64,000 bases of DNA from Micromonospora sp. R77 (GTDB lineage: Bacteria > Actinomycetota > Actinomycetes > Mycobacteriales > Micromonosporaceae). The notes under the pieces are model-generated. The model worked only from the letters and a program-made list of their open reading frames with translations, had not been told where the DNA came from and did no database searches. Every line of letters starts with the position of its first letter. The stretch's first letter is position 1. The position numbers were made by a program, and so were the translations under genes. The stretch is taken from the NCBI RefSeq assembly GCF_022747945.1, contig NZ_JALDST010000001.1, positions 6,386,001-6,450,000 on the forward strand. Reading direction: 5' to 3'. Positions 1 to 64,000 of this stretch are shown here, piece after piece.

Positions 1-2
1 GG

Positions 3-401
3 TGCGGCTGGATGGACGTGGACCTGGCGGCCTTTCCCGACGAGACGCCGGTCGACGAGGTGAAGAACCAGGGCAGCCAGTCCTTCCTGGGGTTCCTGCG
101 CGGGCTCACGCCCGACCGGGAGTGGACCGTCGGCGACGTGAAGTATCTGATCTCCCGCCCCCGCCGGGCCCGCCGCAACGCGCCGGTCACCCTCTTCGGC
201 ACCGCCGAGGAGGTCGCCGATCGGATGGAGCAGTGGCGCGACGTGGCGGGCGTGGACGGGTTCAACCTGATCCCGTGCCCGCCGACCGGCGGCGTCGACG
301 ACATCTGCGACCTGCTCGTCCCGGAGTTGCAGCGGCGGGGGATGTTCCGTACCGCGTACCGGCCCGGCGAGACGCTGCGGGAGCGTTACTTCGCGGCGTA
401 G
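3..401 (+). CDS. LLM-class flavin-dependent monooxygenase (NtaA/SnaA/DszA type), C-terminal part
   Basis: The gene is cut by the window edge; the frame is already open at base 3 and only about 130 C-terminal residues are present. The tail (GVDGFNLIPCP near residue 83, then VPELQRRGMFRTAY and LRERYF) is the typical ending of NtaA/SnaA/DszA-family luciferase-like monooxygenases, which use reduced FMN from a partner reductase to oxidise small organic substrates. The substrate cannot be read from this fragment. It ends tail-to-tail with the next gene, overlapping it by 16 bases. Confidence 0.8.
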   Translation, partial: CGWMDVDLAAFPDETPVDEVKNQGSQSFLGFLRGLTPDREWTVGDVKYLISRPRRARRNAPVTLFGTAEEVADRMEQWRDVAGVDGFNLIPCPPTGGVDDICDLLVPELQRRGMFRTAYRPGETLRERYFAA

Positions 402-1429
402 GCGCGTACCTGTTCGACCAGCCGGACCCGGTCGGCGTGCGTGCGGGCGATCGGCGTCACGTGCAGGGTCGTGACGCCGGCCGCCGCGCACGCCGCCACC
501 CGGTCGGCCACCCAGCCGGCCGGACCGATCAGGCAGGTGGCGGCCACCAGTTCCTCCGGGACCGCCGCGGCCGCCTCGTCCCGGCGGCCGGCCAGGTAGA
601 GCTCCTGCACGGTGGCCGCCGCCTCGGCGAAGCCGTACCGGACGGCCAGCCGGTTGTAGAAGTTGCGGTTCCGCGCCCCCATCCCGCCCAGGTAGAGGGC
701 CAGCTCCCGGCGGGCGATCCGGCGCAGGTGCCGCACGTCGTCGCCGATCGCGAGCGGCATCCGCACCGCGACGTCCAGCGGCGGCAGCGCCGGGTCCCGG
801 CGGGCCAGGCCGGCGGCCAGCGGCCCGCCCCAGACGGCGTCGGCCTGCTCCGGTACGAAGAAGGCCGGCTGCCAACCCTCCGCCGCCTCGGCGGCCAGCT
901 CCACGTTGCGCGGGCCGATCGCGGCGAGGCTGATCGGGATCCGCTCCCGCACCGGCTTGTTGATCAGCTTCAGCGGCCGGGCCAGGCCGCTGCCCTGCCC
1001 CTCGGGCAGCGGGATCTGGTAGTGGCGGCCCCGGTAAACCACCGGTTCCCGGCGCCACACCATCCGGCAGATGTCGATGACCTCCCGGGTGCGCTCCACC
1101 GGCGCGTCGTACGGCACCCCGTGGAACCCCTCGATCACCTGTGGCCCGGAGGCGCCCAGCCCGAGTTCGAAGCGCCCGTCGGAGACGAAGTCCAGTCCGG
1201 CGGCGGTGGTGGCGATCAGCGTCGGGGTACGGGTGTAGAGCTGCATCACCGCCGAGGCGATGGTCAGCGTCCTGGTCCGGGCCGCGAGGTAGCCGAGCTG
1301 GCTGACCGCGTCGAAGGTGTACAGCTCGGCCACGGTCACCATGTCCAGCCCGGCCGCCTCGTAGTCGGCCAGCTCGTCGACCGACTCGCGGAAACCCTTC
1401 GTGTAGCTCAGCGCCATCCCGACCCGCAC
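386..1429 (-). CDS. LLM-class F420-dependent oxidoreductase
   Basis: A 347-residue protein of normal length for the bacterial luciferase-like TIM-barrel family. It starts MRVGMALSYTKG, carries the GRFELGLGASGPQVIEGFHG segment (about residues 86-105) and the VERTREVIDICRMVWR helix, all typical of the Rv3520c-like F420 branch. Family knowledge suggests hydride transfer with coenzyme F420 or FMN; the substrate is unknown. It is divergent from the Crp/Fnr regulator that precedes the peptide/protease cassette and shares its roughly 100-bp promoter region, so a role with that cassette is possible but unproven. Confidence 0.85.
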   Translation of the reverse strand: MRVGMALSYTKGFRESVDELADYEAAGLDMVTVAELYTFDAVSQLGYLAARTRTLTIASAVMQLYTRTPTLIATTAAGLDFVSDGRFELGLGASGPQVIEGFHGVPYDAPVERTREVIDICRMVWRREPVVYRGRHYQIPLPEGQGSGLARPLKLINKPVRERIPISLAAIGPRNVELAAEAAEGWQPAFFVPEQADAVWGGPLAAGLARRDPALPPLDVAVRMPLAIGDDVRHLRRIARRELALYLGGMGARNRNFYNRLAVRYGFAEAAATVQELYLAGRRDEAAAAVPEELVAATCLIGPAGWVADRVAACAAAGVTTLHVTPIARTHADRVRLVEQVRAYAAK

Positions 1430-1533
1430 GACTATCTCCTCGTCTTCACTGGTCTTTACTTGCCTTCGCTAGTATCCCTGACGATGATGTGATTTCCTCC
1501 ACGTGTGTCGTGGCGGGCGGAAGGTGGGCCGAC

Positions 1534-2211
1534 GTGACACAAGCCGAGCCGCTGTCGAGGACCCGCGTCGCGGACCTCACGGCGCTGGCCGGGCGGCTGC
1601 CCGGCACCTCGCTGATCGAGCTGTCCCGCAACGACCACGTCTATCGCGGCGGATCGCCCGACCCGCACGTCTACGTGGTCGAGCGGGGCCAGGTGAAGAC
1701 CCAGCTGGTCGCCGCGAGCGGCAAACGCTGCCTGCTCTCGGTGCACGTCACCGGTGACCTGTTCGGCGAGACGGCGCTGCTCGGGCTGGAGCGCCTGGAG
1801 ACCGCCATCGCGTTGACCCGTACGGTGCTGCGGCGCATCCCGGCGGCCTCGGCCGCCGCCGTGCTGGCCGCCGACGGCTCCCCGGACGCCCTGGCGCGTC
1901 ACCTCAGCATCCGCCTGCAGCACCAGCAGAAGGTGGTGGCGGACATGGTGACGATGGCCAGCGAGCTGCGCCTGGCCGTACGTCTGCAGGACCTGGCCCG
2001 GCGCTTCGGCCGGCCCGGCCCGGCCGGCACCCGGGTGGACATCGCCTTCACCCAGGAGGACCTGTCCGAGATGGTCGGCACCACCCGGACCCGAATCGGC
2101 CAGTTCCTCAAGAGATTCCGCGAACTGGAAATGGTGGAATTCGCCCCTCGCTCGCATGTGACGGTGCACGAAGAGCGACTTTCCGCATGGATCGAAACCG
2201 CAACGCTTTGA
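1534..2211 (+). CDS. Crp/Fnr family transcriptional regulator
   Basis: A 225-residue regulator. The N-terminal cyclic-nucleotide-binding-like barrel is recognisable (VYVVERGQVKTQLV, VTGDLFGETALLG), followed by a long dimer helix and a C-terminal winged helix with recognition segment FTQEDLSEMVGTTRTRIGQF (about residues 177-196). No Fnr-type cysteine cluster is visible, so direct oxygen sensing through an Fe-S cluster is unlikely. GTG at 1534 is preferred because a purine-rich GGCGGAAGG lies upstream; an in-frame ATG at 1489 would add 15 residues. It lies immediately upstream of the 25-residue peptide gene and is the obvious candidate regulator of the peptide and protease. Confidence 0.87.
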   Translation: MTQAEPLSRTRVADLTALAGRLPGTSLIELSRNDHVYRGGSPDPHVYVVERGQVKTQLVAASGKRCLLSVHVTGDLFGETALLGLERLETAIALTRTVLRRIPAASAAAVLAADGSPDALARHLSIRLQHQQKVVADMVTMASELRLAVRLQDLARRFGRPGPAGTRVDIAFTQEDLSEMVGTTRTRIGQFLKRFRELEMVEFAPRSHVTVHEERLSAWIETATL

Positions 2212-2229
2212 CTGCTCATTAGTGAGCAG
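2212..2229. promoter_or_regulatory. 7-4-7 perfect inverted repeat between regulator and peptide gene
   Basis: CTGCTCA-TTAG-TGAGCAG begins directly after the stop codon of the Crp/Fnr gene and ends 62 bases before the peptide ATG. The 18-bp symmetry and central spacing are similar in size to a Crp/Fnr-family operator, so it could be an autoregulatory or peptide-gene operator. It could also be a weak terminator hairpin for the regulator gene; the stem is only 7 bp and no T-run follows. Confidence 0.45.
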
Positions 2230-2291
2230 ACCGCCGGGCGTCCGACGGTGGAGGATGTGTCCAACGAACTCACCCCGTTGGGAGGGAAACC

Positions 2292-2369
2292 ATGAAGAAG
2301 CTCGTTGTGCGCAAGCTGGAGGACATCAAGACCAGCGCGAACGCGGACTGCGTTCCGTCGGCCGCCTGA
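2292..2369 (+). CDS. 25-residue candidate precursor peptide (RiPP-like)
   Basis: A tiny gene below usual ORF cut-offs. It has a very strong ribosome site (GGGAGGG, 4-5 bases before ATG) and encodes MKKLVVRKLEDIKTSA followed by NADCVPSAA. The charged N-terminal part resembles a RiPP leader, and the last nine residues, with one Cys plus Ser and Pro, could be a core. It sits between a Crp/Fnr regulator and a PqqD-like/M50 membrane protease, with a strong stem-loop right behind it, as often seen when a precursor must be made in excess over its enzymes. The product and its modification are unknown. It could also be a regulatory leader peptide. Confidence 0.6.
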   Translation: MKKLVVRKLEDIKTSANADCVPSAA

Positions 2370-2386
2370 CACAGGGCCGGATGATC

Positions 2387-2419
2387 GGCGGGAACCGGCG
2401 CGAGTCGTCGGTTCCCGCC
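2387..2419 (+). terminator. Stem-loop between peptide and protease genes (attenuator-like)
   Basis: The arms at 2387-2400 and 2406-2419 pair over 14 bp with a single G-U and a 5-base loop; the core GGCGGGAACC / GGTTCCCGCC is perfect. It starts 18 bases after the peptide stop codon and ends 42 bases before the protease ATG. No U-run follows, so partial termination or mRNA stabilisation is more likely than complete termination. Confidence 0.7.
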
Positions 2420-2461
2420 GAGCGTCGTATGCACCCGAAAAAAAATGGAAGGAATCGCGCC

Positions 2462-3742
2462 ATGGCCGCTAATACGGCTGAGTCCGTCGTCACCGTCCGC
2501 CCGTTCGTGTCGACCGTGGACGGCGCGGAGGTCATCATCGGCGACACCGACCGCAAGGTCTTTCTCGCCATTCCGGCCGAAGGGCTGGACATTCTGCACG
2601 CGCTCGCCGAGGGGCGGACCATCGGCGAGACGGCCGAACTCTTTGAACGCAAGCACGGGGAGAGCGCCGACGTCGAGGACTTCGTCGCGGTGCTGGCCGC
2701 CGAGGGCTTCGTCACCAGCGGCGACGAGCCTGCCGCCGCCGAACCGGCCCACGAACACTCGCATGCCGCGATCAAGCGGTGGAGCTTCGACTGGATCGCG
2801 CCGGAGACGGCCCGCCGGCTCACCGGCCCGGCCGTGATCCTGCCGGGCCTGGTGGTCATCCTGGCCGGGCTGGTGCTCGCGATCAGCGACCCGGGGATGC
2901 TGCCCGGTGCCCGGGCCCTGCTGTTCGAGGGCGGCAACTTCGCGGTGCTCACCGTCGTGAGCGTCACGATCGCCATGATCGGGCTGTCGCTGCACGAGTT
3001 CGCCCACGCCCTGGCAGCGCGCTCGGTGGGCGTCTCGGCGACCCTGGGCATCAGCAACCTGATGTACATCCTGGTGGCCCAGACCGACATCAGCGGCATC
3101 TGGCTGGCCTCCAAGCGCGCCCGCTACAAGGCATTCCTCGCCGGGTTCTTCGTGGACGCGTTCTTCGCCTCCCTTCTGATCAGTTTTCTCTACGCCAACC
3201 GGCACGGTGTCCTGCACTCGCCCAATTGGGCGATGCTGCTGGGCAGTGCCGCGCTGCTCACCTTCCTGGTCCGCATCGGATTCCAGTTCTTCTTCTATCT
3301 GCGTACCGATGTCTACTACGTGATCGCGGCGGCGCTGAACTGCCGCAACCTGATGTCCGACACCGAGCGTTTCCTGACCAACGGGATCAAGCGGTTGACC
3401 TTCCGCCGCGACAAGGTGGTCTCGCAGGCCGGCATTCCGCGCAAGGAGATGCGCAAGGTGCGGGTGTACGCCGGGTTCTGGGTGGTGGGCCGCATCTTCT
3501 CGCTGTTCGCCCTGGTGTTCACCATCCTGCCGGTGCTGTGGGTCTACGTCGAACAGTTCGTGCTGCTGGCGATGGACAAGCCGACCCGCTTCTCCTCGGC
3601 CGACTTCGCCACGGTGGCGGTGCTGGCGGCGCTGCTCAACGGCGGCGGCCTGGTGATGTGGGGTCGTAACCTCTGGCGCGGCTGGCAGCGCCGGCGGGCC
3701 GAGGACGCCAAGGCGCTCGCGCTGGGCACCGCGGCCGGCTGA
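2462..3742 (+). CDS. PqqD-like domain / M50-type zinc metalloprotease, membrane protein
   Basis: 426 residues. Residues about 10-85 form a small winged-helix-like module of PqqD character (VFLAIPAEGLDILHALAEG, then a helix and FVAVLAAEGFV), the fold used to bind RiPP leader peptides. A His-rich linker (HEHSH, about 98-102) follows, then at least six hydrophobic segments. HEFAH at 178-182 is the HExxH zinc motif of M50 intramembrane proteases, in a YydH/'putative peptide zinc metalloprotease' context. ATG 2462 is chosen for its GGAAGGA ribosome site; the open frame extends further upstream without coding character. Inferred role: recognise the upstream peptide and cleave, or help export, it at the membrane. 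Confidence 0.82.
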   Translation: MAANTAESVVTVRPFVSTVDGAEVIIGDTDRKVFLAIPAEGLDILHALAEGRTIGETAELFERKHGESADVEDFVAVLAAEGFVTSGDEPAAAEPAHEHSHAAIKRWSFDWIAPETARRLTGPAVILPGLVVILAGLVLAISDPGMLPGARALLFEGGNFAVLTVVSVTIAMIGLSLHEFAHALAARSVGVSATLGISNLMYILVAQTDISGIWLASKRARYKAFLAGFFVDAFFASLLISFLYANRHGVLHSPNWAMLLGSAALLTFLVRIGFQFFFYLRTDVYYVIAAALNCRNLMSDTERFLTNGIKRLTFRRDKVVSQAGIPRKEMRKVRVYAGFWVVGRIFSLFALVFTILPVLWVYVEQFVLLAMDKPTRFSSADFATVAVLAALLNGGGLVMWGRNLWRGWQRRRAEDAKALALGTAAG

Positions 3743-3755
3743 CCGACCGACCGTC

Positions 3756-3795
3756 CACTGATGCCGGGCCCCCGCGCGGGGGCCCGGCATCAGTG
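3756..3795. terminator. Bidirectional terminator, 40-base perfect palindrome
   Basis: A fully self-complementary sequence (half-arm CACTGATGCCGGGCCCCCGC) lies between the convergent ends of the M50 protease gene (stop at 3742) and the DUF427 gene (stop at 3800). The near-continuous 19-20 bp stem should terminate in both directions. Confidence 0.85.
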
Positions 3796-3799
3796 CGGT

Positions 3800-4531
3800 T
3801 CAGGACTCCTCGACCCGGACCCGGTCGTCGTAGAAGGCGATCAGCCCGGCGATCGCCGTCATTCCCGGCAACGGCTCCGGGTACGACCAGGCCACCTCGC
3901 TGCCCTCGTGGGCGAAGTACGAGGCCACCCCCTTGTACGGGCACCGGGTGCGGCTGTCCGTCGGGGTCAGCGCCGCCATGCGCACGTCGGCCGCCGGCAG
4001 GTAGTACCGGGTGGGCAGGCCGGTCTCGAACACCAGGACCGGTCGGGTCGAGTCGGCCAGCACGGTGTCCCCGGCGGAGACCACCACGTGCCGCGTGCTG
4101 GGCAGCGCGTCCACCCGGCTGAACGGGTCGCGCGGGTGGACGAACACCTGCTCGGACTCCTCGTACCACTCGTCCATGCCCCGGCCGTGCCACTCCTGCC
4201 AACCGAAACACACCAGGTCCGCGAGTACCTCGCCCGGATAGCTCCATGCCGCGTTCGGCACGGTCACCCCGTCGACGTGCAGGTCGTGGAAGGAACTGCC
4301 GGCACGGTTGCTGCCCCGGGGCGGCGCCACCGCCGGGCTCAGCGTCGCCCCCCGTACGTCCCGCCGGGGCACGGCGTAGAACGGCACCGGCATCCCGGGC
4401 TCCCAGACCAGCACCGCGTCGCGGGTGTCCACGACGGTACGGCCCGCCACGACCCCGCGGATCCACCGGGCGCTGGGCTCGTACGTCAGGACGTTCTCCG
4501 GTGGGGTGAAGCGGCGTACGGGCTCGAGCAT
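3800..4531 (-). CDS. DUF427 domain-containing protein (tandem)
   Basis: 243 residues containing two copies of the DUF427 beta-tent fold. Each half has the ARWIRGVVAGRTVVDT / VVVSAGDTVLADS start, an FYAVPRRDV or RYYLPAADV element and an AAWSYPG or VAWSYPEP end; TRCPYKGVASYF in the second half is a hallmark. The molecular function of the family is not established. ATG 4531 has AGGGGA five bases upstream; a GTG at 4546 would add five residues. It is transcribed divergently from the DUF4188 gene. Confidence 0.88.
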   Translation of the reverse strand: MLEPVRRFTPPENVLTYEPSARWIRGVVAGRTVVDTRDAVLVWEPGMPVPFYAVPRRDVRGATLSPAVAPPRGSNRAGSSFHDLHVDGVTVPNAAWSYPGEVLADLVCFGWQEWHGRGMDEWYEESEQVFVHPRDPFSRVDALPSTRHVVVSAGDTVLADSTRPVLVFETGLPTRYYLPAADVRMAALTPTDSRTRCPYKGVASYFAHEGSEVAWSYPEPLPGMTAIAGLIAFYDDRVRVEES

Positions 4532-4634
4532 GGCATCCCCTGTCACTCGTATGTACTAGTGTCCTCTGTTGTTTGCAGGACGTCTCCGATAGTGTCTGCC
4601 ATACACATGCTCCGTCGGAAGGGAAGTGCTCGAG

Positions 4635-5174
4635 ATGGGTGCTGGAGAGCCGGGACAACGGCCGCGCATGACCGCGGAGATCGAGGGTGACTTCGCCGTC
4701 TTCATCACCGGCATGCGGATCAACCGGTACTGGAAGATCCACAAGTGGTACCCGAACTTCCGCGACATGCGGAAGATCCTGATGGCGTTGTTCAGCAACC
4801 AGGAGGAGTACGGCGCGCTGTGCGCGCACCACGCGTGGACGAAGCGCGGGCCGATCCTGATCGGGTACTTCCGCAGCGTGGAGCAGCTGGAGAAGTTCGC
4901 CAACGACCCGAACCAGCCGCACGCCGAGGTGTGGGCCCGGTACTTCAAGCGGATGAAGGGCAATGGCGACGTGGGCGTCTGGCACGAGACGTTCGTCGTC
5001 CGCTCCGGTGAGTACGAGTCGGTGTACGTCTACATGCCGCCCACCGGCCTGGCGATGGGCACCAGCCACGTACCGGTCGAACGCCGCGGCGACCTGGCCG
5101 CCGACCGACGCGCCACCGGCGCTCGCGCCGCCGCCGCTGCCGCCGCGAAGGCGGAGGTCGTGCAGGGGGATTGA
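4635..5174 (+). CDS. DUF4188 domain-containing protein
   Basis: 179 residues. The core FAVFITGMRINRYWKIHKW, FRDMRKILMALF and ...GPILIGYFRSVEQLEKFA is the DUF4188 family, distantly linked to alpha/beta-barrel monooxygenases. WHETFVV (about 118-124) carries the conserved His. The C-terminus is an Ala/Arg-rich low-complexity tail. The ATG at 4635 follows GGAAGGGA; an internal ATG at 4668 is an alternative. The enzymatic role is unknown. Confidence 0.82.
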   Translation: MGAGEPGQRPRMTAEIEGDFAVFITGMRINRYWKIHKWYPNFRDMRKILMALFSNQEEYGALCAHHAWTKRGPILIGYFRSVEQLEKFANDPNQPHAEVWARYFKRMKGNGDVGVWHETFVVRSGEYESVYVYMPPTGLAMGTSHVPVERRGDLAADRRATGARAAAAAAAKAEVVQGD

Positions 5175-5488
5175 TCCGACCGCACCCCCCCGCCGACGAA
5201 CTGCCGGGGCGGACCCCCGCGCCCATCGCCGGTCCGGGTCGGACGCCGCAGCTGCGTGGGGGTCCGGTGGAACACCCGGGTCGTCCAAGCCGGATCGCGT
5301 ATCCGACTGATCCCTGCCCGTGGCCCTGCGATGACGGCACGGCCTTCATGGAACCGACCGGGTAGACTCCGAAGTGCGGACACCTGTCCCGTTGCGTTAG
5401 CCGGACCGAGTCGCGGCAGCCGGACCGACCTGTCCGGTGGCGGCCCCGGCCCAACGGATCAAGCGACAGAAGCAGGAACGTGCCTCGG
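5175..5488. other. Non-coding stretch
   Basis: About 310 bases between the DUF4188 gene and a small membrane protein. Only shadow frames cross it. I see no strong dyad, tRNA or convincing coding frame; promoter elements for the following gene probably lie near its 3' end. Confidence 0.5.
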
Positions 5489-5899
5489 ATGAACGTGCGC
5501 CGGCTGGCGGCGGTCGACATGTACGGGACGGTGGGTGCCCGCTGGCGGCGCCGGATCGTCGTCGCGGAATTCATCGTCGGGGCCGTCGGTGGTGTCGGGC
5601 CGGGGCTGTGGATCATGCTCAGCTCACGCAGCCTCGGCTGGCAGGTCTCCGGCGCCTGGTTGGTCGGCATGGGCGTGAACTACCTACTGCTGGCGGGGCA
5701 CGCGGTGTCACTGTCGCGACCCGGCGCCCTGAATACGGAACTGGCCGGCGTCGATGTCCGTGCGGAACTGCGGTACTACGGACTGGCGCAGCTGTGGTTA
5801 GCGATCCCGCTCGCGGTGGCCCTGCTCGCGCTGCTCCAGCTCCGGCGGCCACCCCGGCGAGTCGAGCCCGGCACTGTTCCTCGAGAGCGCCACGACTGA
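5489..5899 (+). CDS. Hypothetical small membrane protein
   Basis: About 136 residues with three hydrophobic segments (AEFIVGAVGGVGPGLWIML; VSGAWLVGMGVNYLLLAG; AQLWLAIPLAVALLALLQL) and a basic N-terminus (RRLAAVDMYGTVGARWRRR). I do not assign a family. The start could be the ATG at 5489 or a GTG at 5480. It converges on the two-component system and shows no operon partner. Confidence 0.65.
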   Translation: MNVRRLAAVDMYGTVGARWRRRIVVAEFIVGAVGGVGPGLWIMLSSRSLGWQVSGAWLVGMGVNYLLLAGHAVSLSRPGALNTELAGVDVRAELRYYGLAQLWLAIPLAVALLALLQLRRPPRRVEPGTVPRERHD

Positions 5900-5962
5900 C
5901 GCGTCGACGGGGTGATGGTGGCCGTGCTGCGCCGGCCGAACGGTGGTCCGGTGGTCCCTGGT

Positions 5963-6592
5963 TCACCCGAGGCCGTTCTGGTGGGCGAGGATGACGGCTT
6001 GCACGCGGTCGCGTAGGCCGAGCTTGTTGAGTATCCGGCTGACGTGGGTCTTCACGGTTGCTTCGCTGATGACCAACGTGGTGGCGATTTCGGCGTTGGA
6101 CAGCCCGGTGGCGAGCAGGCGGAGGATGCCCGTCTCGCGGGGGGTGAGCGCGTCGAATCGCGGTATGACGGTGGGCCGGGCCAGGCTGGGCAGCGCCCGT
6201 CGGATCAACTGCCGGGTGACGGCCGGGTCCAGCAGTGCCTCACCGCCCGCCACGACGCGTACGGCGTGCACCAGTTGTTCGGGGGTTGTGTCCTTGAGCA
6301 GGAAGCCGCTCGCGCCTGCGGTCAGCGCGGCCGCCACGTGGTCGTCGCTGCCGAACGTGGTCAGGATCAGCACCTTCGTCGCGGGCAATTCACGGGTCGC
6401 GGCGATGCCGTCGAGCACCGGCATCTGAATGTCCATCAGGACGACGTCCGGGCGCAGCGCGGCCACCTGGCGGATCGCCGCCGTGCCGGTGTCGGCCTCG
6501 CCGACCACCTCGATGTCCGGCTGGGCGGACAGGATCATGCGGAACCCCTGCCGCATCAACGGCTGGTCGTCGACGATCAGGACCCGGATCAC
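5963..6592 (-). CDS. LuxR/NarL-family response regulator
   Basis: 209 residues. The receiver domain has the acidic pair (VDDQ), the phospho-acceptor Asp in VVLMDIQMP (about residue 53) and the Lys in FLLKD (about 105). The C-terminal LuxR helix-turn-helix reads LTPRETGILRLLATGLSNAEIA and then SEATVKTHVSRILNKLGLRDR. Its start overlaps the end of the histidine kinase gene by 4 bases, so the two form a translationally coupled two-component pair. Target genes are not evident. Confidence 0.95.
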   Translation of the reverse strand: MIRVLIVDDQPLMRQGFRMILSAQPDIEVVGEADTGTAAIRQVAALRPDVVLMDIQMPVLDGIAATRELPATKVLILTTFGSDDHVAAALTAGASGFLLKDTTPEQLVHAVRVVAGGEALLDPAVTRQLIRRALPSLARPTVIPRFDALTPRETGILRLLATGLSNAEIATTLVISEATVKTHVSRILNKLGLRDRVQAVILAHQNGLG

Positions 6593-7752
6593 GAGTGACC
6601 GTCCACGGTGAGCGTGGCCCGGACCGCGTACCCGCCGTCGGGGGCGGGCCCGGCGACGAAGCGGCCGCCGAACAATGCCACCCGCTGGCGCATACCAGCG
6701 TGCCCATGACCACCCGCCAGCTGGTGCGGTGTTGGCCGATGGGACTGCCCGGCGGCATTCGTGACGCGGATGTCGAGCACCCTTCCGCTGCGGGCCACCC
6801 GTACCTGGGTGGGAACCAGCCCGGCGTGCTTCACCACGTTGGTCAGCGCCTCCCGGATGATGCGGTACGCGGTCACCGACGCGGTGCGCGGCACCCCGAT
6901 ACCCGGGGACAGGTCCAGCTGGACCGGCAACCCGGATCGGCGTAGCTGTTCACACAGGGCCGGCGTCTCCTCCAGCGCCGGTGGCCGGCCGAACTGGTCG
7001 GTCGTGGACTCCTCGGCGACCGGTCGCAGCACGTCCACCATGCGGCGCATTTCGGTCATTGCTTCTTTTCCGCCCGCGACCATGCTGTCGAGCACGGGTC
7101 GGGTGAGGTGATCCTCAGGGAGCGACGAACGTACCGCGCCGGCCTGGACGACCAGCAGGCTGACATGATGGCCGATGGAGTCATGCAACTCCCGGGCGAT
7201 CCAGATCCGCTCGGCGAGGACAGCCTCGCGCGCCACCAGTGTCTGCTCCCGTTCCAGTTGGGCGGCCCGGGTCCGCAGGGCGCGGGCCACCTGCGCCCGG
7301 CCGTTGACATACAGACCGATCACGGCGGCGACGCCCAGGACGATGGCGGACTGCGTTACCGCACCCTCAGGTGATCCGCCACGGATGACTGCCGCCGTGG
7401 CCAGCAGGACCAGCGCCGTGGCGCCGGCGGCGACGACGCGCCGCCATCCGCCTCGGGTGGCGAGGGTGTAGACGGAGACCGCCGGGGCGATCGGGCCGGC
7501 GGCAGGATACTTCGCGGCGACGGTGACCAGGGCCGCGCAGACCGCTGTACCGAACACGACGACCAGCGGGATCCGGCGCCGTACCAGTAGCAGCGCGGCC
7601 GCGCCGAGGCCCGCACCCGCGATGACGGCAACACGGGGGAGCGGCGTACTGTGCCCCGCTTCGTCCCATGCCGTCGCCACGGCGACGGCACCCGCCGCGG
7701 CGGCGACCACGAGGTCGGCGCCACGGTCCGCTCGCCAGAAAGGTTCAGGCAT
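6589..7752 (-). CDS. NarL-type sensor histidine kinase
   Basis: About 387 residues. The N-terminus holds four or more membrane segments (DLVVAAAAGAVAVATAW; VAVIAGAGLGAAALLLV; LVVVFGTAVCAALVTVA; VVAAGATALVLLATAAV). The HisKA_3 box is IARELHDSIGHHVSLLVVQAG with the phosphorylated His, followed by a short HATPase_c domain (REALTNVVKHA; GGHGHAGMRQRVALFGG). It senses an unknown membrane or extracellular signal and phosphorylates the overlapping response regulator. The start is set at ATG 7752 (MPEPFW); the frame stays open to 7989 but lacks coding character there. Confidence 0.9.
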   Translation of the reverse strand: MPEPFWRADRGADLVVAAAAGAVAVATAWDEAGHSTPLPRVAVIAGAGLGAAALLLVRRRIPLVVVFGTAVCAALVTVAAKYPAAGPIAPAVSVYTLATRGGWRRVVAAGATALVLLATAAVIRGGSPEGAVTQSAIVLGVAAVIGLYVNGRAQVARALRTRAAQLEREQTLVAREAVLAERIWIARELHDSIGHHVSLLVVQAGAVRSSLPEDHLTRPVLDSMVAGGKEAMTEMRRMVDVLRPVAEESTTDQFGRPPALEETPALCEQLRRSGLPVQLDLSPGIGVPRTASVTAYRIIREALTNVVKHAGLVPTQVRVARSGRVLDIRVTNAAGQSHRPTPHQLAGGHGHAGMRQRVALFGGRFVAGPAPDGGYAVRATLTVDGHS

Positions 7753-8171
7753 CGTAGGTCGCCGTTCTCCAGATTTCCTGCTGATGATCAGTACGGCCCA
7801 GCGGGTCAGGCCCGACCCCGCGGTCAGCGCGGACATCGGTACGACCCGGTCGCCGGGCTGCGCGAACCCACGCTCGCCGCCGGTGCGACGACCGCCACGC
7901 GATGCCCCGGAACGCTTGCGGAGTCCGACGATCCGGATCACCTCATCCGTCATACCCGTGACGCTATGGGCGGTAGCACTGCCCGCCATCAGACCCAGGA
8001 CGGTGCCGTCGGGTCAACCGTCCGGGTTACGGCGGATCCCGGCGTACATCCTTCGAATGATTGCCGATCGGGTCGGGCGGCCCGCCGGTGGCGCCGGCGA
8101 CGGCACCGGGAACCCGGTGCCCGGGCACAACGCGGTTGAAGGTGGTGGAGCACGTCCGGTAGGAAGTGCGG
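7753..8171. other. Divergent intergenic region
   Basis: About 420 bases between the divergent histidine kinase and acetyltransferase genes. The kinase frame is open over the first 240 bases but looks non-coding. I see no other gene or strong dyad; promoters for both neighbours should lie here. Confidence 0.45.
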
Positions 8172-8705
8172 ATGCTGCGGGGTGAGAGGGTCGGGCTGCG
8201 GGCCCGGCACGAGACCGACGTTCCTGTTCTTCATGCGGAGCTCTACGACGACGTCGCCACCCGAGCGAGGGCCGACTCCCGCCCGTGGCGCCCGATCGCA
8301 CCTGATTCGCCCGCGTCGCCGTACGTGATCAGCGATCCCGTCGACGAGGCGGCCTGCTTCTCGGTGGTGCGCCTCGCCGATGGCGGGCTGGCCGGTGAGG
8401 CGCTGTTGTGGGGCATGGACCTGCACAACAGGACGGCTCACGTGGGCATCTCGCTGCGGCCCGCCTTCCGTGGCCAGCAACTGGGAACTGACGCTGTCCG
8501 GGTGCTGTGCCACTACGGCTTCGTGGTCCGTGGCCTGCACCGGCTGCAGGTGGAGACACTGGCCGAGAATGTCGCCATGAGACGAGCGGCCGAACGGGCC
8601 GGATTCGTCGCCGAAGGCACGTTGCGCCTTTCGGCGTGGGCACACGGCACCTACGCCGACGAGGTCATTCTGGGATTGCTCGCCACGGAGTGGAACACGG
8701 ACTGA
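8172..8705 (+). CDS. GNAT family N-acetyltransferase
   Basis: 177 residues of RimJ/RimL-type GNAT. MLRGERVGLRARHETDV is the common start; the acetyl-CoA-binding region is GISLRPAFRGQQLGTDAVRV (motif A) and motif B is HRLQVETLAENVAMRRAAERAGF. It acetylates an amine or N-terminal substrate that is not identifiable here. The ATG at 8172 follows TAGGAAG with good spacing; a GTG six bases earlier overlaps that site. Confidence 0.88.
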   Translation: MLRGERVGLRARHETDVPVLHAELYDDVATRARADSRPWRPIAPDSPASPYVISDPVDEAACFSVVRLADGGLAGEALLWGMDLHNRTAHVGISLRPAFRGQQLGTDAVRVLCHYGFVVRGLHRLQVETLAENVAMRRAAERAGFVAEGTLRLSAWAHGTYADEVILGLLATEWNTD

Positions 8706-8806
8706 CCGCTCGGGCCGGCTGCCCCCTGCGCGATCCTCGCGGGTCTCGAGGCCGATACCGAACCGGGACCTGGGAGGCCTTCCCTAGATTGCTTTTTAAT
8801 GGTATA

Positions 8807-8836
8807 TTGACATTGATTGCTGCCCTTTTCGATTAA
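8807..8836 (+). promoter_or_regulatory. Candidate promoter, TTGACA / 18 bp / GATTAA
   Basis: TTGACA at 8807-8812 and GATTAA at 8831-8836 lie inside an unusually AT-rich island (about 8785-8840). The -10-like element ends 11 bases before the ATG of the dienelactone hydrolase gene and no Shine-Dalgarno sequence is visible, so a leaderless or nearly leaderless transcript is plausible. Confidence 0.5.
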
Positions 8837-8847
8837 GCTTCGTCTGC

Positions 8848-9621
8848 ATGAGCGACGAATGCCTTCCCTTCACACCGCTGGCACGGCAAGCGGCCGACGC
8901 GACGATCGCGACCCGCACCCTGCATTACCGTGACCGGGACACCCCGCTGACCGGCATTGTGTACCGGGACGGGACGCGGCCGGATGCCGGGCCCGGAGTC
9001 CTGCTCATTCATGGCGGCGCCGGCCTCGACGCACACGCGCGGGATCAGGCACGCCGCTACGCGGAACTGGGCTACACGGTGCTCGCCTGCGACATGTACG
9101 GCGACGGTGTGGCGGCCGACCGTCAGCGCATCATGGAGTGCGTGACCAGCCTGCGCGATGATCCGGAACTCCTGGTCCGGCGTGGCCGGGCCGGATTGCG
9201 GGCGCTGTCCGAATGCCCGGAGGTCACCGGCCCGATCGCGGCCATCGGTTTCTGTTTCGGTGGCATGGCCGCCCTCGCGCTGGCCCGGTCCGGCACCGAC
9301 ATCGCCGGCGTCGTCAGCATCCACGGCACCCTCACCACCAGCATGCCTCCTGCCGCGCCAGGAACAGTCAGGGCGCGGATACTCGTCTGCCACGGCGCGT
9401 CGGATCCGCACGTCCCCATGGACAGCGTGGTCGCGTTCACCGACGAGATGAACCGGGCCGGGGCCGACTGGCAAGTGATCATCTACGGTCGGGCCATGCA
9501 TGGTTTCACGCACCGGGACACTGTGCCGGGCGCCTCCGGCGTCGCCTACGACCCGGCCGCCGACGAGCGCTCGTTCGACGCCGTACGGACGTTCCTGGCC
9601 GGAGCGCTCGCGGCGCGTTGA
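8848..9621 (+). CDS. Dienelactone hydrolase family protein
   Basis: 257 residues, alpha/beta-hydrolase fold. The nucleophile elbow GFCFGGMAAL carries Cys in place of Ser, as in dienelactone hydrolases; the acid is Asp in GASDPHVPM and the His is in MHGFTH. VLLIHGGAGL supplies the oxyanion-hole strand. Such enzymes open lactone rings in aromatic degradation, but many relatives act on other esters. It is preceded by an AT-rich promoter region and followed by an esterase lipoprotein in the same direction. Confidence 0.9.
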   Translation: MSDECLPFTPLARQAADATIATRTLHYRDRDTPLTGIVYRDGTRPDAGPGVLLIHGGAGLDAHARDQARRYAELGYTVLACDMYGDGVAADRQRIMECVTSLRDDPELLVRRGRAGLRALSECPEVTGPIAAIGFCFGGMAALALARSGTDIAGVVSIHGTLTTSMPPAAPGTVRARILVCHGASDPHVPMDSVVAFTDEMNRAGADWQVIIYGRAMHGFTHRDTVPGASGVAYDPAADERSFDAVRTFLAGALAAR

Positions 9622-9697
9622 CGCCGCCCGACAAGGCAGAGGCGGGTCGACGATGTATCCACTGGATCGGCACCCTGTTCCAGGTGGGCGAGCAGCG

Positions 9698-10720
9698 GTG
9701 AGCAGCCGGACGGTCGCAGTGCCGGCGGTGCTGGGGATGGTGATGGCCGGCGTGTTGGCCTGCTCAGCGACACCGCCTGCCCCACCGGTCGCCGGCGGTG
9801 CACCCGGCACCGCGACACCGAGCCCCGGTATCCCGGCGCCGGGAACGACCGGAGGCGGCTCTGCTGCGCCCCGCGGCTGCGGGCGTCCGGCGCGTGCCGG
9901 CGGGGACGTGACGGTCAGTTTTCCGGTGGATCCGTCCGAGGCGGAGGGCCGCTCCAGCCGTACCGCGCTGGTACATGTGCCGGCCGGCTACCGGTTGGGT
10001 AGGCAGTATCCGGTATTGCTGGTCTATCACGGTCATGGTGGCGACGCGGCTGGCATGGCCACCGCCACCGGATTCAGCGCGCTGGCCGACCGGGCAGGTT
10101 TCCTTTCGGTGTACCCGCAGGGGTTGCCGGACGGGCCGGGTGGGCCGCCGATGTGGGCCAGCGCAGGACCGGTCGATCACGGCATCGAGGAGCTGCCCGC
10201 GACGGTGTCGCTGCTGAACGTGCTCGGCGGCGGATATTGCCTCGATCTGTCCCGGGTGTACGCCACGGGCGTGTCCAACGGTGGTGGCATGGTCAACTAC
10301 CTTGCCTGCCGCCTCGCCGACCGGGTCGCCGCCGTGGCGCCCGTGGTCGGGAACATGTACGTCCCGAAGGACGGCGGCTGCCGGCCAGTGCGGCCGGTGT
10401 CCGTCATGGACGTGCACGCGGTGGACGACCCGGTGGTTGCCTACCAGGGCGACCGCGACGACCCCGCATGGGTGTTGCCGCCCGTGGCGCAGTGGCTGTC
10501 CGGCTGGGCCGTGCGGGACCGCTGTCCCGGGCCGTCCACCGAGTCTGCTGCCGGTGCCCGGGAGGTGGTACGCCGGTGGACCGGATGCGCAGCGGGTACC
10601 ACTGTCGTCGGCTACCGCGTCACCGGCGGGCATCGTTGGCCGCCGGCGTTGGCCGGCACCTCCACCGCCGCCGCGATCTGGGACTTCGTGTCGCGCTACC
10701 GCACGCCGGCGGCCGGCTGA
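9698..10720 (+). CDS. Secreted lipoprotein esterase, LpqC/PHB-depolymerase-like
   Basis: About 340 residues. A short basic N-terminus and hydrophobic stretch end in AGVLAC, a lipobox-like signal, followed by a Pro/Thr/Gly-rich linker. The catalytic domain has the HGHGGD oxyanion motif, the ATGVSNGGGMV nucleophile elbow (Ser), an Asp in HAVDDPVV and the His in GGHRWP, typical of carbohydrate-esterase-1 or poly(3-hydroxybutyrate) depolymerase-like proteins. The start is uncertain: GTG 9698 gives a compact signal peptide, ATG 9653 would add 15 residues. Confidence 0.82.
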   Translation: MSSRTVAVPAVLGMVMAGVLACSATPPAPPVAGGAPGTATPSPGIPAPGTTGGGSAAPRGCGRPARAGGDVTVSFPVDPSEAEGRSSRTALVHVPAGYRLGRQYPVLLVYHGHGGDAAGMATATGFSALADRAGFLSVYPQGLPDGPGGPPMWASAGPVDHGIEELPATVSLLNVLGGGYCLDLSRVYATGVSNGGGMVNYLACRLADRVAAVAPVVGNMYVPKDGGCRPVRPVSVMDVHAVDDPVVAYQGDRDDPAWVLPPVAQWLSGWAVRDRCPGPSTESAAGAREVVRRWTGCAAGTTVVGYRVTGGHRWPPALAGTSTAAAIWDFVSRYRTPAAG

Positions 10721-10912
10721 CGGCCGGTACACGGGGGATCGGTCGGGCGTGCAGGTGCACCCTCATCCGGGCTGGTGACCTTGAGCAGGCTCGGGCCTCG
10801 GCCGCCACCCGCCCGGTGGTCGGCTACGGCGGCGGCGTGGAGATCGGGCCGCCGTCGCGCATCGACGAGGTGAGCCGGAGAGCGGCCCGGTGACCCTCAC
10901 ACCGCGCATGAT

Positions 10913-12085
10913 TCAGTCCTCGAACAGCACCTCCGGGTAGTCCGGATCCGGACTGTCCAGCAGCGGCGTCGACCCGTGGCGAAGGAACCGGTCGAAATAC
11001 GCCGTGAGATACGTCTGTTCGATCTGGACGGCCCGGTCACCGTCGATGGTGCCCACCATCTCCGGCGGGAACATACCGGTCAGGTGTAGCGGCCCGACCA
11101 ACGCCGCGATGTCGCAGTAGCTCAGGTGTCCAGATCCGGCCAGTTTGAGGTCGCGGTGCCATCCGCTCAGGTGGGACCAGAACTCCGCCCAGGTGCCGTC
11201 GTCGGACCTGTCATGGGTGGCGCTGCTCATCAGCAGGAACGGGCGGGACAGCCCGGTGTCGACGACGGGGCCGTAGAGGGTGCCGTCCAGGTCGACGCCG
11301 GCAGCAAGGCGTGGATCGGTGTGCATCGCTGCCGCGGTGGTGGCACCGCCCATTGAATGGCCGAACATCCCCACCCGGTGCAGATTCATGGTTCCACGTA
11401 GCTGCCCGTCGAGCATCGGTAGCTCGCTCAGCACGAAGGAAGTGTCCTCGGCTCGTACCGCAACGGCCACCGCGTTGCTCTCTGGACCGTCCGGTGGCTG
11501 GTCGCGCAGCACCAGCCGCCCTCCGGGGAACTCCACCGCGTCGGCGTCATAGGGGTGGTCCATGGCCACGATGATGAATCCCTGGCTGGCCAGGTCCTCC
11601 AACATCGTGGTGTAGAGGCTGCGGCTGCTGCCCGAGCCGGGCGAGAAAAGCACGACGGGCCAGCCGCCGAACGTCCGGCGCGGTAACGCATCCACATGGG
11701 CATGCGTACCGATCGCACCGAGCGTTCCGGCCGGCAGACCGCTGGCGTTTTCCTCGAACGCGGCCAGCGCCGGAGTCATGTAGGGAGCCGGAGGTGATCC
11801 GTCCACGGCGGTGGCCGGGTACCACAGCTGGACCATGACCGACCGGTCCTGGGGTGCCGGCGCGAACGGATCGGTGCGGTGGTGGTCCGTCAGTTCCCGA
11901 GTCAGCGTGCCCACCTCGTACCGGCCGGGCAGCGCCGGCAGCTCGACCTGGTCGGCATCCGACGCCCGCAGGTTCGAGGCAGCCCGCGACGACGCGTGAA
12001 CAGGTGTCGGGACGAGCACGGCGGGAGAGAACGCAACGGCGAGGGACGCGGCGGCGAGGCCGAGGCGTCTGGCGTTGTTCGTCAT
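10913..12085 (-). CDS. Secreted alpha/beta hydrolase, platelet-activating-factor acetylhydrolase-like
   Basis: 390 residues with a Sec-type signal peptide (hydrophobic LGLAAASLAVAFSPAVLV, cleavage likely after VHA). The PAF-AH type II pattern is clear: MVQLWYPA, VVLFSPGSGSSRSLYTT, AMDHPYDADAV, nucleophile elbow GMFGHSMGGATT and catalytic His near GSGHLSYCD. It probably hydrolyses lipid or polyester esters outside the cell. It is divergent from no obvious partner and not in an operon. Confidence 0.88.
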   Translation of the reverse strand: MTNNARRLGLAAASLAVAFSPAVLVPTPVHASSRAASNLRASDADQVELPALPGRYEVGTLTRELTDHHRTDPFAPAPQDRSVMVQLWYPATAVDGSPPAPYMTPALAAFEENASGLPAGTLGAIGTHAHVDALPRRTFGGWPVVLFSPGSGSSRSLYTTMLEDLASQGFIIVAMDHPYDADAVEFPGGRLVLRDQPPDGPESNAVAVAVRAEDTSFVLSELPMLDGQLRGTMNLHRVGMFGHSMGGATTAAAMHTDPRLAAGVDLDGTLYGPVVDTGLSRPFLLMSSATHDRSDDGTWAEFWSHLSGWHRDLKLAGSGHLSYCDIAALVGPLHLTGMFPPEMVGTIDGDRAVQIEQTYLTAYFDRFLRHGSTPLLDSPDPDYPEVLFED

Positions 12086-12159
12086 CGTTCGATCACACCC
12101 GGTCGACCCCCGCGCCGTCGTCCGCCGAGAGGTCGATCAGGCTGTCCGCCGGAGGTTGT

Positions 12160-12325
12160 ACGCCGGTCTTCGTCCGGCCGGCTGCGCGGTACCTCGGCCT
12201 GCGCCCGATGGTCAGCGAATGGGCGGCCCCGGACAGCCTGGCACCGGCGCTCGACTGGTTCCTGCGGACCCGACGCGCGCTCAGCCCGCACGAGGCGGCC
12301 GGCAGGCCGTCCCCGGGCCGGTGGG
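12160..12325 (+). other. Possible gene remnant in intergenic DNA
   Basis: Between the hydrolase and DUF2231 genes (12086-12325) one plus-strand frame gives a protein-like stretch, RYLGLRPMVSEWAAPDSLAP, then ALDWFLRTRRALSPHEAAG, with good third-position G/C bias but no start codon or ribosome site. It may be the tail of a decayed gene. No family is recognised. Confidence 0.2.
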
Positions 12326-12832
12326 TCAGGCGCCGCGGGTGTGCGGGCGCCCGCTGGAGCGGCGGGACAGGGAGCTGGGCGCGTTGACGTCCGCCCCGTC
12401 GCTCACGCTGACCCCGAGCCGCTCGACCAGTTCGCCGCCGAGCCACCCGGTGCCCCCGGCGAGCAGGACGCCGACGAAGCTGCAGACCAGGGCGAGCGCG
12501 TTCGGGTCCCAGTTGGTGGCGGAGCGGCGCAGCAGCCAGCTCACCGCGAACAGCAGCAGGACCACCACGTTGCCCAGGCCGTGCACGGCCCCGACGCGCT
12601 TGGCGCGGGTGCCGGCCGGGATGGCACTCCAGTCGATCAGGCCGAACACCGCGGCGACCAGGCCGCCGACGATGCCGGCGGCGATCGTGTACGCGGCCGA
12701 GATCTGGAATCCGGTCCGGTCGGTGATCAGATAGAGGATGTCGAAGATCACCGAGGTGGCGAGCAGCCCCAACGGGAAGACGATCAGGATGGGATGGATC
12801 CCGTGGCCCATCGCCTTGGCGCGACTCTCCAT
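12326..12832 (-). CDS. DUF2231 domain-containing membrane protein
   Basis: 168 residues with four hydrophobic segments. GHGIHPILIVFPLGLLATSV is the characteristic DUF2231 start, followed by AAGIVGGLVAAVFGLIDW, GNVVVLLLFAVSWLL and LVCSFVGVLLAGGTGWLGGEL. The His in the first segment is conserved in the family, which may bind heme or metals, but its function is not established. The C-terminal 20 residues are polar and Ser/Arg-rich. Confidence 0.88.
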   Translation of the reverse strand: MESRAKAMGHGIHPILIVFPLGLLATSVIFDILYLITDRTGFQISAAYTIAAGIVGGLVAAVFGLIDWSAIPAGTRAKRVGAVHGLGNVVVLLLFAVSWLLRRSATNWDPNALALVCSFVGVLLAGGTGWLGGELVERLGVSVSDGADVNAPSSLSRRSSGRPHTRGA

Positions 12833-12959
12833 GGCAAGCTCTCCCGTCTCTCCCCAGGCGCGGCCGGGTTCCCCGCCACGGCGGCGTTACACCTGCGAGG
12901 GCGCCGTCACCGCACTCACCACCCTTTTCCGGGGGGCCGTACCCGGGACAGCGGTCGGG

Positions 12960-13697
12960 TCAGGTGGCCCGCCACCGGACGAGCAGTTCGACGGTGAGCG
13001 CGATCGCCACCGCCTCGACCGCCAGCAGGGTCAGCAGGATCAGCAGCTGGGTGGCGCCGGCCTGGACCGGACCGGCCCCGCCGAGCAGCACACCCACGAA
13101 CGCCCCGGGCAGGGTGACCAGTCCGACCGTGCGGGTCTGGTCCAGCGCCGGGATCAGCGCCTGACCGGCGGCGGGCCGGCAGATCTCCAGCGCCGCGTCC
13201 CGGGGCAGCAGGCCGAGCGCGAGCCCCGCCTCGTACTCGCCGTGGCGGGAGCGCAGCTCGTCGAGCGTCCGCCGGCCGGCCAGGCTCGTCGCGGTCATCG
13301 CCCCGCCGATCAGGATGCCGGCCGTCGGCAGCACCACCAGCGGCGTCACGGGCAACGCCCGCCCGGCCAGGAGTACGCCGAGGGCGGGCACCACCCCGGC
13401 CGCGATCGCCAGCGCGGTGACCGGCACCGGGCAACCCGGTCCGATCCGGCGGCGGGCGGTGACGGTGGCGACGGCGTACATGAGCAGGACGAACGCGCCG
13501 GTGCTCCACCAGGCGCGCAGCACGGCCACGATCACCAGCGACACGACGCCGAGCTGGACGGTGGCCCGGACGGCGGCGCCGAGGATCGCCCGGGCCCGGC
13601 CCAGGCCGCTGAGCCGCAGCACGGCGGCCCCGGCCAGGGTGAGCCCGGAGAGGGTGGCGACGAGCGCCGGTCCGATCGGGACGGACGGCGCGCTCAT
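12960..13697 (-). CDS. FetB-like ABC transporter permease (UPF0014)
   Basis: 245 residues with about seven membrane segments. The family blocks are present: RARAILGAAVRATVQLGVVS, PLVVLPTAGILIGGAMTATS and ATVGLVTLPGAFVGVLLGG-like (read as TRTVGLVTLPGAFVGVLLGG). Homologues work with the FetA ATPase in iron or other cation export. No FetA gene is adjacent here. ATG 13697 starts MSAPSVPIG; the frame is open further upstream without coding character. Confidence 0.85.
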   Translation of the reverse strand: MSAPSVPIGPALVATLSGLTLAGAAVLRLSGLGRARAILGAAVRATVQLGVVSLVIVAVLRAWWSTGAFVLLMYAVATVTARRRIGPGCPVPVTALAIAAGVVPALGVLLAGRALPVTPLVVLPTAGILIGGAMTATSLAGRRTLDELRSRHGEYEAGLALGLLPRDAALEICRPAAGQALIPALDQTRTVGLVTLPGAFVGVLLGGAGPVQAGATQLLILLTLLAVEAVAIALTVELLVRWRAT

Positions 13698-13851
13698 CGG
13701 ACGCGGCGGCGGGTCGGCCCCATGTCGCCTCCTCGATCGTGGCCCGCGCATCCTCGCAGATCGAGGGGTGGCCGACGAGGGGGCGGGCCCCGGCCGGGTG
13801 CGGTGGGGGTGGCGCCGTTGACACCCCCACCGCTTCCCCGCCGGTGCGCGG

Positions 13852-14985
13852 TCAGTCCTGACGGAAGGACTGGCGCACCACACCACCCACCAGAGCACAC
13901 CAGGTGGTGGTGCTGACCTTGCCGTTGGCGGGCAGGCCGTGCAGTCGCTGCAGGTCCTGCACCGCCTTCTTGGTGACGTGGTCGTACTCGCCGGTGACGG
14001 TGACCTCGGCGTACCCCTTGTAGTTCAGCATGAACTGCACGGCGCTGACCGGGATGCCGGTGGCGTCCTTGTCGAGTTCCGGGGCGAGGGTCTCCCAGGT
14101 CGGCGCGGTGAGGGTGGCGTCGACGTCGACCGGGATGCTGTTGCGGGCCTGCCAGTCCTGCACGGCCGCCACGGTGGTGGTGTCGAAGACACCGGTGACC
14201 GGGACGGTGTAGCCGCGGAAGGTGAGCAGGTACTGCGCGACCTGCACGGCCGGGCCGCCGACGAAGCGCCAGACGTCCGGCCAGCGGCGGGCGGGCACGT
14301 CGGCCAGGTCGGTGCCCAGCGCACGGAAGACCTGCCGGCGCAGGGTGGGGAACTCGCGGTAGAACATCGCGCCCGGGCACTGGGTGGCCCGGAAGTCCCA
14401 GTGGCCGAAGATGTCGTGCGCGTGCAGGCCGTACTGCCGGCAGATGGTGGTGCAGAGCTTGACCAGCGCGCCGAGCAGTTCCTGCGGCGGGGTCTCGGTG
14501 ACGTAGGTGCCCTCGTTCTCGATGCCGATGGCCCGGCCGTTCTCGCCGGGGCAGTGCGCCGAGATCATCTGCCGGTCACCGGCCTCGAGGCGTTCGAGGC
14601 TGCCGTGCCGGCCCTCGAGGACGTGACCGCCCCGGCTCACCGTGAAGTGCTGCCCGGTGTCGGACCAGTGGTTGACGTCCAGGTGCAGGTCCTGGCAGTC
14701 GCGGGCGAGCTGCTTGGCGTGTTCCTCGGAGTAGTCGGTGCTGTTCGGGAACGCCATGTGGTGCACGATGATCTTGTTGGTGGCGATCGCGCTGATCGAC
14801 AGCGGGTCCGCCGGGGGACGGGCGCCCCACTCGTCGCAGCTGATGATCCAGTCCAGGTCCGCGCCCGGCGCCGCCTGCGCGGCGACGGGGAGGGCGAGTT
14901 CGCTCCCGACGACCGCGACCGCCGCGGCACCGAGTCCGGCCCGCAGCAGAGTACGACGGTCCAGCTCGGGGTGGTCGAAGTGCAT
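13852..14985 (-). CDS. Tat-exported N-acetylmuramoyl-L-alanine amidase with two peptidoglycan-binding repeats
   Basis: 377 residues. The N-terminus has a twin-arginine signal (DRRTLLRAGLGAAAVAVVG). The amidase_2 domain follows, with zinc ligands likely in IIVHHMAF (first His) and GHWDFRATQCPG, and TDYSEEHAKQLARDCQ typical of actinobacterial autolysins. Two C-terminal PG_binding_1 repeats are visible (VQVAQYLLTFRGYTVPVTG; VQFMLNYKGYAEVTVTGEY). It should cleave the amide bond between MurNAc and the stem peptide in the wall. ATG 14985 has a strong AGAGGAGA site; the longer frame to 15150 is not used. Confidence 0.9.
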   Translation of the reverse strand: MHFDHPELDRRTLLRAGLGAAAVAVVGSELALPVAAQAAPGADLDWIISCDEWGARPPADPLSISAIATNKIIVHHMAFPNSTDYSEEHAKQLARDCQDLHLDVNHWSDTGQHFTVSRGGHVLEGRHGSLERLEAGDRQMISAHCPGENGRAIGIENEGTYVTETPPQELLGALVKLCTTICRQYGLHAHDIFGHWDFRATQCPGAMFYREFPTLRRQVFRALGTDLADVPARRWPDVWRFVGGPAVQVAQYLLTFRGYTVPVTGVFDTTTVAAVQDWQARNSIPVDVDATLTAPTWETLAPELDKDATGIPVSAVQFMLNYKGYAEVTVTGEYDHVTKKAVQDLQRLHGLPANGKVSTTTWCALVGGVVRQSFRQD

Positions 14986-15149
14986 GGCATCTCCTCTGTG
15001 GCCGGCGAGGCCGGGTGCATGAAAAGGAGCTCCAACAAGGGCGCGCGAGTTGGAGGATATTGCCATCGCGGGGCGGAGCGCTAGTGCCTGGGCGGTCAGT
15101 TGCGCGGTGCGGGGTGTCCGGGAGGCATTGATCGCCGGCTCGACCGGCA

Positions 15150-15183
15150 CCGCACCCGCACCGGAATGCCGGTGCGGGTGCGG
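15150..15183 (-). terminator. Terminator hairpin, 15-bp perfect stem
   Basis: The arms CCGCACCCGCACCGG and CCGGTGCGGGTGCGG are perfectly complementary around a 4-base loop. It lies about 50 bases downstream of the VIT/VWA stop codon in the direction of that operon and separates it from the amidase gene. Confidence 0.8.
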
Positions 15184-15231
15184 ATGACCAGGACCTGGGT
15201 CAGCAGCCGCGACGGAACCGCGGCTGCTCGA

Positions 15232-17637
15232 CTAGCGCTTCCAGAAGTTCCGCCGGGCGGCACTGCGCGGCGGGTCGACCGGGCGCCCGGCCGCGTACTC
15301 GTCGAGGGTCCGCAGGCAGTGCTCCCACAGCTCGGTCAGCTCCCGCCGGGCGACCTCGGTCGGGGTGAGCGCCTCGGCCAGCGCGCGCAGCGGTCCCTCG
15401 CCGAGCACCGCCAGCCGGCTGCCCAGATCCTCCAGCAGCTCTTGCCGCTCGTGGTCGGGCCGGTCCTGCGCCTCGCGCAGGCGCCGGGCCTCGGTGGCCG
15501 CGAGCGCGCGCAGGTCACCGGCCGGTTCGGGCGCGCGGGGCGCGGGGGCGACCGGCATCGACCCGTACCCGGTGGCAGCCCCGCCGGCGGCGCGGGCCGC
15601 GCCGAACGGTCCGGACCGGACGGTCCGCCCGCCGGGGCGAAGCCGCCGTGCAGGGCCGCGCCGGCGCGCCGGCCCGCCGCCTGGCCACCCCCGGCGGTAC
15701 GGGCATCGACGCCGACATCGCCGCGAACCCGTTGCTGGAGAAGTCTGCCGAGAACGCCGGCGGGGCAGCCGGCGGTGCCCAGCCGGACGGCAGTTCCACC
15801 GGCTGGATGACGCGCTGGGCGGTCCGCCGTCGGTCACCACCCGGCTGTCCACGGCCACGTACGCGGTGTACCGGCACAGCACGCCGAACCGGAGCGAGGT
15901 GGCGGTGATCCGCTGCTCCAGCGGTACGGCCGGGCCGCCGGCCGCCGCCGCGTCCTCCAGGTCGCGCAGGTGGGCCCGGGCCCAGATCGCCGTCACCGCC
16001 GGCGCCTCCCGCCGCTCGGCGGTCGCCGACGCGGCGAACTCCCGGCCGTCCCGGGTGGTGCCGTGCAGGGTCAGCGTGCCCTGGCCGGCACCCCGGTACC
16101 GACCGCTGACGACGAACGGCACACCCGGGAACACGTCCGGCAGCCGGGCCGGCGTCACCGTCTCCGCCACGACGGACAGTCCCTGGTCCGCCAGCCGTAC
16201 CGCGGTGACGGCCGGCGCGCCGATCCGCCGGTGGATGTGGTCCATCGCCTCGTCCAGCCGGTCCTCGCTCTCCACCAGTTCGCAGCGGCCGCCGCCGACC
16301 ACCGCCAGCCGGCCGAGGAAGCCCGCGTTGACGGCCCGGTCGATGCCGACGGTGTGCACGCGTACCCCGCGCAGGCCGCCGCTGACCTCGCGCAGCAGCT
16401 GGTCCTCGTTGCCCACCTGACCGTCGGTCACCAGCACCAGCACCCGGTCGGTGGCGTCGCCGGTAGCCAACAGGGCGAGCGCGTCGTGCAGTGGCTGCAG
16501 CAGCTCGGTGCCACCCCGGGCCTCCGTCCGGGCCAGGTGTTCGATCGCCCGGTACCGGTTGCGGTCGGTCGCCGGCACCAGGCCGGACGGCAGGTGCGGT
16601 GGCGTCTCCACCTCGTGGTCGAAGGCGAGTACCGCGAACCGGTCGCCCGGCACGAGGGTGTCCACGATGCGGGCGGCGGCGCGTCGGGCGGCGACCATCT
16701 TCCAGCCGCCCATGCTCCCCGAACGGTCCAACAGCAGCACCACGTCCCGCGGCCGGGGGCGCTGCGGCGACTCCGGGGGCAGCACGGTCAGCCGGAAGGT
16801 GCCCTCGTCGCCGTCCGGATCCGGGCTGACCACCAACGATGTCGACGACTGGTCGGCGCGGTACGGCAGCCGCAGCACGAAGTCCCGATCGACCCGCTCG
16901 CCGGGCCGGACCCGCAGCCGCCCGTCCACCGTCTCGACCGCGTGCAGGCTGGAGCGCACCTCGTCCAGCGACAGTCCGGCCGCGTCGACGCCGACGTCGA
17001 TGCTCAGCCGCACCGGGTCGGGGAAGCCGGGCAGCAGCACCGGCGGGGTGATCCGGGACGCGTCCGGCACCGCGTCGGTGTCCTGCGCGTGCCCGTCGCC
17101 CACCGGGTCGTCCCGCAAGGTGCGGCCCGGCACGTAGCGCGGCGCGACCACCAGCGGGAAGCGGAAGGTCGCCTCACCGTCCGCCCAGGCCAGCGGCCCG
17201 GTCAGGGTCACCGTGACGCTGACCCGCTCACCGGGCCGGATGTTGCCGACCCGCATGGTGAACACGTCCGGCCGCTCCTCCTCGGCGATGGACGCACGCT
17301 GACCGGCAGCGATCGCCTCGTCATAGGTCTGCCGGGCCTCGGCACGCTCGCGCAGCTCGGCCTGCACCACGCGGCCGTCGGCGGTCATCCGCATCGCGGT
17401 CACCGCGGCCCGGTCCGGCAGGGGGAAGACGTACGTCGCCTCCAGCGGACGGTCGTGCACGTTACGGAAGTCCTGACTCAGCTCCACCCGGGACACCAGC
17501 CCGGTGATGTCCACCCGCACGTCCAGCCGCTCCAGCGGCAGGTTGCCGTGTTCGGTGCGCAGGGCACCGAGGCCGGCCTCGTCCGCCGCGCCGGCCGGCC
17601 CGGCCGGTTCCGCCTCGGGCATGGTGACGATCCTCAT
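15232..17637 (-). CDS. VIT and von Willebrand factor A domain protein (linker out of frame)
   Basis: 801 residues as read. The N-terminal VIT domain covers about residues 25-160 (VELSQDFRNVHDRPLEATYV, AELRERAEARQTYDEAIAAG). The vWA domain has an intact MIDAS start, VVLLLDRSGSMGGWK (about 297-311), plus FDHEVE and VLVTDGQVGNE. The stretch from about 15,825 to 15,600 codes better in another frame (RVIQPVELPSGWAPP in the expected linker position), implying two compensating single-base shifts in G/C runs. The C-terminal helical region is back in frame. The gene overlaps the MerR gene by 4 bases. Role unknown; probably a MerR-controlled protein-protein scaffold. Confidence 0.82.
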   Translation of the reverse strand: MRIVTMPEAEPAGPAGAADEAGLGALRTEHGNLPLERLDVRVDITGLVSRVELSQDFRNVHDRPLEATYVFPLPDRAAVTAMRMTADGRVVQAELRERAEARQTYDEAIAAGQRASIAEEERPDVFTMRVGNIRPGERVSVTVTLTGPLAWADGEATFRFPLVVAPRYVPGRTLRDDPVGDGHAQDTDAVPDASRITPPVLLPGFPDPVRLSIDVGVDAAGLSLDEVRSSLHAVETVDGRLRVRPGERVDRDFVLRLPYRADQSSTSLVVSPDPDGDEGTFRLTVLPPESPQRPRPRDVVLLLDRSGSMGGWKMVAARRAAARIVDTLVPGDRFAVLAFDHEVETPPHLPSGLVPATDRNRYRAIEHLARTEARGGTELLQPLHDALALLATGDATDRVLVLVTDGQVGNEDQLLREVSGGLRGVRVHTVGIDRAVNAGFLGRLAVVGGGRCELVESEDRLDEAMDHIHRRIGAPAVTAVRLADQGLSVVAETVTPARLPDVFPGVPFVVSGRYRGAGQGTLTLHGTTRDGREFAASATAERREAPAVTAIWARAHLRDLEDAAAAGGPAVPLEQRITATSLRFGVLCRYTAYVAVDSRVVTDGGPPSASSSRWNCRPAGHRRLPRRRSRQTSPATGSRRCRRRCPYRRGWPGGGPARRRGPARRLRPGGRTVRSGPFGAARAAGGAATGYGSMPVAPAPRAPEPAGDLRALAATEARRLREAQDRPDHERQELLEDLGSRLAVLGEGPLRALAEALTPTEVARRELTELWEHCLRTLDEYAAGRPVDPPRSAARRNFWKR

Positions 17638-18442
17638 CGGTCGTACTCCCTCTCAGGTGTCGGCAGCAGCCCGCGAGCGGCGAGCAGGTCGAGCAGGGGT
17701 CGAGCGGCCTCGGTGATGGCCGCGGCGTCGTCGGGGTCGGGCGCCGCGGTCAGCAGCAGCACCGCGCCCTCGTCCAGGGGTACGCCGAACAGCAGCGCCG
17801 CCGGCTGCCGGCCGCGCCGCAGCGCGTCACCACCGCCCGCCGGCTCGGCTCGTGGCGTGCTGTCCGGGCGGGGCGACCCGGCACCGGGGGCCGTCGCGTC
17901 GGTCCGTGGCGTGCCGTCCCGGCGGGACGCGGCGGCGGCCACCGGCGCGGCCGGGGTGTGGCGGTCGGCGGGGGAGCGGACCAGAACGCGCCGGCCGGCC
18001 GGGTGGGCGCCGCCGCGTCGGCCGGCCGTCGGGCGTCCTGCGCTGCGGCCCGGTCACCGCTGCGCGGGGCGCGGGCCGGGCCCGCCGGGGTGTCCGTCGG
18101 CCGGCCGGGGTCCAGCAGCTCGGCGGGCACCTCGGCGATCTCGGCGAGCACCCGGTCGGGTGCCCCGGCCAGCTCCGCCTGGATCTCCGCGATGGTGCGT
18201 CCCGCCGCCTGGCGGCGTTTGACCGCCACCAGTTGCAGCAGGTGCCGAACGCCGTAGTACGCGGTGCGGCCGCGCATCGCGGCGGGCCGGTCGAGCAGCC
18301 CGATGGTCGCGTACCACCGGATGGTGCGGGTGGTGGGACGGTCCCGCACGCGACCGCTCGGGATGCCCTGGTACGCCCCGCCGGCCAGGGCGGCATCCAC
18401 CCGGCCGGTGAGCTCCTCGATGGTCCACGGGGCGTCGGTCAC
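17634..18442 (-). pseudogene. MerR-family regulator, frameshifted near 17,960
   Basis: The N-terminal half (from GTG 18442) has the MerR winged helix, with TTRTIRWYATIGLLDRPAAM, RTAYYGVRHLLQLVAVKRRQ and AAGRTIAEIQAELAG. Near 17,960, in a run of five Cs, the frame changes: the expected C-terminal part (AALLFGVPLDEGAVLLL, TEAARPLLDLLAARGLL) continues in the frame that ends at 17634 and overlaps the VWA start by 4 bases. One missing base explains the break, so sequencing error is as likely as decay. The regulator should control its own operon through the palindrome at its promoter. Confidence 0.72.
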
Positions 18443-18448
18443 CGGCAG

Positions 18449-18477
18449 ATCCTGACACTGTCATATGACAGTGTCAA
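18449..18477 (-). promoter_or_regulatory. MerR-type promoter with 24-bp palindromic operator, leaderless
   Basis: A perfect 24-bp palindrome (half-site TGACACTGTCAT) occupies 18453-18476. On the minus strand TTGACA (-35, 18477-18472) and CAGGAT (-10, 18454-18449) flank it with a 17-bp spacer, so the operator fills the spacer as in MerR promoters. The -10 ends six bases before the GTG start of the MerR gene, which suggests a leaderless mRNA. The divergent thioredoxin-like gene starts 81 bases away and may share the control. Confidence 0.75.
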
Positions 18478-18557
18478 CTACCATCGTCCGGGTGGGTGGG
18501 ACGCGGGACGGGCCACGCCACCGCCTGTGGCACCCTTGACCAGTGCAGGAGACCTCC

Positions 18558-19001
18558 GTGACCGGCGTCGTCGCGGTCCTCGTCGTGCTCGCGCTGGCGA
18601 GCGCGTTCGGCTGGTGGCGCCGGCACCGGGACGGCCGGCTCCGGCCGGTCGACACCGCGCCGGGCGAGTCGCCGACCCCGACCCTCCCGGCGGCGCTCAC
18701 CGCCCTCGGCGTACGGGCCGGAACGGTCACCCTCGTGCAGTTCTCCTCCCCGGTCTGCGCCCCCTGCCGGGCCACCCGGCGGGTCCTCGACCAGGTCCGC
18801 GCGGACGTCGACGGCGTACACCTGATCGAGGTCGGCGTCGACGAGCACCTCGACCTGGCGCGGGAGCTGGACATCTGGCGTACCCCGACGGTGCTGGTGG
18901 TGGACCCGGCCGGGCGGATCGCGCGGCGCGCCTCCGGCGTGCCCGCCCGGGACGACCTCGTCGCGGCCGTGACGCCGCTGCTGGCCGGGGCGCGGGGATG
19001 A
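18558..19001 (+). CDS. Thioredoxin-like membrane-anchored protein
   Basis: About 147 residues. One N-terminal membrane segment (GVVAVLVVLALASAFGWW) precedes a thioredoxin fold with the redox motif in SSPVCAPCRATRRVLDQV and the cis-Pro region DIWRTPTVLVVD. GTG 18558 follows GGAGA with seven-base spacing. The domain should face the cytoplasm or envelope depending on topology and reduce or transfer disulfides. The stop codon overlaps the start of a Cys-containing leader peptide (ATGA) and DUF4395 follows, the usual actinobacterial pairing of these redox proteins. Confidence 0.85.
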   Translation: MTGVVAVLVVLALASAFGWWRRHRDGRLRPVDTAPGESPTPTLPAALTALGVRAGTVTLVQFSSPVCAPCRATRRVLDQVRADVDGVHLIEVGVDEHLDLARELDIWRTPTVLVVDPAGRIARRASGVPARDDLVAAVTPLLAGARG

Positions 19002-19084
19002 CCGGGGTGGCGCTGACCCGGCGGCGGGTGGTCGACCACGGGCGGCTGGCGGCGAGCCTCTGTGCGCCGGCCCGCCCCGCCTGA
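18998..19084 (+). CDS. 28-residue putative leader peptide (LTRRRVVD...C type)
   Basis: A short gene whose ATG overlaps the thioredoxin stop by four bases. It encodes MTGVALTRRRVVDHGRLAAS followed by LCAPARPA. The pattern LTRRR-hydrophobic-D-x-xR-hydrophobic-xxxLC matches actinobacterial 'putative leader peptides' found before sulfur and redox genes, where stalling at Cys codons is thought to adjust expression of the next gene. DUF4395 starts 28 bases downstream. Conclusion from pattern and position only; the peptide is too short to prove coding by composition. Confidence 0.6.
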   Translation: MTGVALTRRRVVDHGRLAASLCAPARPA

Positions 19085-19111
19085 CCCGCCCCAGCGCCCG
19101 AACGGAACCCC

Positions 19112-19553
19112 ATGTTGCTCGACCCTCGCGGGCCGCGGTTCGCCGCCGCCCTCACCACCGTCGTCCTCGCCGTCGCCCTGGTCACCGGCTCCGGCTGGCT
19201 CGTGCTCGCCCAGGCCGCCGTCTTCGCCCTCACCGCCGCCAACCCGCGCCTCGGCCCGTACGGCCTGCTCTTCCGTCTCCTGGTGGCACCCCCGCCTGCG
19301 GCCGCCCGCCGAGCTGGAGCCCGTCGCGCCGGTCCGGTTCGCCCAGCTCGTCGGCCTGGTCTTCGCCAGTGTCGGAGCGTTCGGCTACCTGGCCGGCGTG
19401 CCCGCGCTCGGGCTCGGCGCCACCGCCGCGGCGCTCGCCGCCGCGTTCCTCAACGCCGCCTTCGACGTCTGCCTCGGCTGCGAGGGCTACCTGGCGTTCC
19501 GCCGGCTCACCGGCCGACCCGTCGCCGCCCGGGTGCCCGCCCGCACCACCTGA
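19112..19553 (+). pseudogene. DUF4395 membrane protein, frameshifted near 19,290
   Basis: The first part (MLLDPRGPRFAAALTTVVLA, then NPRLGPYGLLFRLLV) and the second part (PPAELEPVAPVRFAQLVGLV, AAFLNAAFDVCLGCEGYLAF) together make one complete DUF4395 protein of about 147 residues. The two halves lie in different frames because of one extra C in a five-C run at about 19,287-19,293. The CLGCE motif with its two Cys is intact. The family often accompanies thioredoxin-like proteins; here it follows one and a leader peptide. A sequencing insertion is a likely cause. Confidence 0.75.
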
Positions 19554-19640
19554 CCCCCCATCCGCCCTCCACCGCTCCGCCGCCGGATGGGCACCATCGA
19601 CCGATCACCGGCCGGCCCGGGACTCCGTACCCTGGCTCCG

Positions 19641-21450
19641 GTGACGGCGGACAGCGGCACGCGCGACGACGGCCCGGCTCAACCGGCGGCGTCTGCTCGC
19701 CGCCGCCGGCGGCCTCGCCGTCGCCGGTGTCGGCGTGCCCGTGGCGCTCGCCGCCACCGCCGACCCGCCGCCGCCCGCACCGGCCCGGGGCCGCCGCCCG
19801 ATCAGCATGGCCCTGCACATCCACGCCTCGTTCAGCGAGGGCACCGCCAGCTACGCCGCCCACCTCGACCAGGCGCACCGCAACGGCGTCGACGTGATCT
19901 GGTGGACCGACCACGACTTCCGCGTCGCCGCCCACGACCACCGCCGCGCCGTCCACTTCGACGGCGCGGAGGAGTTGGAGGGCGCCCTGGCCTGGACCTG
20001 GACGGCGTCCACCGAGGGGCGGCTGACCGCGTCGGCCGCCGACTTCGTCGACACCCCGCACGCCACCGACGACCCGGGCCGGGCACTGCGGCTCGCGGCC
20101 ACCGGCGACGGCATCCTCTGGTACGCCGGCAAGGCGTGGAACTGGACGCACACCGGCAACATCTCCGACACCACCCTCCACCTGGACGTGCTGCCCGAGG
20201 TGGCCGGACCGGACGCCACACTGATCGTCGAGATCGCCCTGTCCCACCACCCGGCCCAGGCCGGCCGCCCCGCCGGCCAGTACGTGCTGCGCTACCGGCT
20301 CGGCGCGGCCCGGACCGCCGGCCACTCCACCGACGGCCTGCGCGGCACCGTCGACCTGCCCGCGCCGGTGGGGGAGTGGCGCCGGCACACCCTGCCGCTG
20401 GTGGCGGACGTGCGGCGGCTCTGGCCCGACCTGGTCGCCGGGGACAACTCGCTGCGCGGGCTGCGCCTCGGCGTCGACGTACGCGGGTCGGCGCGCGGCA
20501 GCTTCGTGCTGGACCGGCTGGTCTTCGACCGGGCCCGCCGCGCCGGGCAGGCCGGCGAGGAACTCCGCGCCGAGGTGCTGCGCGGCTATGACGGGCGGTT
20601 CCCCGGGGTCACCCACCACCGGGCGTACGAGGTGTCGATGGTGCGGCACCTCAACTGGTTCGGCGGGGACCAGACCCTGCCCGAGTTCCCGTCACCGCCG
20701 TACCGGGACAACGACGTGGACCGCACCGAGCGGATGGTCGAGTTCCTGCACGCGCACGGCGGCGTGGTCTGCTGGAACCACCCGCTCGACGTGGCGGACC
20801 GGGAGTCCCTGGCCCGGTTGATGGTGCAGCGCAACAACCTCGGCGCCGACCTGATCGAGATCGGTCGCACCCCGCTCGACGACCACCTCTGGGCGTACGA
20901 CGTGGCCGCCCGCAACGCCGTCTTCGCCACCGCCGTCGGGGTCACCGACGACCACGACGGCACCGACTGGCGGGGCGGCGCCGACCGGCACGTCACGTAC
21001 GTCTGGGCACCCTCCACCGGCCGCGACGACCTGGTCGCGGCGCTGCGCGCCGGGCAGGCCTGGTTCACCGACCTGGCCCGCTTTCGGGGCGCACTCGACA
21101 TCGAGGTCGACGGGCGCAGCGCGATGGGCGGCGTCCTGCTCACCCCGGCCGCCGAGGTGACCGTCCGCCTGCACGCCACCGACCTGCCCGGCGGCGCGTC
21201 CCTGGAGGTGGTCACCGGGACGGTCGACCTCGCCGGCGTCGCCGACCTCACGCCCGCCACCACGACCACCCGCGTCGCCGCCCGGCAACTCCGGCCGGGC
21301 TGGTACGACCTGCGCCTGCCACCGGGCGCCGGTGCCTACGTCCGCACCCAGGTCCGGGCGACCGACGGCGCGATGCTCGGCGCGAGCAACCCGACCTGGC
21401 TGCTGCGCTCCGCACCCCCACGCGGCATCCCACCCGCCCGCCGCCGCTGA
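19641..21450 (+). CDS. Tat-exported PHP-domain protein (start region out of frame)
   Basis: About 600 residues. The PHP metal-binding pattern is visible: MALHIHASFSEGTASYAAHL near the start, VIWWTDHDFRVAAH, and later VVCWNHPLDVA and VTDDHDGTDW. The main frame has no start before GTG 19735, which would cut off a clear twin-arginine signal (RLNRRRLLAAAGGLAVAGVG) encoded from about 19675. GTG 19641 (VTADSGTRDDG) joins this signal if one C is removed near 19,675. A central carbohydrate-binding-like region is followed by the rest of the PHP fold. Probably an extracellular metallophosphoesterase; substrate unknown. Confidence 0.75.
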
Positions 21451-21479
21451 CCGCCTTCGCCGTCACCGGTCTGGGGCAG

Positions 21480-21704
21480 TCAGCACGCGAAGATCGCGCC
21501 GGGCGGGAAGTCACCGGTCGACCGCCGTTCCTTGACGATCTTCGCAGCGATCGCACCAGCCGGGGAATTCAAGTTGCCATCCTCCACGGATGCCTGGAGG
21601 GTGTGCTTGTCGATGACCAGGACCCGGTCGAAGTCGTCATCGAAGCCGAAGGCGTAGCGAACAACATCGTCCTGCTCGCCGATCCGTCGAGCGGTCACCA
21701 TCAT
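21480..21704 (-). CDS. Small orphan protein at the end of the toxin cassette
   Basis: About 74 residues starting MMVTARRIGEQDDVVRYAFG, then DDDFDRVLVIDKHTLQASVE and NSPAGAIAAKIVKERRSTGD. It is acidic in the middle, soluble, and has no signal or membrane segment. A GGTGGG-rich ribosome site precedes the ATG pair at 21704/21701. Its G/C bias is lower than that of the flanking genes. It lies 99 bases after the immunity candidate in the same direction, where second immunity genes or orphan toxin-cassette proteins often sit. No family recognised. Confidence 0.6.
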   Translation of the reverse strand: MMVTARRIGEQDDVVRYAFGFDDDFDRVLVIDKHTLQASVEDGNLNSPAGAIAAKIVKERRSTGDFPPGAIFAC

Positions 21705-21802
21705 TCCCACCACCCACCACCAATGTCGCCCAGTCGTCGTCGGCGGCGGGCGGGTGTTGGCCGCTCTTGCTGCCGGCCTGCTCCTGTTCGCATCGTCTGC
21801 CG

Positions 21803-22279
21803 TCAGCGCGACTGGATGGCGCGTCCGTACCGCTGCCACGCGTCGCGCTGATCGGCGTCGGGTGACGTTCGGGGTGGAAACCAGGTCAGGCCCATCGACG
21901 GGTCCCAGGCCGCTACCAGAACGTCGAGACCGGCGACCAATGCCGCGGGCCACAGGGCGGCCGACGCCAATTCGGTGAAGAGCAGCCGCGCCTCGGCCAG
22001 CTGAACAGTGCGTTCACGGCCTGTGTATCCCAGATCCCAGATGATCTCGTAGTCGTCCAGGAGCGAGGCTTCATCGCCGGTGGCTGCCGGGTCGGCGAGG
22101 TAGTTTTCGGCGACCTCTCCACCGATCTGCTTGTTCTGGTCAGCATGAGCGGGCCGACTGAGGAAGATTGCTGCGGCCTTCCCCCGCGAAAAATCCATGG
22201 CCAGGACGCTCGCTATCTGCCTCGCGGCTTCCTCGGGCGATAGGTCGGTACGAATGAAGATGTGCTCTTGTACTGACAT
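21803..22279 (-). CDS. Candidate immunity protein
   Basis: 158 residues, cytoplasmic and acidic, starting MSVQEHIFIRTDLSPEEAAR. I recognise no family. Position is the main evidence: it starts 15 bases after the stop of a WXG-type toxin gene, same strand, which is where the cognate immunity gene of polymorphic toxins is normally found. Third-position G/C bias is weaker than in chromosomal neighbours, in line with horizontal exchange of the toxin tip and immunity gene. Confidence 0.65.
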   Translation of the reverse strand: MSVQEHIFIRTDLSPEEAARQIASVLAMDFSRGKAAAIFLSRPAHADQNKQIGGEVAENYLADPAATGDEASLLDDYEIIWDLGYTGRERTVQLAEARLLFTELASAALWPAALVAGLDVLVAAWDPSMGLTWFPPRTSPDADQRDAWQRYGRAIQSR

Positions 22280-22294
22280 CTCTGACCGCCCTGC

Positions 22295-23599
22295 TCAGTC
22301 GGGGAGGGTGATGATCCGGTCATCACCGAGGATGATTCGGACCCGCTCGGGTAGTGGCGTGGCCTGTTGCCGGTGCTGTCCGACGGCTCGCCCATAGCCA
22401 CGGCGGGCATCTTCCTCGGTCAAACCGACGCCACGTCCGTCCATGACCAGTTCCCCTCCACCTTCCTGGGCGACCTGTCTACCTGCCGCCAGGATGTTGC
22501 GTCGGACAGCGGTGCTGCCATCACTGTCCAACGTCTTGAACTCGGTGACGATACCCGGATCGTCGGGCCGAGACCGGACCATCGAGTCGGGATTCTTGAG
22601 ATCCTGGACGTTGTCGATACGTGGTCGTGGGTGGACCATTTCGCCCTCTTGGGCCAAGCGGTCGGCGATGGCACGTTCCTTTGGCTCGAACAGGTCCGCC
22701 GGGTCCACTACTCCTGGACTGAACTTATCGCCGAGCGGGCCACGCTGCTTACCCGGATCGAAGTTCGGGTCGTGTACGTGCGAACTGCCGCTCCTGTCCG
22801 GTTCCGGAGAGGGACGATGAGACGGGCTCCCCCCGGTCGTGCCGCGAAGCCGGTTCAGGAGTTGCTTGAGCTTGGTGATGAGGTCGGCGAGCTGGTGGAC
22901 CTTCGGGGCGAGGCGTCGCAGGCTGGCCAGCAGCCCGCGCAGCCACTGCGCGATCTTCGCCGCCCACGCCGCCACCGTCGTGGTGACCTGCTCGACCACC
23001 AAAGGAGTGGCGAAGCCGAGGGTGGCGGCTTCTTCGGCCGCGTACCCGATCAGGCGGGAGACGCAGGTGGCGATGGCGTCGCGGACCATGAGCCGGACGG
23101 CGGCGATGAGCATGCCGGCGGCCTCGGTGATCAGCGCCATGGTGTCCGCGGCCTGGCCGAGCCCGGCGATCGCCTGCTGTTGTTCGCCGGCCCAGGTGCG
23201 GTAGGCCCGGCCGGCGTCGCCACCCCAGCCCGCCACGTCCATCCGCACCGCGCGGCCGAGGCTCTCGGCCTCGTCGCGCAGCGAGCCGGCGACGTTGCGC
23301 CAGGTCTGGGCGTGCGCGGCGATCTGCGCGGGGTCGCCGGCCAGCCAGTCCAGGGCCTCGGTGAGCGGCCGGACGTGCTCGATGATCCACGCGACGCCGT
23401 ACTGGAGGAGGGAGCCGAGCGGGTCGGAGACGAACGCGAGACCGTCCAGGCCGGCGCCCACCACGCCGAGAGTGCCGTCGATCCAGCTGCCGTCGCGGAC
23501 GCCCGCCCCGATCAGCTGGATGTCCTCGACGATCCAGATTCCGGTCCACGGGTCGGGCGGGCCGTCGGCGGGGGCGGCGACCAGCGGGTTGCTGGTCAC
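22295..23599 (-). CDS. Polymorphic toxin, type VII-like N-terminus with CdiA-C-like nuclease tip
   Basis: 434 residues. Residues about 90-160 are a helical WXG100-like region (W and G in DVAGWGGDAGRAYRTWAGEQ). A helical middle and a Pro/Ser linker (about 265-300) lead to a C-terminal domain of roughly 120 residues. There PDSMV and IVTEFKTLDSDGS (E353-x-K355) give a PD-(D/E)xK-like signature close to CdiA-C tRNA nuclease tips. The C-terminal third has lower GC than the rest. It overlaps the EspC-like gene by 4 bases and is followed by an immunity candidate, so it is probably exported by a type VII system encoded elsewhere. Confidence 0.75.
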   Translation of the reverse strand: MTSNPLVAAPADGPPDPWTGIWIVEDIQLIGAGVRDGSWIDGTLGVVGAGLDGLAFVSDPLGSLLQYGVAWIIEHVRPLTEALDWLAGDPAQIAAHAQTWRNVAGSLRDEAESLGRAVRMDVAGWGGDAGRAYRTWAGEQQQAIAGLGQAADTMALITEAAGMLIAAVRLMVRDAIATCVSRLIGYAAEEAATLGFATPLVVEQVTTTVAAWAAKIAQWLRGLLASLRRLAPKVHQLADLITKLKQLLNRLRGTTGGSPSHRPSPEPDRSGSSHVHDPNFDPGKQRGPLGDKFSPGVVDPADLFEPKERAIADRLAQEGEMVHPRPRIDNVQDLKNPDSMVRSRPDDPGIVTEFKTLDSDGSTAVRRNILAAGRQVAQEGGGELVMDGRGVGLTEEDARRGYGRAVGQHRQQATPLPERVRIILGDDRIITLPD

Positions 23600-23922
23600 G
23601 GTCGCTGTCGGAGCCGGTCGAGCGCCGCCTCCGCCCGCGCGTCGGACGCCCGGTAGTGGTCGGCGGCGGTGCGCAGCCGGTCGGCGGTGTCGCCCACCGA
23701 ACCGGCAGCCGTGCCGACGCCGTCGAGCAGGATCCGGTGGAGCTGGCCGAGCAGCACCGGCACCATGGTGCAGAGCTGGCCGTACGCGTCCGCGCCGAGC
23801 CGGGTCGTCTCACCGGCCTGACGGGCCAGGGTCACCGCGTCGGCGATCCGGTCGAGCTGGCCGGCGTGCGCGACCAGGTCCGCCGGGAAGACCTCGATGC
23901 CGTCAGCGGGCGGCACCGTCAC
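23596..23922 (-). CDS. EspC-like type VII secretion target
   Basis: 108 residues, mostly helical. VFPADLVAHAGQLDRIADAV at the N-terminus and the C-terminal HYRASDARAEAALDRL helix fit the EspC/'ESX-1 secretion-associated' family, small helical partners exported with WXG proteins. It overlaps the toxin by 4 bases and the upstream YbaB-like gene by 20, so the three are one translational unit. It probably serves as a secretion partner or chaperone for the toxin. Confidence 0.75.
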   Translation of the reverse strand: MTVPPADGIEVFPADLVAHAGQLDRIADAVTLARQAGETTRLGADAYGQLCTMVPVLLGQLHRILLDGVGTAAGSVGDTADRLRTAADHYRASDARAEAALDRLRQRP

Positions 23923-24284
23923 CGCCGAGCCGCCGGCCGTAGGACTCGACGATGGCCGTGGCCGCCGGGTCGTCCGGGCCCAGGATCTCCCGGGTCGCCG
24001 AGGTGACCTGGCGCAGCAGGTCGGCGTACGCGGCGTGGGTGGTGGCGAGCACCTGCTCGGCGGTCCGGGCGGCGGAGGTGGCCCGGACCCGCTCCTCCAG
24101 CCGCAGGGCGACCAGTTTCCCGGCCGCGTCCACGGTCGCCTCGACGGTGCGGTCGGGGCTGGTGGCGGTGCCGGTCAGCCGGGCCAGCCGGTCGGCCAGG
24201 GCGGCGCTGCGGGTGGCCCGCTCGGACAGCGAGGACTCCCAGTCGTCGACGCGCCGACGCCAGCTCAGCCTCGTCCGTCCACAT
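23903..24284 (-). pseudogene. YbaB/EbfC-family protein, frameshifted near 24,255
   Basis: The ATG at 24284 has a strong GGGGAGGG site and begins MWTDEAELASARRR; the next expected residues (VDDWESSLSERATRSAALAD) lie one frame over, implying one extra base near 24,255. The rest (DRTVEATVDAAGKLVALRLE) is the conserved YbaB/EbfC core. These DNA-binding-like proteins head many actinobacterial type VII toxin cassettes. An uninterrupted frame starting with TTG at 24289 exists but lacks the family N-terminus. Confidence 0.68.
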
Positions 24285-24368
24285 GTCAACCCTCCCCAGG
24301 GGACACCGCCCGCGACACGTTACCAACCGCACCCGGCGCGTCGCTGCCCGTACGGCTCCCGATCAACT

Positions 24369-24383
24369 CTTGCAGTGTGCAAG
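24369..24383 (+). promoter_or_regulatory. Candidate MarR operator CTTGCA-GTG-TGCAAG
   Basis: A perfect 6-3-6 dyad 85 bases upstream of the NDH-2-like gene. Its core TTGCA-N3-TGCAA recurs at 28902-28914 next to the MarR gene, and the two sites bracket the three-gene operon. Half-site spacing suits a MarR dimer. Confidence 0.6.
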
Positions 24384-24467
24384 GAATTCTCCGGCGCGAC
24401 GGTTTCCCACCCGGCGGCCCGGGTAGCGACCTTGACGGCGGAGCAGTCGCCCACCGAGGAGGCACCC

Positions 24468-25766
24468 ATGGCACGACCGCACATCGTCATCGTCGGCGCG
24501 GGCTTCGCCGGGTTCCACGCCGCGCGCCGGCTGTCCCGGACCGCCCGGGGCCGCGCCGACATCACCCTGGTCAACCCCACCGACTACTTCCTCTACCTGC
24601 CGCTGCTGCCCGAGGTGGCCGGCGGCGTCCTCGACCCCCGGCACGTCGCGGTGCCGCTGGCCGGCGCGCTGCCCGGCGTACGGCTGGTCCTCGGCGAGGT
24701 GACCGACCTCGACGTGGACGGCCGCCGGATCGGCTACGACGACCCGACCGGCGGGCACGGCACGCTGCGCTACGACCGGCTGGTGCTCGCCGCCGGCAGC
24801 GTCAACAAGCTGCTGCCGATCCCGGGTGTCACCGACCACGCGCACGGCTTCCGGGGCATCCCCGAGGCGCTGCACCTGCGTGACCACCTGATCCGGCAGC
24901 TCGAACTCGCCGACGCCGCCGACGACCCGGCCGAACGGGCCGCCCGCTGCACCTTCGTGGTGGTCGGGGCCGGCTACACCGGCACCGAGGTCGTCGCCCA
25001 GGGACAGCTGTTCACCCGCGAGCTGGCCCGCCGGCATCCCCGGCTGGCCGGCGTGCCGATCCGGTGGCTGCTGCTCGACACGGCCGACCACGTCCTGCCC
25101 GGCATGCAGGCCCGGCTCTCCGCCACCGCGGAACGGGTGCTGCGCGAGCGCGACGTCGAGGTGAACCTCGGCGTGTCGGTGCGGGAGGCGACCGCCACCG
25201 GAGTGGAACTCACCGACGGGCGGCAGGTGCCGACGCACTCGCTGATCTGGTGCGTGGGCGTGCGACCCGATCCGCTGGCCGAGGCGACCGGCCTGCCGCT
25301 GGACCACGGCCGGCTGGTGGTCGACGAATACCTCGCCGTCCCCGGCCACCCGGAGATCCTGGCCTGCGGCGACGCCGCCGCCGTGCCCGACCCGCAGCAT
25401 CCGGGCCGGGCCACCCCGATGACCGCGCAGCACGCCGTACGCCAGGGCAAGCTGGCGGCCGACAACATCGCCGCCGGGTACGGCACCGGCCGCCGCCGCC
25501 CCTACCGGCACCGCGACCTGGGTTTCGTGGTCGACCTCGGGGGCTGGCAGGCCGCCGCCGCGCCGCTGCACGTGCCGCTCGCCGGCCCCCTGGCCCGGGC
25601 GGTGACCCGCGGCTACCACCTGGTCGCCCTGCCGGCCGGGCGGGCCCGGGTGGCCGCCGACTGGCTGCTCACCGCGTTCGGCTCCCGGCCGGCGGTCGGG
25701 CTGGGCCTGGTGCCCGGCACGGCCGTCCCGCTGGAGACGGCCGCCCCGGAGACCGTCCACCACTGA
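24468..25766 (+). CDS. NAD(P)/FAD-dependent oxidoreductase, NDH-2-like
   Basis: 432 residues, two-dinucleotide-binding-domain flavoprotein. The FAD site is HIVIVGAGFAGFHAARRL at the N-terminus, the NAD site TFVVVGAGYTGTEVV (about 161-175), and the ILACGDAAA FAD motif lies near 300. Size and order match type II NADH:quinone dehydrogenases, which feed electrons from NADH into the membrane quinone pool without pumping protons. GAGGAGG gives a strong ribosome site. It leads an operon with a glucose dehydrogenase (14-base gap) and a GH15 enzyme (11-base gap), which suggests it re-oxidises the NADH they produce. Confidence 0.88.
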   Translation: MARPHIVIVGAGFAGFHAARRLSRTARGRADITLVNPTDYFLYLPLLPEVAGGVLDPRHVAVPLAGALPGVRLVLGEVTDLDVDGRRIGYDDPTGGHGTLRYDRLVLAAGSVNKLLPIPGVTDHAHGFRGIPEALHLRDHLIRQLELADAADDPAERAARCTFVVVGAGYTGTEVVAQGQLFTRELARRHPRLAGVPIRWLLLDTADHVLPGMQARLSATAERVLRERDVEVNLGVSVREATATGVELTDGRQVPTHSLIWCVGVRPDPLAEATGLPLDHGRLVVDEYLAVPGHPEILACGDAAAVPDPQHPGRATPMTAQHAVRQGKLAADNIAAGYGTGRRRPYRHRDLGFVVDLGGWQAAAAPLHVPLAGPLARAVTRGYHLVALPAGRARVAADWLLTAFGSRPAVGLGLVPGTAVPLETAAPETVHH

Positions 25767-25779
25767 CCGAGGAGAACTG

Positions 25780-26829
25780 ATGCGTGCTCTGACCGTCGTC
25801 CCGCAGAAGGCGGACACCGCCGCCCTCACCGAGCTGCCCGATCCGGTCCCCGCCGACGGGGAACTGCTGGTCGAGGGGATCGCCCTGGGCATCTGCGGCA
25901 CCGACAAGGAGATCGTCGAGGGCCGGTACGGCTGGGCGCCGCCGGGCCGGGACCGGCTGGTGCTCGGCCACGAGTCGCTGGGCCGGGTCCGCCAGGCTCC
26001 GGCCGGGGCCGACTTCGCCGAGGGCGACCTGGTCGTCGGGGTGGTCCGCCGCCCCGACCCGGAGCCGTGCGGGGCCTGCGCCCGCGGCGAGTTCGACATG
26101 TGCCGCAACGGCCGGTACACCGAGCGCGGCATCAAGGAACGCGACGGCTACGGCAGCGAACTGTGGACCGTCGAGACCGACTACGCGGTGAAGCTCGACC
26201 GCCGGCTCGAGCGGGTCGGCATGCTGATGGAACCGACCACGGTGGTGGCCAAGGCGTGGGAGCAGGTCGACCGGGTCGGCGCCCGCTCCTGGTACGCGCC
26301 GCGCACCGCGCTGGTCACCGGCGCCGGACCGATCGGCCTGCTCGCCGCCCTGCTCGGCGTGCAGCGCGGCCTCGACGTGCACGTGCTGGACCTGGCCACC
26401 GACGGGCCGAAGCCGGCGGCGGTGGCCGCGCTCGGCGGGACGTACCACAGCGAGCCCGTCGCCGACGTCGCCGCGACGCTGCGGCCGGACATCGTCATCG
26501 AGGCCACCGGCGTCGGGCAGGTCGTCTTCGACGCGATGGCCGGCACCGCCGCGTACGGGATCGTCTGCCTCACCGGGGTCTCCTCCGGCGGCCGGAAGAT
26601 CCCGGTGGACGCGGGCGCGACCAACCGCGACCTGGTGCTGGAGAACGACGTGGTGATCGGCTCGGTCAACGCCAACCTGCGGCACTACGCCGCCGCCGCG
26701 GACGCCCTCGCCGCGGCCGACCTGGACTGGCTGGAGCGGCTGGTCACCCGCCGGGTGCCGCTGAGCCGCCACGCCGAGGCGCTGACCCCGCGACCGGACG
26801 ACATCAAGGTCGTTCTCACCCTCGACTGA
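25780..26829 (+). CDS. Glucose 1-dehydrogenase-like zinc dehydrogenase (MDR family)
   Basis: 349 residues. The medium-chain dehydrogenase layout is intact: catalytic zinc region GICGTDKEIVEG and GHESLG, a Cys-containing structural loop (PCGACARGEFDMC), and the Rossmann motif VTGAGPIGLLAALLGV (about 183-198). The C-terminal PVDAGATNRDLVLENDVVIG block points to the glucose dehydrogenase branch (Glu_dehyd_C). It would oxidise glucose or a similar aldose to the lactone with NAD(P)+. Placement between an NADH dehydrogenase and a GH15 glucosidase supports a sugar-oxidation unit. Confidence 0.87.
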   Translation: MRALTVVPQKADTAALTELPDPVPADGELLVEGIALGICGTDKEIVEGRYGWAPPGRDRLVLGHESLGRVRQAPAGADFAEGDLVVGVVRRPDPEPCGACARGEFDMCRNGRYTERGIKERDGYGSELWTVETDYAVKLDRRLERVGMLMEPTTVVAKAWEQVDRVGARSWYAPRTALVTGAGPIGLLAALLGVQRGLDVHVLDLATDGPKPAAVAALGGTYHSEPVADVAATLRPDIVIEATGVGQVVFDAMAGTAAYGIVCLTGVSSGGRKIPVDAGATNRDLVLENDVVIGSVNANLRHYAAAADALAAADLDWLERLVTRRVPLSRHAEALTPRPDDIKVVLTLD

Positions 26830-26839
26830 GGAGGTTCCC

Positions 26840-28651
26840 GTGCCCCGTCCGATCGAGGACTACGCGCTGATCGGTGACCTGCACACCGCCGCACTGGTCG
26901 CCCGGGACGGCTCGATCGACTGGCTCTGCCTGCCCCGTTTCGACTCGCCCGCCTGCTTCGCCGCGTTGCTGGACGACGAGCGGGCCGGCCACTGGCGGAT
27001 CGCCCCGGCCGGCGGCGGCGCGGCCACCCGCCGCCGCTACCGGGACGACACGCTGCTGCTGGAGACCGAGTGGGACACCCCGCAGGGGAGCGTCCGGGTG
27101 ATCGACTGCATGCCGCCCCGGGGTGAGGCGGCTGACGTGGTCCGGGTCGTGGAGGGGCTCTCCGGGCGGGTGCCGATGCGGATGGACCTGCGGCTGCGCT
27201 TCGACTACGGCCACATCGTGCCCTGGGTACGGCACCACGGCCGGGACCTCGGCGCGGTCGCCGGACCCGACGCGGTGTGGCTGCGGACCGACGTGCCCCT
27301 GCACGGCAGCGACGGCGCCACGGTGGCCGAGTTCGAGGTGTCCGCCGGGCAGCGGGTGCCGTTCGTGCTCACCTGGCAGTCCTCGCACCTGTCCCGCCCC
27401 ACCCCGGTCGACGCCGACACCGCGCTGGCCGGCGCCGAACGGTACTGGCGGGAGTGGATCGGCCGCTGCGCGTACGACGGGCGCTGGTCCGGCCCGGTGC
27501 GCCGGGCCCTGATCACCCTGAAGGCCCTCACCTACGCCCCCACCGGCGGCATCGTCGCCGCCGCCACCACCTCGCTGCCCGAGCAGCTCGGCGGCCCGCG
27601 CAACTGGGACTACCGCTACTGCTGGCTGCGCGACGCCACCTTCACCCTCCAGGCGCTGCTCGGCACCGGTTACGTCGCCGAGGCCAAGGCGTGGCGGGAG
27701 TGGCTGCTGCGCGCGGTCGCCGGCGACCCCGCCGACCTGCAGATCATGTATGCCCTCGACGGCACCCGCCGGATCCCCGAGCAGACCCTGGACTGGCTGG
27801 GCGGATACGCCGGCTCCCGGCCGGTGCGTACCGGCAACGCCGCCGCCGAGCAGTTGCAGCTCGACGTGTGGGGGGAGGTGCTGGACGGGCTGCACCTCAG
27901 CCGCGAGGCCGGGATCGCCGCCACCGAGGCGGCCTGGGACGTGCAGCGGGCGCTGCTGGACTTCCTGGAGGGCAACTGGCGCCAGCCCGACAACGGCCTG
28001 TGGGAGGTGCGCGGCCCGCGCCGCCAGTTCGTGCACTCCAAGGTGATGGCCTGGGCGGGCTTCGACCGGGCGGTGGCCGCGGTGGAGCAGCACGGCCTCG
28101 ACGGGCCGGTCGACCGCTGGCGGGGGATCAGGGACGCCGTCCACGCGGAGGTCTGCGACCGCGGGTTCGACCCGGCCCGCAACACCTTCACCCAGTTCTA
28201 CGGCTCGGACGGCCTGGACGCCGCGCTGCTGCTGCTGCCCCGGGTGGGCTTCCTGCCCTGGCACGACCCGCGCGTGGTGGGCACCGTCGAGGCGGTGCGG
28301 CGCGAGCTGTGCACCGACGGGTTCCTGCTGCGTTACCAGCCGCAGCACGACCAGAACGTCGACGGGCTGCCCGGCGGCGAGGGTGCCTTCCTGGCCTGCA
28401 CGTTCTGGCTGGTCGACGCGTTGCACAACACCGGCCGCACCGCCGAGGCGGAGGAGACCTTCGCGCGGCTGCTCGACCTGCGCAACGACGTCGGCCTGCT
28501 CAGCGAGGAGTACGACCCGGCCGCCCGCCGGCAGCTGGGCAACACCCCGCAGGCGTTCAGCCTGGTCGGGCTGGTCAACTCGGCCCGTCAGCTCAGCGGC
28601 ACCAGCACCCGCACCTCCGCCTCGGCGGCCGAGCAGCACACCGCGGCCTGA
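26840..28651 (+). CDS. Glycoside hydrolase family 15 protein (trehalase/glucoamylase-like)
   Basis: 603 residues. The start PIEDYALIGDLHTAALVARD and DGSIDWLCLPRFDSPACFAA are the N-terminal beta-sandwich hallmark of actinobacterial GH15 proteins; the (alpha/alpha)6 barrel holds NWDYRYCWLRDATFTLQALL and the catalytic Glu regions PGGEGAFLACTFWLVDAL and LLSEEYDP. There is no signal peptide, so it acts in the cytoplasm, as mycobacterial GH15 trehalases do. It would release glucose for the dehydrogenase encoded just upstream. GTG start with GAGGAGG eight bases away. Confidence 0.9.
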   Translation: MPRPIEDYALIGDLHTAALVARDGSIDWLCLPRFDSPACFAALLDDERAGHWRIAPAGGGAATRRRYRDDTLLLETEWDTPQGSVRVIDCMPPRGEAADVVRVVEGLSGRVPMRMDLRLRFDYGHIVPWVRHHGRDLGAVAGPDAVWLRTDVPLHGSDGATVAEFEVSAGQRVPFVLTWQSSHLSRPTPVDADTALAGAERYWREWIGRCAYDGRWSGPVRRALITLKALTYAPTGGIVAAATTSLPEQLGGPRNWDYRYCWLRDATFTLQALLGTGYVAEAKAWREWLLRAVAGDPADLQIMYALDGTRRIPEQTLDWLGGYAGSRPVRTGNAAAEQLQLDVWGEVLDGLHLSREAGIAATEAAWDVQRALLDFLEGNWRQPDNGLWEVRGPRRQFVHSKVMAWAGFDRAVAAVEQHGLDGPVDRWRGIRDAVHAEVCDRGFDPARNTFTQFYGSDGLDAALLLLPRVGFLPWHDPRVVGTVEAVRRELCTDGFLLRYQPQHDQNVDGLPGGEGAFLACTFWLVDALHNTGRTAEAEETFARLLDLRNDVGLLSEEYDPAARRQLGNTPQAFSLVGLVNSARQLSGTSTRTSASAAEQHTAA

Positions 28652-28660
28652 CCGGCCCGA

Positions 28661-28831
28661 TCAGCTCCTGGTGGTCGGCGGTCGCCGGGTGAGCCCTTCG
28701 GCGATGCCCTCGATGGTCTGGGCCAGGTAGTCGAAGTCCGGCACGGCGACCCGTTCGGCCCGGTCGTGCAGGTTCTCCGCGGTGACCGTGTCGTCGATCC
28801 GGGCCACCTCGTGGCGTCCGTCGCGGTCCAT
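28661..28831 (-). CDS. 56-residue hypothetical protein
   Basis: A short gene with a strong GGGAGG site six bases before its ATG. It encodes MDRDGRHEVARIDDTVTAEN and goes on through LHDRAERVAVPDFDYLAQTI to an Arg-rich end; acidic N-terminal part, no membrane segment. No family recognised. It lies about 70 bases downstream of the TTGCACTGTGCAA dyad, in the same direction as the MarR gene, so it may belong to the same regulon. It ends nine bases from the GH15 gene, tail-to-tail. Confidence 0.6.
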   Translation of the reverse strand: MDRDGRHEVARIDDTVTAENLHDRAERVAVPDFDYLAQTIEGIAEGLTRRPPTTRS

Positions 28832-28901
28832 GGTGCGCCTCCCGTCGTCGCGGTGACCGGCGCCGATGCGCCGTCAGCCTTTTTCGTGCACAAGGCCATC
28901 A

Positions 28902-28914
28902 TTGCACTGTGCAA
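28902..28914 (-). promoter_or_regulatory. Candidate MarR operator TTGCA-CTG-TGCAA
   Basis: A perfect 5-3-5 dyad with the same half-sites as the site at 24369-24383, lying between the MarR gene and the 56-residue gene. A related imperfect sequence (TTCGTGCACAA) lies about 10 bases away at 28884-28894, so there may be two adjacent binding positions. Confidence 0.6.
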
Positions 28915-28949
28915 GCATTACGGCCAGGGCGACTGACGGGCCGGCTCGC

Positions 28950-29453
28950 TCAGACCTCCGGGTCCGGCTGGTCCGACGTGGCGAAACCCAGCCACCACTC
29001 CTGCTCCGGCAGCTCCCCCGCGGCGGCGGCGAAGGCGGTCAGCGCCTCGGTGACCGCCGGCTGCCAGTACGCCGCGGTGGCCGCGACGATCGCCGACAGC
29101 TCGTCGCGCCGCCGGCGGATCACCTCCCGCACCAGGTCCCGGCCGGCCGGCGTCAGCCGCAGGCGGACGACCCGGCGGTCGGTGGTCGACCGGGAGCGGC
29201 GTACCAGGCCCTTGCGGATCAGCCGGTCGCACATCCGGGTGCCGGTCGACGGGGCCACCTGGAGCTCGGCGGAGATGTCGACGGAACGCTGCGGGCCCCG
29301 GGTCGCGAGCACCACCATCGCCCGGAACTGCGGCAGGGTGACGTCGGCGTCGAGGTCGGCCAGCGAGCGGGCGGCCAGACCGACGAAGGCACGGCTCGCC
29401 GCCATCAGCGCCTCCACGGCGGCGGTCTCCGAGCCCCGGGCGGGTGGTTGCAT
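28950..29453 (-). CDS. MarR-family transcriptional regulator
   Basis: 167 residues. The winged helix is clear: TLPQFRAMVVLATRGPQRSV, then ISAELQVAPSTGTRMCDRLI, the wing RSRSTTDRRVVRLRLTPAGR and dimer helices. No ligand can be predicted. ATG 29453 starts MQPPARGSE; a longer open frame upstream reads through the divergent gene and is rejected. The two matched TTGCA-N3-TGCAA dyads near it and in front of the NDH-2/glucose-dehydrogenase/GH15 operon make it the probable local repressor. Confidence 0.9.
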   Translation of the reverse strand: MQPPARGSETAAVEALMAASRAFVGLAARSLADLDADVTLPQFRAMVVLATRGPQRSVDISAELQVAPSTGTRMCDRLIRKGLVRRSRSTTDRRVVRLRLTPAGRDLVREVIRRRRDELSAIVAATAAYWQPAVTEALTAFAAAAGELPEQEWWLGFATSDQPDPEV

Positions 29454-29586
29454 GCGGCCATCATCGCAGCCGGCCCGGGATTCCCGCCGGTCCGCCGCCG
29501 GCCGTGGCCGGACCGGGCGAATGGACGCCGCCGCAGCGGGTACGCGCGGCGCCGGGAGGCGGACGCCTCCGGGATCGAGGGGGACA

Positions 29587-30615
29587 ATGGGAGCCGCCGC
29601 CGGCGTCGGCCTGGCCGTCGTGATCGTGATCGTGGTGCTCGTGGTGGCGCTGAGCGTACGGCTCGTGCAGCAGTACCAGCGCGGCGTCGTGTTCCGCTTC
29701 GGCCGGGTCCTCGACCGCATCCGGCAACCCGGCTTCCACCTGATCATCCCGGTGGCCGACCGGATGGTCCGGGTCAGCATGCAGACCACCGTGATCGGCG
29801 TGCCCGCCCAGGGCGTCATCACCCGGGACAACGTCACGCTCACCGTCGACGCGGTCGTCTACTACCGGGTGGTCGACCCGGTGAAGGCGCTGGTCAACGT
29901 GCGGGACTACCCGTCGGCGGTGCTCCAGGTCGCGCAGACCGCGCTCCGGTCGGTGATCGGCAAGGCCGACCTCGACACCCTGCTGCGGGACCGGGACCGG
30001 ATCAACGCCGAGCTGAAGTCGGTCATCGACGCACCCACCGAGAAGCCGTGGGGGCTGCTCATCGAACGGGTCGAGGTCAAGGACGTGGCGCTGCCCGAGG
30101 GGATGAAGCGGTCGATGTCCCGCCAGGCCGAGGCCGAGCGGGAGCGGCGGGCACGGGTCATCGCCGCGGACGGCGAGTTCCAGGCGTCCCGCCGGCTCGC
30201 CGACGCGTCCCGGGCCATGGCCGACACGCCGGGGGCGTACCAGCTGCGGCTGCTGCAGACGGTGGTGGACGTGGCGGCGGAGAAGAACAGCACCCTGGTC
30301 ATGCCGTTCCCGGTGGAGCTGCTGCGGTTCTTCGACGAGGTGGCCCGCGGGTCGCGGGAGCAGGCGCCCGGCGGGCAGCCGTCGGCGGCGACCGCCGGAT
30401 CGGGCCCGCGCGGCTGGGCCACGCCGGTCGGGCCGGTGCTCGGGCCGGTCACCGAGAACGTCGCCGCCGCGGCGGCGAGGGCGACGGCCACCGCGGCCGG
30501 TCCGGCACCTGACGCTCAGGCCGGCACCGCCGGCTCCCGCTCGCCCGCCTGCTCCGGTACGACCACCGCCGCCGGTGTCGGCAGGGTGAACACGAACCGG
30601 GCCCCGCCCGCGTAA
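29587..30615 (+). CDS. Stomatin/slipin-like SPFH (band 7) protein
   Basis: 342 residues. One N-terminal membrane segment (GLAVVIVIVVLVVALSV) is followed by the SPFH core: QYQRGVVFRFGRVLDRIRQP, GVITRDNVTLTVDAVVYYRV, RDRDRINAELK and the coiled MKRSMSRQAEAERERRARVI. Such proteins form ring-like assemblies that organise membrane microdomains and control proteases. The last 30 or so residues are Ala/Pro-rich and run 100 bases into the convergent histidine kinase gene; the true end may be earlier (a stop lies in another frame at 30512), so a late frame error is possible. Confidence 0.85.
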   Translation: MGAAAGVGLAVVIVIVVLVVALSVRLVQQYQRGVVFRFGRVLDRIRQPGFHLIIPVADRMVRVSMQTTVIGVPAQGVITRDNVTLTVDAVVYYRVVDPVKALVNVRDYPSAVLQVAQTALRSVIGKADLDTLLRDRDRINAELKSVIDAPTEKPWGLLIERVEVKDVALPEGMKRSMSRQAEAERERRARVIAADGEFQASRRLADASRAMADTPGAYQLRLLQTVVDVAAEKNSTLVMPFPVELLRFFDEVARGSREQAPGGQPSAATAGSGPRGWATPVGPVLGPVTENVAAAAARATATAAGPAPDAQAGTAGSRSPACSGTTTAAGVGRVNTNRAPPA

Positions 30616-32126
30616 TCGTCGTCCAGTCGCAGCGTGCCGCCGTGGTACTCGACGATCTTCTTGCAGATCGCCAGCCCGATGCCGGTGCCGTCATAGGTGC
30701 CCCGGGCGTGCAGGCGCTGGAAGATCAGGAAGATCTTGTCGGCGTACCGGGGGTCTATGCCGATGCCGTTGTCCGACACGGCGAACGACCACCCGCTCTC
30801 GTCCTGCGCCGCCTCCACCCGGATCCGGGGCGCCCGGTCCGGGCTGCGGAACTTCACCGCGTTGCCGAGCAGGTTCTGCCAGAGCATGGTCAGCAGCGTC
30901 GGGTCGCCGTGCACCACCGGCAGCGGATCCGCGTCGATCTCGGCACCCGCCTGCGCGATCGGCCCGGACAGGTTCGACTCGGCCTGCGCGAAGACCTCCC
31001 CGAGGTCGACCTCCCGGTCGTCGCCGTAGACCCGCCCGATCCGGGAGAACGCCAGCAGGTCGTTGATCAGGTCCTGCATCCGGGTCGCCCCGTCGACCGC
31101 GTACCCGATGTACTGCCGGGCGCGCTCGTCGAGCTGCTCGCCGTAGCGGCGCTGGAGCAGCTGGCAGAACGACGCCACCTTCCGCAGCGGCTCCTGCAGG
31201 TCGTGCGAGGCCACGTAGGCGAACTGCTCCAGGTCCTCGTTGGAGCGACGCAGCTCGGCCGCCTGCTGCTCCACCGCGTCCCGGTCCCGCCGGCTGGCCA
31301 TCAACGCGTCGACCACCCGCTGCCGCATCGACTCCACGTCGTCGGTGAGCCGGGCGATGTCCGCCGGTCCCTCCGGGCGCAGCCGGTGGTCGAAGTCGCC
31401 GCCGGCCACCTGCCGTACCGACGCGCCGAGCCGGCCGAGCGGGCGCAGCACCGTGGTCCGCACCAGCACCGAGATCACGATGCTGGAGACCAGCAGCGTC
31501 GCCAGGACCGCCGCGAGGAGCAGGTTCCGCACCGTCCGCGCCCGGTCCAGGTCCGCCCGCCCGGCCGCCTGCGCCCGCTCCAGCCGGCCCTCCAGGTCGG
31601 TCATCGCGGTACGGGCGGCGTCGAAGGCGCGCCGGTCGGGCTCCATCGACGGCATCAGATCCGCCGTGGCCGTCCCGGCGCGTCGGGCGGCGATCAGCAG
31701 GTCCGCGTATTCCGCCCGCCACCGGTCCGCCAGCACCAGGGCCGCGTCCAGGTCGCGCCGCGACCCCGGGTCGTCGGCGAGCAGGCCACGCAGCCGGGCC
31801 ACCGTCGCGCGTTCGGTCGCCACCCCCAGGAAGTACGGCTCCAGCAGCTCCCGGTTGCCGGTGATGACATACCCGCGCACGGCCGCCACCTGCTGCAACA
31901 GATTGCTCTCCAGCCGGCCGACCTCGTCGCGGGCCGGGCAGACCCGGTCCGCCAGCCGGTTCGCCGCCGCCGTCGTACGGGACAGGGCCACCGCGCCGAC
32001 CGCGCCACCGGCGAGCACCAGCACCGTCATCGTCAGCATCATGACAGTCAGCCACCGGTCGGTGGTCATCCGCGCCCGCCGCCCGACACCGGCTTCCGAT
32101 GCGCTGGCCGCTCCATAGCTGGTCAC
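30516..32126 (-). CDS. Sensor histidine kinase with CHASE3-like sensor
   Basis: 536 residues. A first membrane segment (VMMLTMTVLVLAGGAVGAV) precedes a helical CHASE3-like extracytoplasmic domain (ESNLLQQVAAVRGYVITGNR), a second membrane segment (LLLAAVLATLLVSSIVISVL), a HAMP linker, then HisKA with the phospho-His in FAYVASHDLQEPLRKVASFC and HATPase_c with N (WQNLLGNAVKF), G1 (VSDNGIGIDP) and G2 (GTGIGLAICKKI) boxes. This cyanobacterial-phytochrome-like HisKA type usually signals through stand-alone receivers; none is adjacent. The signal is unknown. Confidence 0.92.
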   Translation of the reverse strand: MTSYGAASASEAGVGRRARMTTDRWLTVMMLTMTVLVLAGGAVGAVALSRTTAAANRLADRVCPARDEVGRLESNLLQQVAAVRGYVITGNRELLEPYFLGVATERATVARLRGLLADDPGSRRDLDAALVLADRWRAEYADLLIAARRAGTATADLMPSMEPDRRAFDAARTAMTDLEGRLERAQAAGRADLDRARTVRNLLLAAVLATLLVSSIVISVLVRTTVLRPLGRLGASVRQVAGGDFDHRLRPEGPADIARLTDDVESMRQRVVDALMASRRDRDAVEQQAAELRRSNEDLEQFAYVASHDLQEPLRKVASFCQLLQRRYGEQLDERARQYIGYAVDGATRMQDLINDLLAFSRIGRVYGDDREVDLGEVFAQAESNLSGPIAQAGAEIDADPLPVVHGDPTLLTMLWQNLLGNAVKFRSPDRAPRIRVEAAQDESGWSFAVSDNGIGIDPRYADKIFLIFQRLHARGTYDGTGIGLAICKKIVEYHGGTLRLDDDYAGGARFVFTLPTPAAVVVPEQAGEREPAVPA

Positions 32127-32393
32127 GCGCGCACACTAACCGAGAACGGGGATGCCGTCGCGCCGGAGGACCGGTTGCCGCGGTCTGCTACCCGTGACAG
32201 GTGTGTCCGTAACTGACCACACGCACCCCCGGCCCGCCGCGCCGCCGCGAAGGCCCCGGCCCGACCTGTCCCCGGCGGACGTCCGGGCAGCGGAAGCACC
32301 CGTTGCGCCGATGGACGGCAGCTTCGGCAGGGCCAGAATGATCAGTGTGGTGGCGACGAGCAGCCGCCCGTGGATCGTCGTGGAGAACGTCGC

Positions 32394-34055
32394 ATGAGCG
32401 GCTGGCAGTTGTCCGGCTACACCCCGGTCCGTCGACTCGGCGCGGGCGCGTCGGGCAGCGTCGTCCTCGCCACCCACGACGACACCGGCACCCCGGTCGC
32501 CATCAAGTACCTCATCCGGAGCATCGGCGAGGACCCGTCGTTCCGTACCGCGTTCCGCGCCGAGGCGCGGCTGCTCGGCGAGATCGACGACCCGCACGTC
32601 TCCCGGCTCTACGAGTACGTCGAGTCGGCCGAGGGCGCGGCCATCGTGATGGAACTGGTCAACGGCGTGTCGCTGCGGCAGATGCTGCGCGAGCACGGCG
32701 CGACCACCCCGGAGGCGGCGCTCTGCGTCCTCAAGGGGTCGCTGGCCGGACTGGCCGCCGCGCACACCCACGGGGTGGTGCACCGCGACTACAAACCCGA
32801 GAACGTCCTGGTCACCGGTGCCGGGCTGAGCAAGCTCGCCGACTTCGGCATCGCCATGCCCATCGGCGAGGGCTCCGACACCACCGTCTCCGGCACGCCC
32901 CGCTACATGGCGCCGGAACAGTGGACCGGCGCCCCGGCCAGCCCCGCCTGCGACATCTACGCCGCCACCGCCACCTTCTTCGAGTGCCTCACCGGCCGCC
33001 CCCCGTACGACGGGCGGGACCTGCTCACCCTGCGCCGGCAGCACGCCACCGCGCCGATCCCCACCGACCCGGCACCCGGTCCGGTGCACGAGCTGCTGCG
33101 CCACGGGATGGCCAAGCAGCCCACCGAACGGCCCCAGCCCGCCGGAGTCTTCATCGAACTGCTGGAACGGGTGGCCGCCGGGGCGTACGGCGAGGACTGG
33201 GAGGAGCGCGGGGTCCGCGAGCTGGCCCGCCGTGCCGCCCTGCTCGCGGCCCTGTTCCCCTTCCCCGACGGCACGGGCGGGGCCACCAGCCTGGCCAGCA
33301 CCGTGGTCGGCGAGACCGGCGGCGGCATGCGCCGGTCGGCGTTCCGGCAGGGTCGCCGCCGGACCGCCGTCGTCGCCGGCGCGGCGGTGGTCGCGGCGAT
33401 GCTGGTGGGCGGCGCGAGCTACAGCTACGCCTCCCGCAGCGAGCCGTCCGCCGCCGGCGGGCGCCCGGACCGGTGGGCAGCGCGCCGACCGCCGCCGGCA
33501 CGCCGATCGCCGCCCCCGGCGGTCACCGAGCCGCCGACCCCGTCACCGAGTGCCACCCCGTCCGTGCCGCCGACCCCGTCGCCCACCGGGGCGACCCCCG
33601 GCGGCACCCCCGACCCCACCCGCACGGTCCGGCCGTCCCGGACCCCGGTCCGCACCCGCACACCGTTACCGACCCCGACGACCAGCACCTCCCCGCCACC
33701 GCCGCCGGACGTCACCGCGCCGTCGGTGGCCGGGGTCAGCGCCAACCCGGGGGAGCTGGAACCGCGCGGCTGCCCGTACGGCTACAAGTCCGCCACCGTC
33801 ACCGCCACCGTCACCGACGACCGCGCCGCCGGGTTGACGGTCAGCTTCCGTTACACCCTGGAGGGGGTCACCGGCACGGTCCGGATGAGCTCCGCCGGGC
33901 GCGGCGTCTTCTCCGGCACGCTCGGGCCGCTGTCCACGCCGAAGCAGAGCAGCCGCATCCCGATCCACGTCACCGCCGTCGACGCCGCCGGCAACTCGAC
34001 CACCTCGGCGTCGCCGGTGTACGTGACGCTCTACAACTACTGCACCCCCGGCTAG
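32394..34055 (+). CDS. Transmembrane Ser/Thr protein kinase with extracellular domain
   Basis: 553 residues. The kinase domain (about 10-265) is complete: Gly loop GAGASGSVVLATH, Lys in VAIKYLI, catalytic VVHRDYKPENVL, DFG in LADFGIAM, and PRYMAPEQW. A juxtamembrane part and one membrane segment (TAVVAGAAVVAAMLVGGASY) lead to a Pro/Thr-rich stalk and an extracellular Ig-like domain with two Cys (RGCPYGYKSATVTATV ... YNYCTPG). ATG 32394 has GGAGA upstream. It is probably co-transcribed with the Thr-repeat membrane protein 10 bases downstream, a likely partner or substrate. Confidence 0.92.
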   Translation: MSGWQLSGYTPVRRLGAGASGSVVLATHDDTGTPVAIKYLIRSIGEDPSFRTAFRAEARLLGEIDDPHVSRLYEYVESAEGAAIVMELVNGVSLRQMLREHGATTPEAALCVLKGSLAGLAAAHTHGVVHRDYKPENVLVTGAGLSKLADFGIAMPIGEGSDTTVSGTPRYMAPEQWTGAPASPACDIYAATATFFECLTGRPPYDGRDLLTLRRQHATAPIPTDPAPGPVHELLRHGMAKQPTERPQPAGVFIELLERVAAGAYGEDWEERGVRELARRAALLAALFPFPDGTGGATSLASTVVGETGGGMRRSAFRQGRRRTAVVAGAAVVAAMLVGGASYSYASRSEPSAAGGRPDRWAARRPPPARRSPPPAVTEPPTPSPSATPSVPPTPSPTGATPGGTPDPTRTVRPSRTPVRTRTPLPTPTTSTSPPPPPDVTAPSVAGVSANPGELEPRGCPYGYKSATVTATVTDDRAAGLTVSFRYTLEGVTGTVRMSSAGRGVFSGTLGPLSTPKQSSRIPIHVTAVDAAGNSTTSASPVYVTLYNYCTPG

Positions 34056-34065
34056 GAGTTCGACC

Positions 34066-35183
34066 GTGTCATCGTTCGACAGTTCCACCACCACCCGGGT
34101 ACGGCTGCGGTGACCCCGCCGGAGGAGCCCACCGAGGCGCTGCCGACCCGCGCCGTGCCACTGCCGGCCGCCCCCACCGACCCGGACCGCACCCACGCGC
34201 TCGGCGCACCCGACGCCACGGTGCACCTCGCCGGCGTCGACCAGACGGTGCAGCTCGGCGGCGTCGACGAGACGGTGCACCTGGCGGCACCCGACGCCAC
34301 CGCCTACCTGGGATCGCCGGACGCCACCGACTACCTGGGGTCGCCGGACGCCACCGGGCACCTCGCCCCGACCGACGGCACGGTGCGGCTGACCGGCGAC
34401 GACGCCACGGCGTACCCGGCATCGTCCGAACCGACGATGTACCGGGGGAGCGGGGAGAGCACCGTCCACCTCGCGGGGCCCGACGCGACCGTGCACCTGG
34501 GCCGCGCGCCGACCGGCGGCATCGGGCCGACCACGCACGTCCCGGGCCGGCACGCACCTCGCCACCGGTGGCCCGACGGGACCGGCCGCCACCGGGCAGG
34601 CCACCTCGGCGTACCGGTCGGCGGGCGTCCCCTCGGCGTACCCCAGTGGGCCGGCCGGCGCGCGGACCACGCCCGGCGACGTGCGGCCGGCACCCGGCGG
34701 TGAGGTGCGCTTCGTCCGGTGCCCGCCACCCGCCGGCCGCGCCGGCCTGGCCCACGCCGGCGCGGCGCCGCCGCCCGCTGGCGGCGGGTCGTCTCGGTGC
34801 TGTCCACCCTGCTCACCGTGGCGCTGCTGGTCGCGGTGGGGTTCTATCTGTGGCAGCGGATCAGCCCGCTGGAGGTCGAGGGGGTGACGGTGGCCGTGCC
34901 GCAGCCGGCCGGCGACCGGTGCGACGTCACCGTCGACGTCGTGGCGACGGTACGCACCAACGGCCGCGGCGGGGTCCTGCGCTACCAGTGGTTCCGCTCC
35001 GACGCCGCGCCGGGCAGCCTGCTCAGCGAGCGGGTCGGTCGAGGTCAGCGGACGGTCACGCTCACTCTCAAGTGGACCTTCAGCGGGGTCGGCGCGACCC
35101 GGGAGACGGCCACCGTCAACATCATCGAGCCGTCGCCGGTGCAGGCCGGCACCGCCGTGGACTACCGCTGCCGACGGAGGTGA
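34066..35183 (+). pseudogene. Thr-repeat membrane protein with Ig-like C-terminus, frame-disrupted
   Basis: A GTG at 34066 follows TAGGAG after the kinase stop, but its frame ends at 34113, where the main frame (VTPPEEPTEALPTRAVPLPA) begins. From 34179 to 34502 there are 12 nine-residue units with a fixed Thr. Around 34,545-34,715 the coding frame shifts (GTHLATGGPTGPAATGQATS) and then returns for a membrane segment (LSTLLTVALLVAVGFYLW) and an extracellular domain (VEGVTVAVPQPAGDRCDVTV) resembling the kinase's own. Three single-base errors would restore one ORF of about 370 residues. Function unknown; probably a phosphorylated cytoplasmic tail joined to a wall-side sensor. Confidence 0.65.
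34179..34502 (+). repeat. 12 tandem 27-bp units encoding a Thr-centred nonapeptide
   Basis: The protein repeats with strict nine-residue period, consensus x-P-D-A-T-V-H-L-x, beginning with the unit DPDRTHALG. Thr at position 5 is present in all 12 units; positions 3 and 8 are mostly Asp/Glu and Leu. Other positions vary (H/Y/Q/R at 7), so the repeat is maintained at protein rather than DNA level. Confidence 0.85.
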
Positions 35184-35259
35184 GGGCGTTTCCCCAGCAA
35201 GCGGTTCGGGTAGGGGGCGGTCGACAGACCTGGACACCCGCATGCGTGGAGGACCCTAG

Positions 35260-36195
35260 ATGAAAGACAACTTCGGGGACGCGGTGGGCGACGCGTTCCG
35301 CTCGGTGATGCTCTTCCTGCCCAAGGCGGTTGCCTTCATCGCGATCCTGGTGGCCGGCTGGCTCATCGCCAAGGCCGTCCTGAAGATCGTCGACAAGGTC
35401 CTGGAACGGGTGCACTTCGACCGCGCGGTGGAGCGCGGCGGGATCAAGACCGCCCTGGCCCGCTCGAAGTACGACGCCAGCGACATCGTCGCCAAGCTGG
35501 CCTACTACGCGGTGCTGCTGGTGACGCTGCAGCTCGCCTTCGGCATCTGGGGACCCAACCCGATCTCCGACCTGATCGCCGGCGTCGTCGCCTGGCTGCC
35601 GCGCGCGTTCGTGGCGATCGTCATCGTGGTGGTGGCCGCCGCGATCGCCAAGGCGGTCAAGGACATCATCTCCAGCGCCCTCGGTGGCCTCTCCTACGGC
35701 CGGGTGCTGGCGAACATCGCCTCGGTCTTCATCCTGGGTCTGGGCATCATCGCCGCGCTGAACCAGATCGGCGTGGCCACCGCGGTGACCACCCCGGTGC
35801 TGATCGCGGTGCTCGCCACGGTCGGCGGCATCCTCGTGGTCGGTGTCGGTGGCGGCCTGGTCCGCCCGATGCAGAGCCGCTGGGAGAACTGGCTCACCCG
35901 CGCCGAGCAGGAGTCGCAGACCATCGCCACCCACGCCCGCGCCTACCAGGCCGGCCGGCGGGACGTCGAGGCGCGGCTCGCCCCGCCGGTGAGCCCGTAC
36001 GCGGAGGCCGAGCTGACCCAGCCCGTCACCGGGGACACCGACGCGGACCGCACCCAGGTGGTCCCGCCGTACACCCCGGTCGACCCGGACCGCACCCAGC
36101 CGACCGCGCCCCGGCAGACCACCGCCGAGCAGGCGGTGGACAACGAGTCCACGATGGTCATCCCGCAGGCGGACGCGGAGCGGTTCCGCCGCTGA
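35260..36195 (+). CDS. TM-helix (CmpX-like) membrane protein with Thr-motif tail
   Basis: 311 residues. Four to five hydrophobic segments and the pattern LIAKAVLKIVDKVLERVHFD and AIAKAVKDIISSALGGLSYG fit the 'conserved TM helix' family related to mechanosensitive channels. The cytoplasmic tail carries ELTQPV, DADRTQVV, DPDRTQPT and NESTMVIP; DPDRT also begins the repeat array of the preceding gene. TQ-type sites are favoured by actinobacterial PknB-like kinases, so this may be a target of the kinase encoded two genes upstream. GGAGGA ribosome site. Confidence 0.82.
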   Translation: MKDNFGDAVGDAFRSVMLFLPKAVAFIAILVAGWLIAKAVLKIVDKVLERVHFDRAVERGGIKTALARSKYDASDIVAKLAYYAVLLVTLQLAFGIWGPNPISDLIAGVVAWLPRAFVAIVIVVVAAAIAKAVKDIISSALGGLSYGRVLANIASVFILGLGIIAALNQIGVATAVTTPVLIAVLATVGGILVVGVGGGLVRPMQSRWENWLTRAEQESQTIATHARAYQAGRRDVEARLAPPVSPYAEAELTQPVTGDTDADRTQVVPPYTPVDPDRTQPTAPRQTTAEQAVDNESTMVIPQADAERFRR

Positions 36196-36215
36196 CCGTC
36201 CGCACGCGCACACCG

Positions 36216-36242
36216 GGGCGGGACCCAGCACGGGTCCCGCCC
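36216..36242 (+). terminator. Terminator hairpin, 11-bp perfect stem
   Basis: GGGCGGGACCC and GGGTCCCGCCC pair around a 5-base loop, about 20 bases after the stop of the TM-helix gene. It probably ends the kinase/repeat-protein/channel transcript. Confidence 0.78.
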
Positions 36243-36391
36243 GGCGCGCGTTCCGGGACCACACCGCAGGCCGTGCGGCGCTAGCATCGGCCCATGACCT
36301 GGCGATGTTGATCCTGCCCTGAGAGCCGCTGCCGCGGGCCGCCGCGGGCGCCGTACGTCCGGTGTCCGTTCCGTCCCCGTGGGAAGGCCTC

Positions 36392-37658
36392 ATGACCGTC
36401 ACCTCCGCACGCCCCTCCGGCGTCCGCCGCCTGGCCGTCACCCTGTACGGCTACGCGTTCCTCAGCGACTTCGTCCTGCTCTACCCGTTCTACGTGCTGC
36501 TGTTCACCGACACCGGCCTCTCCGTCGGGCAGGTCTCCTCGCTCTTCGTGATCTGGTCGGTGACCGGCCTGGTCCTGGAGGTGCCCTCCGGGGCGTGGGC
36601 CGACGCGGTGTCCCGGCGACTGCTGCTCGTGCTGGCGCCGCTGCTGCCCGCCGCCGCCTTCGCGCTCTGGCTGCTCGTGCCCTCCTACCCGGCCTTCGCC
36701 GTCGGCTTCGTGCTCTGGGGTGCCGGCGGGGCGCTGCGCTCCGGAGCTCTCGAGGCGCTGGTCTTCACCGCGCTCGACCGGCTCGGCGCCACCGGCCGGT
36801 ACGCCCGGCTGACCGGTCGGGCCCGTACCGCCGAGGTGCTCGCCGCGGCGGCCTCCGGCGCCCTGGCCGGTCCGGTCTTCGCCGCCGGCGGCTACCCGGC
36901 CGTCGGCTTCGCCAACGTCGTGACCTGCCTGCTCGCGGGCGGCCCTCGCCGCCCGGTTCCCCGACCCCGGGCCACCGGAGCGTGCGCTGTCCGGGCCGGC
37001 TGACGACCGGTCGAGCCCGGCGGACGGCGACGACGAGGCGGGGTGGCTGGCCAGCCTCCGCGCCGGCCTCGCCGAGGCGCGCACCGACCGGGTGGTACGG
37101 GCGGCACTGCTGCTGGTCCCGGCGGTGACCGCGATCTCGGGCGCGCTCGACGAGTACACCGCGCTGCTGGCCCGGGACACCGGCGTGACCGAGGCGACCG
37201 TGCCGCTGCTGCTCCTGCTGCTCTGGGCCGGGATGACCGTCGGCGGGCTCCTCGCCCCGGTGGGGGAGCGGCTCACCGACCGCGGGTACGCCGCCCTGCT
37301 GGCCGGCGCCGCGGCGGCCCTCGCGGCGGGCGCGCTGGTCGGCCGCCCGGTGGGGTTCCTGCTGCTCGCGGTCGCCTTCGCCGCGTTCCAGCTCGCCACC
37401 GTGCTGGCCGACGTCCGGTTGCAGGCGAGGATCACCGGCGCGAGCCGCGCGACGGTCACCTCGGCGGCCGGCATGCTGACCGATCTGACCATCGTCGGCG
37501 TGTACGGCGGCTACGCCGTCGTCGCCGGTGCGGCCGGCAACCGGGTGGCGTTCGCGGTGGCCGCCCTGCCCTACCTGGCGGTGGCGGGTTGGCTGCTCCG
37601 CTCCCGGCCGGAGCGGGCTCGGCGGCGATCGTCCGACAAATCGGTGGTAACCGGATGA
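36392..37658 (+). pseudogene. MFS transporter, frameshifted near 36,935
   Basis: The N-terminal six helices (from MTVTSARPSGVRRLAVTLYG through VLEVPSGAWADAVSRRLLLV) stop in frame at 37003, but the other frame continues ALAARFPDPGPPERALSG and on to the C-terminal six helices (RAALLLVPAVTAISGALDEY ... ITGASRATVTSAAGMLTD). One extra G near 36,935 (GCGGGCGGCC) explains the break. The intact product would be about 420 residues, a drug- or metabolite-type MFS exporter. GGAAGG site before ATG 36392. Confidence 0.78.
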
Positions 37659-37763
37659 GAACGTGCTTTTCTGGCTACGGTGGAGGCGGAAACGGCCTCA
37701 CCGGAGGCCGGACGGCCGGGGCGTGCGGCCGGGCCGACACGCCGTTCGCGGGAGGCGACGCCG

Positions 37764-39635
37764 GTGACCATGGAAGCAGAGCGCACCCTGCGCCAGGAGG
37801 ACCTCACCGAACTGGCGGAACTCGCCGCCCAGCTCCGGGTGGACGCGATCCGCTGCAGCACCAGGGCCGGTTCCGGGCACCCGACCTCCAGCCTCTCCGC
37901 CGCCGATCTGCTCGCGGTGCTGATCTCGCGGCACCTGCGCTACACCTGGTCGGCTCCGCGCGACCGCGCCAACGACCACCTGATCTTCTCCAAGGGCCAC
38001 GCGTCGCCCCTGCTGTACGCCGTCTTCAAGGCCGTCGGGGCGATCAGCGACCAGGAACTTGTCGACACCTACCGCCAGTACGGGTCGCGCCTGCAGGGCC
38101 ACCCGACGCCGGTGCTGCCCTGGGTCGACGTCGCCACCGGCTCGCTCGGGCAGGGGCTGCCCGTGGGCGTCGGGATCGCCCTCGCCGGCCGCTACCTCGA
38201 CCGGCTGCCGTACCACGTCTGGGTGCTGTGCGGCGACAGCGAGATGGCCGAGGGGTCCATCTGGGAGGCGCTGGACAAGGCCGGCCACTACGGCCTGCAC
38301 AACCTCACCGCGATCGTCGACGTCAACCGGTTCGGGCAGCGCGGCCCGACCGAACTGGAGTGGGACCTGGACACCTACCGGCGACGCGTCGAGGCGTTCG
38401 GCTGCCGGGCGCTGGTCGTCGACGGGCACGACCTGGCCGCCGTGGACGAGGCGTTGGGGCGGGCCCGGCAGGCCACCGGCCCGACCGTGGTCCTCGCCCG
38501 GACGGTCAAGGGCAAGGGGGTGCCCGAGGTCGAGAACAAGCCCGGCTGGCACGGCAAGCCACTGAAGCCGGAGCTGGCCGACCGCGCCGTCGCGGCCCTC
38601 GGCGGGGTCCGCCGGATCCGCGTCACGGGCCCCCGGCCGGAACCCGCCCCGCCCGCCGCCGCCCCCGCCGGCCCGCCACCCACCCTGCCGAGGTACGACA
38701 AGGGGGCGAAGGTGCCCACCCGCGACGCGTACGGCGACGCGCTGCGCGCGGTGGGCTCCCGCCCGGACGTGATCGCCCTGGACGGCGAGGTCAGCGACTC
38801 CACCCGCGCCGACCGGTTCGGCGAGGCGTACCCGGACCGGTTCTTCGAACTGTTCATCTCCGAACAGCAGCTGGTCGCCGCCGCCGTCGGCCTGCAGGTA
38901 CGCGGCTACCGTCCCTTCGCCGCGACCTTCGCGGCGTTCCTGTCCCGCGCCTACGACTTCGTCCGGATGGCCGCCGTCTCCCGGGCCGACATCGCCCTGG
39001 CCGGCTCCCACGCCGGAGTGGAGATCGGCGCGGACGGTCCCTCCCAGATGGGGTTGGAGGACCTGGCGGCGCTGCGCGCGGTGCCGGGGTCGACGGTGGT
39101 GTACCCCAGCGACGCCGTGTCGTGCGCCGCCCTCGTCGCGCAGCTGGTCGACCGCCCGGGCGTCACCTACCTGCGCACCACCCGGGGCGGCTACCCCGTG
39201 CTCTACGACAACGACGACAGCTTCCCGATCGGCGGCAGCAAGGTGCTCCGCGAGGGCGGCGACATCGCCCTGATCGGCGCCGGGGTGACGGTGCACAACT
39301 GCCTCGCCGCCGCCGACGAGTTGGCCCGGGAGGGGATCGACGCCCGGGTCGTCGACCTGTACTCGGTCAAGCCGCTGGACGCCGACGGGCTGGCCGCCGC
39401 CGTCCGGGCCTGCGGCGGCCGGCTGCTGGTGGTCGAGGACCACTATCCGGAGGGTGGCCTGGGGTCGGCCGTCCTGGAGTGCCTGGCCGACCTCGCCGAG
39501 CCGGTGCGGGTCACCCATCTGGCGGTACGCGGGCTGCCCACGTCCGGCACCCCGACCCAGCTGATGGCACAGGCCGGGATCGGGGTGGGCGACATCGTCG
39601 CGGCGGCCCGCGCGGCGCCGGCGCCGAGCCGCTGA
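37764..39635 (+). CDS. tkt: Transketolase
   Basis: About 623 residues. The TPP-binding N-terminal domain has GSGHPTSSLSAADLLAVLIS, FSKGHASPLLYAVFK, GSLGQGLPVGVGIALAG and CGDSEMAEGSIWEALDKAGH with the metal-binding GDSE...N pattern. The pyrimidine-binding domain holds the catalytic Glu region (FFELFISEQQLVAAAVGLQV), and the C-terminal domain has VVEDHYPEGGLGSAVLE. It transfers two-carbon ketol units between sugar phosphates in the pentose phosphate pathway. A Pro/Ala-rich linker (about 280-305) joins the halves. Start GTG 37764 or ATG 37770, both behind GGAGG. Not in an obvious operon, so it may be a secondary copy. Confidence 0.92.
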   Translation: MTMEAERTLRQEDLTELAELAAQLRVDAIRCSTRAGSGHPTSSLSAADLLAVLISRHLRYTWSAPRDRANDHLIFSKGHASPLLYAVFKAVGAISDQELVDTYRQYGSRLQGHPTPVLPWVDVATGSLGQGLPVGVGIALAGRYLDRLPYHVWVLCGDSEMAEGSIWEALDKAGHYGLHNLTAIVDVNRFGQRGPTELEWDLDTYRRRVEAFGCRALVVDGHDLAAVDEALGRARQATGPTVVLARTVKGKGVPEVENKPGWHGKPLKPELADRAVAALGGVRRIRVTGPRPEPAPPAAAPAGPPPTLPRYDKGAKVPTRDAYGDALRAVGSRPDVIALDGEVSDSTRADRFGEAYPDRFFELFISEQQLVAAAVGLQVRGYRPFAATFAAFLSRAYDFVRMAAVSRADIALAGSHAGVEIGADGPSQMGLEDLAALRAVPGSTVVYPSDAVSCAALVAQLVDRPGVTYLRTTRGGYPVLYDNDDSFPIGGSKVLREGGDIALIGAGVTVHNCLAAADELAREGIDARVVDLYSVKPLDADGLAAAVRACGGRLLVVEDHYPEGGLGSAVLECLADLAEPVRVTHLAVRGLPTSGTPTQLMAQAGIGVGDIVAAARAAPAPSR

Positions 39636-39639
39636 CGGG

Positions 39640-40071
39640 TCACCCGTCCGGTAGGGCGTCCAGGTAGACCCAGTGGCCGTCCTCGCGGACGAACCGGCTG
39701 TGCTCGTCGAGCGTGCCGGCCCGGCCGGCCTCCCGGTAGTGCGCCCGGAACCGCACCGTACCGGCCGCGTCGAACAGGCCGCCCCGGTCGGTGCCGAGGA
39801 TCTCCAGCCGGGTCCAGCGCTGGTCCGCGTCCAGCCGCAGCCGGTCCGGCCGGGTCGAGGAGTGCCAGCTGCGCCGCAGGTAGTCGGCGTCACCGACGGC
39901 GAAGGCGGCGAACCGGGAGCGCATCAACGCCTCGGCCGTCGCCGCCGTCGACTCACCCCGGTGCAGCGGCCCGCAACAGTCGGCGTACGGCATCCCGGAG
40001 CCGCACGGGCACGCCCCGGCCGGTCGTTCCGCCGCGCTCCGCGCGGCCCCACGCTTCGCCACGTCCGTCAT
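39640..40071 (-). CDS. YchJ-family SEC-C motif protein (UPF0225)
   Basis: 143 residues. CPCGSGMPYADCCGPLHRGE is the Cys-rich SEC-C zinc motif at the N-terminus, followed by EALMRSRFAAFAVGDADYLR, the YchJ core, and a cystatin/NTF2-like C-terminal part (VRFRAHYREAGRAGTLDEHS). The biochemical role of the family is not established. It converges on the transketolase gene with a 4-base gap. Confidence 0.9.
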   Translation of the reverse strand: MTDVAKRGAARSAAERPAGACPCGSGMPYADCCGPLHRGESTAATAEALMRSRFAAFAVGDADYLRRSWHSSTRPDRLRLDADQRWTRLEILGTDRGGLFDAAGTVRFRAHYREAGRAGTLDEHSRFVREDGHWVYLDALPDG

Positions 40072-40152
40072 CCTGCCGCAGCCGCGCCGGCGCGCTGCCG
40101 TCCGGGTGGGCCGACATCAGGCGTACGTCAGCGCTGCCCGGACCGGGTGCGC

Positions 40153-40326
40153 TCAGCGGGAGGGCGTTCCCGCGAGGTCGGCCGCGTCGAGGTCCAGCGT
40201 GGCGAGCAGGCCCGAGTGCTGGCCGGCCTCGATCTCGTCGGGCAGTTCCCGGCGGATCCAGTCGGCGCGGGCGTCCTGGCCGCGCGCCCGCAGCGCGTCG
40301 ACGATCCGGTTCCTGGCGATCTTCAT
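40153..40326 (-). CDS. 57-residue hypothetical protein
   Basis: A small soluble protein, MKIARNRIVDALRARGQDAR, then ADWIRRELPDEIEAGQHSGL and LLATLDLDAADLAGTPSR. A GGGAG site precedes the ATG. The pattern of a basic helix followed by an acidic ELP-x-E-I/V segment is common among small actinobacterial proteins of unknown role. No operon partner. The roughly 280-bp stretch upstream holds no visible gene. Confidence 0.68.
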   Translation of the reverse strand: MKIARNRIVDALRARGQDARADWIRRELPDEIEAGQHSGLLATLDLDAADLAGTPSR

Positions 40327-40609
40327 GGGTCGCTCCCTGTGAGGTTGGTGCGGCAGGTCACCGGCCGCCGAACGGCGACGGGCGTGGGTGCGGGAGTCAC
40401 GGCGGGCGTCGGGTGCCGACCGGCACGTGGCCAGGTCGGCTGACGTGTCCGGCGGCCACCGGCCTCTCCTTCCTGGGCCGGGGCAGCCGACGCGCCACCG
40501 GCGGTGACGGACCGCCCCGCGCACTGGTACCCCGGCCCGGCCGGGCTCACTCCCGCCCGACCGGACCGGCCGGTGGGCCCTTCGCCGCCCGGGGTGCCGG
40601 CAGCGCCGT

Positions 40610-41722
40610 TCAGAGCCAGCCGGAGCGGCGGAACAGCCGGTGCAGGGTCAACCCGGCCACGGCCATCAGCAGCAGGGCCCCCGCGTAGCCGTACCGCCAG
40701 CCCAGCTCGGGCATGTACGTGAAGTTCATCCCGTAGACACCCGCCACGGCGGTCTGGGTGGCGGCGATGGCCGCCCACGAGGCGATCTTGCGCATGTCGT
40801 TGTTCTGGTCCACGGCGAGCTGCGCGAGCCGGGACTGCAGGATCGAGTTGAGCAGCTCGTCGTACGAGGCGATCCGGTCGCACGCGCGGGTCAGCCGCCC
40901 CTCCACGTCGACGAACCGGCGCTGCAGCGCGGGCGGCGGCCCACCGGCGCGCTGCTCGATGAGCGCGCGCAACGGGGTCTGGAACGGCCACACCGCCCGC
41001 TTGAACTCCACCACCTCCCGCTTGAGCTGATAGATGTGCTGGATGTCGGCGCTGCGGTCGCGGGCGAAGACGGTCTCCTCGATCCGCTCCAGGTCCTTCT
41101 CCAGGTGCCCGGCCACCTCGAGATAGAGCTCCACCATCCGGGCGCAGACCGCGTACGCGACCGCCCACGGTCCCTCGGCGAGGATGCCGGGCTGGTTCTC
41201 GATCTCCTGCCGGACGGGGGCGAGCGCGCCGGACGCGCCGTGCCGGACGGTGACCACGAACCGGTCCCCGAGGAAGACCATCACGTCACCGGTGTCGATC
41301 ACCTCGGAGGTGTCGGTCAGCTCGGCGTGCTCGACATAGCCGGCGGTGCGCAGCACCAGCAGGGTCACCTCCCCGTGCTGCTGGACGGTGGGCCGGTGAC
41401 CGTCGGCCAGGGCCCGCTCGACGCTCAACTCGTCCAGGCCGAAGGTCCGGCCGACCGCCGCCATCACCGCCGGCCCGGGATCGTGCAGCCCCAGCCAGAC
41501 GAAGGCCCGCCGGTGCCGGCGGCCGGCGGCGACCGCGTCGGCGTAGTGCGGCCGTCCCGGTTCCCGCCGACCGTTGACGTAGACCGCGCAGTCCACCACC
41601 GCGTCCGGGTTGGACCGTCGGCCGGCGCGCGGCGGTGCCTGCTCGGCGCTCCGGCCGAGCAACCGCCCGAGCAGGGCCGGGAGCCGCCGGCCCTGCCGGA
41701 TCCGTACCGCCGACTGCACCAT
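40610..41722 (-). CDS. corA: CorA-family magnesium/cobalt transporter
   Basis: 370 residues. The large N-terminal cytoplasmic domain contains WLGLHDPGPAVMAAVGRTFG and VIDTGDVMVFLGDRFVVTVR; the long stalk helix is ACDRIASYDELLNSILQSRL; the first membrane helix ends in the signature YGMNF and the second (AGALLLMAVAGLTLHRLF) closes the protein with a basic tail. It would import Mg2+ or Co2+ as a pentamer. Monocistronic as far as visible. Confidence 0.93.
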   Translation of the reverse strand: MVQSAVRIRQGRRLPALLGRLLGRSAEQAPPRAGRRSNPDAVVDCAVYVNGRREPGRPHYADAVAAGRRHRRAFVWLGLHDPGPAVMAAVGRTFGLDELSVERALADGHRPTVQQHGEVTLLVLRTAGYVEHAELTDTSEVIDTGDVMVFLGDRFVVTVRHGASGALAPVRQEIENQPGILAEGPWAVAYAVCARMVELYLEVAGHLEKDLERIEETVFARDRSADIQHIYQLKREVVEFKRAVWPFQTPLRALIEQRAGGPPPALQRRFVDVEGRLTRACDRIASYDELLNSILQSRLAQLAVDQNNDMRKIASWAAIAATQTAVAGVYGMNFTYMPELGWRYGYAGALLLMAVAGLTLHRLFRRSGWL

Positions 41723-41795
41723 CGCGCACCTCCGCCCGCCGGGACCGACGGGGGTACGGTACGGCGCGTGGGCAAGCGGCCCGGGCCCGCCCCGC

Positions 41796-42389
41796 TCAGC
41801 GCGCCGCGGTGGCGAAGACGACGATGTTGTCGGGGTAGTTGCCGGTCCGCGTGTCGAACCGGCCGCCGCAGGTGATCAGGCGCAGCCGGGCCTCGGTGCC
41901 GCCGCCGTACACCCGCTCGGTGGGGAAGCGGTCCTTCGGGTACGCCCCGACGCCGGTCACCGTGAAGGCGGCCACCCGGCCGTCGGCCCGGGTGACCCGG
42001 ATCGGGTCGCCGGGCCGGAGCCGGCCCAGGTCGAAGAAGACCGCCGGTCCGTCCTGGGTGTCCACGTGCCCGACCAGCACCGCGTTCCCGGCCTCCCCGG
42101 GCGTCGGGCCGCGCCGGTACCAGCCGGCCAGTTCCGGCCGGTCCAGGGGCGGCACCTCCAGTACGCCGTCGCGGTCGGCCACCGGCACGATGTGGGCGCG
42201 TACCCCGATGGTGGGGATGGCGACCTGGACCGGCTCGGAGCGGGACAGGACGGGCCCGGATGAGCCGGGCGGCTCGCCGGTCGGCGCGGCCGACGCGCCG
42301 AGCTGCGGCGGCCGAACAGGAGGTGCTGCCGAGGCCGACGGCGACCAGCCCGGTCCGGCGAGCCCAGAGGGTGACCACGCGGCGACCAC
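41796..42389 (-). CDS. Class F sortase (N-terminus probably out of frame)
   Basis: 197 residues as read. The sortase core has IPTIGVRAHIVPVADRDGVL, the His in GNAVLVGHVDTQDGPAVF, the Cys in LRLITCGGRFDTRTGNY and the Arg nearby. The N-terminal 30 residues are unusual; the parallel frame ending near 42,300 encodes a membrane anchor (RRVVTLWARRTGLVAVGLGS) with nearly perfect G/C third positions, so one extra base near 42,300 is likely. Class F sortases cut and link sorting-signal proteins to the envelope; the gene just upstream encodes a plausible substrate. Confidence 0.82.
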   Translation of the reverse strand: MVAAWSPSGLAGPGWSPSASAAPPVRPPQLGASAAPTGEPPGSSGPVLSRSEPVQVAIPTIGVRAHIVPVADRDGVLEVPPLDRPELAGWYRRGPTPGEAGNAVLVGHVDTQDGPAVFFDLGRLRPGDPIRVTRADGRVAAFTVTGVGAYPKDRFPTERVYGGGTEARLRLITCGGRFDTRTGNYPDNIVVFATAAR

Positions 42390-42483
42390 CGCGGCGGTGC
42401 GGACCCGCGCCGGCGGGCCTCGGGGCAGTTGCGTGGGGTCAGCGTGCCACCTCCGTCCGACGGGACAGGGGCGCCCGCACCGG

Positions 42484-43020
42484 TCAGGCCGGGACGAGCA
42501 CCCCCGCTGCTGGGGATGGTGGGTCGGCGCAGCCTCCAGGCCTCGCTGATGCCGCGCCGACGGCGGCGACCAGCACCGCTCCGCCGGTGAGCGCCACGGC
42601 GGCCAGCGCGCCGCCCGCGACGAGCACGCCGGTGTCCCCGTGCCGGCCGCCGGCGCCGGCCTGGGCGCCGCCGATGGGCGTGACGGTGAACTGCGCCGTG
42701 CCGCCGTTGCTGCCGTCGCCGCAGGTGGTGGTGACCGTGTAGGTGCCGAGGGTGAAGCCGGCGGTGAAGAGTTCGGCGCTCAGGCCGCCGCCCGCCGCGG
42801 CGGTGGTGGAGCGGACGTTCTGGTCGCGGTCGGGTCCGGTGACGCGGAAGAGCGCGTCACCCGACTTGGGGTTACACGTCGTCGTGGTCAGCACGACGGT
42901 GCCCCCGACCGGGGTGGTGGCTGGTGAGACGGTGGTGTCGGCGAACGCCGCGAGCGGGAGCAGGAGTGTGCCGAGGCCCACGCCGACCGCCGCCGAGCCG
43001 AGAACTTTCTGTGCCTTCAT
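42484..43020 (-). CDS. Secreted, wall-associated protein, candidate sortase substrate
   Basis: 178 residues as read. It has a signal peptide (VLGSAAVGVGLGTLLLPLAA, cleavage near AFA-DT), an Ig-like domain with two Cys (TTCNPKSGDALFRVTG; TTTCGDGSNGGTAQFTV) and a C-terminal hydrophobic segment (GVLVAGGALAAVALTGGAVL). After this segment an alternative frame gives a basic tail (RRRRRGISEAWRLRRP), the usual end of an anchored protein, implying a frame error near 42,570. No canonical LPxTG is visible, though class F substrates vary. Transcribed ahead of the sortase. Confidence 0.68.
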   Translation of the reverse strand: MKAQKVLGSAAVGVGLGTLLLPLAAFADTTVSPATTPVGGTVVLTTTTCNPKSGDALFRVTGPDRDQNVRSTTAAAGGGLSAELFTAGFTLGTYTVTTTCGDGSNGGTAQFTVTPIGGAQAGAGGRHGDTGVLVAGGALAAVALTGGAVLVAAVGAASARPGGCADPPSPAAGVLVPA

Positions 43021-43302
43021 GCGCGTCTTCCCTCACTTTTCGTCCGCTGACTGCGTGGGACGTCGTTCGGGTGGCCAACTCCGTGACTAGCACCGGTGTG
43101 GCCAACACTAGGAGGGTTGGGGCCGCGATCCGATGAAAATGAGAAATCCTCGTTGCCGTCACGTGTTCTCCCTCGCGCCCGGGGAGCTGCGGAAATGCCC
43201 GCCCAGGAGGACCCGTGACGCCCCGCGCCGGACGCCGTTTCGTCCGGTTCCGGACGTCGACGTACGCCCCAGGGCGTCCGGGCCGGTACGGGCCGGTCCG
43301 GG

Positions 43303-44442
43303 TCATCCCGTGCCGAGGCGCGGGCCCGCCGGCGCGGGCGCGCGGCGTAGCCGGTAGGCCAGCACCGCGGCGGCCAGCAGCGGCCCCCAGACCGGGAACG
43401 GGAAGAAGAACAGCGCCACGGCCACGCCGCGCACGCCGTCGCCGAAGCCCTCCGTCTCCAGGGTGTGCAGCAGCACCCCCGGCGCGGCCACGCACGCGGC
43501 CGCGGCGACGAGTCCACCCGGGACGACGGCCAGCGCGGACGGCACCGCCCGCCCGCCGAACACCGGGACCCACCGGGGGACCACCTCACCCCACCTGCTG
43601 ACCAGCCCGAGGGTCAGCACCGCGCCGGTCAGCGCGGCGCAGCCCAGCGCGGCACCCTGGATCCGTACCGCCGGGTCGTCGACGGGCAGGCCGATCGCCC
43701 ACGGTGTGAGCCAACTCAGCCGCACCGTGGCGTACGGCAGCGGGCAGAGCGCGGCACCGACGGTGGCCACCCGGCCCCAGCGCCGGGCCCGCTCCGGTGC
43801 CGCCCACCCCGGCCGCCGGTCGGGGGAGTCCCGCCGCCACAGCCGGTACGTCACCCAGCCCCACCCGGTGGCGACGACCGCCATGGACAGTCCCCAGGCC
43901 AGCCGGGTGCCGTAGTCGGCGAAGGCGCCCAGCACGTTGCCGGCGAAGCGGCTCAGCGTCGCCGGGTCGAGCAGCCCGACGGCGACCCCGACGCCGACCA
44001 CCGGTACGAGCGCGGCGGCGGTGACCCAGCCGGCCCGCCGTCCCCGCGCGCAGGCCACCACGAGGGCGGTCAGCAGGGCCACCGGCCCGCCCAGCGCGAG
44101 GGCGTAGCCGAGCAGGCTGATCAGCGACGTGTCCGCCATGACCAGGGCGAAGAACGCGGCGAGCAGCCCGGCGGCGGCGATCCGGGCCCGGTCGGCGCTC
44201 CGCCCGCCGGTGCCGGCCACGGCCAGTCCGACCAGGGCCGCGCCGACCAGCAGCGCACCGGCCACGGTGGACGGTATGTCGTGGGTGACGGACATGGTGA
44301 CCCGGTCACCCGGGCCGAACGGATAGGTGGACGGGCGGATCAGCCACGCGCTGCCGATGCCGGCGCCGACCAGCGAGAGAAGGACTGCCACGAGGGTCGG
44401 ACGGTCGACGCCGCCGCGCCCGGCAAATGAGGTGCGGAACAT
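43303..44442 (-). CDS. Hypothetical multi-pass membrane protein
   Basis: 379 residues with about ten hydrophobic segments (for example LVAVLLSLVGAGIGSAWLI, GALLVGAALVGLAVAG, VTAAALVPVVGVGVAVGLL, GPLLAAAVLAYRLRRAPAPA). The family is not recognised; it shows no ABC, MFS or kinase motif. ATG 44442 (MFRTSFAG) is the first plausible start; the frame stays open to 44628. It lies behind the putative sortase substrate in orientation but 280 bases away, so it is probably separately transcribed. Confidence 0.7.
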   Translation of the reverse strand: MFRTSFAGRGGVDRPTLVAVLLSLVGAGIGSAWLIRPSTYPFGPGDRVTMSVTHDIPSTVAGALLVGAALVGLAVAGTGGRSADRARIAAAGLLAAFFALVMADTSLISLLGYALALGGPVALLTALVVACARGRRAGWVTAAALVPVVGVGVAVGLLDPATLSRFAGNVLGAFADYGTRLAWGLSMAVVATGWGWVTYRLWRRDSPDRRPGWAAPERARRWGRVATVGAALCPLPYATVRLSWLTPWAIGLPVDDPAVRIQGAALGCAALTGAVLTLGLVSRWGEVVPRWVPVFGGRAVPSALAVVPGGLVAAAACVAAPGVLLHTLETEGFGDGVRGVAVALFFFPFPVWGPLLAAAVLAYRLRRAPAPAGPRLGTG

Positions 44443-44616
44443 GCCACCGACGCTAGATATCCGCCTGCCCCACGCCCTCCCTCCCGGGCGGGAGCCACGT
44501 CCCCGTCCAGCGGGGCCGCACAGATCTAGCCTCCTAGGATGCCTTAGCCGGTGTGACCGGGTCGACCGACCGACACAACAGGCATGACAGCGGGGGAGCG
44601 GAAAGGAGACGATGTC

Positions 44617-45309
44617 GTGGTGCGACACGACGAACCTCTCGCCGTCGAGTTCGCCGCCGCGATCATCGGCGGCGACGTCGAACGGTTGACCACTCTGCTG
44701 CGTACCGAGCCCTGGCTGGCCACCGAGCCGCTGACCGATCTCGCCGGCGCCCGGCGCTCACCGCTGCACCTGGTGGCCGACTCGCCCGGGCACCGGCCAC
44801 GAGCCGCCGAGACGGTCCGCGCCCTCGTGGCCGCGGGCGCGGACGTCGACGCTCCCGCCATCGGCATGTCGCACTCCGAGCGACCGCTGCACTGGGCCGC
44901 CAGTAATGACGACGTGACCCTGGCCGACGCGCTGCTCGACGCCGGGGCCGACATCGAGGCCGCCGGCTCGTCCATCGACGGTGGCCCGCCGCTGTCCAGC
45001 GCCGTCGGCTACGGGCAGTGGAGCGTGGCGCGCCGGCTGGTCGACCGGGGCGCCCGGACCGAGCTGTGGCACGCCGCCGCGCTGGGCCTGCTGCCGGTCG
45101 TCGACCGCCTCGCCGTCGGGACGACCGACCTGGACGCTCCGCTGTGGAACGCCTGCCGGGCCGGCCACCTCGACGCCGCGAAGCTGTTGGTCGCCCGCGG
45201 GGCCTCGCCGCGCTGGCCGGCGCCCTGGTCGGGGGAGACCGCCGTCGACGTGGCCCGGAGCAGCGGAAACGACGAACTGGTCAGCTGGTTGGTGGCGTTC
45301 CCGAGCTGA
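44617..45309 (+). CDS. Ankyrin-repeat protein
   Basis: About 230 residues made of degenerate ankyrin repeats. Recognisable units are SPLHLVADSPGHRPRAAETV, RALVAAGADVDAPA, ERPLHWAASNDDVTLADALL, DAGADIEAAG, and LWNACRAGHLDAAKLLVARG. It is a cytoplasmic protein-binding scaffold with no enzymatic motif. A GGAG site favours GTG 44617 or 44620; the ATG at 44584 lacks one. Partner unknown. Confidence 0.85.
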   Translation: MVRHDEPLAVEFAAAIIGGDVERLTTLLRTEPWLATEPLTDLAGARRSPLHLVADSPGHRPRAAETVRALVAAGADVDAPAIGMSHSERPLHWAASNDDVTLADALLDAGADIEAAGSSIDGGPPLSSAVGYGQWSVARRLVDRGARTELWHAAALGLLPVVDRLAVGTTDLDAPLWNACRAGHLDAAKLLVARGASPRWPAPWSGETAVDVARSSGNDELVSWLVAFPS

Positions 45310-45318
45310 CGGCGACGG

Positions 45319-45828
45319 TCACTCCCCGGTACGGCCGTCGATCAACTCCCGGACCACGTCCAGGTGGCCGGCGTGGCGGGCGTACTCCTGCAGCACGTGG
45401 AAGCAGATCGCGGCCAGGGTGGGCCGGGTCGCCGCATCGGTGAACCGGCCGCCCAGCGCGGCGGGCGTGTCCAGCGGGGTGGACCCCACGATGGCGCGGG
45501 TCCGCCGGCCGCCCGCGTGCAGCGAGGCGATCAGGTCGGCCACGGTCTCACCCGGCTCGACGTGCCAGCGATCGTCCCGGTGGTCGCCCCACGGGTCCGG
45601 CACCTGCTCGCCGAGGAAGCCCCAGACCAGCCAGCGCCGCTCCATGAAGGTGAGGTGCTTGACCAGCTCGACCGGCGTCCAACCGGACGGCACCCGGACC
45701 GTGCGGGCCTGCGCCTCGGTCAGCCCGGCGAGCCGGTCGGCGACCGTCTCCCGGTAGAAGTCGAGGTAGGTGAGGAAGAGGGTGGGCACGTCCGCGGACG
45801 GACCGGGTTCGGGGAAGACGACGGTCAT
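45319..45828 (-). CDS. DinB-family protein
   Basis: 169 residues, four-helix DinB/YfiT type. FLTYLDFYRETVADRLAGLT, VPSGWTPVELVKHLTFMERR with the first metal-binding His, and YARHAGHLDVVRELIDG with the two C-terminal His residues give the complete metal triad. Such proteins are often thiol (mycothiol) dependent transferases; the substrate is unknown. ATG 45828 is preferred. It converges on the ankyrin gene with a 9-base gap. Confidence 0.9.
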   Translation of the reverse strand: MTVVFPEPGPSADVPTLFLTYLDFYRETVADRLAGLTEAQARTVRVPSGWTPVELVKHLTFMERRWLVWGFLGEQVPDPWGDHRDDRWHVEPGETVADLIASLHAGGRRTRAIVGSTPLDTPAALGGRFTDAATRPTLAAICFHVLQEYARHAGHLDVVRELIDGRTGE

Positions 45829-45877
45829 GGACCGCAGTATGCCGAGCCGCACCGACACCGTCCGGTGGGCACCGAGG

Positions 45878-46939
45878 TCACGCCTCGACGGTCAGCACCT
45901 CGCCACGGGCCGCCGAGCGGTGGGCCAGTTCGATGAGCGCCACCGTGTCGACCGCGTCGCGCGGGTCCACCGGCATCGGCCTGCCGTCCCGCAGGGCCGC
46001 CGCGACGTGGGCGTAGAAGTCCTGGTAGCGGCCGGGTTCGGTGGGCACCGGGCGCAGCTCGCCGTCGACGCCGAGCTGTCCGTACCGGTCGGCGGGCACC
46101 TCGCCCCAGCCCGGGGTGTCGGGCCGGCCACCGTCGCGCAGCGCCGCCTCCTGCGGGTCCAGGCCGTAGCTGGTCCAGCCGGCCCGGTCGCCGAGGATCC
46201 GCATCCGTGGCCCGAGCTGCGGCGCGACCGCGCTCATCCACAGGTGCGAGTGGACGCCCCCGGTGTGGGTCAGCGCCACGAAGGCGTCGTCGTCGACCTG
46301 CGCACCGGCCCGCCGTCGGTCCACCTCGGCGTACACCCGGGCCACCGGGCCGAAGAGCTGCACCGCCTGGTCGACCAGGTGGGCGCCGAGGTCGTAGAGC
46401 ACGCCACCGGCGTCGTCGGTGGTGCCGCTCTCCCGCCAGCCCGGCTTGATCGCCGGCCGCCACCGCTCGAACCGGGACTCGAAGCGCCGCACCCGACCCA
46501 GCTCACCGGCCTCGACGAGCCGGCGGGCGGTCAGGAAGTCGCCGTCCCAGCGGCGGTTCTGGAACACCGTCAGCGGCACGCCGAGCCGGTCGGCCTCGGC
46601 GAGCAGCGCGCGGCCGTGGGCGGCGGTGGCGGCGGGCGGCTTGTCCACCACCACCGGCAGGCCGGCCGCGAGGGCCGCGCGGGCGGCCGGCACGTGCTGC
46701 CGGTTCGGGGTGGCCACCACCACCAGATCGAGGGTGTCCGCCGCGTGCCAGAGTTGGTCGGCGTCGTCGACGAGCCGGGCGTCGGGGTGCTCGCGCCGGG
46801 CCTGCTCACGCCGTTCGGGGTGGCGCGTGACGACGGCGTCCAGCCGCAGCCCCGGCGTGGCGGCGATCAGCGGGGCGTGGAACACCCGCCCGGCGACGCC
46901 GTACCCCAGCAGACCGACCCGCAGTGCCGCCTCCGCCAT
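45878..46939 (-). CDS. Gfo/Idh/MocA-family oxidoreductase
   Basis: 353 residues. The Rossmann start RVGLLGYGVAGRVFHAPLIA, then VVVATPNRQHVPAARAALAA, the catalytic EKP-like motif here VVVDKPPAATAAHGRALLAE, and the GGVLYDLGAHLVDQAVQLFG substrate block are typical of the family, which oxidises or reduces sugars and their derivatives with NAD(P). The first residue of the usual EKP motif is Asp, a tolerated change. The start follows AAGGGGGCGGC. Substrate unknown. Confidence 0.9.
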   Translation of the reverse strand: MAEAALRVGLLGYGVAGRVFHAPLIAATPGLRLDAVVTRHPERREQARREHPDARLVDDADQLWHAADTLDLVVVATPNRQHVPAARAALAAGLPVVVDKPPAATAAHGRALLAEADRLGVPLTVFQNRRWDGDFLTARRLVEAGELGRVRRFESRFERWRPAIKPGWRESGTTDDAGGVLYDLGAHLVDQAVQLFGPVARVYAEVDRRRAGAQVDDDAFVALTHTGGVHSHLWMSAVAPQLGPRMRILGDRAGWTSYGLDPQEAALRDGGRPDTPGWGEVPADRYGQLGVDGELRPVPTEPGRYQDFYAHVAAALRDGRPMPVDPRDAVDTVALIELAHRSAARGEVLTVEA

Positions 46940-47057
46940 GCCGCCCCCTTGATCATGTCCGGTCTCCGGGTCGAATCTACGCCCTGCCCCGGGCAGTTCC
47001 GGCGGGCCGGGACGTCCCGGCGGACGACGGTGGACCGCGATGTGACAGCGTGACCGG

Positions 47058-48284
47058 GTGAACCCGATCCCGGTGGACGTGGACCTCGCGCTGGTGGGCG
47101 GCGGCGGCGCCGCGTCCCTGGTCCTGGCCGCGCTGGGCCGGCACGGTCCGTCGGGCCTGCGGGTCGCCGTGGTCGACCCGGTCCGCAAGCGCGGCCAGGA
47201 CCGGACGTGGGCGTTCTGGGGGACGCCCGGCACGGACCTGGATCCGCTGCTCAGCGCGAGCTGGTCGCAGGTCGAGGTGGTCACGCCGGGCGGGCGCCGC
47301 GTCCTGCCGCTCACCCCCCTGCGGTACGCCATGCTCCGCTCCGCCCCGGTCTACGACCGGGCTGCCGAGGCGGAGGCACGCCTCGGGGCGGTCCGGATCG
47401 GTGCGGCGGCCGGCGCCCTGGACGACGACGGGGAGCGGGTGCTGGTCCGGGACGTCGACGGCACGGTGCTGGTACGGGCCGGCTGGGTGCTGGACTCCCG
47501 TCCCCGCCCACCGGAGCGGCCGGGGCGGACGAACTGGTTGCAGCACTTCCGTGGTTGGTGGGTGGAGACCGACGCGTCGACGTTCGACCCGGCCCGGGCG
47601 GTGCTGATGGACTTCCGCACCCCGCAGCCGGCGCGGGGTGTGTCGTTCGGCTACGTGCTCCCGGTCAGCGACCGGTACGCGCTGGTCGAGTACACGGAGT
47701 TCTCCCCGGCGCTGCTCACCGACGAGGCGTACGACACGGCGCTGCGCGGCTACGTGGACCTGCTCGGGCTGGACCCGGCGGCGCTGCGGGTGCGGGAGGT
47801 GGAGAACGGGGTGATCCCGATGACCGACGGCCCGTTCGTCGCGCGCCCGTCGCCGCGGGTGGTCCGCCTCGGCACGGCGGGAGGCGCCACCCGTCCCTCG
47901 ACGGGGTTCACCTTCTCGGCGATGCACCGGCAGGCCGAGCAGGTCGCCCGGGCGCTCGCGGCGGGCCGCCCGCCCGTGCCGGGGGCCGCCTATCCGGGGC
48001 GGCACCGGTGGATGGACGCGGTGGCGCTGCGGGCCCTGGACCGGGGGCGGGTCGGCGGGATCGAGTTCTTCGAGCGGCTGTTCGACCGTAACCCGGCCGA
48101 GCGGGTGCTGCGGTTCCTGGACGGTGCCACCACCGTCGCGGAGGATCTGGCGGTGATGCGCTCCAGTCCGCTGCTGCCGATGACCGGCGCGGTCGCCGGT
48201 GATCTGGTGGGTCGGCTGCGGGACCGGCTGCGCCGCGTGCCGGCCCCCGCCCCCGTGTCGGGGGCCGGCACGCCGCGGCGGTGA
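47058..48284 (+). CDS. crtY: Lycopene cyclase (CrtY/CrtL type)
   Basis: 408 residues. The dinucleotide motif DLALVGGGGAASLVLAALGR opens the protein; AVVDPVRKRGQDRTWAFWGT, PLRYAMLRSAPVYD, HFRGWWVETD and FTFSAMHRQAEQVARALAAG are the classical lycopene beta-cyclase blocks. It would close the ends of lycopene to beta-ionone rings using reduced FAD. No other carotenoid gene is in the window, so the pathway must be completed elsewhere. The final 14 residues are encoded by a terminator palindrome. Confidence 0.88.
   Translation: MNPIPVDVDLALVGGGGAASLVLAALGRHGPSGLRVAVVDPVRKRGQDRTWAFWGTPGTDLDPLLSASWSQVEVVTPGGRRVLPLTPLRYAMLRSAPVYDRAAEAEARLGAVRIGAAAGALDDDGERVLVRDVDGTVLVRAGWVLDSRPRPPERPGRTNWLQHFRGWWVETDASTFDPARAVLMDFRTPQPARGVSFGYVLPVSDRYALVEYTEFSPALLTDEAYDTALRGYVDLLGLDPAALRVREVENGVIPMTDGPFVARPSPRVVRLGTAGGATRPSTGFTFSAMHRQAEQVARALAAGRPPVPGAAYPGRHRWMDAVALRALDRGRVGGIEFFERLFDRNPAERVLRFLDGATTVAEDLAVMRSSPLLPMTGAVAGDLVGRLRDRLRRVPAPAPVSGAGTPRR
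48235..48273. terminator. Terminator palindrome inside the 3' end of the lycopene cyclase gene
   Basis: GCGTGCCGGCCCCCG and CGGGGGCCGGCACGC form a perfect 15-bp stem with a 9-base loop. It ends nine bases before the cyclase stop codon and 16 bases from the end of the convergent DHFR-like gene, so it can stop both transcripts. Confidence 0.78.
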
Positions 48285-48288
48285 GCCG

Positions 48289-48870
48289 TCAGGCCGGCCG
48301 GTAGGTCGCCACCAGCACCCCGGTGGTGCTGACGGCGCTGTCGACCAGGCGCAGTGGCGCGGGGCCGTCCGCGTCGGGGAAGAGCCGTCGGCCGCCGCCG
48401 AGCACCAGCGGGTGGATCAGCAGGACGTACTCGTCGATCAGCCCCTGCCGGCCCAGTGCCCGGACCAGCTCGCCGCTGCCGAGCACGGCGATGTCGCCGC
48501 CCGGCTGGGCCTTGAGTTCCTTGACGGCGGCGACGACGTCGCCGGTGAGCAGGTGGGAGTTCGCCCAGGGGAGCGGCGCGGTGAGGGTGCCGGAGGCGAC
48601 GTACTTGGGCAGCGCGTCGAGGACCGGCGTGAACGGGTTGTCGCGCTGCTGCGGCCAGTAGCCGGCGAAGTCGGTGTAGGTGCGGCGGCCCAGCAGCAGG
48701 GCATCGGTGGTGGCCATGCCCTCGCCCATCTTCCGGCCGATCACCGGGTCGGTGTAGGGCACGGCCCACCCGCCGGCGGTGAAGCCGTCCCGGGTGTCCT
48801 CGTCGGACCGTCCGGGTGCCTGCATCACCCCGTCCAGGCTGACGTTCTCGGTGACCACGATCCTGCGCAT
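48289..48870 (-). CDS. Dihydrofolate reductase-like (RibD C-terminal) family protein
   Basis: 193 residues. RRIVVTENVSLDGVMQAPGR and TTDALLLGRRTYTDFAGYWP, then GGDIAVLGSGELVRALGRQG and HPLVLGGGRRLFP are the RibD-C/DHFR-like NADPH-binding blocks. These stand-alone proteins are probable NADPH-dependent reductases of unknown substrate rather than the housekeeping folate enzyme. ATG 48870 is used; an upstream frame to 48924 is not supported. Confidence 0.9.
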   Translation of the reverse strand: MRRIVVTENVSLDGVMQAPGRSDEDTRDGFTAGGWAVPYTDPVIGRKMGEGMATTDALLLGRRTYTDFAGYWPQQRDNPFTPVLDALPKYVASGTLTAPLPWANSHLLTGDVVAAVKELKAQPGGDIAVLGSGELVRALGRQGLIDEYVLLIHPLVLGGGRRLFPDADGPAPLRLVDSAVSTTGVLVATYRPA

Positions 48871-48982
48871 GTCGCTCCTCGGCGGGTCGCGGCCGGCGCG
48901 GTGCCGGCCGTCCACCCACCACACGAACGGCGGGCCGCGGAATCGACAGGTCGGCGCGGTCGTTTTCCCGGGTGGCCGGTGC

Positions 48983-49711
48983 TCAGTCGGTCAGCAGCCG
49001 GGCCCGCAGCGCGGCGACCAGGTCGTCGTCGACGCCGAGGCGGTCGGCGGCGTAGCCGCGTACCGAGCCGTGCGCGGTGGTGAGGTCGGCGAGGACGTGG
49101 CGGATGATCTCGGCGGGAGCGCGGCCGTATCCGGGCCAGCGCAGGGTGCGGCCGGGGTGGGCGGCGTGCCAGTCGGCGATCAGCCGGTCGGTGGCCAGTT
49201 CGGTCAGGGCGAAGTCGGCGGCGATCTGGTCGTCGGAGACGCCGAGCAGGGCCAGCACCAGGGCGGCGAGCAGGCCGGTGCGGTCCTTGCCGGAGGCGCA
49301 GTGGAAGACCAGCGGATGGTCGCCGTCGGCGATGACGGTGAGGGCCTGGCGCAGTTCGGTGACCCCGTCGGTGGCGACCTCGGCGTACCGGTCGGCCAGG
49401 TGGCGCCAGGGGTCGACGTCGGGGTCGATCTCGGCCTGGTCGTAGCCGCGGTGCTCGATGCTCAGGTTGAGCCAGGTCAGTCCGGGTTCGTCGGGGACCC
49501 GGCCGCGGGCGGCGATCTCCGACGGATAGCGCAGGTCGATGACGGTACGCACGCCGAGCGCCCGGAACCGGGTCAGGTCCTCGCCGGCGAGCTTGCCGAG
49601 CGAGTCGGACCGGTAGAGCCGTCCCCAGCGCAGGGTACGGCCGTCGTCGGTGCGGTAGCCGCCGAGGTCGCGGAAGTTGTGCAGCTGCTGGAAGGGCAGG
49701 TGCCTGATCAT
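48983..49711 (-). CDS. Tyrosine-protein phosphatase (PtpB-like)
   Basis: 242 residues. NFRDLGGYRTDDGRTLRWGR is the signature N-terminal motif of DSP/PTP lipid-and-tyrosine phosphatases of the Y_phosphatase3 family, and LVFHCASGKDRTGLLAALVL is the catalytic CX5R loop (HCASGKDR) with nucleophilic Cys. It may dephosphorylate phosphotyrosine or phosphoinositides. ATG 49711. It is divergent from RNase HI with a 70-base gap. Confidence 0.92.
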   Translation of the reverse strand: MIRHLPFQQLHNFRDLGGYRTDDGRTLRWGRLYRSDSLGKLAGEDLTRFRALGVRTVIDLRYPSEIAARGRVPDEPGLTWLNLSIEHRGYDQAEIDPDVDPWRHLADRYAEVATDGVTELRQALTVIADGDHPLVFHCASGKDRTGLLAALVLALLGVSDDQIAADFALTELATDRLIADWHAAHPGRTLRWPGYGRAPAEIIRHVLADLTTAHGSVRGYAADRLGVDDDLVAALRARLLTD

Positions 49712-49781
49712 GGGTCGTACGCTAGCCGTCGCGGGCGGGTCGGGTGGTCCCGTGGCGGGGCGTACCCGGTAGGTTGCCGGC

Positions 49782-50264
49782 ATGGTGGAGGCGGCGGCCG
49801 GCAGGGTCGTGGAGATCTGGACCGACGGTGCGTGCAGCGGTAATCCCGGCCCGGGTGGCTGGGGGGTGCTGCTGCGCTGGGGTGACCGGGAGCGGGAGCT
49901 GTGCGGCGGGGAGGCCGCCCCGACCACGAACAACCGGATGGAGCTGACCGCCGCGATCCAGGCCCTGGAGAGCCTGACCCGGCCGGTCACGGTGCGGCTG
50001 CACACCGACAGCACGTACGTGCGTAACGGCATCACCGGTTGGCTGGCGTCGTGGAAGCGCAACGGGTGGTTGACGGCGGCGAAGCAGCCGGTGAAGAACG
50101 CCGACCTGTGGCAGCGGTTGGAGGCGGCCTGCGCCCGGCACGACGTGACCTGGCTGTGGGTGAAGGGGCACAACGGCCACCCGGAGAACGAGCGGGCGGA
50201 CGCGCTGGCGAACCGGGGGATGACCGAGGCGCGGGCGGGTGCGGGGGTGGCGGCCGGCCGGTGA
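49782..50264 (+). CDS. rnhA: Ribonuclease HI
   Basis: 160 residues, standard length. The active-site set is complete: Asp in [20 protein letters not shown], Glu in [18 protein letters not shown], Asp in [12 protein letters not shown], and the last Asp in [11 protein letters not shown], with the mobile His in [11 protein letters not shown]. It cleaves RNA in RNA-DNA hybrids with Mg2+. Start at ATG 49782. An unlinked P450 gene follows at 83 bases. Confidence 0.95.
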
Positions 50265-50346
50265 CGGCGGGTTGTGTCGACGCACCTCGATGGGTAACGT
50301 AGCGGATCGACGCCGTTACGGACAGTTTCCCTCGGAGGTGTCCCGC

Positions 50347-51570
50347 GTGACCCCTGCCGCCCTGACCGACCTGCCGCTGTGGCCACCGACCAACCTCGGC
50401 CGGGACCCGCTCGTCCCGCTCGACGCGGGGGAGCGGGACCGCTTCGACGCCCCGGTGACGAAGGTCCGACTCCCCACCGACGCGACCGCCTGGCTGGTGA
50501 CCCGGCACGCCGACGTCCGTCAGCTGCTGCGGCACCCCGGCTTCAGCGCCGACCTGACCCGGCCGGGTTTCCCCCTGCTGCGGGCCCTGCCGCCGGAGTC
50601 GCTCAGCGACCGGCGGGGCGGGTTCATCCGGATGGACGGGATCGAGCACTCCCGGCTGCGCCGGATGCTCACCGCCGAATTCATGATCAAGAGCATCCGG
50701 CGGATCGAACCGCTGATCCGGCAGACCGTCGAGAGCACCCTGGACGACCTGCGCGACGCCGGTCCGCCCGCCGACCTGGTGGCCACCTTCGCCCTGCCGC
50801 TGCCGTCGATGGTGATCTGCCACCTGCTCGGCGTCCCGTACGCCGACCACGACTTCTTCCAGCTGCGCAGCCGCACCCTGCTCGACCGGAGCGCCGCGCC
50901 GGAGCTGGTCCGTACGCACGTCGGCGAGCTGCGGGACTATCTGCACGGGCTGGTCGAGGCGAAGTGCGCCGCCGGTGACCGGGGCGACGACCTGCTCAGC
51001 CGGCTGGCCCGGGACCGGGTCGACACCGGCGAGCTGGCGGTGGACGAGCTGGTGGGGATGGCGCTGCTGCTGCTCATCGCGGGGCACGAGACGACCGCCA
51101 ACATGATCGGGTTGAGCACCCTGCTGCTGCTGCGCGAGCCCGACCGGTACGCGGCCCTGCGCGACGACCCCGACCAGGCGGAGACCCTGGTGGAGGAGCT
51201 GCTGCGCTATCTGAGCATCGTGCGGACCGGCCTGCCGCGGTTGGCCCTGGAGGACGTCGAGGTCGGCGGGCAGCTGATCCGGGCGGGGGAGGGCGCGATC
51301 GCGGTGCTCTCCACCGCCAACCGGGACGCGGCGGTCTTCGACGGGCCGGACGAGTTCGACCCGTACCGGCAGGCGCACCAGCATGTCGCCTTCGGCTTCG
51401 GGGTGCACCAGTGCATCGGCCAGCCGTTGGCCCGGGCGGAGCTGCGGATCGCCCTGGTGGAGCTGGCCCGGCGCTTCCCCGGCCTGCGGCTGGCCGCCCC
51501 GGACGGGCCGCTGCCCACCCGGGACAACTCGATCGTCTTCGGCCTCGACGCGCTGCCGGTGACCTGGTGA
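50347..51570 (+). CDS. Cytochrome P450
   Basis: 407 residues, soluble bacterial P450. The I-helix is LLLIAGHETTANMIGLS, the K-helix ELLRYLSIVRTGLPRLAL (E-x-x-R), and the heme loop FGFGVHQCIGQPLARAELRI with the axial Cys. RMDGIEHSRLRRMLTAEFM is the C-helix region. Substrate unknown; secondary-metabolite or lipid tailoring is possible. GTG 50347 follows GGAGG. Its stop overlaps the start of a ferredoxin gene by 3 bases (GTGA), so the two form an electron-transfer pair. Confidence 0.94.
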   Translation: MTPAALTDLPLWPPTNLGRDPLVPLDAGERDRFDAPVTKVRLPTDATAWLVTRHADVRQLLRHPGFSADLTRPGFPLLRALPPESLSDRRGGFIRMDGIEHSRLRRMLTAEFMIKSIRRIEPLIRQTVESTLDDLRDAGPPADLVATFALPLPSMVICHLLGVPYADHDFFQLRSRTLLDRSAAPELVRTHVGELRDYLHGLVEAKCAAGDRGDDLLSRLARDRVDTGELAVDELVGMALLLLIAGHETTANMIGLSTLLLLREPDRYAALRDDPDQAETLVEELLRYLSIVRTGLPRLALEDVEVGGQLIRAGEGAIAVLSTANRDAAVFDGPDEFDPYRQAHQHVAFGFGVHQCIGQPLARAELRIALVELARRFPGLRLAAPDGPLPTRDNSIVFGLDALPVTW

Positions 51571-51764
51571 CCGGCCGGGTACGCGTCGATCGGGACCGTT
51601 GCTGCGGTTCGGGCAACTGCGTGGTGACCGCCCCGGAGGTCTTCGACCAGGACGACGAGGAGGGTCTGGTGCTGCTGCGGTTCACCGCGCCCGCGCCGGA
51701 GACCCTGGCCCTGGTGCGGCGGGCCGCCGACCTGTGCCCGGCGGGCGCGATCACCGTGGAGTGA
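51567..51764 (+). CDS. Ferredoxin of the P450-partner [3Fe-4S] type
   Basis: 65 residues. RDRCCGSGNCVVTAPEVFD supplies the Cys-x5-Cys pattern and ADLCPAGAITVE the final Cys-Pro, as in single-cluster ferredoxins that serve cytochromes P450. An extra Cys adjoins the first ligand. GTG 51567 overlaps the P450 stop; coupled translation is expected. It delivers electrons from a reductase encoded elsewhere. Confidence 0.92.
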   Translation: MTGRVRVDRDRCCGSGNCVVTAPEVFDQDDEEGLVLLRFTAPAPETLALVRRAADLCPAGAITVE

Positions 51765-51774
51765 AGCGGCCCGG

Positions 51775-51810
51775 GTGACCCCGGGGTCGGGGTCCCCGGG
51801 CCGGGGTCAC
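51775..51810. terminator. Bidirectional terminator hairpin
   Basis: GTGACCCCGG and CCGGGGTCAC form a 10-bp stem enclosing a further G/C-rich self-pairing loop. It follows the ferredoxin stop by 10 bases and its far end overlaps the stop codon of the convergent hypothetical gene. Confidence 0.72.
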
Positions 51811-52049
51811 TCCTGGGTGGGTGGCTCCTGCACGGCGGGGTCGCCGGTGCCGGAGACCGCGTCGACGTCGTAGCCGGCCCGGCTGACGTCCCGCGCCGAG
51901 CGGCGGTCCTCGGCCGGCAGGTCGGCGAAGTCGTCGCCGGTGTCGGCGGTGGTGTGCAGGGACTCGCCCGGTGGCCGCAGCGACGCCTCGTAGGCGGTGG
52001 CGCCGTCGGGTTCGTCGGTGGCCGCTCGGCCGAAGTGTTCGTCAGTCAT
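51807..52049 (-). CDS. 80-residue acidic hypothetical protein
   Basis: A small, highly acidic, probably disordered protein (MTDEHFGRAATDEPDGATAY; GESLHTTADTGDDFADLPAE; DRRSARDVSRAGYDVDAVSG). An AGGAGG site precedes ATG 52049. No family recognised, and no membrane or signal segment. Similar short acidic proteins are common in Micromonosporaceae. Confidence 0.62.
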   Translation of the reverse strand: MTDEHFGRAATDEPDGATAYEASLRPPGESLHTTADTGDDFADLPAEDRRSARDVSRAGYDVDAVSGTGDPAVQEPPTQE

Positions 52050-52169
52050 GCCGCACCTCCTGCCCCGCTCGCCCGTCCGCAAACGCGCCGTCAGCTCCGA
52101 CCCGGCCGCCGCGCGCCGCCGCCCGGTCCACCGCGGGTCACCCGCCCGGTACGCGGCGGGGTGGGTCGG

Positions 52170-53045
52170 TCAGCGGCGGCGCGGGGCGCGGGACCGGGCC
52201 GGTGTCACGGTCAGCGACCAGTGCGCGGGGCGGCGCAGCGCCGCCGGGAGCACGGTGCGGTGGTCGCCGCGGGCGGCGTCGAGCTGCGACTGGTGCAGGA
52301 AGAGGCAGCCGCCGAGGTCAGCGCCGCGCAGGTCCGCCCCGCGCAGGTCCGCGCCGGTCACGTCGGCCGCCCCGAGGTCCACCCCGCGCAGGTCCGCGCC
52401 GATCAGGCAGGCACCGCGCAGGTTCGCCCCGGACAGGTCGGCCCGGCGCAGGTCGACCCCGATCAGCATCGCGCCGCGCCGGTCCGCACCGGCCCGACCG
52501 GCGCGGGCCTGCTCACCGGCCCGGGACAGCAACACGTTGACCCGGTCCCGGTGGGCGTCGACGTCGAGGGCGAGCAGGTCGTCGGGGGTGCCGTCGGTGA
52601 GCCGGCCGGTGTCGTCGAGCGCGCGGGCCAGGTCGTCGCGCAGCGGTCCCGGCGGGGTGTGGGCCACCGCCTCGGTCAGATACCAGAGCAGTTCGTGCAG
52701 CGGGCGCAGCACGGCGAAGGTGTCGAACATCCGCCGGGCGGTCCGCGGGTCGTCACGCCAGTCCCGGCCACCGAAGGTCCCCTGGGTCAGGTGCTGCCCC
52801 GCGCCGAAGCAGTCGAAGACCGTGCAGCCGGGGAAGCCGCGCTGCCGTAGGTCGCGGTGGATGCCGCAGCGGGAGTCCGGCCGCAGGTTCGGGCAGGGCC
52901 GGCCGGCCGGTTTGTCGAGGGCGAAGTCGGCCGACGCGGCGAAGGCGGGCGCGACGCAGCAGATCCCGACGCAGCGGGCGCAGTCGGCGCGCAGCTCCCG
53001 CCCGCCCGCCGGCGTCGACGTCCGTGGTTCCGTCGTCTCGGACAC
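52170..53045 (-). CDS. Pentapeptide-repeat protein with Cys-rich N-terminus
   Basis: 291 residues. The N-terminal part is Cys-rich (CARCVGICCVAPAFAAS; RPCPNLRPDSRCGIHRD; GFPGCTVFDCFG), suggesting a metal or Fe-S site. A helical middle is followed by pentapeptide repeats of A(D/N)LRG type (DLRRADLSGANLRGACLIGA; VTGADLRGADLRGADLGG) that should form a right-handed quadrilateral beta-helix. This combination is found as a conserved actinobacterial protein of unknown role. GTG 53045 with GGGAGG nine bases upstream. Confidence 0.82.
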   Translation of the reverse strand: MSETTEPRTSTPAGGRELRADCARCVGICCVAPAFAASADFALDKPAGRPCPNLRPDSRCGIHRDLRQRGFPGCTVFDCFGAGQHLTQGTFGGRDWRDDPRTARRMFDTFAVLRPLHELLWYLTEAVAHTPPGPLRDDLARALDDTGRLTDGTPDDLLALDVDAHRDRVNVLLSRAGEQARAGRAGADRRGAMLIGVDLRRADLSGANLRGACLIGADLRGVDLGAADVTGADLRGADLRGADLGGCLFLHQSQLDAARGDHRTVLPAALRRPAHWSLTVTPARSRAPRRR

Positions 53046-53100
53046 GCTGACCGGCCTCCCGCCGCTGGACAGTCCCGACGCGCGGCGGTCGCCGCGGCCG

Positions 53101-53334
53101 GTGCCATTGTCCGTCGTCGGTCGACCGCCGCCCCAGCCGACCCGTGCCCTCACCACCGCGGCGATTCTGGGGGCGGTCGACGCGCTGCTGATCGGGCCGG
53201 GCGTCACCCTGCTGACCGGGGTGGTGGGCGCGTCGTCCGTGCTGGCGATCCCGGTGGGGGTGGTGGTCGCGCTGGTGGCCTTCGCCGCCCAGGTCGGCTA
53301 CATCTTCCGGGCCTCCCTGGGGAAGCAGGCCTGA
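53101..53334 (+). CDS. 77-residue hypothetical membrane protein
   Basis: Starts at GTG 53101 with a Pro-rich head (PLSVVGRPPPQPTRALTTAA), then two hydrophobic segments (AILGAVDALLIGPGVTLLTG and VLAIPVGVVVALVAFAAQVG) and a short basic end. No clear ribosome site, so support is from composition and hydrophobic pattern. It is divergent from the pentapeptide protein and 57 bases ahead of the RtcB gene. Confidence 0.5.
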   Translation: MPLSVVGRPPPQPTRALTTAAILGAVDALLIGPGVTLLTGVVGASSVLAIPVGVVVALVAFAAQVGYIFRASLGKQA

Positions 53335-53391
53335 CCGCCGCGCCGGACCGGGGCGCGTGTAATCGACCCGCACCCGGGTAGCCGGGCGGGC

Positions 53392-54810
53392 ATGGAGCTG
53401 GTCGAGGAGTCGCCGTACCGGTTCCGGATCGACCGGCGGGACCCGATGCGGGTTCCGGGCGTGATCTTCGCGTCCCGGCCACTGCTGCCCGACGGTGGCG
53501 CGGACCGCTCGCTGGAGCAGGTCGCGAACGTGGCGACGCTGCCCGGCATCGTCGACGCCTCGTACGCCATGCCGGACGTGCACTGGGGCTACGGCTTCCC
53601 GATCGGCGGCGTGGCCGCCACCGACGTCACGCACGGCGGGGTGGTGTCGCCCGGCGGGGTCGGGTTCGACATCTCCTGCGGGGTGCGCCTGCTCACCGCC
53701 GACCTGGACCGGGCGGAGCTGCGGCCCCGGCTGGACGCGCTGATGGACGGCCTGGGCCACGCCACCCCGCGCGGCATGGGTCGGGGCGCGGTGTGGCAGC
53801 TGGCCGACCGCGCGGAACTCGACGCGGTGCTGCGCGGCGGCTCCCGCCACGCCGTCGAACGGGGCCACGGCGTCGCGCGGGACCTGGACCGGTGCGAGGA
53901 CTACGGCGCGGTGGACGACGCGAACCCGGCGCAGGTCAGTGAGCGGGCGGTCGAGCGTGGCGCGGGCCAGGTCGGCAGCCTCGGCTCCGGCAACCACTTC
54001 CTGGAGGTGCAGGCCGTCGCGGAGATCTACGACGAGACCGTGGCGACCGCGTTCGGGCTGCGGGCCGGCCAGGTCTGCGTGATGATCCACTGCGGGTCGC
54101 GGGGGCTCGGGCACCAGATCTGCACCGACCACGTGCGGGCCATGGAGAAGGTCATGCCCCGGTACGGCATCCACGTGCCCGACCGGCAGCTCGCCTGCGC
54201 TCCCGTCTCCTCCCACGAGGGCCGGGCCTATCTCGGGGCGATGGCCGCCGCCGCGAACTACGCCCGGGCCAACCGGCAGCTGCTCGCCCACGCGGCCCGC
54301 GAGGTCTTCCGGCGGGTCACCGGCAGTGGGCTCGACCTGGTGTACGACGTCTCGCACAACCTCGCCAAGATCGAGACGCACGACGTGGCCGGGTCACCCC
54401 GCCAGCTCTGCGTGCACCGCAAGGGCGCCACCCGGGCGCTGCCGCCGGGCCACCCCGACCTCCCCGACGACCTGCGCCCCGTCGGTCAGCCCGTGCTCAT
54501 CCCCGGCTCGATGGGCACCGGCTCGTACGTCCTCACCGGCGTCGCCGGGGCACCGGCCTTCGCCTCCACCTGCCACGGCGCGGGCCGGGTGCAGAGCCGC
54601 AAACAGGCCACCAGGGCGGTCGGCGGCCACGACCCGCGCCGCGAGCTGGCGGCGCAGGACATCGCCGTACGCGGGGCGTCCCGGCGCGGGCTGGCGGAGG
54701 AGATGCCGGCCGCGTACAAGGACGTCACGGCGGTGGTGGCGGCGGCCGAGGGCGCCGGCCTGTGCCGGCGGGTGGCCCGGCTGGTGCCGCTCGGCGTGGT
54801 GAAGGGCTGA
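53392..54810 (+). CDS. rtcB: RtcB-family RNA-splicing ligase
   Basis: 472 residues. The metal and guanylate ligands are in place: [12 protein letters not shown] (about 62-73), Cys96 in [46 protein letters not shown] and the guanylylated His in [12 protein letters not shown]. RtcB joins 2',3'-cyclic phosphate and 5'-OH RNA ends with GTP and Mn2+. A gene for its cofactor archease lies directly downstream on the other strand with a four-base gap, the only such pairing in the window. Confidence 0.95.
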
Positions 54811-54814
54811 CCCG

Positions 54815-55240
54815 TCACACGTCCAGCGTCACCGCTGCGGCCCAGCCGCCGTCGGCGGGACCGAACCGCAGCTCCTGCAGGGAGACCGCCTTCGGGACCG
54901 CGCCGACCAGCTCCACCGCCGCCGTCGACGCCGTCCGCCAGCGGACCGTGACGCCGTCGTCGGTCGCCCGGACCCGCGTGACGAGCGGCAGCACGCCCGC
55001 GGTCTCCAGCCGGAAGATCACCTCGTCGAGCACACCGACCAGCAGGTCCGGGTCGTCCTGCGGCGGCAGGTGGAACTCGGCGTCGGCGTCCGGGGCGGCG
55101 CCGGCCGGGTCCACGAAGCTCTCCACCAGCGCGGCGACCGCCTCGGCCAGGCAGCTCTCCCGGTCCGGCGCCCACGCCTCGATCCGTACGTCGGCGGTGT
55201 GCGGCACCCTCCGGTGCCCCCGCGCCGCTGCTCGCCCCAT
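54815..55240 (-). CDS. Archease
   Basis: 141 residues. GHRRVPHTADVRIEAWAPDR at the N-terminus, AALVESFVD, the DLLVGVLDEVIFRLETAGVL helix, and AVSLQELRF near the end match archease. In other organisms archease speeds RtcB turnover and allows use of other nucleotides; the metal-binding Asp is the one in PHTADV. The rtcB gene lies tail-to-tail four bases away, supporting the call. ATG 55240. Confidence 0.88.
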   Translation of the reverse strand: MGRAAARGHRRVPHTADVRIEAWAPDRESCLAEAVAALVESFVDPAGAAPDADAEFHLPPQDDPDLLVGVLDEVIFRLETAGVLPLVTRVRATDDGVTVRWRTASTAAVELVGAVPKAVSLQELRFGPADGGWAAAVTLDV

Positions 55241-55330
55241 GCCCCGATCATGCGTCGCCGCCGCCGCGACCGATCGTGAACCGCCGGAACGGGGCAGCGG
55301 CGCCGGCCGGTCACGCAGTACCGTCCGCCC

Positions 55331-55936
55331 GTGCAGCTCACCAAGTGGACCCATGCCTGCGTCCGGATCGAGCAGGACGACCGGGTGCTGGTGATCGACC
55401 CGGGCACCTGGAGCGAGCCGGCGGCCCTGGTCGGGGCGGACGCCGTGCTGATCACCCACGAGCACACCGACCACGTCGACGTGCTGCGCCTGGCCGGGCT
55501 GGGCGTGCCGGTCTTCGCGCCGCACGGTGCCCGACTGTCCGGCCCGGTGCCGCTGGCGGTGACCCGGGTCGCGGCCGGTGACCGGTTCACCGCCGCCGGT
55601 TTCGCGGTGAGCGCGGTCGGCGGGCGGCACGCCCTCATCCACGCCGGCGAGCCGGACTGCGTGAACCTCGGCTACCTGGTCCAGGACGCCGTCTATCACC
55701 CGGGCGACTCGCTGCACCGCCCCGACCAGCCGGTCGACACCCTGCTGCTGACGGCCCAGGCGTCCTGGCTGAAGCTGACCGAGGCGATCGACTTCGCCCT
55801 GGCCCTCGACCCGCGCCGGGTCTTCCCGATCCACGACGCCCAGCTCAACGAGCGGGGCCTGGCGTCGGTCAACGGCTGGTACGGCGAGCTGCTCGGCGAC
55901 CGCTACCGCTACCTCGCCCCGGGCGAGTCCGCCTGA
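55331..55936 (+). CDS. MBL-fold metal-dependent hydrolase
   Basis: 201 residues. The metallo-beta-lactamase fold is seen in THACVRIEQDDRVLVIDPGT, the metal motif ITHEHTDHVDVL, the His in VGGRHALIHAG, PGDSL and the terminal FPIHDAQLNERG. It belongs to the UlaG/YtnP-like group of small MBL hydrolases acting on lactones or phosphoesters; the substrate is unknown. GTG start at 55331. Its end overlaps the convergent B3/4-domain gene by 28 bases. Confidence 0.9.
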   Translation: MQLTKWTHACVRIEQDDRVLVIDPGTWSEPAALVGADAVLITHEHTDHVDVLRLAGLGVPVFAPHGARLSGPVPLAVTRVAAGDRFTAAGFAVSAVGGRHALIHAGEPDCVNLGYLVQDAVYHPGDSLHRPDQPVDTLLLTAQASWLKLTEAIDFALALDPRRVFPIHDAQLNERGLASVNGWYGELLGDRYRYLAPGESA

Positions 55937-56670
55937 GTCCGCAGCAACGGCAGGACGAACCCACGCGGCGGCGGGTCCGCCGGCGCGAACGACGGCGCCG
56001 CGGCGGTGAGGACCGCCGTCCGGGGCCGCGCCGCCCACATGGCGGTCACCGCGTCCGCCAGGGTCGCCAGCATCCGGGGTACGTCGGTGGCGGCGTCCGC
56101 GTGCATCGCCTCGATCACCACCAGCACCTCGCGGGTTTCGGGGCGGACCGCCGACCAGCCGCTCTGCCGGTGGGTCCAGCGCCGGGCGTGCGCCCGCCCG
56201 GTCGAGTCGACGAAGGTCACCTCGCCCGGCTCCGGCCGCTCGACCTGCCCGTCGAACGTCTCGTAGTGCTCGTCGCCGGTGGCGTGCCGGACCTCCAGGT
56301 CGCCGGAGATCCGGTCGACGTCGAGCACGGCGACGGGCACGGCGTACGCGACGGAGACGGCGTTGCCGAGGTCGACCAGCGGGTGCAGCCGGGGCAGCGT
56401 CCCGTCCCGCCGCAGCCGGCGCAGCAGCGACTCGGCGGCGCAGCGGTAGCGGGTCGGGGCGAGGCCGGTCGCGGCGAACACCCGCCGCCACGCCTGGATC
56501 TCCGGGAAGCCGCTCTCGGATGAGCCCGCCAGCCGGGCCCGCGCCGTCTCGACGTGCGGCGCGGCGAGCGCCGCCACGTCCACGTCGGGGGTGATCCCGT
56601 CGGCGTGCAGGACGCCGCAGACCAGCTCCGGGAAGGCCGACCGGACCTGTGGGGAGTGCCGGAATCGCAC
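55909..56670 (-). CDS. B3/B4 tRNA-binding domain protein
   Basis: 253 residues. SGFPEIQAWRRVFAATGLAP and RYRCAAESLLRRLRRDGTLP, LVDLGNAVSVAYAVPVAVLD and AHARRWTHRQSGWSAV are the B3/4 domain found in the beta subunit of phenylalanyl-tRNA synthetase. Free-standing versions are believed to edit mischarged tRNA or act on free amino acids, but no substrate is known. It precedes the LysE exporter in opposite order on the same strand (8-base gap), so the two may be one operon. Confidence 0.85.
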   Translation of the reverse strand: MRFRHSPQVRSAFPELVCGVLHADGITPDVDVAALAAPHVETARARLAGSSESGFPEIQAWRRVFAATGLAPTRYRCAAESLLRRLRRDGTLPRLHPLVDLGNAVSVAYAVPVAVLDVDRISGDLEVRHATGDEHYETFDGQVERPEPGEVTFVDSTGRAHARRWTHRQSGWSAVRPETREVLVVIEAMHADAATDVPRMLATLADAVTAMWAARPRTAVLTAAAPSFAPADPPPRGFVLPLLRTQADSPGAR

Positions 56671-56678
56671 GGGTTCTC

Positions 56679-57293
56679 CTATCGGGCGGTGAGGGCGAGG
56701 CTCACACCAAGGGCGAGGAAGCTGCCGGCCAAGCCGCGACGCAGCAGCGTGGTGAGGCGGGGCCGGGTCAGCACCCGGTGCCGAACCGCCCCGGCGAGCA
56801 GCCCGTACGCGCCGAACACGACCAGGGTGACCAGGACGAACACCCCGCCGCAGGCCAGCATCCGGGGCGCGGCCGGTGCGCCCGGCGGGACGAACTGCGG
56901 CAGGAACGCCACGAAGAAGACCGTCACCTTCGGGTTGAGCAGGTTGACCAGCACCCCGTCACGGAGCAGCCGGGCCGGGCCGGGCGGGGGCTGGGCGGCG
57001 ACGGGCAGCGGATCCCGGTCGCGCAGGGTGGTCCAGCCCGTCCACAGCAGGTACGCCACGCCCGCCCAGGTCAGCACCCGGAACACGGGCGTGCTCGCGG
57101 CCACCAGGCCGGCCAGGCCGGTGACCGCCGCCAGCAGGTGCGGCAGGAGGCTCAGCGTGCAGGCGACGGCGGCCACGAGGCCGGACCGGCGTCCCCCGGC
57201 CAGGCCGGCGGAGAGGGTGTAGACCACCCCGGTGCCCGGGGTGGCGGCCACGACCAGGGCGGCCAACAGGAAGGTGATGCTCACTCCGTCCAC
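56679..57293 (-). CDS. LysE-family amino acid exporter
   Basis: 204 residues with six hydrophobic segments. FLLAALVVAATPGTGVVYTL is the LysE/RhtB N-terminal block, LLWTGWTTLRD and the RDGVLVNLLNPKVTVFFVAF motif are conserved. It exports an amino acid or derivative. The start is GTG 57293 or 57284. The divergent MocR gene starts 20 bases away, and such MocR-LysE pairs usually make the exporter the regulated target. Confidence 0.88.
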   Translation of the reverse strand: MDGVSITFLLAALVVAATPGTGVVYTLSAGLAGGRRSGLVAAVACTLSLLPHLLAAVTGLAGLVAASTPVFRVLTWAGVAYLLWTGWTTLRDRDPLPVAAQPPPGPARLLRDGVLVNLLNPKVTVFFVAFLPQFVPPGAPAAPRMLACGGVFVLVTLVVFGAYGLLAGAVRHRVLTRPRLTTLLRRGLAGSFLALGVSLALTAR

Positions 57294-57313
57294 CCTGCTG
57301 CCAGAATGGCCCG

Positions 57314-58799
57314 GTGGACAGGGCCAAAACAGCGACCGGTGAGGGGTCCATAACCGCCGGCTCGGACTTCCTGCACCTCGACGTCGCCGAGGCGCCGGCC
57401 GGCGGCCGGGCGGCCTGGCTGGCGGCGCGACTGCGGGCGGCGATCGCCGACGGCCGGGTGCCGGTCGGTTCCCGACTGCCGGCCAGCCGGCTGCTCGCCG
57501 CCGAGCTGGGCGTGTCCCGGGGCGTGGTGACCGAGGCGTACCAGCGGCTCACCGAGGACGGGCACGTGGCCGGGCGGGGCCGGGGCGGCACCGTCGTGGT
57601 GGCCACGCCGGCCACGGTGGTGGTCAGCCGCCACGCCGCCGGCCGTCGACGTCTTCGCCGACCGGCCCGACACCGACGTCTTCGACGCGCTGCGCACCGC
57701 CCCGGCCGAGGTCGATCTCACGCCCGGCGTACCCGATCTGGCGGCCTTTCCCCGCGCGGCCTGGCTGCGCGCCGAACGCGCGGTGCTGCACCGGCTGCGG
57801 CCCGCCGAGTTCGGGTACGGCGACCCGACCGGCGTGCCCGCGCTGCGGCTCGCCGTCGCCACCTGGCTGGCCCGCAGCCGCGGCATCCGGGCGGACCCGG
57901 CCGAGGTGGTGATCGTGGCCGGGGTGTCCCAGGCGCTCGGCCTGCTCGCCCAGGTCCTGCAGGGCGAGGGCATCCACACCGTGGCGGTCGAGGACCCGGG
58001 TTCCCTCGGGGTCCGGCAGCACCTGCACGACTGGCGGCTGGCCACCCCGCCGGTGCCGGTCGACGCGCACGGCCTGCGCGTCGACGAGCTGGACGCGAGC
58101 GGCGCGCCGGCGGTGCTGCTCACCCCGGCGCACCAGTTCCCGACCGGGGTGGTGCTCGACGGCGACCGGCGGCGGCAGCTCATCGGCTGGGCCCGCCGGG
58201 GCGGCCTGGTCATCGAGGACGACTACGACGCCGAGCACCGCTACGACCGGCCACCCGTGCCGGCGCTGCGCGCCATGCTGCCCGAGGCCGTCTGCTATGC
58301 CGGCAGCATCTCCAAGCTGCTCGCCCCGGCCCTGCGGATCGGCTGGGTGCTGGTGCCGCGCCGGCACCACGCCGCCCTGGTCGCCGCCAAGCGGCTGGCC
58401 GACCGGGGCACCTCCGCGCTGCCCCAGCTGGTGCTCGCCGAGCTGATCGACTCCGGTGCGCTGGAACGCCACCTGCGGCTGCTGCGCCGCCGGCACGTCC
58501 GCCGCCGGGACGCGATGATCCGTGCGGTCCGGGCGCAGCTGCCCGGTGCGGTCGTGCACGGCGCCGCCGCCGGCCTGCATCTGCTGGTCACCCTTCCCGG
58601 CACGGTCTCCGACGTGGAACTGGCCGCGGCGTGCCTGCGGCGGGGCGTGAAGGTGCAGCCGCTGTCCTGGCACGGGCAGCGACCCCAGCCGCCCGGCCTG
58701 GTCCTCGGCTACGCCGCGAACACCCCGGGCGACCTCGAGCGGGGGCTCGCCGTGGTCGGCGCGGCCCTGCGTCAGGTTCGGTCCGCCGGCCCGGCATAG
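57314..58799 (+). pseudogene. MocR-type GntR regulator with aminotransferase domain, frameshifted near 57,635
   Basis: The N-terminal GntR winged helix is present (AAWLAARLRAAIADGRVPVG, SRLLAAELGVSRGVVTEAYQ). Near 57,635 (GCCGCCGGCCGTC) one extra base changes the frame; after it the aminotransferase-like domain reads on without gaps: VDVFADRPDTDVFDALRTAP, AVLHRLRPAEFGYGDPTGVP, VLLTPAHQFPTGVVLDGDRR, and the PLP Lys in CYAGSISKLLAPALRIGW. About 494 residues if repaired. It should bind PLP and regulate the divergent LysE gene. A sequencing insertion is likely. Confidence 0.8.
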
Positions 58800-59761
58800 A
58801 GCACGGCCAGGGCGGCGGCCGTGGCGGCCAGCCGGTCCCGCAGCGCGGTGGGGGAGAGGACCTCCACCTCCGCGCCGAGCCGCAGCAGGTCACCGTGCGC
58901 GTGGGTCGGCGACTCCACCGGGACGACCGCCCGCACCCACCCTGCCTCGTCGGGCGGCCCGGCGGTGGCGTCCACGGCGGCCACCACGGCGTCGCTGGCG
59001 ATCTCCCGCAGCCGTTCCCGCCCCCGCGGCGACAGCCGGATCGTCGCCTCGTCCCGCTGCAGCCGGGACCGGAAGTCCACCACGTGCGCGCGCCACCAGG
59101 CGGGCAGGTCGAAGTCGGCCGGTCGGTCGAACGACTCGGCCAGCGTGGTCAGGCCGAGGATCTGGTTCACCCGGTAGGTGGCTGGTTCGGCGCGGTCGGG
59201 TCGGGCGGCCACCACGTACCACCGGCCGCCCTTGAGCACCAGTCCGTACGGCTCCAAGAGGCGGGTCACCTCCCCGGTCCAACTGCGGTACCGGACCCGG
59301 ACCCGGCGCTGCCGCCACACCGCGTCGGCGGTGGGCGCCAGGTGCGGGGACGGGTCGCCGTCGGAGTACCAGCCGGGGGTGTCCAGGTGGAAACGCTGCT
59401 GAAGTTGGGCGGCCCGGTCGGCGAGCGGGCGGGGCAGCGCGGCGCGCAGCTTGAGCCCGACGCTGGCGACCACCGTGTCGTAGCCGAGCTCGGCGGTCGG
59501 ACCGGGCAGCCCGGCGAAGAGCAGACGCTCCGCCTCCTCGGCGGTGAGCCCGGTCAGCCGGGTCCGCCAGCCGTCGACGAGCCGGTAGCCGCCGGCATGA
59601 CCGGCCTCGCCGTACAACGGGATGCCGGCCGCGTGCAGGGAGCCGACGTCGCGGTAGACGGTGCGCTCGGACACCTCCAGCCGCCGGGCCAGCTCGGCCG
59701 CGGTCAGCCGACCGTGCTCCTGGAGCAGCAGCAGGATCGACAGGAGACGACTGGCCCGCAC
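58772..59761 (-). CDS. WYL-domain (YafY-type) transcriptional regulator
   Basis: About 329 residues. The N-terminal DeoR-like helix-turn-helix is RLLSILLLLQEHGRLTAAEL and RRLEVSERTVYRDVGSLHAA, followed by the middle domain and the WYL domain (VRVRYRSWTGEVTRLLEPYG, GGRWYVVAARPDRAEPATYR). The frame runs to 59812, but GTG 59761 is preferred since the palindrome at 59766-59782 lies just upstream. It overlaps the end of the MocR gene by 28 bases and is divergent from a small hypothetical gene that it probably represses. Confidence 0.88.
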   Translation of the reverse strand: MRASRLLSILLLLQEHGRLTAAELARRLEVSERTVYRDVGSLHAAGIPLYGEAGHAGGYRLVDGWRTRLTGLTAEEAERLLFAGLPGPTAELGYDTVVASVGLKLRAALPRPLADRAAQLQQRFHLDTPGWYSDGDPSPHLAPTADAVWRQRRVRVRYRSWTGEVTRLLEPYGLVLKGGRWYVVAARPDRAEPATYRVNQILGLTTLAESFDRPADFDLPAWWRAHVVDFRSRLQRDEATIRLSPRGRERLREIASDAVVAAVDATAGPPDEAGWVRAVVPVESPTHAHGDLLRLGAEVEVLSPTALRDRLAATAAALAVLYAGPADRT

Positions 59762-59765
59762 TCCG

Positions 59766-59782
59766 CTGACACTAGCTGTCAG
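59766..59782. promoter_or_regulatory. Operator CTGACA-CTAGC-TGTCAG between divergent genes
   Basis: A perfect 6-5-6 dyad immediately upstream of the WYL regulator start. For the other gene, TACCGT at 59794-59799 ends six bases before the ATG at 59806, a leaderless layout, and the dyad would cover its -40 to -24 region. YafY-type regulators commonly bind TGACA/TGTCA dyads. Confidence 0.7.
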
Positions 59783-59805
59783 GGAAGCGGCCCTACCGTC
59801 CCGGC

Positions 59806-60282
59806 ATGGCATTTCACGACAAGCAGCTGACCGTGCCGGGGACCGTCGAGGTCGCCGGTCGGCACGTCAAGCGTTACCACGTCGACCAGCCCGGACGGCG
59901 GCTCGAACCGGCGGTGGTGGCCACCGCGTACGAGTTCCTGCCCCGACTGCTGCCGTCGTCGGACGGTCACACCCCGCCGGCGAGCTGGTCGGTGCTGCAC
60001 CGGGGCGCGGACAGCGGCGCCTACCTGCTGGCGTACACCTGGTTCTGGGACAACGTGGTGGAGTGCCGGATCGCGGTCGCCGGCCAGCCCGCCCTGGACT
60101 GCCCCGACGACGACCCGGCGCACTTCGTGCCGATGACCCGCCCCGGTGTCGGCTGCGTCTGGGAGCTGGGCGTGCTGGAGCACGAGCGCACCGCCTGGAT
60201 CCGGCACGTGCTCGCCCCCGACCGGCCGGACCTGCCGGGCTATCTGGCCGACACCCGGGCCGAGGGGCCGGTGGGAGCCTGA
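59806..60282 (+). CDS. Hypothetical protein controlled by the WYL operator
   Basis: 158 residues, soluble. It starts MAFHDKQLTVPGTVEVAGRH and holds SWSVLHRGADSGAYLLAYTW, DNVVECRIAVAG and VWELGVLEHERTAWIRHVLA. I do not recognise the family. No Shine-Dalgarno is visible and the -10-like TACCGT lies six bases upstream, so translation from a leaderless mRNA is expected. Divergent from the WYL regulator, with the dyad in between, so it is probably its target. Confidence 0.75.
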   Translation: MAFHDKQLTVPGTVEVAGRHVKRYHVDQPGRRLEPAVVATAYEFLPRLLPSSDGHTPPASWSVLHRGADSGAYLLAYTWFWDNVVECRIAVAGQPALDCPDDDPAHFVPMTRPGVGCVWELGVLEHERTAWIRHVLAPDRPDLPGYLADTRAEGPVGA

Positions 60283-60315
60283 CGGGGACCGCGACGCGGG
60301 CGCGGACCGCCTAGG

Positions 60316-60852
60316 GTGAGCGGCGTGCGGCGATGGAGACGGGTCGATCCGTGGGGGTTCCGGCAGGCGTGGGCCGGATTCATGCTCTGCTGCGGTGGGC
60401 TGGTCGCGCTGACGGCGGCGGGCGCGGCGCTGCACAAGGTGCGCACCGAGGGTGTCGAGGCGAGGATGCTCTGGCAGTTGCCCCTGCCGGTCGCCTTCCT
60501 GGCCCTGTGGCTGACCATGGTGGCCCGGTTCTACCTGGTGGGCCTCTGGCACAACGAGCGTGGCCTGCTGATCCGGCACATCCACCGTTCCCGGCTGCTG
60601 CTCTGGTCGGAGGTGACCGGGTTCGAGGTCCGCGCGGCGCGGCTGCTCGGCGGGGCGACGGTGCGCAACGCGGTCTGGGTGGTCACGCGCGACGGCCCGG
60701 TCGAGACGCCGGTGCAGCGCCGGTCGCGGATCGTCGGCTGGCGCAAGAACGTCGGTCCGGTGCTGTCGCCCGCCGACTTCGACCTGACGCTGGCCCGCCT
60801 GCGCGAGGCGCGCGGCGACGCTCAGGCCGGGGGCGGCGTGGTGGTCCGGTAG
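60316..60852 (+). CDS. Hypothetical membrane protein, PH-like
   Basis: 178 residues. Two membrane segments (GFMLCCGGLVALTAAGAAL and LPLPVAFLALWLTMVARFYL) precede a cytoplasmic part (GLLIRHIHRSRLLLWSEVTG; ATVRNAVWVVTRDGPVETPV) that resembles a small bacterial PH domain. Function unknown. GTG 60316. Its last 31 bases overlap the end of the convergent TetR gene. Confidence 0.7.
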   Translation: MSGVRRWRRVDPWGFRQAWAGFMLCCGGLVALTAAGAALHKVRTEGVEARMLWQLPLPVAFLALWLTMVARFYLVGLWHNERGLLIRHIHRSRLLLWSEVTGFEVRAARLLGGATVRNAVWVVTRDGPVETPVQRRSRIVGWRKNVGPVLSPADFDLTLARLREARGDAQAGGGVVVR

Positions 60853-61484
60853 ATCGCGGTCAGCCAGACGTCGAGCAGCACGTCGACGACGTCCCGTTCG
60901 GCCACCGCGGGGCCGTCGCCGGCGAAGGTGGCGTACCAGACCCGCTCGTTCATCGAGTTCAACGCGATCGCCAGGTCCCGGGCGGGCAGCCCGTCCGGGG
61001 CCGCGCCGCGCCGCCGCTCACCCTCGATCGCCTGCTCGACCGCGTGCACCCACGCCTCCAGCACCTCGGCCCAGAGCCGGCGCACCTCGGCGTTGGTGCC
61101 GCGCACCTGGGCGCAGGCCAGCACCACCGCCCGGTGACCGCCGAAGGCGGCGTGGAACCGGGCGATCAGCTCCCGCCAGCGGGCCCGCGGGTCCTCGGCG
61201 AGGCGGTCCAGCACGTCACCGGCGGCGGTGTTCGCCTCCGCGATCACCCGGTCCAGCAGGGTGAGCAGCACCGCGTCCTTGGACGGGAAGTAGAAGTAGA
61301 ACGTGGGGCGGGAGATACCCGCGCCGCGGGCCAGGTCGTCGATGGAGATCTCACCGAAGGGCCGCTGGGCCAGCAGCCGCTCGGCGGTGGCGAGGATGGC
61401 CGTCTCCCGGTCGTCGCCGGTGGAGCGCCCGGACCGCCGGCCCCGGGTGGGCGCGGCTCCGGTCGACGTACGGGCGGCGGTCAT
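60822..61484 (-). CDS. TetR-family regulator, EthR-like
   Basis: 220 residues. The DNA-binding domain reads ILATAERLLAQRPFGEISID, DLARGAGISRPTFYFYFPSK and DAVLLTLLDRVI, and the C-terminal ligand pocket (FHAAFGGHRAVVLACAQVRG; NSMNERVWYATFAGDGPAVA) resembles EthR. In mycobacteria EthR represses the monooxygenase gene ethA; here an EthA-like gene lies divergently across a 114-base region with a long inverted repeat. A longer frame to 62207 is not used; ATG 61484 is. Confidence 0.9.
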   Translation of the reverse strand: MTAARTSTGAAPTRGRRSGRSTGDDRETAILATAERLLAQRPFGEISIDDLARGAGISRPTFYFYFPSKDAVLLTLLDRVIAEANTAAGDVLDRLAEDPRARWRELIARFHAAFGGHRAVVLACAQVRGTNAEVRRLWAEVLEAWVHAVEQAIEGERRRGAAPDGLPARDLAIALNSMNERVWYATFAGDGPAVAERDVVDVLLDVWLTAIYRTTTPPPA

Positions 61485-61508
61485 GACGGCTGATGCTACA
61501 CCCGCTCG

Positions 61509-61538
61509 ACACCCTGTCGATTCCACTCGACAGGGTGT
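61509..61538. promoter_or_regulatory. Inverted-repeat operator between TetR and monooxygenase genes
   Basis: ACACCCTGTCGA and TCGACAGGGTGT form a perfect 12-bp inverted repeat with a 6-base spacer. A promoter for the monooxygenase (TTGACC at 61538-61543, TAAGGT at 61562-61567, 18-bp spacer) starts at its right edge, so binding should block that promoter. On the other strand TAGCAT lies near the TetR start. Confidence 0.72.
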
Positions 61539-61598
61539 TGACCGACCTCGACGGCGCTGGATAAGGTCCGCTCCTCTGCCCTGCGACCGGGAGCTGCC

Positions 61599-63110
61599 AT
61601 GGCCACCGACCACGTGGACGTCCTCATCGTCGGCGCCGGCCTGTCCGGCATCGGCGCCGCGGTGCACCTGCGGCGCAACTGTCCGCAGCAGACGTACGCG
61701 GTGCTGGAGGCGCGCGCCGCGATCGGCGGCACCTGGGACCTGTTCCGCTATCCGGGCATCCGTTCGGACTCCGACATGTACACGCTGGGCTACTCCTTCA
61801 AGCCGTGGACGAACCCGAAGGCGATCGCCGACGGCGACTCGATCCGGGAGTACGTCCGGGAGACCGCCCGGGAGTACGGCGTCGAGGAGCACATCCGCTT
61901 CCAGCACCGGGTGGTCCGCGCCGAGTGGGACAGCGCCACCGCCCGCTGGACGGTCCACGCGCGCCGCGACGACACCGGCGAGGACGTGGTCCTCACCTGC
62001 GGCTTCCTCTTCACCTGCTCCGGCTACTACCGCTACGACGCCGGTTACACCCCCGACTTCCCCGGCGTCGAGCGGTACGCCGGGCAGCTCGTGCACCCGC
62101 AGCACTGGCCCGAGGACCTGGACTGGACCGGCAAGCGGGTGGTGGTGATCGGCAGCGGCGCCACGGCGGTGACCCTGGTGCCGGCGATGGCCGAGCGGGC
62201 CGCGCACGTCACCATGCTCCAGCGCTCACCCACGTACGTCATCGCGCTGCCCTCGCGTGACCGGCTCGCCGACGCGCTGCGGCGCCGGCTCCCGGCGAAG
62301 GCCGCATATCCGGTGGTGCGCTGGAAGAACGTGCTGCTCGGCGTCGCGAACTTCCAGCTCAGCCGGCGTCGCCCCGGACTGGTGAAGAAGTTCCTGCGAC
62401 GCGCCGCCGCCGGCCGGCTGCCGGTCGGCTACGACATCGACCGGCACTTCTCACCCCGCTACGACCCGTGGGACCAGCGGCTCTGCGTGGTCCCCGACGG
62501 TGACCTCTTCGACGCGGTGAGCGCCGGCCGGGCGTCCGTGGTCACCGACACCATCGACACCTTCACCGAGGGCGGCGTCCGGCTCGCCTCCGGCGAGGAG
62601 CTGCCCGCCGACATCGTGGTCACCGCCACCGGCCTCAACCTGCTCGCCCTCGGCGGCATGACCGTCGCCGTCGACGGCCGGGAGGTCGACCTGGCCGGCA
62701 CGGTCGCCTACAAGGGCATGATGCTCTCCGGCGTGCCGAACTTCGCGATGACCATCGGTTACACCAACGCGTCCTGGACGCTCAAGGCCGACCTGGTCGC
62801 CACGTACGTCTGCCGCCTGCTGCGCCACCTGGACGCCACCGGGCAGCAGATCGTCACCCCGGTCGCCCCGGCCACCGGCGACCTCGAGCCGATCATCGAC
62901 CTGAAGTCCGGGTACGTGCTGCGGGCCGTGGACCAGCTGCCCAAGCAGGGGCCGGTGGCGCCGTGGCGGCTGCACCAGAACTATCCGCGCGACGTGCTGC
63001 TGATGCGGCACGGCCGCCTCACCGACGAGGGGGTCCGGTTCTCCCGCGCCGGCACCCCACCCGCCGCCGGCCCGGCGGAACGGACCCCAGCCGACGCCCC
63101 CGTCGGCTGA
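61599..63110 (+). CDS. Baeyer-Villiger-type flavin monooxygenase, EthA-like
   Basis: 503 residues. The FAD motif is VDVLIVGAGLSGIGAAVHLR, the fingerprint of class B monooxygenases is FTCSGYYRYDAGYTPDFPG-like (F-x-G-x-x-x-H region here with PGVERYAGQLVHPQHWPED), and the NADPH motif is KRVVVIGSGATAVTLVPAMA. GGTWDLFRYPGIRSDSDMYT is highly characteristic. It oxidises ketones or thioamides with NADPH and O2. Controlled by the divergent EthR-like regulator through the inverted repeat. An SDR gene follows after 18 bases, as in the mycobacterial mymA-type arrangement. Confidence 0.93.
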   Translation: MATDHVDVLIVGAGLSGIGAAVHLRRNCPQQTYAVLEARAAIGGTWDLFRYPGIRSDSDMYTLGYSFKPWTNPKAIADGDSIREYVRETAREYGVEEHIRFQHRVVRAEWDSATARWTVHARRDDTGEDVVLTCGFLFTCSGYYRYDAGYTPDFPGVERYAGQLVHPQHWPEDLDWTGKRVVVIGSGATAVTLVPAMAERAAHVTMLQRSPTYVIALPSRDRLADALRRRLPAKAAYPVVRWKNVLLGVANFQLSRRRPGLVKKFLRRAAAGRLPVGYDIDRHFSPRYDPWDQRLCVVPDGDLFDAVSAGRASVVTDTIDTFTEGGVRLASGEELPADIVVTATGLNLLALGGMTVAVDGREVDLAGTVAYKGMMLSGVPNFAMTIGYTNASWTLKADLVATYVCRLLRHLDATGQQIVTPVAPATGDLEPIIDLKSGYVLRAVDQLPKQGPVAPWRLHQNYPRDVLLMRHGRLTDEGVRFSRAGTPPAAGPAERTPADAPVG

Positions 63111-63128
63111 ACCGCGAAGGAGCACCTG

Positions 63129-64000
63129 ATGCGTGACTTCGTCTTTCCCGGCGGCACCGCCGTGGTCACCGGGGCGGCCAGCGGCATCGGCGAGGCCCTG
63201 GCGCACGGCCTCGCCCGGCGCGGCGCCGACCTGGTCCTGCTCGACCGGGACGCCGAACGGCTCGACGCCGTCGCCGCCGCGCTCCGCGCCGCCCACCCCG
63301 ACCGGTCGGTCGAGACGCACCTGGTGGACCTGGCCGACGCCGACGCCACCGACCGGGTGGCGGCGGAGCTGGCTCACCGCCATCCCCGGATCCGGCTGCT
63401 GGTCAACAACGCGGGCGTGGCGCTGGGTGGCCGCTTCGACCAGGTCACCCTGGACGAGTTCCTCTGGGTCATCGAGATCAACTTCCGGGCCGTGGTACGG
63501 CTGACCCACGCGCTGCTGCCGGCGCTGAAGGCCGAGCCGGGTGCCCACCTGGTCAACGTCTCCAGCCTCTTCGGGCTGATCGCCCCCGCCGGCCAGGCCG
63601 CCTACTCGGCGAGCAAGTTCGCCGTGCGCGGCTTCACCGAGGCGCTGCGCCACGAGCTGGTCGACGACGGTGTCGGCGTCACCTCCGTGCACCCGGGCGG
63701 CATCCGGACCCGCATCGCGGCCAGCGCCCGGGTGGGCAGCGGCGTCCCCCGCGAGGAGTACGAGGCCGGTCGCCGGCAGTTCGAGAAGCTGCTCTCCATC
63801 GACCCGGCGAAGGCCGCCGAGGTGATCCTGCGCGGCGTCGAACGCCGCCGGGGCCGGGTGCTGATCGGCTGGTCGGCGAAGCTGCCCGACCTGCTGGCCC
63901 GGGTCGCCCCGGCCTCCTACCACCGGGTCCTCGCCCTCGGCATGAAGCGCGCCGTCCCGGCCGCCACCGGCAGTGCCGCCACCGGCGGCGACGCGACTCC
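63129..64000 (+). CDS. Short-chain dehydrogenase/reductase, truncated by window end
   Basis: At least 290 residues; the frame is still open at base 64000. It starts MRDFVFPGGTAVVTGAASGI with the TGxxxGxG cofactor motif, then NNAGVALGG, catalytic Ser region VNVSSLFGLI and YSASKFAVRGF with the Tyr-x3-Lys pair. GTRIA-like SVHPGGIRTRIAAS is the substrate loop. Probably co-transcribed with the Baeyer-Villiger monooxygenase (18-base gap), forming an oxidation module for a ketone or alcohol. Confidence 0.92.
   Translation, partial: MRDFVFPGGTAVVTGAASGIGEALAHGLARRGADLVLLDRDAERLDAVAAALRAAHPDRSVETHLVDLADADATDRVAAELAHRHPRIRLLVNNAGVALGGRFDQVTLDEFLWVIEINFRAVVRLTHALLPALKAEPGAHLVNVSSLFGLIAPAGQAAYSASKFAVRGFTEALRHELVDDGVGVTSVHPGGIRTRIAASARVGSGVPREEYEAGRRQFEKLLSIDPAKAAEVILRGVERRRGRVLIGWSAKLPDLLARVAPASYHRVLALGMKRAVPAATGSAATGGDAT

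Follow-up and report, generated by a model that had tools for sequence, protein, structure and literature searches.

The window, a stretch of 64,000 nucleotides from the soil bacterium Micromonospora sp. R77, carries near its beginning a row of three forward-strand genes, which encode a Crp/Fnr-type regulator, a 25-residue open reading frame (ORF) and a fusion of an RRE (PqqD-like) domain with an M50 protease (Table 1). A sequence-only reading of this DNA had described a regulator, a tiny peptide with a strong ribosome-binding site and a PqqD-like/M50 protease, and all three genes are indeed present. It had also called the cassette compact, which does not hold, as the cassette abuts a polyketide/fatty-acyl cluster that lies directly upstream, just outside the window.

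Table 1. Features of the cassette and its upstream border (positions in the window).
Feature	Position	Strand	Basis or remark
Luciferase-like monooxygenase gene, C-terminal end	1..401	+	Final co-directional gene in the PKS/fatty-acyl cluster upstream; linked with the cassette, candidate part only
Crp/Fnr-family regulator, 225 aa from GTG 1534	1534..2211	+	Pfam; orthologue lengths
Perfect inverted repeat (CTGCTCA-N4-TGAGCAG), candidate operator for the regulator	2212..2229	.	Repeat search; related boxes at relatives
Ribosome-binding site GGGAGGG	2280..2286	+	Sequence
Precursor peptide, 25 residues, MKKLVVRKLEDIKTSANADCVPSAA	2292..2369	+	Leader VRKLEDIKTS, predicted core ANADCVPSAA; cut placed by analogy with daptides as described in PMC10036551 and PMC12670281
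Stem-loop between peptide and protease genes	2385..2421	+	MFE fold
RRE-M50 fusion, putative site-2-type membrane protease, 426 aa, ATG 2462	2462..3742	+	Pfam, family profiles, invariant residues, hydrophobic stretches
Predicted PqqD-like RRE domain, about residues 10-86	2489..2719	+	Sequence profiles
HEFAH zinc-binding motif, H178-H182	2993..3007	+	Invariance in alignment
D283, invariant; probable third zinc ligand	3308..3310	+	Alignment

From 128 protease matches we examined 81 loci (80 plus the window); the remaining 47, many with open frames longer than 700 aa, were left out. Before the counts, two of these loci were excluded: L063, where no partner gene lay close by, and L087, on a short contig; no motif peptide was found within 600 bases upstream in either. 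In the protease tree, clades 1 and 2 each formed one branch, with support of 100/100 and 100/99. Clade 1 comprises the 23 orthologous protease loci. The sister clades share the protease architecture and have related leaders (e.g. VRKxGxVRLT and VRKLEKIETT), but differ in having their own partner genes, a TPR protein and a flavin reductase in clade 2 and a ThiF-like enzyme in clade 3; SARP-type regulators within 10 kb were found at 13/35 and 11/21 of their loci, respectively, versus 3/23 in clade 1. Genes were called with a simple custom gene caller; the loci are related to one another, and p-values are naive. Extended flanks covered 14 of the 23 clade-1 loci and no sister-clade locus, so controls exist only for the within-10-kb counts. 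Outside the bacterial family, L150 carries a motif peptide directly upstream of the protease, and at L151 a ThiF-type peptide, noted by eye, lies upstream at a distance of two genes.

In the protease, H178, E179, H182 and D283 are invariant across 72 sequences, and six hydrophobic stretches were found; the M50 Pfam score of the window's protease lies under the cut-off (14.4 versus 27.2 bits). The PqqD profile PF05402 matched 29 of 44 N-terminal domains of the family with E of 0.5 or less, the best at 1.7e-5; the match of the domain in the window is weak by itself (E 0.067). A profile of the family domains matched the lasso RRE TbiB1 with E 5.6e-4. These results suggest that the fusion protein combines an RRE fold and a protease fold. 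The RRE-Finder paper (PMC7470986) does not use the term 'M50' in its main text.

The sequence-only reading had expected homologous loci to keep an upstream peptide with VRKLE-like residues and the Cys. Among the 23 orthologous loci, this expectation was not refuted: the motif VR[KR]xExxxxS was found at 23/23 and exactly one Cys at 23/23. The sister groups keep related peptides by the same protease type, with a motif peptide near the protease at 35/35 loci with the TPR protein and at 17/21 with the ThiF-like enzyme, the motif peptide not being found at L061, L085, L100 and L103. In total, a short ORF preceded by a ribosome-binding site and carrying the leader motif lay near the protease at 75/79 loci; in the rest of these loci, 22 of 2525 short ORFs with a ribosome-binding site carried the motif. 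The motif for these counts was composed after many of the peptides had been inspected. A DNA pattern for MKK-x-VV-x-K gave 14 matches in 354 genomes, 14/14 directly upstream of a protease match, and its reversed control gave none. Across five species of the window's group the peptide pN/pS was 0.23, and in seven other species the peptide had zero amino-acid changes with silent changes at four codons, their proteases being 78-94% identical. The pattern search with its control, the motif enrichment near the protease and the excess of silent changes rule out a chance ORF. The 25-residue ORF is thus a real, conserved gene tied to the RRE-M50 protease, and its peptide is under purifying selection.

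Within the peptide, the leader VRKLExVKTS is conserved, and the core sequences differ between groups. Three (17, 23 and 24) of the four positions changed in the five-species group are inside the predicted core, and an invariant core holds only in the seven-locus group. The idea that the Cys defines the whole superfamily was ruled out by the ThiF clade, where Cys occurs at 8 of the 17 loci with a motif peptide.

A short ORF with a strong ribosome-binding site and a hairpin ahead of the protease gene might also be a regulatory leader or uORF that controls protease expression only, with the protease acting on another substrate. This is very unlikely, since amino acids are conserved despite silent codon changes, most motif peptides of the ThiF clade precede the ThiF gene and not the protease gene, the peptide gene occurs in two copies in L123 and in two or three tandem copies at four sister-clade loci, and the protease itself carries an RRE-like domain. 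As for the hairpin, a stem of at least 12 pairs within 80 nt past the peptide stop was found at 21/23 clade-1 loci versus 261/600 other stops, and post-stop hairpins are thus common here.

The regulator matched cNMP_binding (2.2e-14) and HTH_Crp_2 (1e-9) in Pfam; its frame is open from GTG 1489, and the start at GTG 1534 gives the usual length of close orthologues. A Crp homologue was found by tblastn within 10 kb at 13/23 clade-1 loci and not at the other 10, among them L127 with a contig of only 7.3 kb; by called genes, the count was 12/23 in clade 1 versus 0/56 in the sister clades. Boxes related to the inverted repeat lie upstream of the peptide at 15/23 clade-1 loci, at 13/13 with a regulator homologue within 10 kb versus 2/10 without (naive Fisher 9e-5, the loci being related). 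With one mismatch allowed, the variant box occurred once in each of 8/15 genomes, only at the cassette locus, and the control gave 0. With two mismatches, five genomes gave 82-115 forward matches per genome, and the reversed control gave 40-72; specificity is thus confined to the near-exact box. We also considered a regulator with sites spread over the polyketide cluster and rejected it, as no box with up to three mismatches was found in L131 and none with fewer than two in L132-L134; the candidate operator therefore looks local to the peptide unit. The regulator probably controls the peptide gene and the membrane protease.

The sequence-only reading had matched the cassette to no RiPP class that it knew. 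However, in daptides, as the cited accounts describe them, the intramembrane site-2 protease MpaP/DapP carries an RRE fused to its N-terminus (PMC10036551, PMC12670281). By sequence profiles the cassette has the same domain order, and it also shares short precursors, several of them at some sister-clade loci. The daptide leader motif ELExMEAP, after which daptides are cut according to the same accounts (PMC10036551, PMC12670281), resembles KLEDIKTS, in which L(-7), Glu and the hydrophobic residue at -4 are kept, whereas E(-8), M(-4) and P(-1) are not; a cut after KTS and release of ANADCVPSAA are therefore predicted. The core proposed earlier, NADCVPSAA, would gain an Ala by this cut position, and its single Cys stands. 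Daptides as reported there have an invariant C-terminal Thr, whereas the last residue of the clade-1 peptides is Ala, Val, Asn or Ser; the cassette also differs in its predicted Cys core of about ten residues, its Crp-type regulator and its candidate operator. The rest of the daptide machinery is missing at the Micromonospora cassette: Fe-ADH (PF00465) had no match within 10 kb in 23/23 clade-1 genomes, as far as the contigs reach, and no aminotransferase or methyltransferase partner was recognised by eye beside the window's cassette. YcaO was likewise not found within 10 kb in the 23 genomes, as far as the contigs reach, the nearest on a contig with a clade-1 protease lying about 73 kb off (G254).

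Epipeptides require the epimerase EpeE, a radical SAM enzyme, whereas radical SAM (PF04055) had no match within 10 kb in 5/5 genomes of the window's own group. Their short precursor EpeX (YydF) and the Bacillus membrane M50 protease EpeP (YydH), which the cited accounts regard as cleaving and exporting the peptide (PMC10885120, PMC12871923), resemble the short precursor and predicted maturation here; no EpeAB-like transporter was recognised next to the cassette in the window. Alternatively, a tailoring enzyme whose gene lies elsewhere might act on the core, at Cys or Ser/Thr for instance, and the system would then be an ordinary RiPP pathway with its genes split. Split RiPP pathways exist, and the single Cys of all clade-1 peptides and the extra enzymes of the sister clades would suit one. 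The missing Fe-ADH, YcaO and radical SAM matches weigh only against local enzymes of these families, and we regard such a pathway as unlikely.

M50 proteases, TglG and TmoG, also release pearlins from scaffold peptides, as described in PMC10885120, and a small ribosomal peptide stands beside an M50 protease, its predicted cutter, here as well. The peptide could accordingly serve as a reusable carrier: an amino acid would be assembled at its C-terminus, and the M50 protease would then cut this residue free. The C-termini of the orthologues differ, however, and neither amino-acid appending machinery nor a gene for a lantibiotic-dehydratase-like PEARL, the tRNA-dependent ligase of pearlin pathways, was recognised by eye among the neighbours, so that we consider this reading highly improbable. 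Taken together, the RiPP-like reading stands for the precursor, the leader-binding protease type and the regulator with its candidate operator, and is corrected in class, compactness and core. We found no description of this peptide family in the literature searched, whose scope was texts without supplements; absence there is not proof.

Related peptide-protease pairs are found repeatedly within this bacterial family, in some cases inside antibiotic-type gene clusters. KS, ACP and AMP-ligase genes lie upstream in the window's own genome and in three relatives (L132-L134), and KR and FabZ-like genes were seen by eye in L131, L132 and L134. KS, LnmK or HMGS was found within 10 kb at 6/23 clade-1 loci (L115, L123, L126, L128, L050 and L051) versus 0/56 sister-clade loci. 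At L050, L051 and L126 the genes run co-directionally as LnmK-ACP-HMGS-hydrolase-peptide-protease; at two PKS loci the protease gene overlaps another gene, which is thioesterase-like at L128 (by eye) and a DUF6039 gene at L123. These arrangements would suit a freed Cys peptide that is joined to, or loaded by, a polyketide or fatty-acyl product to give a ribosomal peptide-polyketide hybrid. Against this, KS, LnmK and HMGS were not found within 10 kb at 17/23 clade-1 loci, seven of which (L117-L120, L124, L125 and L127) were covered to 10 kb at most; at L114, L122 and L129 the longer flanks had none either. Moreover, the PKS types vary from locus to locus, no enzyme for joining peptide to polyketide was recognised at these loci, and clade-2 loci also matched the long PKS query (2/35), AMP-ligase (2/35) and P450 (1/35) within 10 kb. 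We hold a hybrid product to be quite unlikely. A broader, tentative reading, itself of low probability, is that a one-Cys peptide of about ten residues, freed by the RRE-M50 protease, is integral to several different actinomycete polyketide pathways as a hybrid building block, carrier or dedicated inducer. Type-II-like and LnmK/HMGS-type PKS clusters would then have taken up the same module, and some lineages would keep it apart under its own Crp switch.

We consider it rather likely, from the conserved leader and domain architecture, that the cassette is a minimal leader-guided peptide-release unit of the RRE-M50 kind, in which the protease probably recognises and cuts the 25-residue peptide. 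The Crp-type regulator would bind the inverted repeat, which lies some 60 bases ahead of the peptide gene, and switch the unit, and the stem-loop 3' of the peptide gene may raise the peptide above the protease level. The RRE domain would bind the leader mainly through Leu at -7 and Ile/Val at -4, and the membrane metalloprotease would cut after KTS as in daptides. The product would be a one-Cys peptide of about ten residues, ANADCVPSAA in the window, which the protease possibly also exports, as proposed for EpeP. A core that is near-constant among close species and has one Cys throughout clade 1 fits a signal or a fixed pathway component better than a fast-diversifying antibiotic, and a signal rather than an antibiotic is plausible. 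The best reading is that the cassette represents a new variant of RRE-M50 peptide release, predicted to free a short Cys peptide that may be a signal or a pathway component.

The RRE-M50 logic of daptides is extended here to three sister groups whose precursors are very short and which were found mostly in one actinomycete family; one of these groups has no recognised modifying enzyme beside the cassette. This raises the questions of whether an RRE-guided intramembrane protease alone may be enough to make a released peptide out of a 25-residue ORF, and whether that peptide may be a signal for, or a piece of, the neighbouring polyketide. Annotation readily overlooks such ORFs, so the leader motif together with the protease profile offers a way to find more.

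The three genes that the sequence-only reading had placed in a row, a Crp/Fnr regulator, a 25-residue peptide and a PqqD-like/M50 protein, were all found in the window sequence. Through Pfam searches, we found cyclic-nucleotide-binding and Crp HTH domains in the regulator. The third gene encodes a membrane protein of 426 residues. Its M50 match falls below the curated cut-off; H178, E179, H182 and D283 were invariant among 72 aligned relatives. The N-terminal 100 residues look like a PqqD-like leader-recognition domain (RRE): with an E-value limit of 0.5, PF05402 was matched by 29 of 44 family N-terminal domains (the best reaching 1.7e-5, the domain in the window only 0.067), and comparison of the family N-terminal profile with lasso RREs gave 5.6e-4 for TbiB1 and 5.2e-3 for TfuB1.

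Coordinates and members of the features described (G000, the window's own genome; L numbers, fetched loci or flanks)
Feature	Position	Strand	Remark
Type-II-like PKS/fatty-acyl cluster (L131)	G000:C1:6366500-6386400, up to window 401
End of luciferase-like monooxygenase gene	window 1-401
Crp/Fnr-type regulator, peptide ORF, membrane protein	window 1534-3742	+	all three on plus strand
Perfect inverted repeat CTGCTCA-TTAG-TGAGCAG	window 2212-2229		between regulator and peptide
25-residue peptide ORF	window 2292-2369	+	MKKLVVRKLEDIKTSANADCVPSAA
Clade-2 system L052	G000:C1 about 6301996-6303400	-	peptide MKKIVVRKPGTVRLTTAATFYDNPLCWPF, RRE-M50 protease, 693-aa TPR protein
ThiF-clade peptides with near-terminal Gly			L059, L073, L074, L084, L086, L088, L089, L094, L095, L104, L107

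We searched 354 genomes of the bacterial family for the protease, and 99 of them had a match at E 1e-8 or better. From the 128 protease rows, 81 were examined and two (L063 and L087, both without a motif peptide) were set aside; the 79 loci counted were sorted on partner genes into clade 1 (the window's group, 23 loci), clade 2 (TPR group, 35 loci) and clade 3 (ThiF group, 21 loci). Many of the 47 remaining rows were RRE-M50-like, with open reading frames spanning 700-1270 aa that may represent a fourth and longer architecture. The results showed that an RBS-preceded short ORF with a leader motif lay near the protease at 23/23 clade-1, 35/35 clade-2 and 17/21 clade-3 loci; in the remaining DNA of these loci, 22/2525 RBS-preceded short ORFs carried the motif. 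When the 354 genomes were scanned with a degenerate DNA pattern encoding MKK-x-VV-x-K, 14 matches were obtained in 13 genomes, all directly upstream of a protease match, and the reversed control pattern gave zero matches. Alignment of 17 distinct or nearly distinct peptides gave the clade-1 leader motif VR[KR]xExxxxS. Homologues lacking the peptide, the motif or the Cys, named beforehand as evidence against the cassette, did not appear in clade 1, where all 23 loci carried the motif and a peptide with a single Cys. Among five close species the peptide pN/pS was 0.23, with three of four changed positions within the predicted core; in seven other species, whose proteases are 78-94% identical, the peptide amino acids were identical and four codons silently different. 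Outside the bacterial family, a motif-type peptide lies directly upstream of the protease in L150, and a ThiF-type peptide (by eye) two genes upstream in L151. These sequence comparisons indicate that the short ORF is a real gene.

Passages of the daptide reports describe a site-2 intramembrane protease with an RRE as its N-terminal fusion partner, a leader motif ELExMEAP whose L(-7) and M(-4) could not be dispensed with by the partner RRE enzyme, and precursors that are cut behind this motif (PMC10036551, PMC12670281); in a passage on Bacillus, both cleavage and export are proposed as the role of EpeP (PMC10885120). KLEDIKTS aligned with ELExMEAP without gaps, so the predicted core is ANADCVPSAA; the earlier proposal, NADCVPSAA, starts one residue later. 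On the basis of the daptide precedent, the leader alignment and EpeP, we propose that the RRE domain would bind the peptide leader, the protease would cut after KTS, and a Cys peptide would be released and possibly exported. Neither an Fe-ADH nor a YcaO gene was found within 10 kb in the 23 clade-1 genomes, as far as contigs reach; no radical SAM gene lay within 10 kb in five genomes of the window's group, in agreement with the absence noted from the window; and the peptide C-terminus is not Thr. Because of these differences, the cassette would by those tests not make a daptide, epipeptide or YcaO product, although it shares the RRE-site-2 protease fusion with daptides and may work like their release step. 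The first view, that the cassette matches no familiar RiPP class, overlooked this fusion, for which daptides are the precedent; the other daptide machinery is what the cassette lacks. No description of the peptide family was found in open-licence literature, among the matches listed.

To describe the control region, we defined a related box as at least 11 of 14 positions matching the inverted repeat. It was found upstream of the peptide in 15/23 clade-1 loci, in 0/52 upstream regions of the sister clades (2 and 3), and in 29/1640 random stretches of the same loci, true sites possibly being among the 29. The box was present at every one of the 13 clade-1 loci where a Crp homologue lies within 10 kb (12 recognised from gene calls, L120 from tblastn), even with the regulator downstream and antisense, or 8.5 kb distant (L115), as against 2 of the 10 without a nearby homologue (L114, L123). 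With one mismatch allowed, the variant box occurred once in each of 8/15 genomes, at the cassette site only; a looser search was not specific. This candidate operator and the regulator would form a local switch. A stem-loop of at least 12 pairs follows the peptide stop in 21/23 clade-1 loci versus 261/600 control stops, with one compensatory pair among the five close species, and may favour peptide over protease output.

In the protease tree, clades 1 and 2 each form a single branch (100/100 and 100/99), whereas the ThiF group does not. All 35 clade-2 loci encode a TPR protein of ~700 residues and 21 a flavin reductase; VRKxGxVRLT is an example of their leaders. Four loci (L080, L092, L098, L101) have two or three precursor genes in tandem, and these precursors have RLTSAA.PLY in common and differ mostly after the Cys. 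One clade-2 locus, L052, belongs to the window's own genome, at a distance of about 86 kb from the cassette; beyond its TPR gene, a SARP-like regulator was recognised by eye. The clade-3 partner is a ThiF-type E1-like enzyme gene, mostly downstream of the peptide (leaders e.g. VRKLEKIETT). In 11/17 ThiF-clade motif peptides, ETTVIREGNGA for example, Gly stands among the last two residues, a feature that may fit activation of the C-terminus by the E1-like enzyme.

Directly upstream of the cassette, beyond the window edge, lies the PKS/fatty-acyl cluster L131. Using Pfam on 11 genes, and eye or similarity to those for the rest, we found two ketosynthase-type (KS) proteins, ACP, KR, FabZ-like genes, thiolase, CoA-transferase, AMP-ligases, DsbA-like, class II aldolase, P450, peroxiredoxin and luciferase-like monooxygenase genes. 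KS, ACP and AMP-ligase genes were also upstream in 3/3 relatives with upstream DNA fetched (L132-L134). KS, LnmK or HMGS lay within 10 kb at 6/23 clade-1 versus 0/56 sister-clade loci; a long PKS query matched 2/35 clade-2 loci. In L050, L051 and L126, LnmK, ACP, HMGS and hydrolase genes are followed by peptide and protease, all in one direction, and in PKS loci the protease gene overlaps the start of a thioesterase-like gene (L128) or a DUF6039 gene (L123). The flanks of L116 and L121 contain LnmK/HMGS and KS genes, respectively. In the surroundings of clade-1 loci, DUF6039 proteins recur beside genes for HMGS, AMP-ligase or PKS-type proteins (L123, L138, L145). Evidence against a fixed PKS role is that 17/23 clade-1 loci have no KS, LnmK or HMGS within 10 kb and that none was found in the wider flanks of L114, L122 and L129; L117-L120, L124, L125 and L127 enter the 10-kb count only. 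The PKS operons would suit a pathway-component role for the peptide, and a role as a signal would fit a core that changes slowly and has a putative switch of its own.
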